DNA of 41,761 bases from Chamaesiphon sp. 336R_metabinner_41 (GTDB lineage Bacteria; Cyanobacteriota; Cyanobacteriia; Cyanobacteriales; Chamaesiphonaceae), in NCBI GenBank assembly GCA_025359915.1, contig JANYDE010000164.1, forward strand, positions 1 to 41,761, in the 5' to 3' direction. The position numbers and the translations under genes were made by a program. A model generated the notes under the pieces. It saw nothing but the letters and a program-made list of their open reading frames with translations. It did not search any database and had not been told where the DNA came from. Shown here one piece after another: positions 1-41,761 of this stretch (its first letter is position 1; every line of letters starts with the position of its first letter).

Positions 1-26
1 TCCCATCAATGTGTAGAGTAGAGCTT

Positions 27-83
27 GGGCACACGGGAGAATGGTGTTCACTGTTCTCGTTAATATTGTTCTGTGCCCTTTTT
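27..83 (+). terminator. Possible intrinsic terminator of a gene left of the window
   Basis: GGGCACA (27-33) pairs with TGTGCCC (72-78) and is followed directly by TTTTT (79-83). Inside the loop GAGAA and TTCTC can also pair. This fits a Rho-independent terminator read on the plus strand, ending a gene upstream of the window. The long loop makes this tentative. Confidence 0.4.
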
Positions 84-121
84 CTCACACTTTGGTCACG
101 ATTGATACTAGTCTTTATGTA

Positions 122-181
122 TTGGTGCAAGATGTGAGTTATTACTTATTACTTATTACTTATCCCCTATCCCCTATCCCA
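122..181. repeat. 17-bp repeat plus heptamer tandem repeats
   Basis: A 17-bp word, TTGGTGCAAGATGTGAG (122-138), recurs exactly at 19525-19541. It is followed here by tandem ATTACTT heptamers (about 140-162) and three TATCCCC-type heptamers (161-181). The complement of the stop codon of the glycerate kinase gene (174-176) lies inside the last units. These look like cyanobacterial short tandemly repeated repetitive (STRR) sequences. Confidence 0.75.
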
Positions 182-1493
182 GAATTGCAACTGTAATATC
201 AGCAACATTTGTGCCTGTGGCACCGATGAGATGTAGATCGCCTAATTGGTGAAAGAATGGATAACTATCATGTAGATCGAGTGCCATTTGAGCATCCAAT
301 CCTAATGATATAGATCGATCGATTGTTGTCTCATTTACTGTCACTCCGGCGGCATCTGTTGGCCCATCGGTACCATCAGTCGCTAGTGTAATTACCCATG
401 CAGGGACATGATGGTGGGCTAATTCGATCGCGGCTGCTAATCCTAATTCTTGATTGCGACCACCTTTGCCAGGGCAATTTACAGGTAAATCAACAGTAGT
501 TTCACCACCATATATTAAGATGGTTTTAGGTGGTTTCGTCACTATTTCTCTCGCAATTTCTACGCCTCTGATCCGTGCGTCTCCCTCCCACTCAGTTGTC
601 ATAATTTGCGGATTATATCCCAGCTCAAACACAGTTTTTGCAATCGCTTCGCAAGCTTGACGATTGTTGCCAACGAGGATATTATCAGCGTTGAGATGAT
701 TCGTTAAACCTGAAGCGATCGAGGAAATTGGATCGCCAATTACATCTGACAAAATTAGCCCGATTACTTTACCACTTCCGGCCAGATTTACTAAACCACC
801 AGCTTTTAATCGATCGATCTGCGAGCGCACAGCATTGATTTTCTCGATCGACAATCCACTCGCTAATAGTGCTGTCCCGATGGCTTGAAGTGCTGGGAGG
901 GAAATAATTGACTCAGGATTAATATTGGTAAGATCGATCGATTTATTTAGTAGAGCAGTCTGAATTAATGATTGAGTTTCTCGACTAATTTCTGCGGTAG
1001 CTGGATTAGTCAATAATGCAATTAAAGCACTCCAATCTCGCGGTGCGACGACTAATGCCGATGCACCACCAGATATACAAGCTATTACTAAAGTTTGCGA
1101 GGTACAATCAGCTAGGAATTTGCAGACTCGATCGCCAGATGCTAAACTAAGATCGTCAGGAACTGGATGTGCTGACTCGATACATTCCCAATTAGCTGGA
1201 AGTTTTAGATCGCCTAAATGGTCGTATTTAGTAATCACTAATCCTTGAGAAATTCGACTACCGAATAGTGTATCGATCGATCGAGCCATTGGCACAGCAG
1301 CCTTACCGACAGCAATACATCGAATATCTTGATTGGTTAAATCAATGACGCGATTTTTACCTTCAGCAGATGCGCAAATATCAAAACCAATCATCAGATT
1401 TTCGCCATCTATCCGCAAGTACTTTTGAATGGCACTAAATGGATCGACTGCTGCTAATGCAGCTTGAATTAATTTGTCAATTATGTCTTTCAC
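174..1493 (-). CDS. Glycerate 2-kinase (MOFRL/DUF4147 family)
   Basis: The 439-aa product matches the GckA/TtuD type of glycerate kinase, which phosphorylates D-glycerate at position 2 with ATP in the cytoplasm, linking glycolate or tartronate metabolism to lower glycolysis. Visible family marks are an N-terminal IAVGKAAVPMA segment (about residue 60), the glycine-rich ISGGASALV loop (about 140), IYGGETTVDLP, GRNQELGLAAAIEL and the C-terminal ATDGTDGPTDAAG signature of the MOFRL domain. Length is normal for the family. Cyanobacteria usually use GlyK (glycerate 3-kinase) in photorespiration, so this class may be an additional route; that is inference. The gene stands alone on the minus strand. 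Its last codon and TAG stop fall inside a heptamer repeat, so the C-terminus may have been set by the repeat. The start is ATG at 1493. Confidence 0.9.
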   Translation of the reverse strand: MKDIIDKLIQAALAAVDPFSAIQKYLRIDGENLMIGFDICASAEGKNRVIDLTNQDIRCIAVGKAAVPMARSIDTLFGSRISQGLVITKYDHLGDLKLPANWECIESAHPVPDDLSLASGDRVCKFLADCTSQTLVIACISGGASALVVAPRDWSALIALLTNPATAEISRETQSLIQTALLNKSIDLTNINPESIISLPALQAIGTALLASGLSIEKINAVRSQIDRLKAGGLVNLAGSGKVIGLILSDVIGDPISSIASGLTNHLNADNILVGNNRQACEAIAKTVFELGYNPQIMTTEWEGDARIRGVEIAREIVTKPPKTILIYGGETTVDLPVNCPGKGGRNQELGLAAAIELAHHHVPAWVITLATDGTDGPTDAAGVTVNETTIDRSISLGLDAQMALDLHDSYPFFHQLGDLHLIGATGTNVADITVAILG

Positions 1494-1557
1494 TGTTACT
1501 CGATCGAACGAATATTAAGTAGGGGCTACACCAATAATTAAAAGAATAACCCAATTA

Positions 1558-2844
1558 TTAATTATTAATTAATTTAAACGCCTGTCGATACAATTCACAG
1601 CCTGGAATTACTTTATCTTCCAATCGTTCGATTAGCCCTAGACTGCTTAACTTATATGCGACAATCGGAGCTAATGATATCGGTTGAGTCGAACTAATCA
1701 CTAGATCTAGAGCTTGTGCCAATTCCGGCTGTTCTGCTAACGTTGCCCAATGACGCTGTAAGTGATGTTTATAGATTCCGGTGGCTGTGGGAGCAGTTTC
1801 CAATAGCTGTTGCAGGGTGATATCTCCACGACTGAGGTGATAGATGGCGGTATGTACGAGGGCAGGATGTCCCTTCACCATCTCCATCAGTTGCTGAGAT
1901 TGGGATAGATCTGTCCATTTGAGTCCATAGCATTGAGCTAATTGTTGCACATCTTCCTCGCTGAATTTGTTCAACTGAACTGGTAATCCCACATTAAAAG
2001 GGGATTGATTGAGATCGAGGGGAACATAGATTTCGGTGGAGTGAACTACAATCAGCCGGAGCTTTTGCCAAATCGGTAGTGTTTTGGCTTCTTCATACCA
2101 AGAGCGCAGCAGTGGTAAGAAATCTTTGGCAACTTGAGTATGTTCAAAAAGCTGATTTACCTCATCGATTGCTAAGACGAGCGGTGTGGAAATTTCCGCC
2201 AGGAGATAGTCTTGAAAGTAGGCGGTGCAGCTAATTTTACTCCCTAGATCTTCATCCCAATATTCGTCGAGCTTTGGTTTGAGCTGAAGCTGACGAGCGG
2301 CATTGGCACAGAGCCAGCGCAAAAATTGGTTTAAGTCGCTTAAGATCGATCGATCTACTTGCTCTAGATTGAGGCTGACGGTACGGTAATCGAGTTTTCG
2401 AGCCGAGTCGAGGATTCGCATCAGCAGCGATGTCTTGCCCATTTCATTGGGTGCTTTGATCCGTACCAATGCGCCTGGTTTCTGAATTTCTCGATCGATC
2501 TGAGCTTCAAATGGCACCCGCTCTAAGTAAAAAGGTGAGCCGAGCGGTACGGAACCATTGGGGTAGCTGGGTGATGTATCTGAGCAGGGGTTCTGTTGGG
2601 CAATCGGCGGAGCTAAAACATCTAATTCCAGACTGGAAATCTCCTTCCAGTCTAATCCTAACTTACGACATAGTTCTTCAAATGTTCGATAATCAACGGC
2701 TTTACCTGTCAGAAAATTACTGACTGTGGCGAGTGCGAATCCGACATCTTCCGAGAAAGCTCGTTGACTGGGAAATCCGTTGAGCTTGAGTGCCAATTTA
2801 ACTTTGTCAATGCAATCTTGTTTAATCCTGAGGGATCTGGACAT
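1558..2844 (-). CDS. HTH plus AAA-like (AAA_35 type) ATPase
   Basis: A 428-aa protein with two parts. Residues about 8-70 look like a Cro/XRE-type helix-turn-helix (SQRAFSEDVGFALATVSNFL then a Leu-rich helix). Residues about 100-320 form an AAA-like P-loop domain of the kind common in cyanobacteria: Walker A APNEMGKTSL (Lys near 137), Walker B LVLAIDEVN, and a sensor-like RLIVVHSTE strand, followed by a winged-helix-like tail. ATG at 2844, preceded by GAGAGG, is preferred over an in-frame GTG at 2901. In this family such proteins are often linked with signalling or STAND-type NTPases, and a large STAND/WD40 gene lies 2 kb downstream on the same strand. The role is unknown; a DNA-binding signalling switch is an inference. 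An ATPase/HTH call is secure, the function is not. Confidence 0.75.
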   Translation of the reverse strand: MSRSLRIKQDCIDKVKLALKLNGFPSQRAFSEDVGFALATVSNFLTGKAVDYRTFEELCRKLGLDWKEISSLELDVLAPPIAQQNPCSDTSPSYPNGSVPLGSPFYLERVPFEAQIDREIQKPGALVRIKAPNEMGKTSLLMRILDSARKLDYRTVSLNLEQVDRSILSDLNQFLRWLCANAARQLQLKPKLDEYWDEDLGSKISCTAYFQDYLLAEISTPLVLAIDEVNQLFEHTQVAKDFLPLLRSWYEEAKTLPIWQKLRLIVVHSTEIYVPLDLNQSPFNVGLPVQLNKFSEEDVQQLAQCYGLKWTDLSQSQQLMEMVKGHPALVHTAIYHLSRGDITLQQLLETAPTATGIYKHHLQRHWATLAEQPELAQALDLVISSTQPISLAPIVAYKLSSLGLIERLEDKVIPGCELYRQAFKLINN

Positions 2845-3033
2845 GGAGCCTCTCACGATCGATTCACCTATTCTACCTGTTCGCGTCAACCTTGCGATCA
2901 CACATCGAAATTCAGCCCAAAAGTAGCTGTAGGATAGAATTACTACAAATGACTGAGGGAGAAAGATCGATCGTAAAGATAAAATGTAGTTGCGGCGGGT
3001 AGTTTGCTCGCTGATCCCATCTCGACATATCTT

Positions 3034-4980
3034 ATGCCCAGCGAAACCGTCAACTTTACATCGGCTAACAACCTTCCTGTGGGGAACAACCCATTCTCGG
3101 TGACAGTAGGGGACTTTAATCGCGATGGCATCGCTGATTTGGCTACTGCAAACTACAACGACAACAATGTCTCAGTCCTGCTGGGTAATGGGCGGGGCGG
3201 CTTTGGCGCGGCTACCAACTTTGCTGTAGGCACCAATCCTTTCTCGATAGTAACCGGAGACTTCAACCGCGATGGCATCGCTGATGTGGCTACCGCAAAC
3301 TACCAAAGTGGCAACGTCTCAATCCTGCTGGGCAGTGGGAATGGCAGTTTTGGGGTTGCTACAAACTTTACAATTGGTACTAATGCTATTGATTTAGTTG
3401 TCGGGGACTTCAATAAGGATGGCATCTCTGACTTAGTTGCTGTCAATGATTCCAGAAACTTATCTATCCTGCTCGGCAATGGCAATGGCAGCTTTGGTAC
3501 TCCTACCGACTTTGGATTTGGAACTAATCCTATTTCGGTGACAGTCGGCGACTTCAATAAGGATGGCATCTCTGACTTAGCTACGGCAAACGGTGGTAGC
3601 AACAATAATGTATCCATCTTTTTGGGCAATGGCAATGGCAGCTTTGGTACTCCTACCAGTGTTGCGGTAGGAGCTGCGCCTGCTTTTGCGGCTGTAGGGG
3701 ACTTCAATGGCGATGGCATCACTGATTTAGCTACACCAAACTATCAAGCTGGCAATATCTCAGTCTTTCTGGGCAATGGGAATGGTAGTTTTGGTGCTGC
3801 AACCAATTTTGCGACAGGGAATGCTCCCTACTCTCTCACCGTAGGCGATTTCAATAAGGATGGTATCGCTGACTTAGCTACCGCAAACAATCAAAGCAGC
3901 GACATATCGGTGTTACTCGGAAATGGGAAGGGCAGCTTTGGCACTCCTACCAACTTTGGAGTCGGAAATAATCCTGGTTTTGCGACATTAGGCGACTTCA
4001 ATGGTGATGGCATCGCCGACTTGGTTTCGGTAAATCGCGGTGGCAACAATGTATCGATTCTGCTAAATAATACTGTGATTACGCCAATTAATCATCCGCC
4101 AGTAGTTGCCAATCCAATTTCCAACCAAAGCATCAAATCGGGAAGTGCCTTAAATTTTGTCCTAGCGGCGAATACTTTCACAGATCCTGATGCGGGGGAT
4201 GTTCTCAGCTACAGTGCCACATTAGCCAATGGCACTATTTTACCAACCTGGCTCACCTTTAATCCCACCACGAGAACCTTTGCGGGTACTCCTGCTGCTG
4301 GTGATGTTGGTAACTTGGGGATTGTTGTCACCGCCACTGATAAAGCTGGACTAAAAGTCGCTAGCAACTTTGGATTAGATGTCACTAGCAATTCCAATAC
4401 TTCTCCCAACACTCCACCATTAGTGCTAGAGGTTGTGAAACTAACAGGAATCGGTAATAAAGCCCAAGGGACACCAGAGGGAAGAACGATCGATCTGAGT
4501 GACTATAATGGCAAAGCACTCAAAGCAGATATCGTCACCACGGGTAATGCCGTTTATACCAATAATATTGGCTTTTATATCGTTGAAGACTCGATCGGTT
4601 CGATTAAACTCAGCGATGGTAGCATGATTAAACCAGGCGATGCTAATTATGCCGCCGAAGCAATTAAAAATGCTCTAATTAATTCATTGCAAGCAGGTAA
4701 AGTCGATCGCAAAAATGACCTCAGCATTACTGGTGGCAAAATCTATGCTCCAGTAGTAGTGGCTCAAGGAACACTAACTGATTTTGTTGCCAAGAATCCT
4801 ACGAATGGCGGTGGTGCGAATGATATTCACGCCTACTTCAACTATATTGGTGCCAATTCTGACAAAACCGATCATTTCCGTATTATTGGCGATAATAATT
4901 TTGGGGTAGAAGATATGTATGGTGGTGGCGATCGAGATTTTAACGATCTAGTTGTTAATATGAACGTTAGATCTATTTAG
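3034..4980 (+). CDS. FG-GAP repeat, Ig-like and DUF4114 surface protein
   Basis: About 648 aa from ATG 3034 (a TTG ten codons upstream is less likely). It contains seven FG-GAP/VCBS repeats of about 47 residues (about 20-350), each with a calcium-loop signature such as GDFNRDGIADL followed by a VSxLLGNGxGxFG strand; this predicts one seven-bladed beta-propeller. Then comes a cadherin-like/putative Ig domain starting near residue 351 (NHPPVVANPISNQ), and a C-terminal DUF4114 domain ending near GDNNFGVEDMYGGGDRDFND. No signal peptide is visible, as is usual for cyanobacterial proteins exported by type I secretion, but no clear RTX nonapeptides are seen either. Likely an extracellular, calcium-binding adhesion or matrix protein; location is inference. 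It converges on the WD40 gene with only a tandem-repeat spacer between. Confidence 0.85.
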   Translation: MPSETVNFTSANNLPVGNNPFSVTVGDFNRDGIADLATANYNDNNVSVLLGNGRGGFGAATNFAVGTNPFSIVTGDFNRDGIADVATANYQSGNVSILLGSGNGSFGVATNFTIGTNAIDLVVGDFNKDGISDLVAVNDSRNLSILLGNGNGSFGTPTDFGFGTNPISVTVGDFNKDGISDLATANGGSNNNVSIFLGNGNGSFGTPTSVAVGAAPAFAAVGDFNGDGITDLATPNYQAGNISVFLGNGNGSFGAATNFATGNAPYSLTVGDFNKDGIADLATANNQSSDISVLLGNGKGSFGTPTNFGVGNNPGFATLGDFNGDGIADLVSVNRGGNNVSILLNNTVITPINHPPVVANPISNQSIKSGSALNFVLAANTFTDPDAGDVLSYSATLANGTILPTWLTFNPTTRTFAGTPAAGDVGNLGIVVTATDKAGLKVASNFGLDVTSNSNTSPNTPPLVLEVVKLTGIGNKAQGTPEGRTIDLSDYNGKALKADIVTTGNAVYTNNIGFYIVEDSIGSIKLSDGSMIKPGDANYAAEAIKNALINSLQAGKVDRKNDLSITGGKIYAPVVVAQGTLTDFVAKNPTNGGGANDIHAYFNYIGANSDKTDHFRIIGDNNFGVEDMYGGGDRDFNDLVVNMNVRSI

Positions 4981-5009
4981 CTAGACAGGTGCGAAATTCT
5001 TAGTGAAGT

Positions 5010-5100
5010 GGGGGACTGGGGGACTTGGGGACTTGGACAAGTTGAAGTTAATATCACCCCGTCACCCCGTCACCCCATCACCCCATCACCGCGTCATCCC
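5010..5100. repeat. Two octamer tandem repeats between convergent genes
   Basis: Three units of GGGGGACT type (5010-5033) are followed by five full and one partial unit of CACCCCGT/CACCCCAT type (5055-5100). The G-rich and C-rich arrays can pair with each other, so the block could act as a bidirectional transcription end. The last units run into the stop codon of the WD40 gene (complement at 5094-5096). Confidence 0.8.
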
Positions 5101-8100
5101 TTCGCACCTAAGATCTTGAGATCGTCAATCTGTGCTTTTGTCAAACCTTCGACACCAGTAATATTCATCCCCTCATAGGGACGAATAGCCCGATGAGTAG
5201 AGACAACATCACCATCGGTTAGATCCCAAATCTTAATAGTTTCATCCTCACTAGCACTGGCTAAAAGTCCAGTATCAGGATGCACCGCCAATGACCATAC
5301 CCAGCTCTGATGCCCGATGAGAGTATCGATACACAGCCTGGTTTCCATCGACCAGATCTTGATTGTATCGTCAGAGGCACCGCTAAATAACAATCGACCA
5401 TCAGGACTATATGTCAGCGATAAAATCCAGCCGGAATGTCCAGTGAGCGTGTGGGCGAGTTCTCCAGTTACGATATTCCAGAGCAGGATTTGACTATCGA
5501 TGCCGCCACTGGCGAGAATAGTACCACGCGGATCAAAGGCTACGGCGATCGCTCGATTGGTATGTTGGGAGAGAATCCGAATGGGATTTTGTTCGTGGAT
5601 ATCCCAAATTCTTACGGTACGATCCTCGCCAGCACTGGCAATCAGATCGAGCTGAGGGTGGTAAGCTAATCCACCAATGCGATCGGTATGTCCCGTCCGA
5701 ACGTGCAAGCATCGCCATCTGTGGGTATCCCAGATTCGGATCGTCAAATCGCTACCTGCACTAACTAAATACTTGCCATCAGGACTATAAACTAACGCTA
5801 GCACACTTCCGGTATGTCCGCGCAGAGTATGCAGACAGGTGAGGGTTTGAGCGTCCCAAATTCTGATTGTGCGATCGTCGCTACCACTGGCAAAAGTCTT
5901 GCCATGAGGCGCGTAGGCAACAGTCAGAGTAGATTTAGTATGTCCTAATAATTCCTGGAGACAACTGTCAGAATCGATCGACCACACCCGAATCTGCGCA
6001 TCGCGACTAGCGGTAATTAACCGCTCTCCATCTGGACTCCAGGCGATCGATCGAAACCAATTAGTATAACCATTGAGTACTTGTAGACATTTACCGTCCT
6101 CGATTTGCCAAAACCGAATCGTCTGATCCTCTCCACCACTAGCTAAACAATGTCCATCGGGGTGAAATGCCACCGACCACAATCGTTTATTGTGGCCTTC
6201 GAGATAATGAGCGCAACTACCGTCGCTCGTCCGCCAAATCCGCAACAATCCACCGACACCCGCACTGGCAAAATATGCCCCATCGGGACTAAATGCCGCT
6301 GACCAAATTTCGTCGCCATGTCTGGTTAAGACTGACTGACATGCGGCATCACCAGCGGTATCCCAGCGGCGCAGGGTGCCATCCAAACTACCACTCAGGA
6401 TGGTTTTGCCATCGGGACTATAATCGACGGTTGTGACCCAATTTTCATGACCATTAAAGATTCGATCGCAGTTACCAGTTGCCACATCCCATACTCGCAC
6501 GGTACGATCAGCACCAGCACTGACTAATTGATGTCCTTCGGGATGAAATTTGACATCTACTGACCAATCTTGATGTCCGACAAATTCTCGCACACAAGTT
6601 CCAGTTGCCAGTTCCCAATAGTAGATAATATTATCAGCACTACCACTGGCAAGATAGCGACCATCGGGACTGAAACTCAAGCCGAGACTATGAATGCCAT
6701 CACCGATGGTTTGCAGACAAATCCCTTCGGCTAAGTCCCAAATTTTGATCGTTCGATCGTCACTCGAACTCGCCAACTGCTTACCATCAGGGCTAAATTT
6801 AATCGCTCGTACCCAGTTATTATGTCCCGAACAAGTCAGTAAGCACTGTCCATCCCGAACGTTCCATAACCGAATTTCCCCATTGCTGTCGCTGGCGGCG
6901 AGAGTCTGACCATCTGGACTATAGGCGATCGCGAGTACACTACTAAAGGTCTGGGTAAAAGCACAATCGACCATTTGCGCATTGGTAAAATTGACCTGCG
7001 CCAAGTCAATCCCGACTAGATACGCTTGCTGAATTACCAATTCTGAGCAGTCCAAATCGGTGAGATCTAGCCTGAGATAGGTGAGCAGATTGAGGATATT
7101 ACCCGCCAGATATCCAGGCTGAAGCGAATTTTCACTCTGCCATTGTGCCAAAATTAGGCGTAGACGGATCCCAATTTGGTGGTGATTGCCAATTGTGGTA
7201 CGGAGTCTGTCGATAATCGGTTGGACGATTAGCCGCAATTGCGCTTGCCGGAGATACTCCTTGGCATTCGCCTGGGAGATCGGATGAGTATTCAGCCAGA
7301 ATGGTGACTGATGCTCGATTTCAGTACAGATTCGATCGACAAATCGACTCGTCACATATTCCATCACCATCGGCTGTAATGACCAATGTCGCTTGCGACT
7401 TTGGCGCAGTGCTGGTGTCTCTAGCGGAGCCTGGTGGCGGAGTCTTTCGGTCAGAGAATCAAGTTGTCCAGATCCTGACGTAATGATACTTCGACGTTGA
7501 AGCGATTGCAACACAGTCAATAAAGATGAATTCGCATAGGGTTTGCACTCCCCCTGAGCGTGAAGATTCCAGGCTGGATGGAGACACTCTTCCAAATCGA
7601 GAATTGGCATCGGTTCTCTCGAGATCGTCAGCCAGTACATCACCTGCTGCTCCTCGACTGTCAAGCGTTGCCACTGTTGCTCCAGCAGAATATGAATATC
7701 GGCAAAACCCAATCGATGGGATTTTAAGTAAGGGAAAATTTCACTCGCATCCCCATCAGCTACTTCCTGAACTGTTGCTGCAATCAGTTGCAATGCCAGC
7801 GGATTGCCACCACAATATCGATCGATCTCTGCCCATTCTAATGCCGGAACGGGCAAACATCCTCGATCGGCAAAAATATGTTGTCCAGCCGCAGCATCTA
7901 ATCCTGGCAAGACTAATGTTTTGACTTTATTATTTGCCCCTTCCAACTGACTAATTTCTGCTGGCTTTTCTCGACTAGTCATCACCAAGCAACTCTGGTG
8001 ATTCATCCTGCCTAAGGTGCTAAACAGATCGCCATAATTAGCATATCCAGCGCGATATTGTCCAGTATGTGCCCCAGCTTGAAAAATTGATTCGCCATTA

Positions 8101-8855
8101 TCTAATACAATCAGACAGCGTTGTTTTTGACAGATATCTAATAACAACTCAATCTGTCCGCCGACTGTTTTCGGTATTAATTCTGGATGAAACTGAGGAC
8201 GATCTAATGGCAAGGCTACCACCAACTTACCCAGGCGACCTTGATGCTCGGCTTTCCCTATGGGTGGCATCATTAAGGTGCGGATCAGTTCTGGCAGTAA
8301 TTCTTTCAATGGTGGCGCGTTGAGTAAACTGCGCCAGATAATATGATGGAATCGATCGGGATTTACGGGGATATTTGAATCTGGTTCAGCTTGCAACTGT
8401 CGTAATAACTCGATCGAGATCGTCGTTTTTCCCATCCCACCCATGCCCAGAATCGCGACTACTCGACAACGGTCTTTCATTATCCATCGATCGAGTTGAC
8501 TCTTTTCTAGTTCGCGTCCATAAAATGCCGAAACATCCATTGCATCGCCCCAATCAATTCCCAACTTAAGCGGCTCTGGCTCAATGGATGGAATCGGGTT
8601 TTCAGTTGTGACAAGTGACTCCAATACCTGCCGGAAATTATTTTTAGAAACCTTACATCTAGTAACTGTTCCTAGCATTCGCCAGACTTGAGCACCCACA
8701 CCTTTAATATAATTATGGTCATACCCAGCATCAGCAGCCAGATCTCGATAAGATCGACCTTGCCAAGCTGCCCTAAATACCATTTCTTGAGGCGGGTTTA
8801 GGTATTCTGGGGACAATAGTTCTTTTACAATTGCCTCTGCGCGGTCTAGTTCCAC
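5094..8855 (-). CDS. STAND NTPase with 14 WD40 repeats
   Basis: A 1253-aa protein. Residues 1-80 resemble the N-terminal helix-turn-helix-like domain often attached to cyanobacterial NB-ARC proteins. An NB-ARC/NACHT-type NTPase follows, with P-loop GMGGMGKTT (137-145) and Walker B CLIVLDNGES. A short stretch around LDLTDLDCSELVIQQAYL looks like pentapeptide-type repeats. Residues about 630-1215 carry 14 WD40 repeats (SPDGxxLASGSxDxTIxIWD pattern), enough for two seven-bladed propellers, and the conserved RPYEGMNITG tail closes the protein. STAND proteins are NTP-driven switches: the propeller is expected to sense a ligand and trigger oligomerisation. There is no recognisable effector domain (nuclease, protease, TIR), so output is unknown. 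GTG start at 8855, with AGGTGG close upstream. A regulatory or immune-like role is inference. Confidence 0.9.
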   Translation of the reverse strand: MELDRAEAIVKELLSPEYLNPPQEMVFRAAWQGRSYRDLAADAGYDHNYIKGVGAQVWRMLGTVTRCKVSKNNFRQVLESLVTTENPIPSIEPEPLKLGIDWGDAMDVSAFYGRELEKSQLDRWIMKDRCRVVAILGMGGMGKTTISIELLRQLQAEPDSNIPVNPDRFHHIIWRSLLNAPPLKELLPELIRTLMMPPIGKAEHQGRLGKLVVALPLDRPQFHPELIPKTVGGQIELLLDICQKQRCLIVLDNGESIFQAGAHTGQYRAGYANYGDLFSTLGRMNHQSCLVMTSREKPAEISQLEGANNKVKTLVLPGLDAAAGQHIFADRGCLPVPALEWAEIDRYCGGNPLALQLIAATVQEVADGDASEIFPYLKSHRLGFADIHILLEQQWQRLTVEEQQVMYWLTISREPMPILDLEECLHPAWNLHAQGECKPYANSSLLTVLQSLQRRSIITSGSGQLDSLTERLRHQAPLETPALRQSRKRHWSLQPMVMEYVTSRFVDRICTEIEHQSPFWLNTHPISQANAKEYLRQAQLRLIVQPIIDRLRTTIGNHHQIGIRLRLILAQWQSENSLQPGYLAGNILNLLTYLRLDLTDLDCSELVIQQAYLVGIDLAQVNFTNAQMVDCAFTQTFSSVLAIAYSPDGQTLAASDSNGEIRLWNVRDGQCLLTCSGHNNWVRAIKFSPDGKQLASSSDDRTIKIWDLAEGICLQTIGDGIHSLGLSFSPDGRYLASGSADNIIYYWELATGTCVREFVGHQDWSVDVKFHPEGHQLVSAGADRTVRVWDVATGNCDRIFNGHENWVTTVDYSPDGKTILSGSLDGTLRRWDTAGDAACQSVLTRHGDEIWSAAFSPDGAYFASAGVGGLLRIWRTSDGSCAHYLEGHNKRLWSVAFHPDGHCLASGGEDQTIRFWQIEDGKCLQVLNGYTNWFRSIAWSPDGERLITASRDAQIRVWSIDSDSCLQELLGHTKSTLTVAYAPHGKTFASGSDDRTIRIWDAQTLTCLHTLRGHTGSVLALVYSPDGKYLVSAGSDLTIRIWDTHRWRCLHVRTGHTDRIGGLAYHPQLDLIASAGEDRTVRIWDIHEQNPIRILSQHTNRAIAVAFDPRGTILASGGIDSQILLWNIVTGELAHTLTGHSGWILSLTYSPDGRLLFSGASDDTIKIWSMETRLCIDTLIGHQSWVWSLAVHPDTGLLASASEDETIKIWDLTDGDVVSTHRAIRPYEGMNITGVEGLTKAQIDDLKILGAKG

Positions 8856-9140
8856 GATCCACCTAGGTGTTTGTTAATGTGAATATAGCAGCACTAGCCC
8901 AGAGGGATGTGGAATAGACAGTCGATGGTGTTAAGCAATCTCTCTCATCAACATTCGCTTTCGATATCGCTCGAATTTTGCTAGCTTGTACCGTATACCT
9001 CCATTTAACTCTATTGTTAACTGAGTTTAGACCTGAGATAGTACTGACTTGTGACTGACTTTTTAGGGGGAGGGAGGAGGGAAAAGTTATTTGAGTTGCT
9101 ACGGAGATCTTTACCCCACCCCAGCCCTCCCCTTTCCAAG
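8856..9140. other. Gene-free spacer upstream of the WD40 gene
   Basis: I see no coding region here. It holds the presumed promoter region of the WD40 gene and, from about 9062, purine-rich and then CCCCACCC/CCCTCCCC-rich sequence (ACGGAGATCTTTACCCCACC at 9101-9120), which is a partial copy of the inner arm of the palindromic element that follows. Confidence 0.6.
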
Positions 9141-9393
9141 GCTACCGTGTATACACAAGTCCGTTTGAGTTGATGCGTAGATCTCTACCCCACCCTAACC
9201 CTCCCCTTTCTAAGGGGAGGGGACAAGAGTCCCACTTTTCAAGGGGAAATTCATCTTATACAAAGTTGAAGATACTCAAAGACAAGTCAGCTCCTCCCCG
9301 CATCCTCGGGGAGGTTGGGTGGGGTATAGATCTCCGCACTAATTCTAATTGTTATCAAAACGAAGGCTAGTAGACTTGTGTATACACAGTAGC
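9141..9393. mobile_element. MITE-like nested palindromic element
   Basis: A 253-bp unit bounded by 21-bp terminal inverted repeats (9141-9161 and 9373-9393, 20 of 21 matching; core GTGTATACACAAGTC). Inside is a second inverted pair: GTAGATCTCTACCCCACCC (9178-9196) and its imperfect complement GGGTGGGGTATAGATCTCC (9316-9334), each next to a C-rich/G-rich hairpin (CCCTCCCC...GGGGAGGG). It encodes no transposase. A further copy of the terminal word (GACTTGTGTATCCACGGTAG) sits at 9467-9486 in the same orientation as the right end. The arrangement suggests a non-autonomous element or a compound of REP-like palindromes. Confidence 0.6.
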
Positions 9394-9545
9394 TTTATAA
9401 GGGACTGGGGGGTATCGGGACTACGCAACCGTCGGCAATAGCATCTGCCTGCGCAGAAGTCCAGCCGACTTGTGTATCCACGGTAGGGGAGGAAAAAGGG
9501 GAAAGGAAATACTCAAAACCTAGCTCCCACACTCCCACATTCCTC
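9394..9545. repeat. Repeat-derived spacer with an extra element end
   Basis: Contains the third copy of the 20-bp terminal word at 9467-9486 and G-rich then CTCCCACACTCCCAC-like sequence, resembling the octamer repeats seen near 17690 and 19550. No gene is visible. It follows the 3' end of the GspE/GrpE-fusion gene. Confidence 0.5.
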
Positions 9546-11423
9546 TCAACTAAAATTAGAAGCTACAGCCACCTTTACCTGTGCTAACCGGAGTACTCGA
9601 TCTCCTAGAGTATAACCGCGTTTTAGCTCCGAAATTATTACACCCGCGGGATGATCGTGGGTACCAATTTCTTGAACGATCTCATGGAAATGAGCATCGA
9701 ATTTTTGACCTTTACTGTCAGTAAATTGGATACCGATTTCGCGAATGCTCGATAGCATTTTATTTTCTAACATTGAGTAACCCTTTTGGATCGCAGCTTC
9801 TCGATCTGTCTGTGGCTTAATCGAAGTTCGTGCTAGTTCAATTACATCAATCACCGATAATAATTGTAAGGCAATTTCTGCGCGAGTACCTTGTTCTACT
9901 TGAGATCGAGTCCGCTGGATCCGGTGCTCGAAGTCGTCTGAGTCTTGTTGATATTTTGCTAGTTGTGTTGACAAATATTCACAGTCAGCTTTGGCTTTTA
10001 CGGCTTGTTGTTTCCAGTGCCAAGCAACTTCCAAACTTGCAGTACTATCGATATCGACATCATCAGTATCTGGACAGGTTTCAGTATTGGCAAGCTGATT
10101 TTGTAATAAAGTTTTGGGTGGGACACATCGCTTGACTTCGGCGAGTGTAGTTTTCCCCTCGCGAAATAGACTAATTGCGAGATCTAGAAACGATCGCATT
10201 CCCATTTCCTGAGCGGCTAAATCGATATGCTCGGCATCGCCATTGACGATCGCTGACTTGAGTCGATCGGTTATAGTTAATACTTCATGAACACCGATCG
10301 ATCCACGATAACCCGCACCCTGACAGTTTGGACACAATTTACCTGACTGTTTTGCACGCTCGATTTCGCCCATACTCAGACAGTGAGCGCGGTAATAAGA
10401 TCGACTGTTGTTCAAATTTAGAATCGTACTGCCGATTCGCGCTAATTCTAAGCGATCTGGCTCTTCAGCCAACCGACATTCATCACAGACCTGTTTAATC
10501 ATTTTCTGGGAAATGATACCAATGGTGGCGGTGTAGAGCCTGGCTGCGGGGATGCCCAAGTCGATCAGATGAGCGATCGCTTTACCTGCTGTTTCGACTG
10601 AAATTGTTGCGAATACTAAACAACCTTGCGCCACTGCTTGGAGAGCGGCTTGCGCCACGGGAAAACTCTCGATCGATCCAATCGCTAGTACATCAGGATC
10701 TTGCGCTAGACAAGTTTGAATCGTGCGGACGATCGTCTCATCAGTAGCATTAGTTGGCAGGGTAATTTGATTAATCCCTGGGACTATATATTTTACTTGA
10801 CGATCGATCGCATAAATATTACGATGCGATTGCTGAAGTTCGGCTAAAATCGCGGCAATAGTTGTCGATTTGCCACTATTTTGTCCGCCAACAATTAGGA
10901 TCAATCCTCGATCGCTAGCTGTCAATTGTTGAATCGAATCAAATGTTTCACGATTAGAAATTAGCTGTTTGAGTGCGAGTGGTGATTGCTGAATATACGT
11001 AACTTTGGCCGTAATACTATCCCCAAATTGCGTGGGTAAAGTTGTAAATTGAACCTTCACTCGACCGAGCTTACCTGACTTATAAATAGTGCCAGTTTGC
11101 GGTGCCGGAAGATCGGAGCCAATTTTGGCGATCGATTTCAGGTATTCGATTGTGGGAGCGATTAATTTGTGCGGTAAATTTTGTAAGGCAATTTGCAGCG
11201 AACCATTTTGTCGAATTCTAATTTGGAGCGATTGTGCTTGCGGTTCAAAATAGATCTGTGAAGTTCGATCGTCGATCGCCTTTGCTAAAATACGCTCAAC
11301 CAAGTTGACGAGTGCATTATCTTCATCAGAAGTTGGTCGAATATGATTATTCATAACAAAAGATCGATAGCGAGTGACTGTAAATCCATTATGTTTGCCG
11401 TTTTGTCGATCGGCATCCGCCAT
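9546..11423 (-). CDS. GspE/PilB-like pseudo-ATPase fused to a GrpE domain
   Basis: A 625-aa two-part protein. Residues about 35-440 align with type II secretion/type IV pilus ATPases: N2-like domain, Walker A GGQNSGKSTT (K185), and the zinc tetracysteine C313, C316, C364, C367. Key catalytic features differ: the Asp box (usually VEDPxE) reads AIDRQVK, Walker B (usually VGEIRD) reads AIGSIES (Glu to Ser at 250), and the His box (usually TLHTN) reads TISVE. After a Cys/Asp-rich linker (about 440-465), residues about 465-625 are GrpE-like: a coiled coil, a four-helix segment, and the wing with FDAHFHEIVQ and ELKRGYTLGDRVLRLAQVKVA. GrpE is the nucleotide exchange factor of DnaK. ATP binding seems possible but hydrolysis unlikely. 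A role recruiting an Hsp70 to a membrane or pilus-like machine is speculation. Start at ATG 11423 or 11354. Confidence 0.85.
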   Translation of the reverse strand: MADADRQNGKHNGFTVTRYRSFVMNNHIRPTSDEDNALVNLVERILAKAIDDRTSQIYFEPQAQSLQIRIRQNGSLQIALQNLPHKLIAPTIEYLKSIAKIGSDLPAPQTGTIYKSGKLGRVKVQFTTLPTQFGDSITAKVTYIQQSPLALKQLISNRETFDSIQQLTASDRGLILIVGGQNSGKSTTIAAILAELQQSHRNIYAIDRQVKYIVPGINQITLPTNATDETIVRTIQTCLAQDPDVLAIGSIESFPVAQAALQAVAQGCLVFATISVETAGKAIAHLIDLGIPAARLYTATIGIISQKMIKQVCDECRLAEEPDRLELARIGSTILNLNNSRSYYRAHCLSMGEIERAKQSGKLCPNCQGAGYRGSIGVHEVLTITDRLKSAIVNGDAEHIDLAAQEMGMRSFLDLAISLFREGKTTLAEVKRCVPPKTLLQNQLANTETCPDTDDVDIDSTASLEVAWHWKQQAVKAKADCEYLSTQLAKYQQDSDDFEHRIQRTRSQVEQGTRAEIALQLLSVIDVIELARTSIKPQTDREAAIQKGYSMLENKMLSSIREIGIQFTDSKGQKFDAHFHEIVQEIGTHDHPAGVIISELKRGYTLGDRVLRLAQVKVAVASNFS

Positions 11424-11508
11424 TTGAGCTAGAAGGAATAAAAGGCAAAAGACTAACTCTGACTACTACTCTGAATTCTTCAACCCTGTCACTTTACCAC
11501 TAAAAATT

Positions 11509-11538
11509 AAAGCTAGATAGACTTAACTATCTAGCTTT
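11509..11538 (-). terminator. Intrinsic terminator after the cupin-like gene
   Basis: A perfect 12-bp stem (AAAGCTAGATAG, 11509-11520, with CTATCTAGCTTT, 11527-11538) around a 6-nt loop. Read on the minus strand it is followed by AATTTTT (complement of 11502-11508). It would separate the cupin-like gene from the GspE/GrpE gene downstream. Confidence 0.75.
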
Positions 11539-11563
11539 ATAATTTTAGCTATTTTGAACATCT

Positions 11564-12037
11564 TTACCATTGAAATCCATGCAATTTAGGTAACGGTGCA
11601 GAACTAGATGTCACCCGCAATAATCGGGGAATTGTGCCGCTATTGTAGACCCGAAATTCACTCGCGACACTAGCTTCAGTGTCCCGTACAGCTTGATTCA
11701 TCACCGTCGAGCCATTTAGATCGGAAACTGAGCGATGGAACGTTCCCCTGGGAATACGGAGGATCTCTCGATCGGTCTCCAGTCGCACGATATGATAGGG
11801 ATAATTCCAGGTAAAATTGACCAGATAAAATGTTCTCCCCCCCGATATTGCCAGGAGATTGTCCTCCTGATGGGGATGTAGATAAAATTGCCAATAGCCT
11901 TCATTACTATCCGGTGGACTGATTGCAGGGCCTTGATGGACGACCAAATCGCGAACATTAGACTCAGGCACGGTAATATCAAAGAAGCGGACACTGGGAG
12001 TATCTCGAAATTTTTTGTAGCTGACTAGTTCAAACAC
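11564..12037 (-). CDS. Cupin-like conserved hypothetical protein
   Basis: A 157-aa soluble protein I cannot assign to a named family. The pattern fits a single-domain cupin: YLHPHQED (H54, H56, E58) resembles motif 1, and LRIPRGTFHRSVSD (about residues 93-106, H101) resembles motif 2, with beta-strand-like segments between. Cupins are metal-binding barrels used as isomerases, epimerases, dioxygenases or sensors. No signal peptide or membrane segment is seen. It has its own terminator downstream (11509-11538), so it is probably transcribed alone or with the PadR gene lying 91 bp upstream on the same strand. Function unknown. ATG start at 12037. Confidence 0.6.
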   Translation of the reverse strand: MFELVSYKKFRDTPSVRFFDITVPESNVRDLVVHQGPAISPPDSNEGYWQFYLHPHQEDNLLAISGGRTFYLVNFTWNYPYHIVRLETDREILRIPRGTFHRSVSDLNGSTVMNQAVRDTEASVASEFRVYNSGTIPRLLRVTSSSAPLPKLHGFQW

Positions 12038-12128
12038 AGGTCTTACTTTAGGTAAATAATGTTGATGTGCTTATCAGCGTCGCACATTTATTTTTGCCAA
12101 ACAGTCAGATCTGGACATTTTCGCCATC

Positions 12129-12677
12129 TTACGATGCTATTTCATCTTTCTCCATCAGACAAATTGCCTGTTCGCACCAAACTAACCAAGCATTTTCCAA
12201 CCCAATCCCATTCAATAGCGTCAGATAGCGCAGTTCGCCGACTCCATTGTATTGCGCCGGATCTGCGAATACCTGACTTTCGATCTCCCGATAAGTGTTT
12301 AAAGTCGCTTGATGCTGAGTGCGATGATGTTTGAGTTCGTTCAAAATTATCTGTCTATCTACCAACTGTCCCGCAAATAGCTTCACCAATAAATCATCCT
12401 TCATCGGACTGACTTTTCCTGGTTGACTAATCCACTCTTGCAAATATGCGGTACCGACTACGGTAATCGATAGCATCCGTTTATCAGGGCGATTTTCCTG
12501 CCTGATTACCTCCGCACTGAGACAACCTTGATCCTCTAACTTGGCAAGTTCCCGATAAATTTGCTGTTGGGTGGCGTACCAAAAGAAGCCGACGGAACCC
12601 GCAAACTGTTTTGATATATCGTAGCCGCTGCAACAGCCATTACTCAATGTTGCCAAAATTGCGTGGGATAGAGACAT
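12129..12677 (-). CDS. PadR-family transcriptional regulator
   Basis: 182 aa. Residues 1-85 form the PadR winged helix (SLSHAILATLSNGCCSGYDI, then YATQQQIYRELAKLEDQG and the wing around RPDKRMLSITVVG). Residues about 90-175 are the Vir_act_alpha_C-type helical dimerisation domain (KDDLLVKLFAG, LNTYREIE, WLVWCEQAI). PadR proteins usually repress a divergent neighbour and themselves, and release DNA on binding small aromatic or hydrophobic ligands. Here a DUF4188 gene is divergently transcribed, and two copies of a dyad (ATACTCA-N6-TGAGTAT and one near-copy) lie in the 110-bp gap, so autoregulation plus control of that neighbour is likely. ATG start at 12677 without a clear Shine-Dalgarno site. 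Confidence 0.9.
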   Translation of the reverse strand: MSLSHAILATLSNGCCSGYDISKQFAGSVGFFWYATQQQIYRELAKLEDQGCLSAEVIRQENRPDKRMLSITVVGTAYLQEWISQPGKVSPMKDDLLVKLFAGQLVDRQIILNELKHHRTQHQATLNTYREIESQVFADPAQYNGVGELRYLTLLNGIGLENAWLVWCEQAICLMEKDEIAS

Positions 12678-12683
12678 AATCTA

Positions 12684-12748
12684 TTGACATACTCACTTTA
12701 TTGAGTATATAGTAGCAAACAAGCAGCATACTAACTTTGTTGAGTATG
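12684..12748 (+). promoter_or_regulatory. Promoter and twin PadR operators upstream of DUF4188 gene
   Basis: TTGACA (12684-12689) is spaced 16-18 bp from TATATA/TATAGT (12706-12713), a good sigma-70 promoter for the plus-strand gene. Operator 1 is a perfect dyad, ATACTCA-CTTTAT-TGAGTAT (12689-12708), filling the spacer. Operator 2, CATACTAA-CTTTGT-TGAGTATG (12727-12748), has one mismatch and lies downstream of the expected transcription start, 38 bp centre to centre from the first. Binding at both would block the promoter. Assignment to the adjacent PadR is inference from position and symmetry. Confidence 0.7.
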
Positions 12749-12787
12749 TTCGATCGCATCTCTAAGATTTTAATTAGGAATAAAATC

Positions 12788-13234
12788 ATGGCTCAAATCA
12801 TGGCTGGACGTTTCACAGCGCAGACTGATGACGGATTTGTTGTATTTATGATTGGGATGCGAATTAATCGCTTGCTAGCTGTCTCAAAATGGCTTCCCAC
12901 CGCAGCAGCGATGGGTCCAATGTTGAAAACACTCCATCAACATCCAGAGCAAGGCTTTTTGGGAGCAGAACGATTTTTGTATCCCAGCGGGGTAGCCTTA
13001 GTTCAATACTGGAAATCGAGAGCCGATTTGACTAAATTTGCCCGCAATCCTAGCGAGCCTCATCTTAAAGCATGGCAGCAATTTAACCTGTCGGTTGGCT
13101 CTGACGGCAGTGTTGGAATTTGGCATGAAACCTATGAGATTGCGCCAGGAAATCACGAATCAATCTATGTAAATATGCCTGTCTTCGGTTTAGCCGCAGC
13201 GACAAATCACGTACCGATGTTATCGCGTCATTAG
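12788..13234 (+). CDS. DUF4188 domain protein
   Basis: 148 aa from ATG 12788, which has TTAGGA about 9 bp upstream; in-frame upstream starts at 12737 and 12746 lie inside the operator and are unlikely. The whole protein matches the DUF4188 pattern: FVVFMIGMRINRLLAVSKWL, HPEQGFLGAERF, VQYWKSRADLTKFARNP, HLKAWQQFN, VGIWHETYEI and YVNMPVFGLA. The fold is probably a dimeric alpha/beta-barrel like small heme-dependent or ABM-type monooxygenases; that is family-level inference and the activity is not established. Divergent from and probably repressed by the PadR regulator, which would suit a detoxification or stress enzyme. Confidence 0.85.
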   Translation: MAQIMAGRFTAQTDDGFVVFMIGMRINRLLAVSKWLPTAAAMGPMLKTLHQHPEQGFLGAERFLYPSGVALVQYWKSRADLTKFARNPSEPHLKAWQQFNLSVGSDGSVGIWHETYEIAPGNHESIYVNMPVFGLAAATNHVPMLSRH

Positions 13235-13328
13235 ATTCGCTCGTGATTTCCGCACTTGGATCGTGAAGGATGCTGTCAGATGGCGTAAAATGTTTGTCGG
13301 TGCATTTGGTCGATAATTGAAGTAGCTA

Positions 13329-14504
13329 ATGAAGAAGAAAAATCTGGCAGTATTATTCGGCGGTAGATCCGTAGAGCACGAAATCTCCGTCATCACAGCT
13401 CTCCAACTGATTAACGTTATCGACGTTACCAAATACAATATTATCCCCGTCTACATCGCTCAAACTGGACGCTGGTATGTCGGTGACAGTCTGCTCGACA
13501 AAAATTTCTATCGTCGCCTTCCCAACTCTGTCAAAGATGCACAAGAAGTCGCGCTCCTACCGATTGCAGGGAGTAAAGGGCTTACCTACCTCAATTCTCA
13601 CCAGAATGACGTTCTGCTTATCGATATTTATTTCCTCGCCTTCCACGGCACATATGGCGAAGATGGTTGCATTCAGGGAATGCTAGAGATGGCGGATGCT
13701 ACCTATACCGGATGTGGTGTGCTCCCTGCGGCTCTAGGGATGAATAAATATCAGTGTAAAATGATGCTCAAGGCTGCGGGTATTCCTGTTTTACCTGCGG
13801 CATTGATCGATCGACGTGATGCTCAAAAAAGTTTAGAATCAGTCCGAGCACAGATTTTTGCAACGCCTGGATTGGAACAACTCCCGCTGTTTGTTAAACC
13901 CTGTAATTTAGGTTCGAGTATCGGTATCGGTGTAGCCAAAGACGAACGGACATTAAATGCTTGCTTGGTCAATACTTTCCGGTATGATAGTCATGCGATC
14001 GTCGAACCCTGCGTCAAAGAAATTATCGAAATTAATGTCTCTGTCTTAGAAGACGATGAAATCACTGCATCTGTCATTGAAATGCCCGTTTCGCTTAGTG
14101 GTGTCCTCACATTTGAAGAGAAATATCTCCGCGATGACGGTGGCAAAAAGACAGGCGGTAACGAATCACAAGGAATGGCAAGTTTGTCACGGATCATCGA
14201 CCCCCCAGATCTCGATCCCGCACTCAAACAAGCTGCTTTGGATTATGCGAAACAAGCCTTTAAAGTATTAGGTTGTGCTGGTGTATCGCGAATCGATTTT
14301 ATCATCGATGCTAGTTGCAATCAGCTCTATTTTAATGAGATTAATACTCTCCCTGGTTCGCTCTCTTTCTACCTCTGGGTGAAATCAAATCCACCGTTGC
14401 TATATACGGATTTACTAAATCGGATCATTCGTCAAGCCGAGAAACGTCAAGTTACCAAACTCGCACTCAAACGTCAGGAAGGAATGCGCGCATTATTTAA
14501 GTAA
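13329..14504 (+). CDS. ddl: D-alanine-D-alanine ligase family protein
   Basis: 391 aa, ATP-grasp ligase that joins two D-alanines for the peptidoglycan stem peptide in the cytoplasm. Family marks: VLFGGRSVEHEISVITA at the N-terminus, FHGTYGEDGCIQGMLE, the ATP-binding LFVKPCNLGSSIGIGVAK, and the metal/substrate site FNEINTLPGSLSFYLW. The last motif is of the NTLPGSLSFYLW form rather than the more usual NTxPGFTxxSxxP, and an internal DDGGKKTGGNESQG loop makes it a little longer than typical Ddl. That variant could be a second ligase or one with altered acceptor (D-Lac/D-Ser) preference, which the sequence alone cannot settle. ATG at 13329. It converges on a muramidase-like gene, so both neighbours touch the cell wall, though on opposite strands. 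Confidence 0.88.
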   Translation: MKKKNLAVLFGGRSVEHEISVITALQLINVIDVTKYNIIPVYIAQTGRWYVGDSLLDKNFYRRLPNSVKDAQEVALLPIAGSKGLTYLNSHQNDVLLIDIYFLAFHGTYGEDGCIQGMLEMADATYTGCGVLPAALGMNKYQCKMMLKAAGIPVLPAALIDRRDAQKSLESVRAQIFATPGLEQLPLFVKPCNLGSSIGIGVAKDERTLNACLVNTFRYDSHAIVEPCVKEIIEINVSVLEDDEITASVIEMPVSLSGVLTFEEKYLRDDGGKKTGGNESQGMASLSRIIDPPDLDPALKQAALDYAKQAFKVLGCAGVSRIDFIIDASCNQLYFNEINTLPGSLSFYLWVKSNPPLLYTDLLNRIIRQAEKRQVTKLALKRQEGMRALFK

Positions 14505-14554
14505 ATGAATATATTTGCAGCAATTCCAAATTCAAACTTATTCATACACCTCGT

Positions 14555-14625
14555 AGGGGCAGGCTTATGCTACAAAGCCTGGATATATAAAAACAAGTGT
14601 CAAACAAACCTGCCCAACCCCGCCA
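14555..14625. repeat. REP-like palindrome between convergent genes
   Basis: GGGGCAGG (14556-14563) can pair with CCTGCCC (14609-14615), and within the loop AGGCTT (14561-14566) pairs with AAGCCT (14575-14580). It resembles the GTAGGGGC-type palindromic repeats common in cyanobacteria. Placed between the ddl and lysozyme-like 3' ends, it may serve as a transcription end for both. Confidence 0.45.
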
Positions 14626-14651
14626 GAAAAGATCGATTATTTATCGATATG

Positions 14652-15305
14652 CTAGCCTTGTTTTGCTAATTCTTCAGTTAATAATCGGTGATAAATTTCA
14701 GACAGTTGAGGTGTCACCGAATTAGTCTCGATCCCATATCCCAAACTCGTCCAAGTACTCGATAATCGTTTGCGGACAATCTCCAAATGACCCTCTTTTA
14801 GCAACTGGGGAATATCCATCTTCCACGCGTTTCTATCGCTCAACCAATCATGCACTACGGCATCTTGATACTCCGCTTCAAAACTATAAGTACATTCAAA
14901 CACAAATAATATGCAGTTAGGATGAGGATGATATTTATTTGCCATTTTTGCCCAGGTGGTATTCAGCATCTGATACCTCCCTGCTGCTGTGGAACAATTA
15001 TTCATATTTGGGCCATTGACAATCCGAATACACTTAGATGGATGATGACTGAGATCTTCGATATGACTACCACCATATAGTACTGAATAGGGGCGACGAT
15101 CGTTTGACTCACTGGCCGAAATCATCCGCATCAACGCCCGTATATATGGATTTCCATCTGTCATCACCAATGGAGGTGTTCGGACTGCTTGGAAGGCAGG
15201 ATTAGCCGTCTGACGACGAGATTGTTGAGATAATATCGATCCCAAGCAGATTGAAAAAATTATACTACCGATCGCCGCAGCGATAATTTTAGAGCGTTTA
15301 TCCAT
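14652..15305 (-). CDS. Lambda-lysozyme-like muramidase, membrane-anchored or secreted
   Basis: 217 aa from ATG 15305 (an upstream start at 15392 would lie in repeat sequence). Residues about 5-25 are a hydrophobic signal/anchor (IIAAAIGSIIFSICLGSIL). The rest resembles the phage lambda endolysin/GH24-like muramidase group: MISASESNDRRPYSVLYGG with the likely catalytic Glu, IEDLSHHP, then STAAGRYQMLNTTW and a helical C-terminus. These enzymes cleave the glycan strands of peptidoglycan; a periplasmic site is expected. In cyanobacteria such proteins occur without phage context, and no phage genes are nearby. Cysteines around CIRIVNGPNMNNC might form a disulfide. Three TAGATGG heptamers lie just upstream of the start. 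Confidence 0.8.
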   Translation of the reverse strand: MDKRSKIIAAAIGSIIFSICLGSILSQQSRRQTANPAFQAVRTPPLVMTDGNPYIRALMRMISASESNDRRPYSVLYGGSHIEDLSHHPSKCIRIVNGPNMNNCSTAAGRYQMLNTTWAKMANKYHPHPNCILFVFECTYSFEAEYQDAVVHDWLSDRNAWKMDIPQLLKEGHLEIVRKRLSSTWTSLGYGIETNSVTPQLSEIYHRLLTEELAKQG

Positions 15306-15330
15306 AGCAAAGGGCGGTAGTGGAAGTAGG

Positions 15331-15351
15331 AGATGGTAGATGGTAGATGGG
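15331..15351. repeat. AGATGGT heptamer, three units
   Basis: AGATGGT, AGATGGT, AGATGGG in tandem directly upstream of the muramidase start codon (minus strand). Another STRR family member. Confidence 0.7.
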
Positions 15352-15466
15352 AGCGGCTTTTCAAGAGAGAGGATGATAACTGGTTGTTGCAAAAATGGTG
15401 AATCATATATCGAATCAGCAACGCCCAGATTCTGTTTGTCAGGAAAAAATTTCTAAGGGTAGGTTG

Positions 15467-16201
15467 CTAGCACTGAGGATCTGTGGGTGTAACGTCAGGA
15501 TAAAAAGTGACAATAGCATTATCTTCTTTGACGAATACTGCGGGATAAGTGTGTCCAGAATCAACATCAACAACTGGAACAGTACAGATTGATTTCGATC
15601 GAGATTTTAGTTTAAATGCTTGGGTGGCGGCAATTAATAATTCTACGGCATCGGTGACTAAAGCATAGCCTGTGCGTCGATCGACTATGATTCGACTTCC
15701 ATATTTTAGCAGCACACCGATCGTATATACGGCACATTCGATCGTTTCTTGTTGCTGTTGATTGTTTGGCAATTTTCCGGCTAATCCTTGTTCTTGCAGT
15801 TGGAGATATCGCCCCACATAGTGCATTCCTTTGAGTTGTCCGCGATGAATGCTCCCACAAAAAATATGCTCGAAACCGTGACGTTTGAACCAGATTTCGG
15901 TTAAATCGTCTAAAAATTCCGTTTCCGTATTTCTACCTGCGAAAATCTCTCCAGCTACAGCCGTTTGGATTCGGTGGAGGATTTCGGGGTAGGCGACAAG
16001 TAAAGCTTTAAAATCATCTGCATGGGGATGATGTCCCAATCTACCGCATACTTGCAATACATCAAGATCGAATGGCGATAAATCGGGCGATGGTGGGGTA
16101 ATATCAACTGCTATACCACGCGGGAAATGATGAAATTCAGGATTATCTATATCATCGAAAAATGGCTGTAAGTGCTTTTTACGGGGGCGGGGTTTTTCCA
16201 T
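15467..16201 (-). CDS. EndoU-like RNA endonuclease domain protein
   Basis: 244 aa from ATG 16201 (a TTG four codons upstream is in frame). The C-terminal half resembles EndoU/XendoU nucleases: GFEHIFCGSIHRGQLKGMHY carries two histidines 15 residues apart (about 112 and 127), as in the catalytic pair, then a CAVYTIGVLL strand-helix and a terminal AIVTFYP matching the T-x-Y-P substrate loop. EndoU enzymes cut RNA at uridines, leaving 2',3'-cyclic phosphate; the third catalytic lysine I could not fix. The N-terminus (about 100 residues) is basic then Pro/Asp-rich and not recognised. There is no signal peptide, no toxin-delivery domain and no obvious immunity partner, so a housekeeping or defence RNase is as likely as a toxin. 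The flavoprotein gene lies 39 bp upstream on the same strand. Confidence 0.65.
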   Translation of the reverse strand: MEKPRPRKKHLQPFFDDIDNPEFHHFPRGIAVDITPPSPDLSPFDLDVLQVCGRLGHHPHADDFKALLVAYPEILHRIQTAVAGEIFAGRNTETEFLDDLTEIWFKRHGFEHIFCGSIHRGQLKGMHYVGRYLQLQEQGLAGKLPNNQQQQETIECAVYTIGVLLKYGSRIIVDRRTGYALVTDAVELLIAATQAFKLKSRSKSICTVPVVDVDSGHTYPAVFVKEDNAIVTFYPDVTPTDPQC

Positions 16202-16240
16202 GAATTTTCTCAATATAAGTCGCTAGCAACTTATTACCTA

Positions 16241-17689
16241 TTACCTATTACGTAAGTTCCACCACTTCAATATCTCGTACCATTGAGGTTGTTTGCTAAC
16301 ATAAGTATGCCATTCTTGGGCTGTTTGATAGATAAATTCGGTATAACTAGGGGATAAACATGGAAAGGTAGTCAGATCAGTAATTTTTAGTTTTTGTTGG
16401 ATTGCTAGAGCGAGAAATTGAATTAATTCTGGTGCATTTTGTCCGATCATTTCCGCACCGAGAATTTGTCCTTTGCGAGTAACGAGAATTTGACAGTAAC
16501 CACTAGTGATATTGTCAACGATCGCCTGCGGACAGTTTTTCAAATGCTTTCTGAGAATAATCAGATCCTTTCTATCGCTATTTTTAGCAGTATTTATTGT
16601 CATCCCCACTCGTGCTAATGGTGGATCGGTATATACTGCCCAAGGGAGATTATTATAGCTATGATAATCAACTTTGATTTTGCGCCGAGATAGAGCATTG
16701 TGAACGGCAATTTTAGATTCGTACTGAGTCAGGCTCTGACTATGATAGCCACCTAAAACATTTCCACAAACACTACCACAGGCATAAATTTGGGGATGGG
16801 ATGTGCGGAGCTTTTTATTGATCGAGATGCCTTTGATATTGTAATCTATACCTACACCAACGAGATTAAATGGTTCTACAAATGGTCGATCTGGTAATGC
16901 AATAAAAACTTCATCTACAGCGATCGAATCATCGCCGATACTTACTACTTTAGCCTTATGTTCTTGATTGACTCTGGTGACAGTAGTTTCTAGATAAATT
17001 TGGACACCATCGGCTTCTAATTGTGCCTGAATTAGCTGCGCAGTATCGAGATCTTCATAAGGTAAGATTTGGGCTGTTTCGACGATGAGTTTGACTTTAC
17101 ACCCCAATTTTGCTAGCGTCTGCGCTAATTCTACCCCGATCGATTCTGTCCCAATAATCGCCCAGCGTAAGGGTATTTTACCATCGACTAAACTCGGTAA
17201 TCGATTCGCCAAGAGCGAGGCTACGCCAACAAGTGTCAGATATCCCGCTGCCTGAATTCCTGGAATCAGCGGATAATGAGACATCGATCCTGTCGCCATC
17301 AAATAAGCACGAGCGTGGAGAGATCTTTGATTGATATTAAACGCCAAATGGGGAAGACGACAAAATTCACCCATCCCCACAATCGTATCTACACCCATCG
17401 CCGCTAATAGCGCGGGACTGGATTGTTGCTCGATCCTGTCATTGGCTAGCTCGGCATACTTCCAGGGATAGCTAGATAGCTGTTGAAGCGACGATTGGTT
17501 CGATCGACTATATTTAGCTATTTGTGCCAGTGCATAGGGGTAGAAATCGCTCTGAGGATAGACTTGCCAACTAGCCGATTGCGGCAAAATCAGCGCAACC
17601 CGCGCTTGTAAATTCACAGCCTCAATCGCTGCTGTTCGCGCTGCTGCTGTTGCACCAATAATTACTAAGTCGTATTCTACAGGAGGCAA
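16241..17689 (-). CDS. Lpd/MerA-like flavoprotein lacking redox cysteines
   Basis: 482 aa. Overall order is that of pyridine nucleotide-disulfide reductases: FAD motif YDLVIIGATAAARTAA, NAD(P) motif RWAIIGTESIGVELAQTL near residue 180, the second FAD motif IYACGSVCGN, and a C-terminal dimerisation domain beginning YTDPPLARVGMT. The redox-active CxxxxC expected near residue 45 is absent (the region reads SASWQVYPQSDFYPY), and the partner-subunit His-Glu segment (HAHPTxSE) reads LSPSYTEF. It should bind FAD and perhaps NAD(P)H but cannot do disulfide chemistry. The first dinucleotide loop is also relaxed (GATAAA). The only available start is TTG at 17689, set against a G-rich octamer repeat with no ribosome site, so the 5' end may be altered. 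EndoU gene follows after 39 bp. Confidence 0.8.
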   Translation of the reverse strand: MPPVEYDLVIIGATAAARTAAIEAVNLQARVALILPQSASWQVYPQSDFYPYALAQIAKYSRSNQSSLQQLSSYPWKYAELANDRIEQQSSPALLAAMGVDTIVGMGEFCRLPHLAFNINQRSLHARAYLMATGSMSHYPLIPGIQAAGYLTLVGVASLLANRLPSLVDGKIPLRWAIIGTESIGVELAQTLAKLGCKVKLIVETAQILPYEDLDTAQLIQAQLEADGVQIYLETTVTRVNQEHKAKVVSIGDDSIAVDEVFIALPDRPFVEPFNLVGVGIDYNIKGISINKKLRTSHPQIYACGSVCGNVLGGYHSQSLTQYESKIAVHNALSRRKIKVDYHSYNNLPWAVYTDPPLARVGMTINTAKNSDRKDLIILRKHLKNCPQAIVDNITSGYCQILVTRKGQILGAEMIGQNAPELIQFLALAIQQKLKITDLTTFPCLSPSYTEFIYQTAQEWHTYVSKQPQWYEILKWWNLRNR

Positions 17690-17745
17690 GGGGAGTGTGG
17701 GGAGTGGGGTAAAGGGGAAAGGGTAAAGGGGAGGAGTGTGGGAGA
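17690..17745. repeat. G-rich STRR next to flavoprotein start
   Basis: Units of GGGGAGTGTGGGGAGTGG and GGGGAAAGGGTAAAGG type. The complement shares a 25-bp exact stretch with the array before hisG (37300-37324), so both belong to the same repeat family. Confidence 0.75.
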
Positions 17746-17784
17746 ATAACGATAATTAATTCACTGTCAACTATCAACTAAATT

Positions 17785-18534
17785 ATGCGTCTACACTTGA
17801 GTACTTGGACAGAAGTCGAAATATATCTGCAAAAGTCCACTGGAATAATTATACCGATCGGTTCGACCGAGCAACATGGCCCGACGGGATTAATTGGTAC
17901 AGATGCCATTTGTGCAGAAGCTATCGCCGCAGCGGTGGGAGTAGCTACAGAGGCACTAGTTGCACCGACGATTAATGTGGGGATGGCATTACATCATACT
18001 GGTTTTCCAGGGACGATTAGTCTGCGTCCAAGTACGATGATTCTAGTCATCCGCGACTATATTACCTGTTTGGTGCGGTCTGGATTTACCAAATTTTTTT
18101 TTATTAATGGTCATGGGGGAAATATTGCTACGCTAAAGGCAGCTTATTCCGAAACATATGCTCATTTAGCAGACTTGAATATTCCCAATGCCGATCGAGT
18201 AGAATGTCAAACAGCAAATTGGTTTATGTCGGGGAGTGTCTATCGTCTTGCTAAAGAATTATACGGCGATCGAGAGGGTTCTCATGCTACTCCTTCAGAA
18301 GTGGCTCTGACTCAGTATCTCTATCCCGAAGCGATTAAATCTGCTCCATTGAATCTGGCTCATCTCTCTCAAGAGCGCAAAATTCTCAGCGCGGCAGATT
18401 TTCGTCGTCGTTATCCAGATGGTAGAATGGGTTCGGATCCCAGTCTGGCGACACCCGCACATGGCAAGCAATTTTTTGATCTCTCAGTCAAAGATCTGAC
18501 AGCTAACTATCTAGAATTTTTGGCTAGTAAATAG
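17785..18534 (+). CDS. Creatininase-family amidohydrolase
   Basis: 249 aa, full-length member of the creatininase/FAPy-deformylase-like family of zinc hydrolases acting on cyclic or ring amides. Metal and active-site motifs are intact: IIPIGSTEQHGP (about 22-33), GTDAICAEAI, FPGTISLRPS, FFINGHGGN and DREGSHATPSEVAL. Substrate cannot be told from sequence; related proteins handle creatinine, formamidopyrimidine intermediates or the mycofactocin peptide. No mycofactocin or flavin biosynthesis partners are seen here. ATG at 17785; the leader contains CAACTATCAACTA heptamers, not a Shine-Dalgarno site. Cytoplasmic. It is divergent from the flavoprotein gene and ends 2 bp from the convergent small exported protein gene. 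Confidence 0.9.
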   Translation: MRLHLSTWTEVEIYLQKSTGIIIPIGSTEQHGPTGLIGTDAICAEAIAAAVGVATEALVAPTINVGMALHHTGFPGTISLRPSTMILVIRDYITCLVRSGFTKFFFINGHGGNIATLKAAYSETYAHLADLNIPNADRVECQTANWFMSGSVYRLAKELYGDREGSHATPSEVALTQYLYPEAIKSAPLNLAHLSQERKILSAADFRRRYPDGRMGSDPSLATPAHGKQFFDLSVKDLTANYLEFLASK

Positions 18535-18536
18535 CA

Positions 18537-18869
18537 TCACTTAATCGGCACACCGACAGATCTCAAAAATCCGCGTAAGCGCAGCAATAACAGTGTTTCT
18601 TTCAGCTTAGAACCACTAGTAGCTACAATTGCATTTTCGCGTTCGAGCTGTTGTTTTGTTTTGACAACTAGTTCGGCAAAATCAGTAGCGGATAGAGCTT
18701 TTCCATCAATGGGAGATCTCGCTTCTGTAATGATTTCAGCTCTGAGAACTTCCTCTGGAATATCAGCCTCTGGATCTAAAATCCCCGCATTAACTGAGCT
18801 GACTAGTTGACATGCGATGATGGTATAAAATCCTACTTGGACTAATTTGAAAATGATTTTTGGTTGCAT
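18537..18869 (-). CDS. Small exported cyanobacterial hypothetical protein
   Basis: 110 aa. The N-terminus has a signal-like hydrophobic segment (VQVGFYTIIACQLVSSVNAG), then DPEADIPEEVLRAEIITEARSPIDG, a pattern I associate with conserved cyanobacterial proteins of unknown role, and a helical Lys/Arg-rich C-terminus. Likely periplasmic or lumenal. The IPxEVLRxEII and SPIDGK stretch is the best handle for a family search. Divergent from the FtsL-like gene; its stop is 2 bp from that of the creatininase gene. Confidence 0.65.
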   Translation of the reverse strand: MQPKIIFKLVQVGFYTIIACQLVSSVNAGILDPEADIPEEVLRAEIITEARSPIDGKALSATDFAELVVKTKQQLERENAIVATSGSKLKETLLLLRLRGFLRSVGVPIK

Positions 18870-18974
18870 CGACTTAAATTAGTTGACAAAAGTATCGATC
18901 TGAAAAATGTTAGCATAAACGCACAAGATATTTAATTACTGTTTTCGGCAACCATTATCCGAACAATATTCCGC

Positions 18975-19523
18975 ATGGATCGACAAAAAAAACCATCTTA
19001 TGCTAAAAATTCGCCACAGGAGATCGGAAATAAACGGCGAGATCGCACGACTACCAAAAAAATGTCAGCTTCAAAACCTGCTGCAACAAAATCGAATGTA
19101 GCTAAATCACAGCATTCTCGTCAGCAGCAACAAGTCAGACAATTACCGCAGCGGTACGCCATTCCAGTCTGGCTCAGATTGCTATTAGCCGTCCAAAAAG
19201 TTTCGATGGTATTATTTGTGAGTGTGTTTGGCTTGAGTTCGATCGTTTATGGCTACACGATGCATACCCAAACCACTTGGAGATCTCAGCAGGATCGATT
19301 AAGGCGGTTGCAAAACCAAGAACGCCAAAAAGCTGTAATGAATGAAAATCTCAAACAACAGATGGCTCAAATCGCCGAACAGCCAGAAAGTGGATTGGTT
19401 CAACCCAAACCGCATCAAATAATTTTCATCCACAGCGCGCCGCCACGGCAGCCTAAATCGATCCCAAATCTACCCCCTTCTCCCCAGCCCACTCCAGTCT
19501 CTAAACTTCCCCTCGGATATTAA
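18975..19523 (+). CDS. Bitopic FtsL/DivIC-like membrane protein
   Basis: 182 aa with a basic, Gln/Lys/Ser-rich cytoplasmic N-terminus (1-65), one transmembrane helix (about 66-92, LLLAVQKVSMVLFVSVFGLSS), a short coiled-coil segment (about 95-135, QQDRLRRLQNQERQKAVMNE) and a Pro-rich tail ending in PLGY. This is the layout of FtsL/DivIC septum proteins and I recall similar cyanobacterial proteins being considered FtsL-like, but sequence identity to FtsL is not obvious. A cell-division scaffold is therefore a structural guess. Located at the inner membrane. ATG at 18975; mobA begins within a few bases of its stop, so the two may be cotranscribed. Confidence 0.6.
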   Translation: MDRQKKPSYAKNSPQEIGNKRRDRTTTKKMSASKPAATKSNVAKSQHSRQQQQVRQLPQRYAIPVWLRLLLAVQKVSMVLFVSVFGLSSIVYGYTMHTQTTWRSQQDRLRRLQNQERQKAVMNENLKQQMAQIAEQPESGLVQPKPHQIIFIHSAPPRQPKSIPNLPPSPQPTPVSKLPLGY

Positions 19524-19524
19524 C

Positions 19525-19541
19525 TTGGTGCAAGATGTGAG
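19525..19541. repeat. Second copy of the 17-bp repeat, at the mobA start
   Basis: TTGGTGCAAGATGTGAG matches 122-138 exactly. It is followed by CTCCCACACCTCCC, similar to other C-rich repeat blocks. The putative TTG/GTG start codons of mobA (19525, 19528, 19537) all lie inside it. Confidence 0.8.
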
Positions 19542-20148
19542 CCTACCAATCTCCCACACCTCCCTATCGACAATCATCCTCGCTGGTGGTCGGAGTTCGC
19601 GGATGGGTCGAGACAAAGCTATGATTGAGATTGATGGTGTCCCACTACTGCGCCGGATTTATGATGTAGTTGCGGCGTGTGAACACCTAGACGAGATTTA
19701 TATCGTGACACCTTGGCTGGAAAGATATCGACAGGTTCTCCCCGACGATTGTAAGTTTATGCTCGAACAGCCACCGCATCGAGGCCCGCTCGTTGCTTTT
19801 TCCCAAGCATTGGCAAAAATTACCGCCGAATGGGTGCTGTTACTCGCCTGCGATCTGCCAAATCTATCAACTCCAATCATTCAATCCTGGATCGACGGAT
19901 TGCCCGCTGTAGACAGCCAGAGCATCGCTTACTTGCCTAGACATATACCCAAGGGTTGGGAGCCTTTATGTGGCTTCTATCGTCAAAATTGCCATGAATC
20001 CTCGATCGACTATATCGACAATGGGGGACAATCTTTTCAAGACTGGCTGAAGATGAATATGGTGACAGAATTGGCAATTGCCGATCCTCTATGGCTAGCA
20101 AATTGTAACACACCAGCAGATTTGGAGCTGCTGTTCCCGCAAATGTAG
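19528..20148 (+). CDS. mobA: Molybdenum cofactor guanylyltransferase
   Basis: About 206 aa. MobA transfers GMP from GTP to molybdopterin-Mo, giving the bis-MGD form used by nitrate reductase (NarB in cyanobacteria) and related enzymes. The nucleotidyltransferase signature TIILAGGRSSRMGRDKA is present, then PPHRGPLVAF, LLACDLPNLS with the metal-binding Asp, and EPLCGFY. The start is uncertain: no ATG precedes the core, only TTG 19525, GTG 19528 and GTG 19537, all within a 17-bp dispersed repeat, so the first dozen residues (VQDVSLPISHTS) appear repeat-derived. Follows the FtsL-like gene immediately and precedes the DUF3143 gene by about 80 bp. Confidence 0.9.
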   Translation: MQDVSLPISHTSLSTIILAGGRSSRMGRDKAMIEIDGVPLLRRIYDVVAACEHLDEIYIVTPWLERYRQVLPDDCKFMLEQPPHRGPLVAFSQALAKITAEWVLLLACDLPNLSTPIIQSWIDGLPAVDSQSIAYLPRHIPKGWEPLCGFYRQNCHESSIDYIDNGGQSFQDWLKMNMVTELAIADPLWLANCNTPADLELLFPQM

Positions 20149-20225
20149 CCTCGACCCCAGGCTAAACTCAGGTTAAGATTAGGTATCGCTCGATCGTCTT
20201 TTGTACCTTCGTTAACTCCGAATCC

Positions 20226-20522
20226 ATGCCATCCATGACCCTATTACCGATTGAGACCCCGTTATACAATCATCCACTGCCAGAAATCGAACGATGGTTG
20301 ATATCGATGGGGTGCGAGCAAGATGATAGTGAGTTGCATTGCTGGCATATCAATCGACCTGATTGGCGGGCAGAATTATCGTTAGATGTCGAAGAACTAA
20401 CTGTTCGATATCATTCAACGATGGCGGCAACTTCTAGCTCAGATGCTCAAAGTATTTATCGAACATTCAAATACTCCCTCAGTCGTCAGGATATCGAAAA
20501 CGCTGTCTTTGCAGGGCCTTGA
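20226..20522 (+). CDS. DUF3143 family protein
   Basis: 98 aa. The whole protein matches DUF3143, a short cyanobacterial family: LYNHPLPEIERWLISMGCEQ, LHCWHINRPDWRAELSLDVEELTVRY and FKYSLSRQDIENAVFAGP. Function is unknown; the protein is soluble, compact and probably cytoplasmic. ATG at 20226 (a second ATG at 20235 is possible). Its 3' end faces the lipoprotein gene across a strong hairpin. Confidence 0.88.
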   Translation: MPSMTLLPIETPLYNHPLPEIERWLISMGCEQDDSELHCWHINRPDWRAELSLDVEELTVRYHSTMAATSSSDAQSIYRTFKYSLSRQDIENAVFAGP

Positions 20523-20589
20523 TTTAGTGGATAGTGGATAGTGTGTAACGGTGATGTTGAGAGCACTCAACGATTGATCCAAAAACAAT

Positions 20590-20637
20590 GCCATCAAGAT
20601 CGTTGACTCTCAGCGAGTTGGGAACGATCTTGATGGC
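20590..20637. terminator. Strong hairpin between convergent genes
   Basis: A perfect 15-bp inverted repeat, GCCATCAAGATCGTT (20590-20604) and AACGATCTTGATGGC (20623-20637), with an 18-nt loop that itself holds ACTC...GAGT. There is no clear T-run on either side, so it may act as a bidirectional terminator or RNA 3'-stabiliser for the DUF3143 and lipoprotein genes. Confidence 0.6.
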
Positions 20638-20697
20638 TATCGATATATTCTAGATTAGGTCAAGTGTTGCCGGAACAATCCTAGACCTAATATCTGA

Positions 20698-21093
20698 CTA
20701 AGGCTTTTTAGGAGCTTCACCTTTGGTACCAGTAGCAGGCTTATCACCTTTGATTGCCGCACCAGCACCTTTGACAGCATCACCCGCGCCTTTGACAGCA
20801 TCACCAGCTCCGCCTTTAACAGCTTCAGCTCCGCCTGTAACAGCAGCACCAGTTTTAGCTGCGCCTTCTTTCATTGCATCACCAGTTTTAGCTGCACCGT
20901 CTTTAACAGCATCGCCAGCTTTACCAGCACCATCTTTCATTGCATCACCAGCACCTTTCATTGCATCAGCAGGTGCGCTAGTTTCCGCAGGCTTGGTAGC
21001 GTCGGGAGCAGCAGCGTCATCCTTTTTACCACAAGCGGTTAGACTAGTAGTCAAAGATAGGGTAGCAACTACCAGTAATAATTTCCAGTTCAT
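20698..21093 (-). CDS. LEA-like repeat lipoprotein
   Basis: 131 aa from ATG 21093, which has GAGGAAAT at the right distance; a GTG five codons upstream is not preferred. Signal peptide with lipobox SLTAC, so Cys would be lipidated and the protein anchored to a membrane. The mature part is almost only Ala, Gly, Lys, Asp: 11-residue units such as AVKDGAAKTGD alternate with 7-residue units such as AVKGAGD, then a Lys/Pro tail. The pattern is like LEA group 3 and YtxH-like amphipathic helices, which often protect membranes or proteins during drying or stress; the actual function is unknown. Ends facing the 20590-20637 hairpin. Confidence 0.75.
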   Translation of the reverse strand: MNWKLLLVVATLSLTTSLTACGKKDDAAAPDATKPAETSAPADAMKGAGDAMKDGAGKAGDAVKDGAAKTGDAMKEGAAKTGAAVTGGAEAVKGGAGDAVKGAGDAVKGAGAAIKGDKPATGTKGEAPKKP

Positions 21094-21248
21094 TAAGAAT
21101 TTCCTCACACTTATTTTTTTGGAACCGACTTGCGGTTTCGTATACTATCTTAGCACCGAGACTGAAAAAAATTCAGGCAAGCTTAAGGTCGGAAACCGTA
21201 TTTTTTGACCGTTAAAGATAGTGGAAACCGAACAATGGCTCAAACTCA

Positions 21249-22097
21249 ATGCGAATGAACTCACCATTGCCCCATATCACTCTAGTCGATATCCTCGATC
21301 AGACGATCGAAATCAGCCAATCAGCAGCAGCGATCTTAAAGTCTTACTATCGAGTTAGTACTGACAATCTAGAGGTGCTAGACAAGATAGAAGGACCCGT
21401 GACAGTGGCGGACAAGGCGGTAGACAAACATATCCTCGATGGCATTCAAGCTATGTGTGGCGAGAGTTGTGGCTATCTGACTGAAGAGACTTATCAAAAT
21501 GGCGATCTAGAATTGTGCCAAGATTGGGTGTGGATTATCGATCCTTTGGATGGTACTAGAGATTTCATCGACAAAACTGGAGAGTATGCGATTCATATCG
21601 CCCTCACTTACAAGCATCGTCCGGTATTAGCCGTGGTGACAATTCCCGAATCAAACCGATTGTATGCCGCAATTGCAGGTGGTGGAACTTGCCAAATTAC
21701 AGCCGATGGAGTGCGGAAACCCGTACAAGTATCACGAGGTAAGAAGATCGCAGAGTTAGTTGTTGTTGCCAGTCGCAATCATCGGAGTGAAGAATTGGTG
21801 CGGTTATTAGCACAGCTCCCTTGCCAACAACAGCGAACTGTGGGCAGTATTGGGTGTAAGATAGCAGCGATCGTCGAACATCATGCCGATGTATATGTGT
21901 CGCTGTCAGGAAAGTCAGCACCCAAAGACTGGGATTTAGCCGCGCCAGAGCTGATTTTGACTGAAGCGGGCGGGAGGTTTACCCATGCGGATGGTAGTTT
22001 ACCGCAGTACAATCGGGGCGATGTCAGTCAGTGGGGATGTCTGATTGCTAGCAATGGGGAATGGCATCAGGAGCTGTTAAATTCAGTTGATAGTTGA
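21249..22097 (+). CDS. cysQ: 3'(2'),5'-bisphosphate nucleotidase, CysQ type
   Basis: 282 aa, inositol-monophosphatase superfamily. The metal-binding motifs are clear: VTVADKAVD, the EE of YLTEETYQ, WIIDPLDGTRDF and the C-terminal DWDLAAPELILTEAGG. CysQ removes the 3'-phosphate from PAP formed during sulfate assimilation, in the cytoplasm. Inositol monophosphatase or fructose-bisphosphatase activity cannot be ruled out from motifs alone, but the IDPLDGTRDF with GRFT region favours CysQ. The start could be ATG 21249 or 21255. The next gene begins within a few bases. Confidence 0.85.
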   Translation: MRMNSPLPHITLVDILDQTIEISQSAAAILKSYYRVSTDNLEVLDKIEGPVTVADKAVDKHILDGIQAMCGESCGYLTEETYQNGDLELCQDWVWIIDPLDGTRDFIDKTGEYAIHIALTYKHRPVLAVVTIPESNRLYAAIAGGGTCQITADGVRKPVQVSRGKKIAELVVVASRNHRSEELVRLLAQLPCQQQRTVGSIGCKIAAIVEHHADVYVSLSGKSAPKDWDLAAPELILTEAGGRFTHADGSLPQYNRGDVSQWGCLIASNGEWHQELLNSVDS

Positions 22098-22105
22098 TAA
22101 ATTCT

Positions 22106-22636
22106 ATGAGATTTATTCATAAAAATGTAATTATAATTATTATTGGGTTCTTGATTTTTCTAGGATTCGTATTTAGTAATTTAGGTATAGACAAAGCTTT
22201 CGCAAAAACATTCGATCGAACTAAAACTAGTTCGATCAATTACAGCTACGAAGGATGGTCTTTTAAATTTGACCGTTATGCCGTCCAACATCAAGGTAAA
22301 GCTGTTCTCGACATGGAGATCAGCTATCGATACAAAAATGGAATTGGCAAATCAAAGCTGATGAATTATCCAGATTTTGTACCTATTTATAAATTCATCG
22401 ACAACTTTTTTGTAAATTACCCCAATGAAACTGATTATTGGGAAATCTTAAATAAAAAACTAGTCGAATCTTTGCTAACAAAACCTATTCCGACACCCTA
22501 CGGAATTCAATACAAGCTAGCAGATATCCTAGACTCCTTAACTGTGAAAATAGATGTAAGGACAGCTTCATCCGATATTAATATTCCTCGATCTAGTATT
22601 GTCACAGCCAAACTGCATCATTATTCACCAGGGTAA
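22106..22636 (+). CDS. Exported hypothetical protein
   Basis: 176 aa from ATG 22106. The N-terminus is a strong hydrophobic signal (NVIIIIIGFLIFLGFVFSNL) ending near AFAKTF, so the protein is probably exported to the periplasm. The mature portion has a beta-rich start (INYSYEGWSFKFDRYAVQ) and a central FIDNFFVNYPNETDYWEILN stretch; no family is recognised. It starts 8 bp after the cysQ stop, so it could share its transcript. Its last bases overlap the convergent SDR gene by about 12 bp. Confidence 0.65.
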   Translation: MRFIHKNVIIIIIGFLIFLGFVFSNLGIDKAFAKTFDRTKTSSINYSYEGWSFKFDRYAVQHQGKAVLDMEISYRYKNGIGKSKLMNYPDFVPIYKFIDNFFVNYPNETDYWEILNKKLVESLLTKPIPTPYGIQYKLADILDSLTVKIDVRTASSDINIPRSSIVTAKLHHYSPG

Positions 22637-23380
22637 ACGGCTACCATCCCAGTCGAAAAATTCGCCACTATCAGTTGAGGTTAAACCATCTATCACAGTT
22701 AATAATTGTAATACTGTTCGATCGACTGAAAATAACTTTTCTGGTGGAACATTGCGCTGAAATGGAAGAGATAATTTGGTATCTGTGGTACCAGGATGGA
22801 GGGCGACTAAAATTGCCTGGGGACAAGTTCGTTTATACTCGATCGCAGTCGTCCGAATAAACATATTTAATGCTGTCTTCGAGGCGCGATAACCATACCA
22901 ACCACCGAGTTGATTGTCGCCAATACTCCCCACCTTTGCCGAAATCGTTGCTAAGATCGATCGATCCGCGTGTTTTAATAATGGCTGTACTTGCTTAAAC
23001 AATAACATCGCCCCCACACTATTAACTTGGAAATAACGCAATAATTGTTCCCCATTAATGTGGCGCAAACTTTTCTCTGGCTGCATCTCTCCTTCGTGCA
23101 AAACACCCACACAGTTAATCACATAGTGGAGAGCCTTCGTCTCAATTTGAATCCCTTGCATCACCGCCGCAATTTGAGATTCATCCGTAATATCCATCTG
23201 AAAACAAGATAACCGAGCATCTGTTATCGCCAATAACTCCGCCGCCGATTCTACCCGTCGATACGTCGCATAGACACGCTCAACATTATCCAGCTCAAGT
23301 AATTGTCTCACAAACCCCAACCCAATTCCCTGCCCCCCACCCACAACCAGCGCGGTTTGTAACAAACTATTACTTCCCAT
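22625..23380 (-). CDS. Short-chain dehydrogenase/reductase (CsgA/C-factor like)
   Basis: 251 aa SDR. The NAD(P) loop reads VVGGGQGIGLGFV (instead of the usual TGxxxGIG), the NNAG element is NCVG, and the catalytic Ser...YxxxK is present as SAKVGS then YGYRASK. The pattern ALHYVINCVGVLH and LHPGTTDTKLSLPF is typical of the C-factor-like SDR subgroup. It reduces or oxidises an unknown small carbonyl or alcohol with NAD(P)H in the cytoplasm. The relatives named after Myxococcus C-factor are only weak evidence for a signalling role. Upstream on the same strand is selO, 51 bp away. Confidence 0.88.
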   Translation of the reverse strand: MGSNSLLQTALVVGGGQGIGLGFVRQLLELDNVERVYATYRRVESAAELLAITDARLSCFQMDITDESQIAAVMQGIQIETKALHYVINCVGVLHEGEMQPEKSLRHINGEQLLRYFQVNSVGAMLLFKQVQPLLKHADRSILATISAKVGSIGDNQLGGWYGYRASKTALNMFIRTTAIEYKRTCPQAILVALHPGTTDTKLSLPFQRNVPPEKLFSVDRTVLQLLTVIDGLTSTDSGEFFDWDGSRLPW

Positions 23381-23431
23381 CTTTCTCTTTCTCTGCGCCC
23401 TCTGCGGTTAAACTTTTTCATACAATTAGCA

Positions 23432-24862
23432 CTAGTCACCTGCGCGAATTTTAGCCAACAAATCATTAAATAGCTCCCAATTATTATCCTGAGCAATAGG
23501 TTCCCAAATCGCCTCAATTTGCGGACGTAATAAAATAGTTTGAGGATTAACTTTAGCCAAAATACTCCCAACTGAATTAAACTCAGATTCAGGTAGATCG
23601 CTCAAAGCTTGATGGTAAAACTGCAACCATTGAGGATAGCCAGAATTATTTACCACTTCCTGCATTAATTCAATCTCATTTAAAATCGAATTGAGATCCT
23701 TTACCCAACGCAGCTTAAACGCTTGACTCAAGTCAAAGAAAAATTGATGATAGCCAACTTGAGTATCACTTAATAATTGTAGCGTCGCCACTAACAACTC
23801 ATCCAATACTGGTGTTGTCTCTCTCTCAAAGCCGAGCTTTCGTAGCATCAACTTCTTATAAGCAGGGAAATAATAACCCTCGAATTTAGATAGAGCTGTC
23901 GTCATTTCTGCTGGATCGATAACAGCTCCCAACGGCTGCTGAAGTAGTTCTAAATTGAGCTTACATATTCCAGGTTGATTGCCATAGCTATATCGTCCAT
24001 AGTGGTCAAAATAGGCAGCAGTAAAGTCAGGATTATAACTAGGCAGAAAGGCAAATGGGCCATAATCAAAACTCTCACCAGTGATTGACATATTGTCAGT
24101 ATTGAGGACAGCATGACAAAAACCTGCCGCCATCCATTGGGCGACTAATTCGGCGACTCTTTGGACTAATTCAGTGTAAAATTGAGTGTATCGATCTTTT
24201 GGATCGATCGAACTTAGATGACCATAATAATATTCAATTACATGGTCTAATAACTTTTGAATCAAATCCTGGCGTTTGAGATAATTTAACCGCTCAAAAG
24301 TACCGAATCGAATATGCGATCGACTAAATCTTACCATTACTGACGATCGAGTCGGCGAAGGTTCATCTCCACGCCATAAATCTAAACCTGTCTCCACCAT
24401 ACTCAAACAACGAGAAGTCTTAACTCCCATCTGATGTAAAGCTTCTGCGGCTAATACCTCTCTGACACCACCCTTGAGCGTCAACATTCCATCACCACCG
24501 CGAGAATAGGGAGTGCGCCCCGAACCCTTGGTACCAAAATCATACAGCTCTCCGTCCACACCCCGCACCTGTCCGTACAGGAAGCCCCTACCATCACCCA
24601 ATCCAGGATTATACTCACCAAACTGATAACCGTGGTAGCGTAGAGCCAGGAAGGGATGAGCTGGAGTGTCAAATTTACCGAAAGCTTCGGTAAAATCTGT
24701 GTCGCTGACTTTGGCGGGATCTAAGCCTAATTGAACTAACAAATCGTCATTCCGAAACCGTAAAATCTGTTGCGGAAATTCTGCGGCTACGACATCATCA
24801 TAGTAGTCAGCTCCCAAGGTTTCTATTGCTGGTTCATAATTGAGTGAGATAATTGGATTCAT
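23432..24862 (-). CDS. selO: Protein adenylyltransferase SelO (YdiU family)
   Basis: 476 aa, typical SelO length. These pseudokinase-fold enzymes transfer AMP from ATP to protein Ser, Thr or Tyr, mostly in redox-stress control. Family landmarks: [20 protein letters not shown], the [11 protein letters not shown] and [20 protein letters not shown] nucleotide region, the [15 protein letters not shown] helix, and the ALLxTDN/FxYGPFAF active region, here [20 protein letters not shown]. The C-terminal selenocysteine or cysteine of some SelO proteins is not obvious (tail LLAKIRAGD). ATG at 24862. The SDR gene lies 51 bp downstream. Confidence 0.9.
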
Positions 24863-24919
24863 GAATTAGTGGGGAGTAGGAAGAAGGATTAAAAATAATA
24901 TAAATTTCAGTAGCCGATT

Positions 24920-24952
24920 AACTATCAACTATCAACTATCAATTATCAACTA
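24920..24952. repeat. AACTATC heptamers forming the crr7 leader
   Basis: AACTATC at 24920, 24927, 24934, then AATTATC at 24941 and AACTA up to 24952; the crr7 ATG follows at 24953. Related words occur near 17766, 22084 and 25832. There is no Shine-Dalgarno site between the array and the start codon. Confidence 0.85.
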
Positions 24953-25210
24953 ATGACAGACTCTTTAATGTTCAATAATGATGCTTATGTCTTGCTAGAG
25001 ACAGATCGACCAGAGGAGATACTTACTCCAGCAGAAATGTTTGCCAAACTCCAAGAGATTGTAATTAAGTTTGCTGATGATTTGCCGATCGATGTCCAGC
25101 AAATTAGTGGTGTTGAGGCACAAGTCCAATATCTCCTTGATACTAGCTGTGAATTAGATCTAGCACCAGGAGAATATCTACAATGGTATGTGGTTAGGCT
25201 GGAGAAGTAG
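24953..25210 (+). CDS. Chlororespiratory reduction protein 7-like (CRR7)
   Basis: 85 aa. Sequence matches the CRR7 family (DUF3571), known from chloroplasts where it is needed for NDH complex biogenesis, and conserved in cyanobacteria: YVLLETDRPEEILTPAEM, VEAQVQYLLDTSCELDLAPG and YLQWYVVRLEK. A role with NDH-1 in cyanobacteria is inferred from the plant protein. Soluble, small, cytoplasmic or stromal side of thylakoids. The leader is made of AACTATC heptamers, and the 3' end overlaps the convergent DUF2854 gene by 17 bp. Confidence 0.85.
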   Translation: MTDSLMFNNDAYVLLETDRPEEILTPAEMFAKLQEIVIKFADDLPIDVQQISGVEAQVQYLLDTSCELDLAPGEYLQWYVVRLEK

Positions 25211-25766
25211 TTGCAGTTTCTCGATCGACAATTAATGCAACATTAACTTCTTCTGTTTCTTCATCTAGCTCGATCTCTGCTTTAATTCCAGGCCCGAAAA
25301 ATTTAGCGATTTTCTCGCGTTTTTCTTGCCAAGCATCAATCTTGATAAAAGGAGAATAAAATTCTAAAGTTAGTGCGTAAGCACCGTCGATTTCTGATTC
25401 TTGAAGACCTTTGAGAACTGGACGATCATCATCACTAGGAGACAATCCTAATTTTTCTAGAGCTAGATCCAAATGAGCTTCTTGTCCATACCGATAACGG
25501 GTGACATCTTTGCGAATTTGATTGAGTGTGGGTGTTGCTTGGAGATCGCGTAGTTTAATTTCACTCGCAGAAGTAAGCTTACTAAAAGGTACTGGTTCGA
25601 GTTCTGCTGATTTGAGTGCTAAACCGCCTAATAGAATTGGCACACCATAGAAGAATCCAATCAGATTGAAGGTAGGATCGTCGATGGCATATGCAAAAAA
25701 GCCAATGAGTGCAAGCAACCCACCAACATTGATCATGACTAAACTGAGCGGAATGAGACGGAACAT
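25194..25766 (-). CDS. DUF2854 thylakoid-type membrane protein
   Basis: 190 aa of the DUF2854 family found in cyanobacteria and plants (the Synechocystis member is named thylakoid membrane protein slr0575). Two hydrophobic segments lie at the N-terminus (about 5-28 and 32-52, LVMINVGGLLALIGFFAYA and LIGFFYGVPILLGGLAL), then a soluble domain with DVTRYRYGQEAHLDLALEKLGL and a FYSPFIKIDAWQEKREKIAKFFG helix. Function unknown; thylakoid or plasma membrane is likely. Convergent with, and overlapping, the CRR7-type gene, which is also photosynthesis-linked, though on the other strand. Confidence 0.88.
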   Translation of the reverse strand: MFRLIPLSLVMINVGGLLALIGFFAYAIDDPTFNLIGFFYGVPILLGGLALKSAELEPVPFSKLTSASEIKLRDLQATPTLNQIRKDVTRYRYGQEAHLDLALEKLGLSPSDDDRPVLKGLQESEIDGAYALTLEFYSPFIKIDAWQEKREKIAKFFGPGIKAEIELDEETEEVNVALIVDRETATTSPA

Positions 25767-25988
25767 ATCGATCGGTTGAAAGGTTCAAGTCTTTTTATTA
25801 TCAACCAACTCAGCCGCTAGGTGGTAGTTAAATTAGTTGATAGTTGACAGCGAGGTTTTGGGGATAGGGATTTAAACCCATCTCCGATCTCCATAGAAAT
25901 TTTAGTCAATAATTTGGGAAATATAGAACTAGGGACAGTGCTATTTGGGCACATCACCTCTTTCCTAGCAAATTTGGACACAGCAACC

Positions 25989-28529
25989 ATGAGTGTAGAT
26001 CCCCAAACTCAGAGCTTATTTGACGCGATTTCGACAGTTAATTTCAATCGAGTCAAGCTTCTTATCGACTCAGGGGTGGCAGTAAATAGCCCCAACGAAC
26101 GCGGTCAAACACCGTTGGCGATAGCTTATCTTCGCGGTAATATCGAGATTGTCGATCTACTCGTAGCTGCGGGTGCTCGGATGCAAGCAGAGACAGAAAC
26201 AATTGAGTCATTTGCGGAAGCTACTTGTACCTTTGATTTAGATGAAGTTTTTGCTGCTAATGAAATCTTCGACAGCTCAGAAATGTTTGGAGATAGCAAA
26301 TTGACAATGACTTCACTCAAGCAGCCACAACAGCAACTTGAATTTGAACCTAGTGAGACTTATGCTTTCGATCTCAGCAAAGATCTAGATCGATTGACTA
26401 TTAATGCCGCCGAGGAGCCAGATGGCTTATCGATTCCGATGGGAGAATGGGAGTCGAATGAAACCTATGTAATGGATCTCGATAGTTTCGATCTGTTCGC
26501 GCCAGAAGAAGATGACAATGAAGTAAATTTGCCACAGCAAGGTGTGCTGGCATCGTTTGTACCGCTATCTTCAGATCCTGAAGTTATGTCTGTAAGCGTT
26601 GATAGTAACCTAAAGATCAATTCAGCGGTGACTTCTGCCGAGATGCTGCAACAAATGGCTAAGATGGATCGGCTATCGCTGATTGAAGAAAAAGCTGTTC
26701 CCGCTGACGAAACATGGGCGGAAGGTGAAACATATGCGATCGATCTCAACGATCTCAGTCTATCTCAAATGATGACGGGAATGGATCTAGAGATCCAATC
26801 TATTGGCGCACCGTCTCTATTGGAGCAGCAACAACTCCTCTCGGCGATCGATTCTAGTCTATTTCCGGTCATTGCTGGTGAAGACGAATCTGACTACGAT
26901 GCAGACACCGAGGATAGTATCGATCTGATCGGACATAGTAATTCCAGGCAACACGATCTAACTCCCATATATGAGCCAAATGCGACGAATACTTCATTGA
27001 TGGCAGCGACGATTGACGGAGATCTCGATTTGGTGAAACAATCGATCGAGGCTGGAGCCAATCTCGATCGTTATGACTGGAATTTGAGTTATGCTCCATT
27101 AGGGATGGCAATCGATCGGGGCTACCTCCATCTGGTAGCATGTTTACTCACAGCGGGAGCCAATCCGCACTGTGGCAGTATCTCTACTACCGCCTTAGGT
27201 TTAGCCGCCGAACGCGGTGAAGCTGAGATTATTCAATTGCTGTTGGCACGGAGAGTCGATGTCAATACACCCGTCGGCGCGGATGGTTGGACAGCTTTAT
27301 TAGCAGCGATTGAAAATGGACATCGCTCGATCGTCCAATTATTGGTGACGGCTGGGGCGAATGTCAATGTCTGGAGTCGCGGTGAGACACCGATTCTCCT
27401 CGCAGCTAAATGTGAAGAACGCGAGATTTATAACTATCTATATCCGTTAGTGAATACAGCGATTAGATTGTGTGCCGATCGAGATGGCGAACAGTTGCTC
27501 CAAGCCACCAACAAACGCCGGATTCGCCAACAAAATCGTCCGGTGGAGAAATTCATCGAAATGGCGACAATGGGCAATGTGGAGGAGGTAAAGCGGGCAA
27601 TTGAGATCGGGATCGAAATCGATGAACTTGGTGCGAAAGGATATACCGCACTAATGGTTGCCGCTTATTATGGACATCGCTCGATCGTCAAGATGCTATT
27701 AGGTGCTGGTGCGAATCCCAGTCTCCTCAGCGATGACGATGGTTTAGGTGTCGGCATGACAGCACTGATCCTGGCGGCGGGAAGTTTCTTTGCCAGCAAT
27801 CGTCAGGAGATCGTCAAATTATTAATCGCGGGCGGAGCCGATCCCAATCAGCGTGGTGTTGGTGGCAAAACAGCGATCTTCGCTGCTGCCCTAGCTGGCT
27901 CTGGCTATAAAGATTGTGTCGAGACACTGATTGCGGCTGGTGCGGATCTCGATCTCCGCGACGATCGTGGCTATACAGTTTTGACAGCAGTAGCCGCAGC
28001 CGAAAATTATCAAATGCTAAATCTGTTGATGCAAGCAGGTGCCTCCACTGCTGGATTGGACTCAATTCAACTCATCCAAGCGGCGGGTACTGGTAATATC
28101 GATCGAGTAAAATCGTTGTTGGCAGGCAATGCAAATCTCAATTTCGATCGCGGTGCCGCAATTGGCACCGCCGCCGCCGCTGGACATGTGAAGATTGTTG
28201 AGCTATTAATTTGCGCTGGAGCTAATGTTAATCTCAGAGATAAATTGGGCTTTACACCGATCGCTAGTGCCGCTTATTTAGGTTATGGTGAAATCGTCAA
28301 TCTATTAATCGCCGCAGGTGCCGATATTCAGGCTCCGGCTGGCGAAGCTCAGAGTTATTCAGCCCTAGAATATGCCCAAATGGGTTTATATCGTGCTGTT
28401 TCCCCCGCCGAAATGCAGCAACGCAATCGCGTAACATCTGCTACGGCAGAACTGCTAGTATCCAGCAAAAGAGACGATCTTCAACATGCTCAAATCATCA
28501 AACAATTGGAGCACTTGGGAGCACATTAA
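25989..28529 (+). CDS. Ankyrin repeat protein with ETYxxDL motifs
   Basis: 846 aa from ATG 25989 (an in-frame TTG at 25914 is less likely). Ankyrin units occur at about 10-65 (VKLLIDSGVAVNSPNERG, then GQTPLAIAYLRGNIEIVDLL) and again through the C-terminal part (about 335-830), around a dozen in all. Between them is an acidic, low-complexity region (about 70-320) carrying four related motifs: EATCTFDL (about 77), SETYAFDL (122), NETYVMDL (157) and GETYAIDL (246), each followed by hydrophobic-acidic residues. Ankyrin proteins mediate protein-protein contacts; this one lacks signal peptide or catalytic domain. The motifs may be docking sites for a partner. The TAA stop is the first unit of a TAATAAG heptamer array. 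Confidence 0.85.
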   Translation: MSVDPQTQSLFDAISTVNFNRVKLLIDSGVAVNSPNERGQTPLAIAYLRGNIEIVDLLVAAGARMQAETETIESFAEATCTFDLDEVFAANEIFDSSEMFGDSKLTMTSLKQPQQQLEFEPSETYAFDLSKDLDRLTINAAEEPDGLSIPMGEWESNETYVMDLDSFDLFAPEEDDNEVNLPQQGVLASFVPLSSDPEVMSVSVDSNLKINSAVTSAEMLQQMAKMDRLSLIEEKAVPADETWAEGETYAIDLNDLSLSQMMTGMDLEIQSIGAPSLLEQQQLLSAIDSSLFPVIAGEDESDYDADTEDSIDLIGHSNSRQHDLTPIYEPNATNTSLMAATIDGDLDLVKQSIEAGANLDRYDWNLSYAPLGMAIDRGYLHLVACLLTAGANPHCGSISTTALGLAAERGEAEIIQLLLARRVDVNTPVGADGWTALLAAIENGHRSIVQLLVTAGANVNVWSRGETPILLAAKCEEREIYNYLYPLVNTAIRLCADRDGEQLLQATNKRRIRQQNRPVEKFIEMATMGNVEEVKRAIEIGIEIDELGAKGYTALMVAAYYGHRSIVKMLLGAGANPSLLSDDDGLGVGMTALILAAGSFFASNRQEIVKLLIAGGADPNQRGVGGKTAIFAAALAGSGYKDCVETLIAAGADLDLRDDRGYTVLTAVAAAENYQMLNLLMQAGASTAGLDSIQLIQAAGTGNIDRVKSLLAGNANLNFDRGAAIGTAAAAGHVKIVELLICAGANVNLRDKLGFTPIASAAYLGYGEIVNLLIAAGADIQAPAGEAQSYSALEYAQMGLYRAVSPAEMQQRNRVTSATAELLVSSKRDDLQHAQIIKQLEHLGAH

Positions 28530-28568
28530 TAAGTAATAAGTAATAAGTAATAAGTAATAAGTAATAAG
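28527..28568. repeat. TAATAAG heptamers, six perfect units
   Basis: Six exact TAATAAG units from 28527 to 28568. The first contains the ankyrin gene's stop codon. The spacer between here and the riboswitch (28569-28730) has no gene I can see. Confidence 0.9.
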
Positions 28569-28734
28569 TTAGACCCTTATTACTTGCTAAACTACCGACA
28601 TGAGCGATCGTGCTTTGCTGAATTCAGAGGTGGTGCTCCCATCTCCCGTGGATACCGATCGACAGCACAGTTCACATGTTAGACTGTAGCCAGTCGTTGG
28701 CAACACTATGTTAAAAAATCAGTCATAGTAAATG

Positions 28735-28850
28735 AGCCACGGAAATTAATGGGGAAAGATTGGTGCAAAATCCAACGCTGTCCCGCAACTGTGATGTTTT
28801 CAGAGTGATGTATCGCTTGAATTAACTGAGTCAGAACACCCGTTAATTGA
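28735..28850 (+). promoter_or_regulatory. Cobalamin (B12) riboswitch
   Basis: The aptamer hallmarks are present in order: GGTGCAAAATCC (28772-28783), the B12 box with GCTGTCCCGCAACTGTGA (28787-28804 region), and GAGTCAGAACACC (28828-28840). AATTAATGGG (28744-28753) and CCCGTTAATT (28839-28848) pair to close the core (one G-U). About 30 nt follow before the GTG start of cbiM with GAGG as ribosome site, so translational control is likely. It turns cobalt uptake down when cobalamin is plentiful. Confidence 0.92.
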
Positions 28851-28880
28851 AATAAATCACGTTCATCTGCGAGGTTCAAG

Positions 28881-29666
28881 GTGACAAAAAATCATTACAA
28901 AAAAGTTGCTACACTACTAGCAATGGTTGGGTTGAGCGGCTATTTAGTCGTCGGTTCGCCTACCCCAGCTAATGCCATGCACATTGCCGAAGGATATTTA
29001 CCAGTACAGTGGGCGATATTTTGGTGGGTAGCGGCAATCCCTTTCTTTCTGTTGGGTTTAAAATCGATCGAGCGAATTACCACAGCGCACCCAGAACTCA
29101 AACTACTTCTAGCACTAGCTGGAGCCTTCACATTCGTCCTCTCCGCCCTCAAAATCCCTTCAGTCAATGGGAGTAGCTCTCACCCCACCGGAACGGGGCT
29201 AGGCACGATTTTATTTGGCCCCTTGGCGATGTCCGTTATGGGTGGATTAGTCTTATTATTTCAGGCAATCTTACTCGCACATGGCGGACTGACAACCCTT
29301 GGTGCAAATGCCTTTTCGATGGCAATTGTTGGCCCGATGGTGGCTTATGTCGTTTACAATGCGATCGCCAAAACCGGACATCCAAAAGTTGCCGTATTTC
29401 TAGCCTCGATGTTAGAAGATTTGTGTACTTATCTAGTTACTGCTGTGCAATTAGCTCTCGCTTTTCCCGCTGCACAAGGCGGATTCATGGCAGCTTTTAT
29501 CAAATTTGTCGGTGTATTTGCCGTTACCCAAATTCCCTTAGCAATCAGTGAGGGTTTATTAACATTACTCGTCTGGAACTGGCTACAAGACTACGGTCAA
29601 CAGGAATTAAAAATACTTGGACTATTTCAAAAAGGAAACAATTTAGATGCCAAAATTATCAATTAA
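28881..29666 (+). CDS. cbiM: Cobalt ECF transporter substrate-binding subunit CbiM
   Basis: 261 aa, multi-spanning S-component that captures Co2+ for B12 synthesis. Signal-peptide-like start (residues 1-32, [16 protein letters not shown] ... ANA) precedes MHIAEGYLP; cleavage after ANA would expose the Met-His terminus that binds the metal in CbiM/NikM proteins. Further marks are the His in [17 protein letters not shown] and the conserved membrane helices with [20 protein letters not shown] start at 28881 with GAGG upstream. First gene of the cbiMNQO operon under a B12 riboswitch; its last bases overlap cbiN by 20 bp. Cobalt rather than nickel is inferred from the riboswitch. Confidence 0.94.
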
Positions 29667-29967
29667 TGCTTGGTTATTAGGTGGTGCAGTAATTTTGTCG
29701 ATGGCTCCAGTCTTGATGTATCAAGGCAAAGAATTTAAAGCGACTGATAGTATCAATGTCACGGCAATCGAACAAGTCAAACCTGGATATAAACCTTGGT
29801 TTGAGCCTGTAATCAAGCCATCTGGTGGTGAAATAGAAACCTTCTTATTTGCGACTCAAGCGGCAATCGGATCGGGCGTAACTTGTTATATTTTGGGTTT
29901 GTATAAAGGTCGCACCGAACGTCGCAAAACAGATGAAGTTGTTGCTGTAATCAAAGATCGCGATTAG
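29647..29967 (+). CDS. cbiN: Cobalt transport protein CbiN
   Basis: 106 aa, small subunit with two transmembrane helices (about 5-22 and 68-88) and the periplasmic loop [21 protein letters not shown] in between, then [18 protein letters not shown]. CbiN assists metal loading into CbiM. ATG at 29647, overlapping the end of cbiM; its stop overlaps the GTG start of cbiQ. A typical CbiN (about 95-105 aa). Confidence 0.93.
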
Positions 29968-30764
29968 TGCATATTCACATCGACACTCTCGCCTATAGCA
30001 ATCGGCTGCGTCATCTCCCCCCATCTCAAAAGCTGTGGTTTGCCCTCTCAGTGCTGCTGATTGCCCTTGTCAGCCACTATCCAGTCCAAATCATCATCTT
30101 TGTATGGATGAGCGTTTGGAGCGTGGTTTATGCAGGGATTCCGTGGCAGATTTATGGTTCGATGATGGTAGGTGTGATGACATTTTTGGTGACGAGTATG
30201 CCTGCCCTAGTGATCGAGTATGCTAGTTCTATCTCACCACAGATCCAGGCTGATTCTTTATGGCACATCGGTGTATGGGACGGACAGATCTATCTTAGCC
30301 GTCAGGGGTCAATTCAAGCGATCGAAGTTTTGATTCGATCTCTTGCGAGTACTTCCGCGCTATTCTTGATCGTATTGACAATTCCACCGATCGATCTAGC
30401 CACTACCTGTCAGAAAATTGGTTGTCCGTCGATTCTGATTGAGTTATCGTTATTAGTTTACCGCTTTATCTTTCTATTAGCAGATACAGCCCAACAGATT
30501 ATTACAGCTCAAGTTTCGCGAGGAGGTTATCGAACACATCGGCTCAGGCTCAATAGCTTGAATCTACTAGTTCGACAATTAATTCAGCGGACAGCTATTC
30601 GTTATCAGCAGTTGATATTAGGCGTAAAAGCACGCGGCTTTCAGCAAGAATTTCGGTTTTGGCAACCGCAGTCTTATCAATATTCTCCCCGTTACGCCAG
30701 AGAGTCGATCATTGGTTGTTGCGTACTGATAATTGGAGAACTACTATATCGGAGCTATGTCTGA
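29967..30764 (+). CDS. cbiQ: Cobalt ECF transporter T-component CbiQ
   Basis: 265 aa. CbiQ is the transmembrane coupling subunit linking the CbiO ATPase to CbiM. It starts with a short soluble part (IHIDTLAYSNRLRHL), four to five membrane helices, and ends with coupling helices including SRGGYRTHRLRLNSL and VKARGFQQEF, which carry the A/S-R-G motifs that contact the ATPase. GTG start at 29967 overlapping cbiN by one base; the ATGTCTGA overlap at 30757-30764 couples it to cbiO. Confidence 0.92.
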   Translation: MHIHIDTLAYSNRLRHLPPSQKLWFALSVLLIALVSHYPVQIIIFVWMSVWSVVYAGIPWQIYGSMMVGVMTFLVTSMPALVIEYASSISPQIQADSLWHIGVWDGQIYLSRQGSIQAIEVLIRSLASTSALFLIVLTIPPIDLATTCQKIGCPSILIELSLLVYRFIFLLADTAQQIITAQVSRGGYRTHRLRLNSLNLLVRQLIQRTAIRYQQLILGVKARGFQQEFRFWQPQSYQYSPRYARESIIGCCVLIIGELLYRSYV

Positions 30765-31599
30765 ATATTTACTGGAATTTAAAGATATTTACTATAGCTA
30801 TCCAATGGCAACAGCTCCGACGTTGCAGGGATTGAGTTTTCGGTTGCCCAGACATAAAAAAATTGCCCTCATCGGTCAAAATGGTTGTGGTAAATCCACC
30901 ATGTTTCTCATCGCGGATGGATTGTGTAAACCCGATCGAGGTACAGTTAGTTTAGATAATATCCCACTGACATTCGATCGAACATCATTGAATCGATGGC
31001 GACAACGAGTGGGGTTAGTATTCCAAGATCCCGAACAACAATTAGTTGCACCGACTGTCGCCGCCGATATTTCCTATGGATTGTGCAATCAAGGTTTGCC
31101 AGAGTCAGAAGTAGCCGCCAAAGTAACTAAAACTCTCGCAGATTTTAACTTAGAAAATTTAGCGATGTCTCCGCTTCAGCACCTCAGTTTAGGTCAGAAA
31201 AAACGAGTCAGTATCGCTGGCGTAATGGCGTTGCAACCCGAATTATTGTTGTTAGATGAACCGACTGCTTATCTCGATCCGATTCAAACTCGGAACCTGT
31301 TGACAGAACTAGACTCGATCGCTAAACTGGGCACAACACTGTTAATTGCCACCCATGATTTAGATTTTGTTTATCAATGGGCAGATTGGGTATTGGTAAT
31401 GGACGAAGGTAGATTAATTGCTGAAGGTGAAACTCTATCAGTGTTTTCCCAGCTTCAATCAATACCAGCTTTTGAATTGGGAATGCCCATACTATGGCAA
31501 ATGTGGTCGCAATTAGCTGAAAAAATGCCACAGCTTTCGGCTCCGAGATCGATCGAGGAATTTAATACTTTTCTAGCACAATATATCTCTAAATGCTAG
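30757..31599 (+). CDS. cbiO: Cobalt ECF transporter ATPase CbiO
   Basis: 280 aa ABC ATPase. Walker A GQNGCGKST (about residue 40), Q-loop VFQDPEQQLV, signature LSLGQKKR, Walker B LLLLDEPTAYLD, and H-loop ATHDLDF. The signature LSLGQ differs slightly from the textbook LSGGQ, as often in CbiO. The start is the ATG at 30757 inside the cbiQ end (ATGTCTGA), rather than the earlier in-frame codon at 30733. C-terminus has the extra helices seen in CbiO. Last gene of the operon. Confidence 0.93.
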   Translation: MSEYLLEFKDIYYSYPMATAPTLQGLSFRLPRHKKIALIGQNGCGKSTMFLIADGLCKPDRGTVSLDNIPLTFDRTSLNRWRQRVGLVFQDPEQQLVAPTVAADISYGLCNQGLPESEVAAKVTKTLADFNLENLAMSPLQHLSLGQKKRVSIAGVMALQPELLLLDEPTAYLDPIQTRNLLTELDSIAKLGTTLLIATHDLDFVYQWADWVLVMDEGRLIAEGETLSVFSQLQSIPAFELGMPILWQMWSQLAEKMPQLSAPRSIEEFNTFLAQYISKC

Positions 31600-31652
31600 C
31601 CTTTTAGTTGTCGATCGAGATAGAATTAGCTATTATTAGGAGCATCTCGATC

Positions 31653-32009
31653 GTGAAAATTCACCCTGCCTTATTTGCCGCAACGTTCACTGGACTAATT
31701 CTTTCTATCCATCTTCTCCAGCCAATTGCTAGTGAGGCTAATAAACAACCAAAACTCACGTCATTTCCCCCAAAAGGCAAAGTTTTAAAACTCACCAATG
31801 GAGATTTAATGTGTTACGTCGATCTTGATGTGCGCGGCAAAAAATATCACCTTGGAGCTGATTTTGACATTTGTAATCAAACTAAATTTCTCAATAAACA
31901 AGTACAACTAATTTACCAGCGCAGTAAAGTAAATGACTGCCAAAGCAATGAACCTTGCGGTAAAACGCGGGTTGAGAACTTAATTGTTAAATTAAAATTA
32001 GCTTTGTAG
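31653..32009 (+). CDS. Small exported cysteine-containing protein
   Basis: 118 aa from GTG 31653, which has AGGAG ten bases upstream; an earlier TTG would add 15 residues. A signal peptide (ALFAATFTGLILSIHLL) ends near ASEA. The mature part has MCYVDLDVRGKKYHLG, DFDICNQ and NDCQSNEPCGK, giving four cysteines that could form two disulfides, so it is likely periplasmic. I do not recognise the family. It follows cbiO by 53 bp and may be read through from the cobalt operon, but no role in cobalt transport can be claimed. Confidence 0.65.
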   Translation: MKIHPALFAATFTGLILSIHLLQPIASEANKQPKLTSFPPKGKVLKLTNGDLMCYVDLDVRGKKYHLGADFDICNQTKFLNKQVQLIYQRSKVNDCQSNEPCGKTRVENLIVKLKLAL

Positions 32010-32021
32010 TACCGCCTATTC

Positions 32022-32774
32022 CTAGTCAAAATGAGGACTGATTGCCCAATTAACCTGACGCAAAATACCTCTTAATAATGCTACCTCATTCGGTGAAAGT
32101 TGACTGCGATTATATAAACGCCGAATTTTTTCCATCCGGTGCGCCGCCGTATGTGGAAGTAAATAACCAATATCTAATAGTAAAGTTTCTAATTGTTGAT
32201 AATACCCTTCGACTAATTCGACAGGTGCAATATCTAATTGCTGCGGTATTGTCGATCTAACAGTTGATAATCGATCATCAACAGTACTCGCACACATCTG
32301 CAATTCATAAGCACAAACTCCCACCGCTTGGGCTAAATTGAGCGAACTATATTCCGAGCCAACTGGAATCCGAATATAGCGAGTGGCATAATTTAACTCA
32401 GCATTCGTCAAGCCACTATCTTCTCTCCCAAATATCAATGCCGTCGGTTCGGTACTCTCAACGAGCCAAGGTAAAGCTTGTCTGGGTGTCTCCAGCAGCG
32501 TCGGAATCGCCCGCTCTCTGGCGGTAGTCGCAATTACTCTCGTACACCCCTGGAGAGCTGTTGGTAAGTCTGGGACGATTTTAGCTGCTGCTAAGAGATC
32601 GATCGCATGTACTGCCATCCTAGCCGCTTCTTCGCCATCAACTTCGCATTGGGGATTGACAATTACCAATTGTGTCAAACCCATATTTTTCATCACCCGC
32701 GAAATTGAGCCGATATTTAGGGCACCCGCTGGTTCTACCAGGACAATCCGAATATGATGAAGAGATTTGCTCAC
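32022..32774 (-). CDS. trmJ: tRNA (cytidine/uridine-2'-O)-methyltransferase TrmJ
   Basis: 250 aa SPOUT methyltransferase. TrmJ 2'-O-methylates position 32 of certain tRNAs with SAM. SPOUT features: [21 protein letters not shown] (N-terminal), [16 protein letters not shown] and the knot segment [18 protein letters not shown]. The C-terminal helical stretch [18 protein letters not shown] is typical of the TrmJ/LasT subset. Start is GTG at 32774. Divergent from the DUF2256 gene with 23 bp between, so promoters must overlap. Confidence 0.9.
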
Positions 32775-32797
32775 TGCGTATCGATCGAGAACTAAAC

Positions 32798-32938
32798 ATG
32801 CCGAAACATCGATCTAAATCCGATCTTCCCACAAAAGTCTGTCCAGTTTGTCAACTTTCGTTCACCTGGCGAAAAAAGTGGGAAGACTGTTGGGACGAAG
32901 TTAAATATTGTTCCGACAGGTGTCGGCGACGAAAATGA
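32798..32938 (+). CDS. DUF2256 zinc-ribbon-like small protein
   Basis: 46 aa. The ATG at 32798 gives a compact protein matching DUF2256: [20 protein letters not shown] followed by [10 protein letters not shown]. Two CxxC pairs (CPVC, CSDRC is CxxxC) suggest one zinc site. These short cationic proteins are widespread and of unknown function; nucleic-acid contact is a guess from the Arg/Lys-rich end. Stop is 1 bp from the convergent methyltransferase gene. Confidence 0.88.
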
Positions 32939-32939
32939 A

Positions 32940-33773
32940 CTAATATTTATAAAATTTCTTAGCCCATGTATCACTGAATTTAAACTTATCTCCGTCTATT
33001 TCTAACCATTCTTGTAGATCCTGGGGATTTACCGGCTTGTTCACACGAAACGCAAATAAATTCTGTTGCCTTTTGAACAATTTTGTAAAAATCTTGTAAA
33101 AAGGTTGTGCAACTTGAGCGATGGTTATTTGTAATCCAGCATTTCGCTCTAATCGCAGGCTGAATGGAAAATGATTTCCATAGTTGTATGCAAATGAATG
33201 TTTTAACTGCGGACAGTAAGAATTAATTGTTTTTTCGATTTCCCGCTCAGTCCACCGAAAAATATAGTTGGGAATATTAGTGTTGTTTACACCACCAAAC
33301 TGACCGTTATTGGCATAAACTGCCATATGTTCATAACTTGGAGTTACGTTAATCTTTTCCAGCATCTTGATCAAGAAGCTATCACGCGATTCAAACGCAA
33401 CAACGCTAGTCTTGGCTACACGATACATTTCTAGCAGTGCTCGGTGTGGCGATTGGCAATGGTGCAATGCTGCGTGAACTATTACAAAGTCAAATTCAGC
33501 GTCACCATAACCAAGATTTTCAGCTTGTTGCAAAGACCATTTATATGGTTTAAAATCATCTTGTGATGAACCTGCATTCAAATTTGAAATCACCACATTT
33601 TTGAATTCTAGTTGGGTAAAAATTTGGCGATCTGTTTCTCCACCACCAACGATCAGAATAGAAGCTTCTTTATCAATTACCCATGTTTCTATGGTCTTTT
33701 TATAGAATTCAACTCGATCGTCCGACCTGTCAGCTTCTGTCTTTAAGGCACTTTTAGGGGAAATATTACTCAT
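32940..33773 (-). CDS. Class I SAM-dependent methyltransferase
   Basis: 277 aa. Methyltransf_11-like core: SILIVGGGETDRQIF (motif I, SAM site), GDAEFDFVIVHAALHHCQSPHRALLEM (motif IV/post-IV), then a long C-terminal part with NIPNYIFRWTEREIEKTI. Substrate unknown; similar proteins are often found in surface-sugar or lipid clusters, but there are none here. A second hydrophobic or aromatic-rich tail (KIFTKLFKRQQNLFAF) may contact the substrate. Soluble, cytoplasmic. ATG at 33773. Confidence 0.8.
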   Translation of the reverse strand: MSNISPKSALKTEADRSDDRVEFYKKTIETWVIDKEASILIVGGGETDRQIFTQLEFKNVVISNLNAGSSQDDFKPYKWSLQQAENLGYGDAEFDFVIVHAALHHCQSPHRALLEMYRVAKTSVVAFESRDSFLIKMLEKINVTPSYEHMAVYANNGQFGGVNNTNIPNYIFRWTEREIEKTINSYCPQLKHSFAYNYGNHFPFSLRLERNAGLQITIAQVAQPFYKIFTKLFKRQQNLFAFRVNKPVNPQDLQEWLEIDGDKFKFSDTWAKKFYKY

Positions 33774-33850
33774 AATTTAGCTGATTAGATTGAATGCGTG
33801 CTCGTTAGGTGTTGCGACTGTAACTCAATATAGCTAAATCATAGCAAATA

Positions 33851-33903
33851 GGGGTTGATTAACCCAAGTAATTTCAGTAAAATCACTTAGTTTAATCAAC
33901 CCC
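33851..33903. other. Long-loop inverted repeat in the methyltransferase-porin gap
   Basis: GGGGTTGATTA (33851-33861) and TAATCAACCCC (33893-33903) are perfect 11-bp complements around 31 nt. It sits in the gene-free stretch 33774-34062, upstream of the methyltransferase gene and downstream of the barrel-protein gene. It could be a terminator arm or a protein site; there is no adjacent T-run. Confidence 0.45.
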
Positions 33904-34062
33904 ATGTAATAGATACAACAACTCAGTTTGATCTTGTTTTGCGGATTCGATCGCTAGATGTATTAAAATCGGCTAGTTTGTAACTAAACAGACAATTTGG
34001 ATGTTTCGATTACATTTTTAGTACTAGGATTTACGCCGCATCAGTACTAGTAGATCGCGAAT

Positions 34063-35073
34063 TTAGAAGCTAATCCCCATCCGTGCTGTAACACCTCTGA
34101 GCGAATGATAACCAACTCCAATGCTGATATTATCTCCAGCCTTATATGCTACCCCGCCACCGACGGCCCCAGTCACATTGGTTTCATCAGTTTGCTTGTA
34201 GAGATCGTTAGTAGCCTGAGACTGCGCAATTCGACCGACATTCTGAAAATATAACCCGACACTCCCATAGACGGATACGCGAGGATCGACATCCAAGAAT
34301 CCGAGCACATCACCACCCCATTGTGAACTGAGTTTCTTGATACCTAGATCGTTGAAGAGAAAATTACTTGGTAGTGAAAAATCATTCACAGTTCCAGGGA
34401 GACTATCTTGGTTGAAAATTCCGGCAATTTCAAACCCGATGTTATTGAATCTGACACCAACACTGGGGGCGACTTTACCATCTTTAAACCCACTGGATAC
34501 TAAGAGGCTAAAGTTAGAATTTTTAGGATCGCGGGCAGCCTCATTTTGACCGATTTGCGGTTGTGGGGGTAACTGTGCTGGTGGATTAATTGCTGGATCT
34601 GTGGTGGTTGGCGTGCTGTAGCTAGGATTGATATTGTAATAAGGAGCCAAAATAATTGGCACAGTGTAGTAAGGAGAGTAAAAAGGATTGTAATAGTAGG
34701 GAGCGCGATTATTTTGTTGGCGTAATCTATTTAATTCAGTGTCAGCTTCACGGACTTTTTGGGGATTACTGCCAGACTCCCGCACTTTATTTATTTGTTC
34801 TCCAACCTGCTGTCTGAGACCCCGATCATTATAGTCATTATCTCGGACTTCCCGCTTCAGGCGTTCTCCTTCTTTGAGCACTCTTTCTGCTTCCCGTTGC
34901 TCCTGAAGTCGTCTCTGGAGGTCTGCATCGGCGGCTTGGGCGATCTTCTGTGATGAGGTACTTGTCACGGCGGGAGCTGGTGCTGGTGATGCCGCAAAAC
35001 TACTTTCGATCGGCATTAATGATAATGTCAATAGGATCGTCCAAGGGAAAGTTCGGGCTGTTTTAAATGACAT
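34063..35073 (-). CDS. Exported coiled-coil plus beta-barrel-like protein
   Basis: 336 aa. Signal peptide (1-27, WTILLTLSLMPIESSFA), then a charged coiled coil (about 45-120, DADLQRRLQEQREAERVLKE ... NKVRESGSNPQKVREADTEL), a Tyr/Pro-rich linker (about 125-180, YYYNPFYSPYYTVP), and a C-terminal region of alternating strands (about 195-336) ending in ARMGISF, with a terminal Phe as in outer-membrane barrels. This looks like a periplasm-spanning, outer-membrane-associated protein, but the family is not known to me. Divergent from the ABC ATPase gene (291-bp gap, no other gene seen). Confidence 0.65.
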   Translation of the reverse strand: MSFKTARTFPWTILLTLSLMPIESSFAASPAPAPAVTSTSSQKIAQAADADLQRRLQEQREAERVLKEGERLKREVRDNDYNDRGLRQQVGEQINKVRESGSNPQKVREADTELNRLRQQNNRAPYYYNPFYSPYYTVPIILAPYYNINPSYSTPTTTDPAINPPAQLPPQPQIGQNEAARDPKNSNFSLLVSSGFKDGKVAPSVGVRFNNIGFEIAGIFNQDSLPGTVNDFSLPSNFLFNDLGIKKLSSQWGGDVLGFLDVDPRVSVYGSVGLYFQNVGRIAQSQATNDLYKQTDETNVTGAVGGGVAYKAGDNISIGVGYHSLRGVTARMGISF

Positions 35074-35364
35074 GGCTCTTTCTAGTAGGCTAACCTATAC
35101 TTAGATATTTAATTGGAGCGGAGTAGTTGATATTATGCTATTACATTCATAATAGTTAAAGTGACTTTTTCTTGCCGTTCAGCGAATCTGCTTAGATCCG
35201 ATACCTGCCGTTAAAACTGAATATTGGAGTTAAAGATTAGCGTAAGATAGAAGCATCCATTAGCAGCCGCACCGCTCCTGTGTGATAGAACGCGGTGTGT
35301 TTGTTGGAGCAGCTTAATCTGTAGCGATACTGCGAATCGATCGATCCTCACCCCTGATTTACCC

Positions 35365-37275
35365 ATGACTAGTCGCAATCCTATCCTTGATGTTCGGAAT
35401 TTACGAGTGGAGTTTCCTAGTGTCAAGCAACCAGTGGTTGATGGTATTTCGTTTACACTTGAGCCGGGGCAAACTTTAGGGATTGTGGGTGAGTCTGGTT
35501 CTGGTAAATCGATTAGTTCCCTGGCGGTAATGGGATTGTTGCCCAATCCAGGTAAGGTTACGCAGGGAGAAGTCTGGTTTCAAGGAAACGGCTCGACATC
35601 GACACAAAATCAGCGGATAGATTTACTGACGTTATCACCTGCGCAACTTTCGAGTTATCGCGGCGAACAAATGGCGATGATTTTTCAGGAGCCAATGAGT
35701 TCGCTCAATCCGGTATTTACGATCGGTTACCAACTGATTGAAGCTATTTTACAACACCAATCTATATCACAGGCTGAAGCTAGGCGGAAGGCAGTTTATA
35801 TTTTACAAGAAGTTAAGCTATTACCCAGTGATGACCGATTGCGACAGCAATATTTAGCGACTTTAAGTCCGGCTATTTCACCGCCAACAGACCGCCAGAT
35901 TAATGATGCCATCAATCAACAGAAATTAAGTTGGCTAGAACGTTATCCCCACCAACTTTCCGGCGGACAATTGCAACGGGTGATGATTGCAATCGCGATC
36001 TCTTGCAATCCGACTTTATTAATAGCTGATGAACCCACCACCGCGCTGGATGTGACTGTTCAAGCAACAATTTTAGAGTTACTTCAAGAGTTACGCGATA
36101 GACGGGAAATGGCAATGATTTTCATCACCCACGATCTGGGCATTATCGCCGAGATTGCCGATGTTGTGGCAGTCATGTATAAAGGTAAAATAGTTGAATC
36201 CAAACCGATTTTAGAATTATTCCAAAACCCCACACACCCATATACTAAAAGCTTACTGGCTTGTCGCCCGCGTCTCGATCGAGATACTAAAATTCTCCCG
36301 ACGATCAAAGACTTTATGGAAGAATATGTTCTCTCCAATGGTCAAATTCAGATCGTTGAAAAACCCCAGCAAACACAGCCAGTCGAGACAAACAATCCTG
36401 TCGAACAACCTAAAATTAAACTACCAAAAATTAGTAACCGACCCGAACCAATATTATCAGTTCGTAATCTCAAAGTTGGCTTTCCTGCTCAAGGCATGTT
36501 TGGAAAAGATCGCAATCAATATACTTGGGCAGTCAATGATATTTCCTTCTCCGTCTATCCAGGCGAAACACTCGGTTTAGTCGGTGAATCCGGCTGTGGC
36601 AAAAGTACCTTAGCACGGACAATTATTAGATTAATCGAACCGCAACAAGGATCGATCGAATTTCAAGGCAAAGATATCACTAAGTTGAAAGGCGAAGCGA
36701 TGCAAATCCTCCGTCGCGATCTCCAAATTATCTTTCAAAATCCCTTCAGTGCCCTCAATCCTCGGATGAATATCGGCGATCTAATTATTGAGCCACTAGT
36801 CATTCATCAAACAATTAAAGGCAAATCTCAACGCGAAGAACGCGCTAGATATTTATTAGAACGAGTTGGTTTAAATCCTAACTATCTCAAATCCTATCCC
36901 CATCAACTCTCTGGCGGTCAACGTCAACGAGTTTGTATCGCTCGCGCTCTAGCTCTCAATCCCAAATTTATCATCTGTGATGAATCGGTATCCGCCTTAG
37001 ATGTCTCCGTTCAAGCACAAGTACTCAATCTACTCAAGGAACTACAAAATGAATTTAATCTTACCTATATCTTCATCTCACACGACTTAGGCGTGGTCAA
37101 GTTTATGAGCGATCGCATTATGGTGATGAATCAAGGTAAGATCGAAGAAATAGACTCCGCCTACGCCATCTACAAATCGCCCCAAACTGACTACACCCGC
37201 AAACTAATCTCCTCGATTCCTCCTGGTACAATCGATCGAATCATTCATCAGCAAAATTCAAGATTAGTGGTTTAG
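35365..37275 (+). CDS. Fused two-NBD oligopeptide-type ABC ATPase
   Basis: 636 aa with two nucleotide-binding domains in one chain, like GsiA or YejF for peptide uptake. NBD1: Walker A GESGSGKS (42-49), Q-loop [12 protein letters not shown], signature LSGGQLQR, Walker [16 protein letters not shown]2 (from about 365): [43 protein letters not shown] (Glu to Ser after the Walker B DE, with catalytic Glu kept). NBD1 has an insertion of about 25 residues before the signature (around residues 165-190). No permease or solute-binding gene is next to it, so its partners are elsewhere. ATG at 35365. Cytoplasmic, membrane-associated. Confidence 0.9.
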
Positions 37276-37299
37276 TGGTTTATCGAATAAGTAATAAAT

Positions 37300-37352
37300 C
37301 CCCTTTACCCTTTCCCCTTTACCCTTTCCCCTCCTCCCTCCCCCCCCCTCCT
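37300..37352. repeat. C-rich STRR forming the hisG leader
   Basis: Units CCCCTTTACCCTTT repeated, then CCTCCTCCCTCCCCCCCCTC just before ATG 37355. The first part matches the minus strand of the 17690-17745 array over 25 bp. No Shine-Dalgarno sequence can exist in this pyrimidine-only leader, unless translation is leaderless. Confidence 0.85.
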
Positions 37353-37354
37353 CG

Positions 37355-37996
37355 ATGATTACCGTAGCCTTACCCAAAGGTGGATTACTAAAAGATTGTA
37401 TCGGGCTATTTCAGTCCGTTGGTTTAGACTTTAGTGCCTTCCTCGATAAAAATAATCGCCAACTCGAAATCACAGATCCTACCAATCGAGCTAGAGCATT
37501 GCTCGTTCGCAACCATGATGTCCCCGTCTATGTCGAATATGGACAAGCCCAACTAGGCATCGTCGGTTATGACGTATTGCGGGAAAAAACGCCTCAAGTC
37601 GCGCAATTAGTCGATCTCAAATTTGGCGGCTGTCGGTTATCTGTTGCCGTGAGAGCCGATAGTCCCTATCGGAATACTTTAGATTTACCCGCACATGGTC
37701 GAGTTGCTTCGACATTTGTGCATTGTGCGCGAGAATACTTTGATAGCATCGATTTACCGATCGAGATTGTCCCCCTATCTGGTTCCGTCGAACTAGGGCC
37801 AATCACTGGCATGTCTGAAGCAATTGTCGATTTAGTCTCAACTGGTAAAACATTGCAGCAGAATGGGCTAATCGAGATTGAGACCCTCTTCTACAGCAGC
37901 GCGAGGCTAATCGCTCATCCACTTAGTTATCGCATCGATAGGGACGATTTGAGCGAGTTGGTTGCCGAGATTCGTTCCAATATATTGGTAGCTTAA
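37355..37996 (+). CDS. hisG: ATP phosphoribosyltransferase, short form
   Basis: 213 aa, first step of histidine biosynthesis (ATP plus PRPP). It is the short HisG lacking the C-terminal regulatory domain, which needs HisZ to be active; hisZ is not in this window. Motifs: [56 protein letters not shown] and the PRPP loop [21 protein letters not shown] at 37355, immediately after a C-rich repeat with no ribosome site. Stop 9 bp from that of the convergent unknown gene. Confidence 0.94.
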
Positions 37997-38005
37997 TCAG
38001 CTCAT

Positions 38006-38593
38006 TTAAGGAGCACTACTACAGGGTAGTTTGGCGGGGTAGCTAATGGCAAATTGAGCGATGAGAATAGTTAATTTGGCGCGTTCTAGCTCGGACAATT
38101 CTGTCCATCCCACATCTTTGACATTATCTAGATGAGGATTACCGCGCATCGCATAGGCGTAGGGACGAGCCATCACTAACAAATCATCAGTTGCCCAATT
38201 TGGTAATAAATCCTGAACCGATTGGACTAAATGATCGATCGGTTCGAGATTACTTGCTGCTAAACTAGTCACGTTCGCCGCAATTTGGGATAGCCACTGT
38301 TGGGGGACTCTAGTACCAAATTTCTCGATGAGTGCGGCAATTGGACTTAGCTCTGGTTCGGGATGGGGTGCATTTTCCCAACAAGATTGGATTTTCGCCA
38401 GGAACGATCGAGATCTCTGCCCAATTTCTACGTCTGACCAATCATCTAGGCTAAAATGATGATCGGATTCAAGATAGTAATCGGCGGTGTCTGGCTCGGC
38501 AGGATTCCACGGATAGTTGATGGTAGGCTCGGCAAGGAGGCTGTCGATTAATTCAGATTGGGCTTCTGATGAGTTGTCGAGATTAAGTGACAT
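38006..38593 (-). CDS. Acidic hypothetical protein
   Basis: 195 aa, soluble and acidic with an N-terminal disordered part (residues 1-55, rich in Asp/Glu/Pro/Tyr) and a helical C-terminal domain (about 70-195, IAALIEKFGTRVPQQWLSQI, LVMARPYAYAMRG, ELERAKLTILIAQFAISYPA). I do not recognise the family. It ends 9 bp from the hisG stop and has no neighbour that hints at function. Start ATG at 38593. Confidence 0.6.
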   Translation of the reverse strand: MSLNLDNSSEAQSELIDSLLAEPTINYPWNPAEPDTADYYLESDHHFSLDDWSDVEIGQRSRSFLAKIQSCWENAPHPEPELSPIAALIEKFGTRVPQQWLSQIAANVTSLAASNLEPIDHLVQSVQDLLPNWATDDLLVMARPYAYAMRGNPHLDNVKDVGWTELSELERAKLTILIAQFAISYPAKLPCSSAP

Positions 38594-38753
38594 GTGTTTG
38601 CTCCTTGCCTATACAAGATCGATTGCTGTGTAACGTAATAACTGATAGCAACTTTGCGATCGTCAAGTTGATTTAGGTGTTATTAGGTTCTGTGATTAGC
38701 TACATTTTATCAGCGTCTGATTCCGAAAAAATCAAAAAATCGGCAGAGATAGT

Positions 38754-38795
38754 CAACAAAATAGGGGCAATTCGTCAATTGCGCCTATTTTGTTG
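38754..38795 (-). terminator. Intrinsic terminator of the LTxxQ gene
   Basis: CAACAAAATAGGGGCAATT (38754-38772) and AATTGCGCCTATTTTGTTG (38777-38795) pair over 19 positions with one mismatch and a 4-nt loop. On the minus strand the stem is followed a few bases on by GATTTTTTGATTTTTT (complement of 38725-38740). It lies just after the Spy-like gene. Confidence 0.8.
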
Positions 38796-38810
38796 CAGCT
38801 AGTCGTAGCA

Positions 38811-39542
38811 CTAGATTTCGCTGTGTCCTTTGTGGTGCTTACCAGGCTCAAATTTCGATCGTTGTGCTGGTGTCAAAATAGCCTTAAATTGTTCGCTATT
38901 AGCTTGGTGAATGGCTTTGATTTTAGCTTTTTGATCGGCGGTGAGATTTATGCTCTTCCAGGCATCTTTCATTCCCATTTTTTCACCGCGTATGGCTTGG
39001 GATTTTTGACGTTGTGCGGCAGTCAATACAGCATCCATTTGAGTGTCAGTATTGATTTTGAGCGTCTCTAATTTGGTTTTTTGCGCTGGCGAAAAGTTGA
39101 GTCTGTTCAGACGTGCTGTCCAGCTACTGTTGTCACGATTAGCTCGATCTTGTTTGATTATATCCTTTTGTGCGGGAGTGAGAATTGCGTTAAACTGTTG
39201 TCGATCGGCTTGATGAATAGCCTTCATTTTTGCTTTTTGATCTGCGCTGAGTTTCAGCGTTTCATGAGCCTGTTGTCTGGCTTGATGTTGACTTTCAATT
39301 TGTTTGAATTTGGGCAGTTGTTCGGGGGTGAGAACTTGCTCGATCTGGGTATTTACAGATTGGCGCAGTTGCTCCATTTTGGTCTTTTGTTCGGCAGTGA
39401 GTGTGAGTTTTCCGCCGCGTTCCATTCTGGCTTCGGCAATTTGTCCGCGAACGTGAAGGGGGTTCGCTTGAGCAACAAGTCCGATGGTTGGGATCGTGAG
39501 CACGATCGACAGAATGGATAATGATTTAGCTAGCTTGTTCAC
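38811..39542 (-). CDS. Spy/CpxP-like LTxxQ periplasmic protein
   Basis: 243 aa. Signal peptide (KSLSILSIVLTIPTIGLVAQA), then about 215 residues of helix with eight motifs of the LTxxQ type: LTAEQ, LTPEQ, LSADQ, LTPAQ, FSPAQ, LTAAQ, LTADQ and LTPAQ. They are arranged as a repeated pair, suggesting tandem duplication of a Spy-like unit (about 90-100 aa). Spy/CpxP proteins are periplasmic chaperones or sensors of envelope stress; cyanobacterial LTxxQ proteins are common but rarely studied. Rich in Lys, Gln and Ala, few aromatics. Followed by its own terminator (38754-38795); upstream 155 bp holds no other gene. Confidence 0.8.
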   Translation of the reverse strand: MNKLAKSLSILSIVLTIPTIGLVAQANPLHVRGQIAEARMERGGKLTLTAEQKTKMEQLRQSVNTQIEQVLTPEQLPKFKQIESQHQARQQAHETLKLSADQKAKMKAIHQADRQQFNAILTPAQKDIIKQDRANRDNSSWTARLNRLNFSPAQKTKLETLKINTDTQMDAVLTAAQRQKSQAIRGEKMGMKDAWKSINLTADQKAKIKAIHQANSEQFKAILTPAQRSKFEPGKHHKGHSEI

Positions 39543-39697
39543 AGGTTTGGTGTTTAGGTAGTTTAGTTAAAAGATTGTCTTCCGAGTCAAAGTTGCTGGC
39601 TTAACTCCTAGTTATATGATTTGGGAAGTCGGGTTAAAGTTCCTGAATTCTTTTTTTAGATTCAGTAAAGCCCCATCAATTATTAATTAATCTCCGA

Positions 39698-41524
39698 TTA
39701 TCCAGTAAACAATTCACAGGCAATATATATAGATGTAGATTGGACTGATTCAAATAACTTTGCCCAACCCCAATCATCGATCTGTTCGACACATTCCTGA
39801 TATTTTTCGGCATCGACAGGGATTAAAGCTGTGATCATTTCGATCGAGACTTGGCTCAATATTTCGGCAATCGCATTAGCTCCGACTAAATCGCCACCTT
39901 TAACTAATTTACTCTTCTTGGCGACTGCCTGACAAGCCGCTCGAATCGCCTGTGCAGCCGCTTGTTTGTCTTTTACGTCATTGCTAGCCAAGCGGGGAAA
40001 ATAACGCTCGATCGAGTCCCATTCAGGGCGGAGATTGCGAATTAATAGTTCGACAGTATGTAGATATGTGGCTAAGTCGATAATCAGATCTGTCGCTTTT
40101 GCCTGTCTGGAGAGAAACATCCCTCCAGCGAGTACTAATTGGGGCGATGTGTAATTAAAAGCATCGCCGACTTCGCCCCATTTCTGATACAAATTTGCAG
40201 TGCTTAATTGCTGGTAGCTAGGATCTACTTGTAATGACAGACTAATGGGAAAATAACTGACAATCAGATCTATCTCTAATTGTTCGGTCAGAATTTGAGT
40301 GCGGTTTAAGTTGTATCGATCGGGGGTATTAATTTTGGCATCAGCTAATTTTTGGCGGAGTCTGTCTGCAAGAGCATCGAGAATTTTCTCACCATAAGTA
40401 TGCGGTTCAATCCCAATGCTCAAATCGGTCAATGGCTTCTCCTCGATCGCCATTTTTTGGTATAATTCGCCGAACTTATTTCCGCCTTGTGTTAGGGTAA
40501 TGAAGGGGATCGAATAATTATGTTTATCATCGTCGGGCAAGGGAAATTCATCACCCCACATCGTAAATAATAATGGTGGACTCCAATATTCATTTTGCAG
40601 TTCTCTGGCGATCGATTTAATGGCAACTGGACACCAAGCACTTTCACCCAAATGGCTGCCAACTTGTTCGATTTCTACATCCCAACAATAAGCTAGTAGC
40701 TCGTCAGCGATCCCAAATGGATATGGTAATCCCGCCATTTGCCCGATTTGAGTATTGACATCGATATATAGATCTCGCTTCGGTAGAGCTTTTTTCATCT
40801 CTCGATCTTGAATGGCAATGCGATCGAGCAATTCTTTGCGATTTTGAGATTTAAAGAACCAGAGCGGATATAATGAACCGATCGCCGTCGTGACAATTTG
40901 GACGTATCGATCGGTATCTAGATAAATAACTCTCTGAATAAATGACTCGCGATCTTCGCCTGTCATTTCTGCTCGTGGTGGTTCAATTCCCACCCACAGA
41001 TCTTTAATCTGAGCTAGATTTTCTCGAGTACTAAAATTTTCCCAACCACCATTGAGTGCGACTAATTGAATCGCGTAATCTCCCCACTGTTCTAGATAGC
41101 GATCGTACTTACTATCCTTCTTGCCGCGTCTAGCTTCAGGCTCGATCGTTCGGTGTTTTTCGATCGCCATATCTAGTAGTTTATTCAATCGTTGCAGTAG
41201 ATTATTTGGCGCATCTAAACCATAGAAACTCCGACACTGATAAATAGAATTAATCGGGCTTTCACCTTTATCTACCGACTTCCCACAAAACCAAATTTCC
41301 CACGCTTTCTTACTAATTCCCACCACTGGCTCGCGCTCTATCTCACCCCTTGGTTTGGCAAACAGGCTACCCAGTTGTAAATCGGCTACCAACTGCTTAA
41401 CAGGGTATCGATGCTCTTTCCCCCCTAACTCTCTCAATTGAGCCAGTACAACCATCCAGCGCAGGTGATCCGCCAATAATTTTGGCACTTGCATCGACTG
41501 GCTTTGATTGATAGTTACTGACAT
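39698..41524 (-). CDS. Unrecognised 608-aa protein
   Basis: 608 aa, soluble, without signal peptide or membrane helix. I can see no P-loop or known catalytic signature. Features: an N-terminal helical part (LLADHLRWMVVLAQLRELGG), a segment rich in Trp and charged residues (KKAWEIWFCGKSVD), DLYIDVNTQIGQMAGLPYPF near the middle, IPFITLTQGGNKFGELYQKM, and a C-terminal alpha-helical part (ELLIRNLRPEWDSIERYFPR, then a Lys/Ala-rich helix). Start at ATG 41524. Lies next to repeat and possible IS-end sequence at the right edge, so it may belong to a mobile or variable region. Confidence 0.5.
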   Translation of the reverse strand: MSVTINQSQSMQVPKLLADHLRWMVVLAQLRELGGKEHRYPVKQLVADLQLGSLFAKPRGEIEREPVVGISKKAWEIWFCGKSVDKGESPINSIYQCRSFYGLDAPNNLLQRLNKLLDMAIEKHRTIEPEARRGKKDSKYDRYLEQWGDYAIQLVALNGGWENFSTRENLAQIKDLWVGIEPPRAEMTGEDRESFIQRVIYLDTDRYVQIVTTAIGSLYPLWFFKSQNRKELLDRIAIQDREMKKALPKRDLYIDVNTQIGQMAGLPYPFGIADELLAYCWDVEIEQVGSHLGESAWCPVAIKSIARELQNEYWSPPLLFTMWGDEFPLPDDDKHNYSIPFITLTQGGNKFGELYQKMAIEEKPLTDLSIGIEPHTYGEKILDALADRLRQKLADAKINTPDRYNLNRTQILTEQLEIDLIVSYFPISLSLQVDPSYQQLSTANLYQKWGEVGDAFNYTSPQLVLAGGMFLSRQAKATDLIIDLATYLHTVELLIRNLRPEWDSIERYFPRLASNDVKDKQAAAQAIRAACQAVAKKSKLVKGGDLVGANAIAEILSQVSIEMITALIPVDAEKYQECVEQIDDWGWAKLFESVQSTSIYIACELFTG

Positions 41525-41584
41525 CGGAATTTTTTATTGTTGACGACTGCTGACAGATTATAAAACATCCAAGCTGTTATATCT

Positions 41585-41605
41585 CCGACTGTTCTAAGAA
41601 GTCGG
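41585..41605. repeat. REP-like hairpin (CCGACT ... AGTCGG)
   Basis: CCGACT (41585-41590) pairs with AGTCGG (41600-41605) across a 9-nt loop. It resembles the CTCCGACTTCT...AGAAGTCGG palindromes that are common in cyanobacterial spacers. Confidence 0.45.
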
Positions 41606-41623
41606 GAATATGCTACATATATA

Positions 41624-41640
41624 GGGCTTGCTGAATAAGT
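41624..41640 (+). mobile_element. Possible insertion-sequence terminus
   Basis: GGGCTTGCTGAATAAGT looks like the ends of several cyanobacterial insertion sequences. No transposase or opposite end is visible within the window; the other end could lie right of position 41761. Confidence 0.35.
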
Positions 41641-41652
41641 CAATAAAATGGC

Positions 41653-41678
41653 ATTCAATTCGATCGATCGAATTGAAT
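41653..41678. repeat. 26-bp perfect palindrome on a CGATCGATCG core
   Basis: ATTCAATT plus CGATCGATCG plus AATTGAAT is fully self-complementary over 26 bp. It directly follows the IS-end-like word and could be an extended HIP1-type site or part of the element end. Confidence 0.7.
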
Positions 41679-41761
41679 CCATCAGCAATTAGGAGCCGAT
41701 CGGCATCAGTTATAATTTTTATTAATCATCCAAACTCAAATATCACAAAAAAAGTGTCGAT

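Follow-up and report, generated by a model that had tools for sequence, protein, structure and literature searches.

A protein that joins a degenerate pilus ATPase to a GrpE-type domain is encoded on the 41,761-nucleotide stretch of Chamaesiphon DNA analysed here (hereafter the window). The reading that we tentatively favour, with chances that we would place slightly below even, is a non-enzymatic regulator or adaptor at the junction of the pilus motor and DnaK1, built from an N-terminally truncated pseudo-PilB and a dimer-forming domain of GrpE descent. With both halves apparently impaired in catalysis, a structural or restraining role is most likely. No description of a PilB/GspE-GrpE fusion was found in the literature searched, where the protein seems unreported.

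According to McDonald et al. 2022 (PMC9239167), DnaK1 of Nostoc interacts with GrpE, PilB and Hfq, localises to active pilus motors and is needed for motility and polysaccharide, the motility polysaccharide requiring DnaJ3 as well. For Synechocystis, the same study reports that the DnaK1-Hfq contact was detected and the DnaK1-PilB contact was not. A GrpE-containing chaperone system at active cyanobacterial pilus motors is thus reported to switch on polysaccharide, by a coupling that the study leaves unexplained. Since a covalent PilB-GrpE protein occurs in the phylum in which these contacts were described, the fusion points to the DnaK1-pilus node.

Gene and domain architecture

The fusion gene (Table 1) is read from the minus strand without internal stop, whereas the plus strand of the same interval contains 39 stops. 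Only T2SSE and GrpE passed the Pfam gathering cut-offs (24.9 and 25.8 bits, respectively), with scores of 184.5 and 105 bits; the N-terminal MshEN domain of PilB was not detected in this search. The preliminary description, a secretion-ATPase core fused to a recognisable GrpE domain, is thereby borne out, with both scores far above cut-off and that of GrpE nowhere near background. The motifs that it listed are also present: GGQNSGKST (Walker A), YAIDRQ (Asp box), GSIES (following Walker B), TISVE (His box) and CxxC...CxxC. At the level of equivalogs the protein falls short of both families, scoring 198 bits against PilB TIGR02538 (cut-off 675.65 bits) and 110.6 bits against the NCBIfam GrpE equivalog (cut-off 184 bits).

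Structure modelling agreed with the two-domain reading, each fold being recovered by Foldseek. The model of the PilB half gave PilF (5oiu) as best match (E 3.6e-36), and PilB and GspE structures matched as well. As the initial full-length model had a poor beta-wing, the GrpE half was refolded alone with a cleaner alignment that included canonical GrpE relatives. The resulting model (mean pLDDT 85.8) contains the long helix, the second helix and the beta-wing, and matches GrpE structures 9a81, 9bls, 4ani and 1dkg with E-values down to 1.7e-11; as modelled, the second half keeps the complete GrpE fold.

The fusion gene is probably its own transcription unit, separate from the upstream gene, since a terminator-like hairpin parts the two; the scan that identified the hairpin returned four such sites where 2.2 were expected. 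No Rfam elements were found near the fusion gene. About 690 bp away on the same strand lies a gene for a 1253 aa protein (window positions 5094-8855, minus strand) that combines an NTPase-like region and 13 matches to the WD40 repeat.

Table 1. Features of the fusion gene and its upstream region; nucleotide positions are those of the window, aa positions those of the encoded protein
Feature	Position	Strand	Basis
Pseudo-PilB/GrpE fusion gene, 625 aa	9546..11423	-	ORF and Pfam
Alternative start Met24, conserved among orthologues	~11354	-	Orthologue comparison
PilB/GspE core, PF00437 (T2SSE), aa 33-432	10128..11327	-	Pfam 184.5 bits; Foldseek
Q125 replacing arginine finger R271	11049..11051	-	R in 40/40 canonical; Q/E/A/E/A/L across six fusions
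K140 replacing arginine finger R286	11004..11006	-	R in 40/40 canonical; K/K/K/K/E/K across six fusions
Walker A GGQNSGKS, aa 179-186, intact in this fusion	10866..10889	-	Alignment
Degenerate ASP box IDRQVK, aa 206-211; Mg-coordinating E357 replaced by K211	10791..10808	-	Alignment
GSIES in place of GExRD, aa 249-253; catalytic E395 replaced by S250, D398 by S253	10665..10679	-	Alignment
TISVE in place of TLHTN, aa 273-277; H420 replaced by S275, H413 by C268	10593..10607	-	Alignment
Tetracysteine zinc region, C313, C316, C364, C367	10323..10487	-	4/4 Cys in all six fusions
Interdomain linker, aa 438-470	10014..10112	-	Pfam and structure model
GrpE domain, PF01025, aa 471-619: long helix, second helix, beta-wing	9567..10013	-	Pfam 105 bits; model
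Equivalent of DnaK-binding helix patch, aa 490-504	9912..9956	-	R64>K490, N71>D497, R73>E499, K74>H500; R75 (R501) and R78 (R504) kept
Terminator-like 13-bp hairpin with T tract, upstream of the fusion gene	11508..11539	-	Scan only

Active site of the PilB-like half

The two arginine fingers, the Asp-box Glu, the catalytic Glu and the HIS-box His have roles in the PilB ATPase (PMC5424180). Using the residue numbering of Geobacter metallireducens PilB, mapped by alignment, we compared 40 canonical cyanobacterial PilBs with six fusions, five of which are orthologues from other genomes. R271, R286, D398, E400, H413 and H420 occur in all 40 canonical sequences and in none of the fusions. The sites of E395 (S/S/A/E/A/D) and E357 (K/K/T/K/T/E) are each changed in five of the six, the exceptions being G004, which retains the catalytic Glu, and G056, which retains E357 and has Asp at E395. 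The alignment placed no catalytic Glu or His elsewhere. With the arginine fingers, D398, E400 and the HIS-box histidines lost throughout and E395 and E357 mostly changed, ATP hydrolysis by the PilB half is, from these residues, very unlikely.

Walker A is a different matter: its lysine is missing from two of the six (GARDSGTS in G003, GARDSSTS in G006). Because of this and the loss of both arginine fingers in all six, ATP binding is, by the alignment, not a conserved property of the fusions. Of the earlier proposal of an ATP-binding but non-hydrolysing protein only the second part therefore stands, and the intact Walker A holds for the window's gene and not as a family trait. The zinc tetracysteine, also proposed, is complete in every fusion.

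How far these losses exceed general decay was assessed from the 189 positions invariant in canonical PilB, 71-113 of which are retained by the fusions, with 55-79% in the C-terminal and zinc region as opposed to 29-56% in the ATPase region. One-sided Fisher tests of catalytic-site loss against overall divergence gave p values from 0.005 to 0.29, significant in some rows only, so that by this comparison the catalytic losses only partly exceed background divergence.

As a member of the PilB/GspE superfamily the half is recognised by its PF00437 score, its Foldseek matches and its tetracysteine, while the residue set of a functional PilB ATPase is absent. It resembles cyanobacterial PilB (PilB1, the type IVa pilus extension ATPase, PF00437/TIGR02538) in core fold, tetracysteine zinc motif and C-terminal region, at approximately 30-35% identity over 400 aa. 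It differs in lacking MshEN, both arginine fingers, the catalytic Glu (save in G004), D398 and the HIS-box histidines, and in carrying a C-terminal GrpE domain. In the phylogeny of the PilB half the fusion core groups with cyanobacterial PilB, apart from a 569 aa PilB/GspE paralogue used as outgroup. A GspE or a second secretion machine was thus rejected as its source, and the original label "GspE-like" is right about the superfamily fold and wrong about the derivation.

Pseudo-PilB paralogues of G045 (823 aa) and G017 (767 aa) likewise keep the zinc motif and have lost the HIS box and the Glu-Arg-Asp residues. Unlike the fusions they have no GrpE domain, and they form separate groups in the tree, where a common origin with the fusions was not seen. 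Both (L120:845-3313 and L121:538-2838, minus strands) keep Walker A and carry a coiled or disordered C-terminal tail in the place of GrpE. PilB catalysis thus seems, judging from these sequences, to have been lost more than once in cyanobacteria. A further variant, a 900 aa ORF of G036 (L122:618-3317, minus strand), combines a PilB-like ATPase having intact motifs with what by eye are two flanking response-regulator receiver domains.

DnaK-binding patch of the GrpE-like half

In Mycobacterium tuberculosis GrpE, joint mutation of R64, N71, R73, K74, R75 and R78, or of R64 and R75 alone, nearly abolishes ADP/ATP exchange, and the six-residue mutant is also without DnaK binding (PMC10803776). We compared this patch by ungapped alignment of the DnaK-binding helix, using M. 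tuberculosis numbering. Canonical cyanobacterial GrpEs have R, N, R, K, R and K at the six sites nearly without exception. The Chamaesiphon fusions have K/N/H, D/E, E, H/Q, R and R/Q, keeping one or two of the six (the window's own fusion, G000, retains R75 and R78), and the G056 fusion has E, N, M, K, A and R, with R64, R73 and R75 replaced. R73 hence became Glu or Met, whereas its acidic partner, DnaK E20, is kept in 12 of the 12 DnaKs examined from four genomes. Since these DnaKs keep E20, the R73E charge reversal looks uncompensated, and the GrpE half is therefore probably a poor exchange factor. The preliminary description did not include this degeneration of the GrpE half itself at its DnaK-binding helix, evident from the alignment, and its suggestion that the protein brings an Hsp70 becomes doubtful, given that each of the six fusions has most of the patch needed for DnaK binding replaced.

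The fusions retain 36-41 of 79 canonical GrpE invariants, and because about half are thus lost, the argument from the patch is functional rather than statistical: its loss is not shown to exceed the overall divergence of the half. GrpE family membership is clear from the fold (PF01025 at 105 bits, Foldseek) and the basic patch of a functional exchange factor is missing. Relative to cyanobacterial GrpE (PF01025, the nucleotide exchange factor of DnaK), with 33-39% identity, the long helix, helix bundle and beta-wing are alike; the differences are the junction with PilB, the largely replaced DnaK-binding patch and the presence of a canonical copy in the same genome.

A docking PilB half with a GrpE half that still works as exchange factor and localises the turnover of DnaK1 at the pilus motor, as originally envisaged, is nevertheless an alternative to be weighed. 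The complete predicted fold, the stronger constraint on this half (dN/dS 0.067), the retained beta-wing motif RGYxLGDRVLR with the equivalents of D110 and R169, and the published DnaK1-GrpE-PilB network (PMC9239167) speak for it, and the beta-wing motif together with R75 makes a local exchange factor possible in Chamaesiphon. Yet R64, N71, R73, K74 and R78 are mostly replaced there, as are R64, R73 and R75 in G056; the matching mutants are the ones nearly without exchange and DnaK binding (PMC10803776), and in the DnaKs checked the acidic residue opposite R73 is still present. We consider this version unlikely.

Of similarly low probability is a dominant-negative or buffering subunit, whose GrpE half would enter mixed dimers with canonical GrpE, or whose PilB half would enter PilB hexamers, and lower their activity. 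The helix bundle and the long helix, which together build the GrpE dimer, are predicted intact while the DnaK contacts are lost, and canonical partners are at hand in each fusion genome examined, which would suit such a subunit; an identity to canonical GrpE of only approximately 36% does not.

Genomic context

The genome of the window holds, as the preliminary description recommended checking, a stand-alone canonical grpE and, on another contig, canonical pilB next to pilT; canonical partners were present in every fusion genome examined. In G000 (contig C67) pilC-pilT-pilB runs one way and grpE-dnaK-dnaJ the other, with a shared intergenic region in between. The same divergent layout of pilB and grpE recurs elsewhere in Chamaesiphon and in further families (L097-L100, L106), G009 being an exception with the pil and grpE-dnaK-dnaJ operons on different contigs. 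As pilB and grpE head divergent operons, the fusion joins the first genes of the two. The region between pilB-pilT-pilC and grpE-dnaK-dnaJ is, in its own right, a putative shared control region and a candidate for pilus-chaperone co-regulation.

Among the fusion loci compared, no conserved neighbourhood or operon ties the fusion to pilus genes, and the context differs between species. Beside the G056 fusion (L092:11884-14971, minus strand) lie a 408 aa protein that matched no Pfam family and by eye is secretin/AMIN-like, and a Ser/Thr kinase whose N terminus is rich in cysteine.

Distribution, selection and origin

Orthologues are encoded in five of nine genomes of the genus Chamaesiphon (G000, G002, G003, G004 and G006) and are absent from G005 (99% complete) and from G001, G007 and G008 (77-89% complete). 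A sixth occurs in one distant genome of another family, G056, whose family mates are without it. Among the matches listed for 391 genomes of the order these six are the only fusion ORFs longer than 600 aa, and their scores (231-311 bits) stand far apart from those of every other GrpE listed (153 bits at most). The matches listed for 390 genomes of the class included no further full-length fusion; those listed for plasmid records were all stand-alone GspE/PilB genes, each covering less than 80% of the query. The closest named record to the window's fusion is a Chamaesiphon MAG protein with 72% identity. All six are open over 600-712 aa with a conserved fusion point, and the survey, which had been proposed as a check, revealed no relative that splits the gene in two.

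Selection was estimated from G003/G006, the only unsaturated pair (dS 0.3-0.4). The PilB half had a dN/dS of 0.162 and the GrpE half one of 0.067, compared with 0.024 for canonical pilB and 0.030 for canonical grpE of the same genomes, corresponding to purifying selection that is approximately seven-fold and two-fold weaker, respectively. Judged from these ratios, natural selection maintains the fusion gene, which evolves faster than the canonical genes.

Fusion branches are very long in both phylogenies. All six fusions group together in the GrpE-half tree (support 86/87). In the PilB-half tree they do not form one clade with the full set, although a single clade was not rejected (p 0.44), and with a smaller set they are grouped at 83/83. 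Because of the extreme branch lengths we do not claim a single origin; there may have been one or two. Neither half nests within the canonical genes of Chamaesiphon in the best trees. Nesting of the PilB halves within each lineage's own PilB was disfavoured and not rejected (AU p 0.094 and 0.099); a recent joining of pilB and grpE copies belonging to the genus itself is thus unsupported by the best trees, although a tree holding the PilB halves together with the canonical Chamaesiphon genes is not rejected (AU p 0.099).

The long branches, the restriction to few lineages with absence from close relatives such as the nearly complete G005, and the missing neighbourhood link would also fit a neofunctionalised protein that no longer serves the pilus or the DnaK system. 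We hold this for quite improbable: the zinc region and the GrpE beta-wing are specifically retained, and it would otherwise be coincidence that the two halves united here have canonical counterparts which adjoin in the genome and interact as proteins. A pseudogene or an artefact of annotation, frameshift or assembly, to which restricted distribution and fast evolution might point, is hardly credible and was rejected, since the same fusion occurs as a single reading frame in five further genomes, is open over its length with a conserved fusion point, and has a dN/dS that lies well under 1 for each half.

Discussion

The regulator or adaptor that we favour would have arisen when a cyanobacterial PilB paralogue, deprived of its N terminus and ATPase active site, was combined with a dimer-forming domain descended from GrpE. 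We infer that PilB, PilC or Hfq partners offer the docking site for the PilB-like half, and that the GrpE-like stalk would dimerise via its long helix with itself or with canonical GrpE. The fusion may then tune motor-chaperone coupling, presumably by restraining or scaffolding as the most likely sign of the effect, and would neither run exchange cycles nor power the pilus.

In the DnaK1/DnaJ3/GrpE system that couples type IV pilus motors to polysaccharide secretion, GrpE and PilB likewise come together, and here, too, a dnaK gene lies close to grpE and pilB; that system differs in that GrpE and PilB are separate active proteins, the available part of its report describing no PilB-GrpE fusion (PMC9239167). 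The proposed link between pilus and Hsp70 accordingly survives through the canonical gene neighbourhood and the published DnaK1-GrpE-PilB interaction, and not in the form of a protein that recruits an Hsp70, the patch being replaced. A more far-reaching version, which we regard as somewhat unlikely, is that the doubly degenerate fusion, which may go back to a single ancient event and owe its scattered occurrence to loss or transfer, is a dedicated mechanical or regulatory coupler of motor and DnaK1, with control over surface attachment and over the secretion of polysaccharide linked to the pilus.

As a natural covalent link of PilB to GrpE, the protein provides independent comparative evidence for the contact between pilus motor and chaperone reported in PMC9239167. 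Since both catalytic functions look lost, it separates contact from catalysis and would be a ready probe for interaction and for dominant-negative effects. Chamaesiphon is an attached cyanobacterium, and attachment and sheath would therefore be the natural phenotypes in which to look for the role of the fusion.
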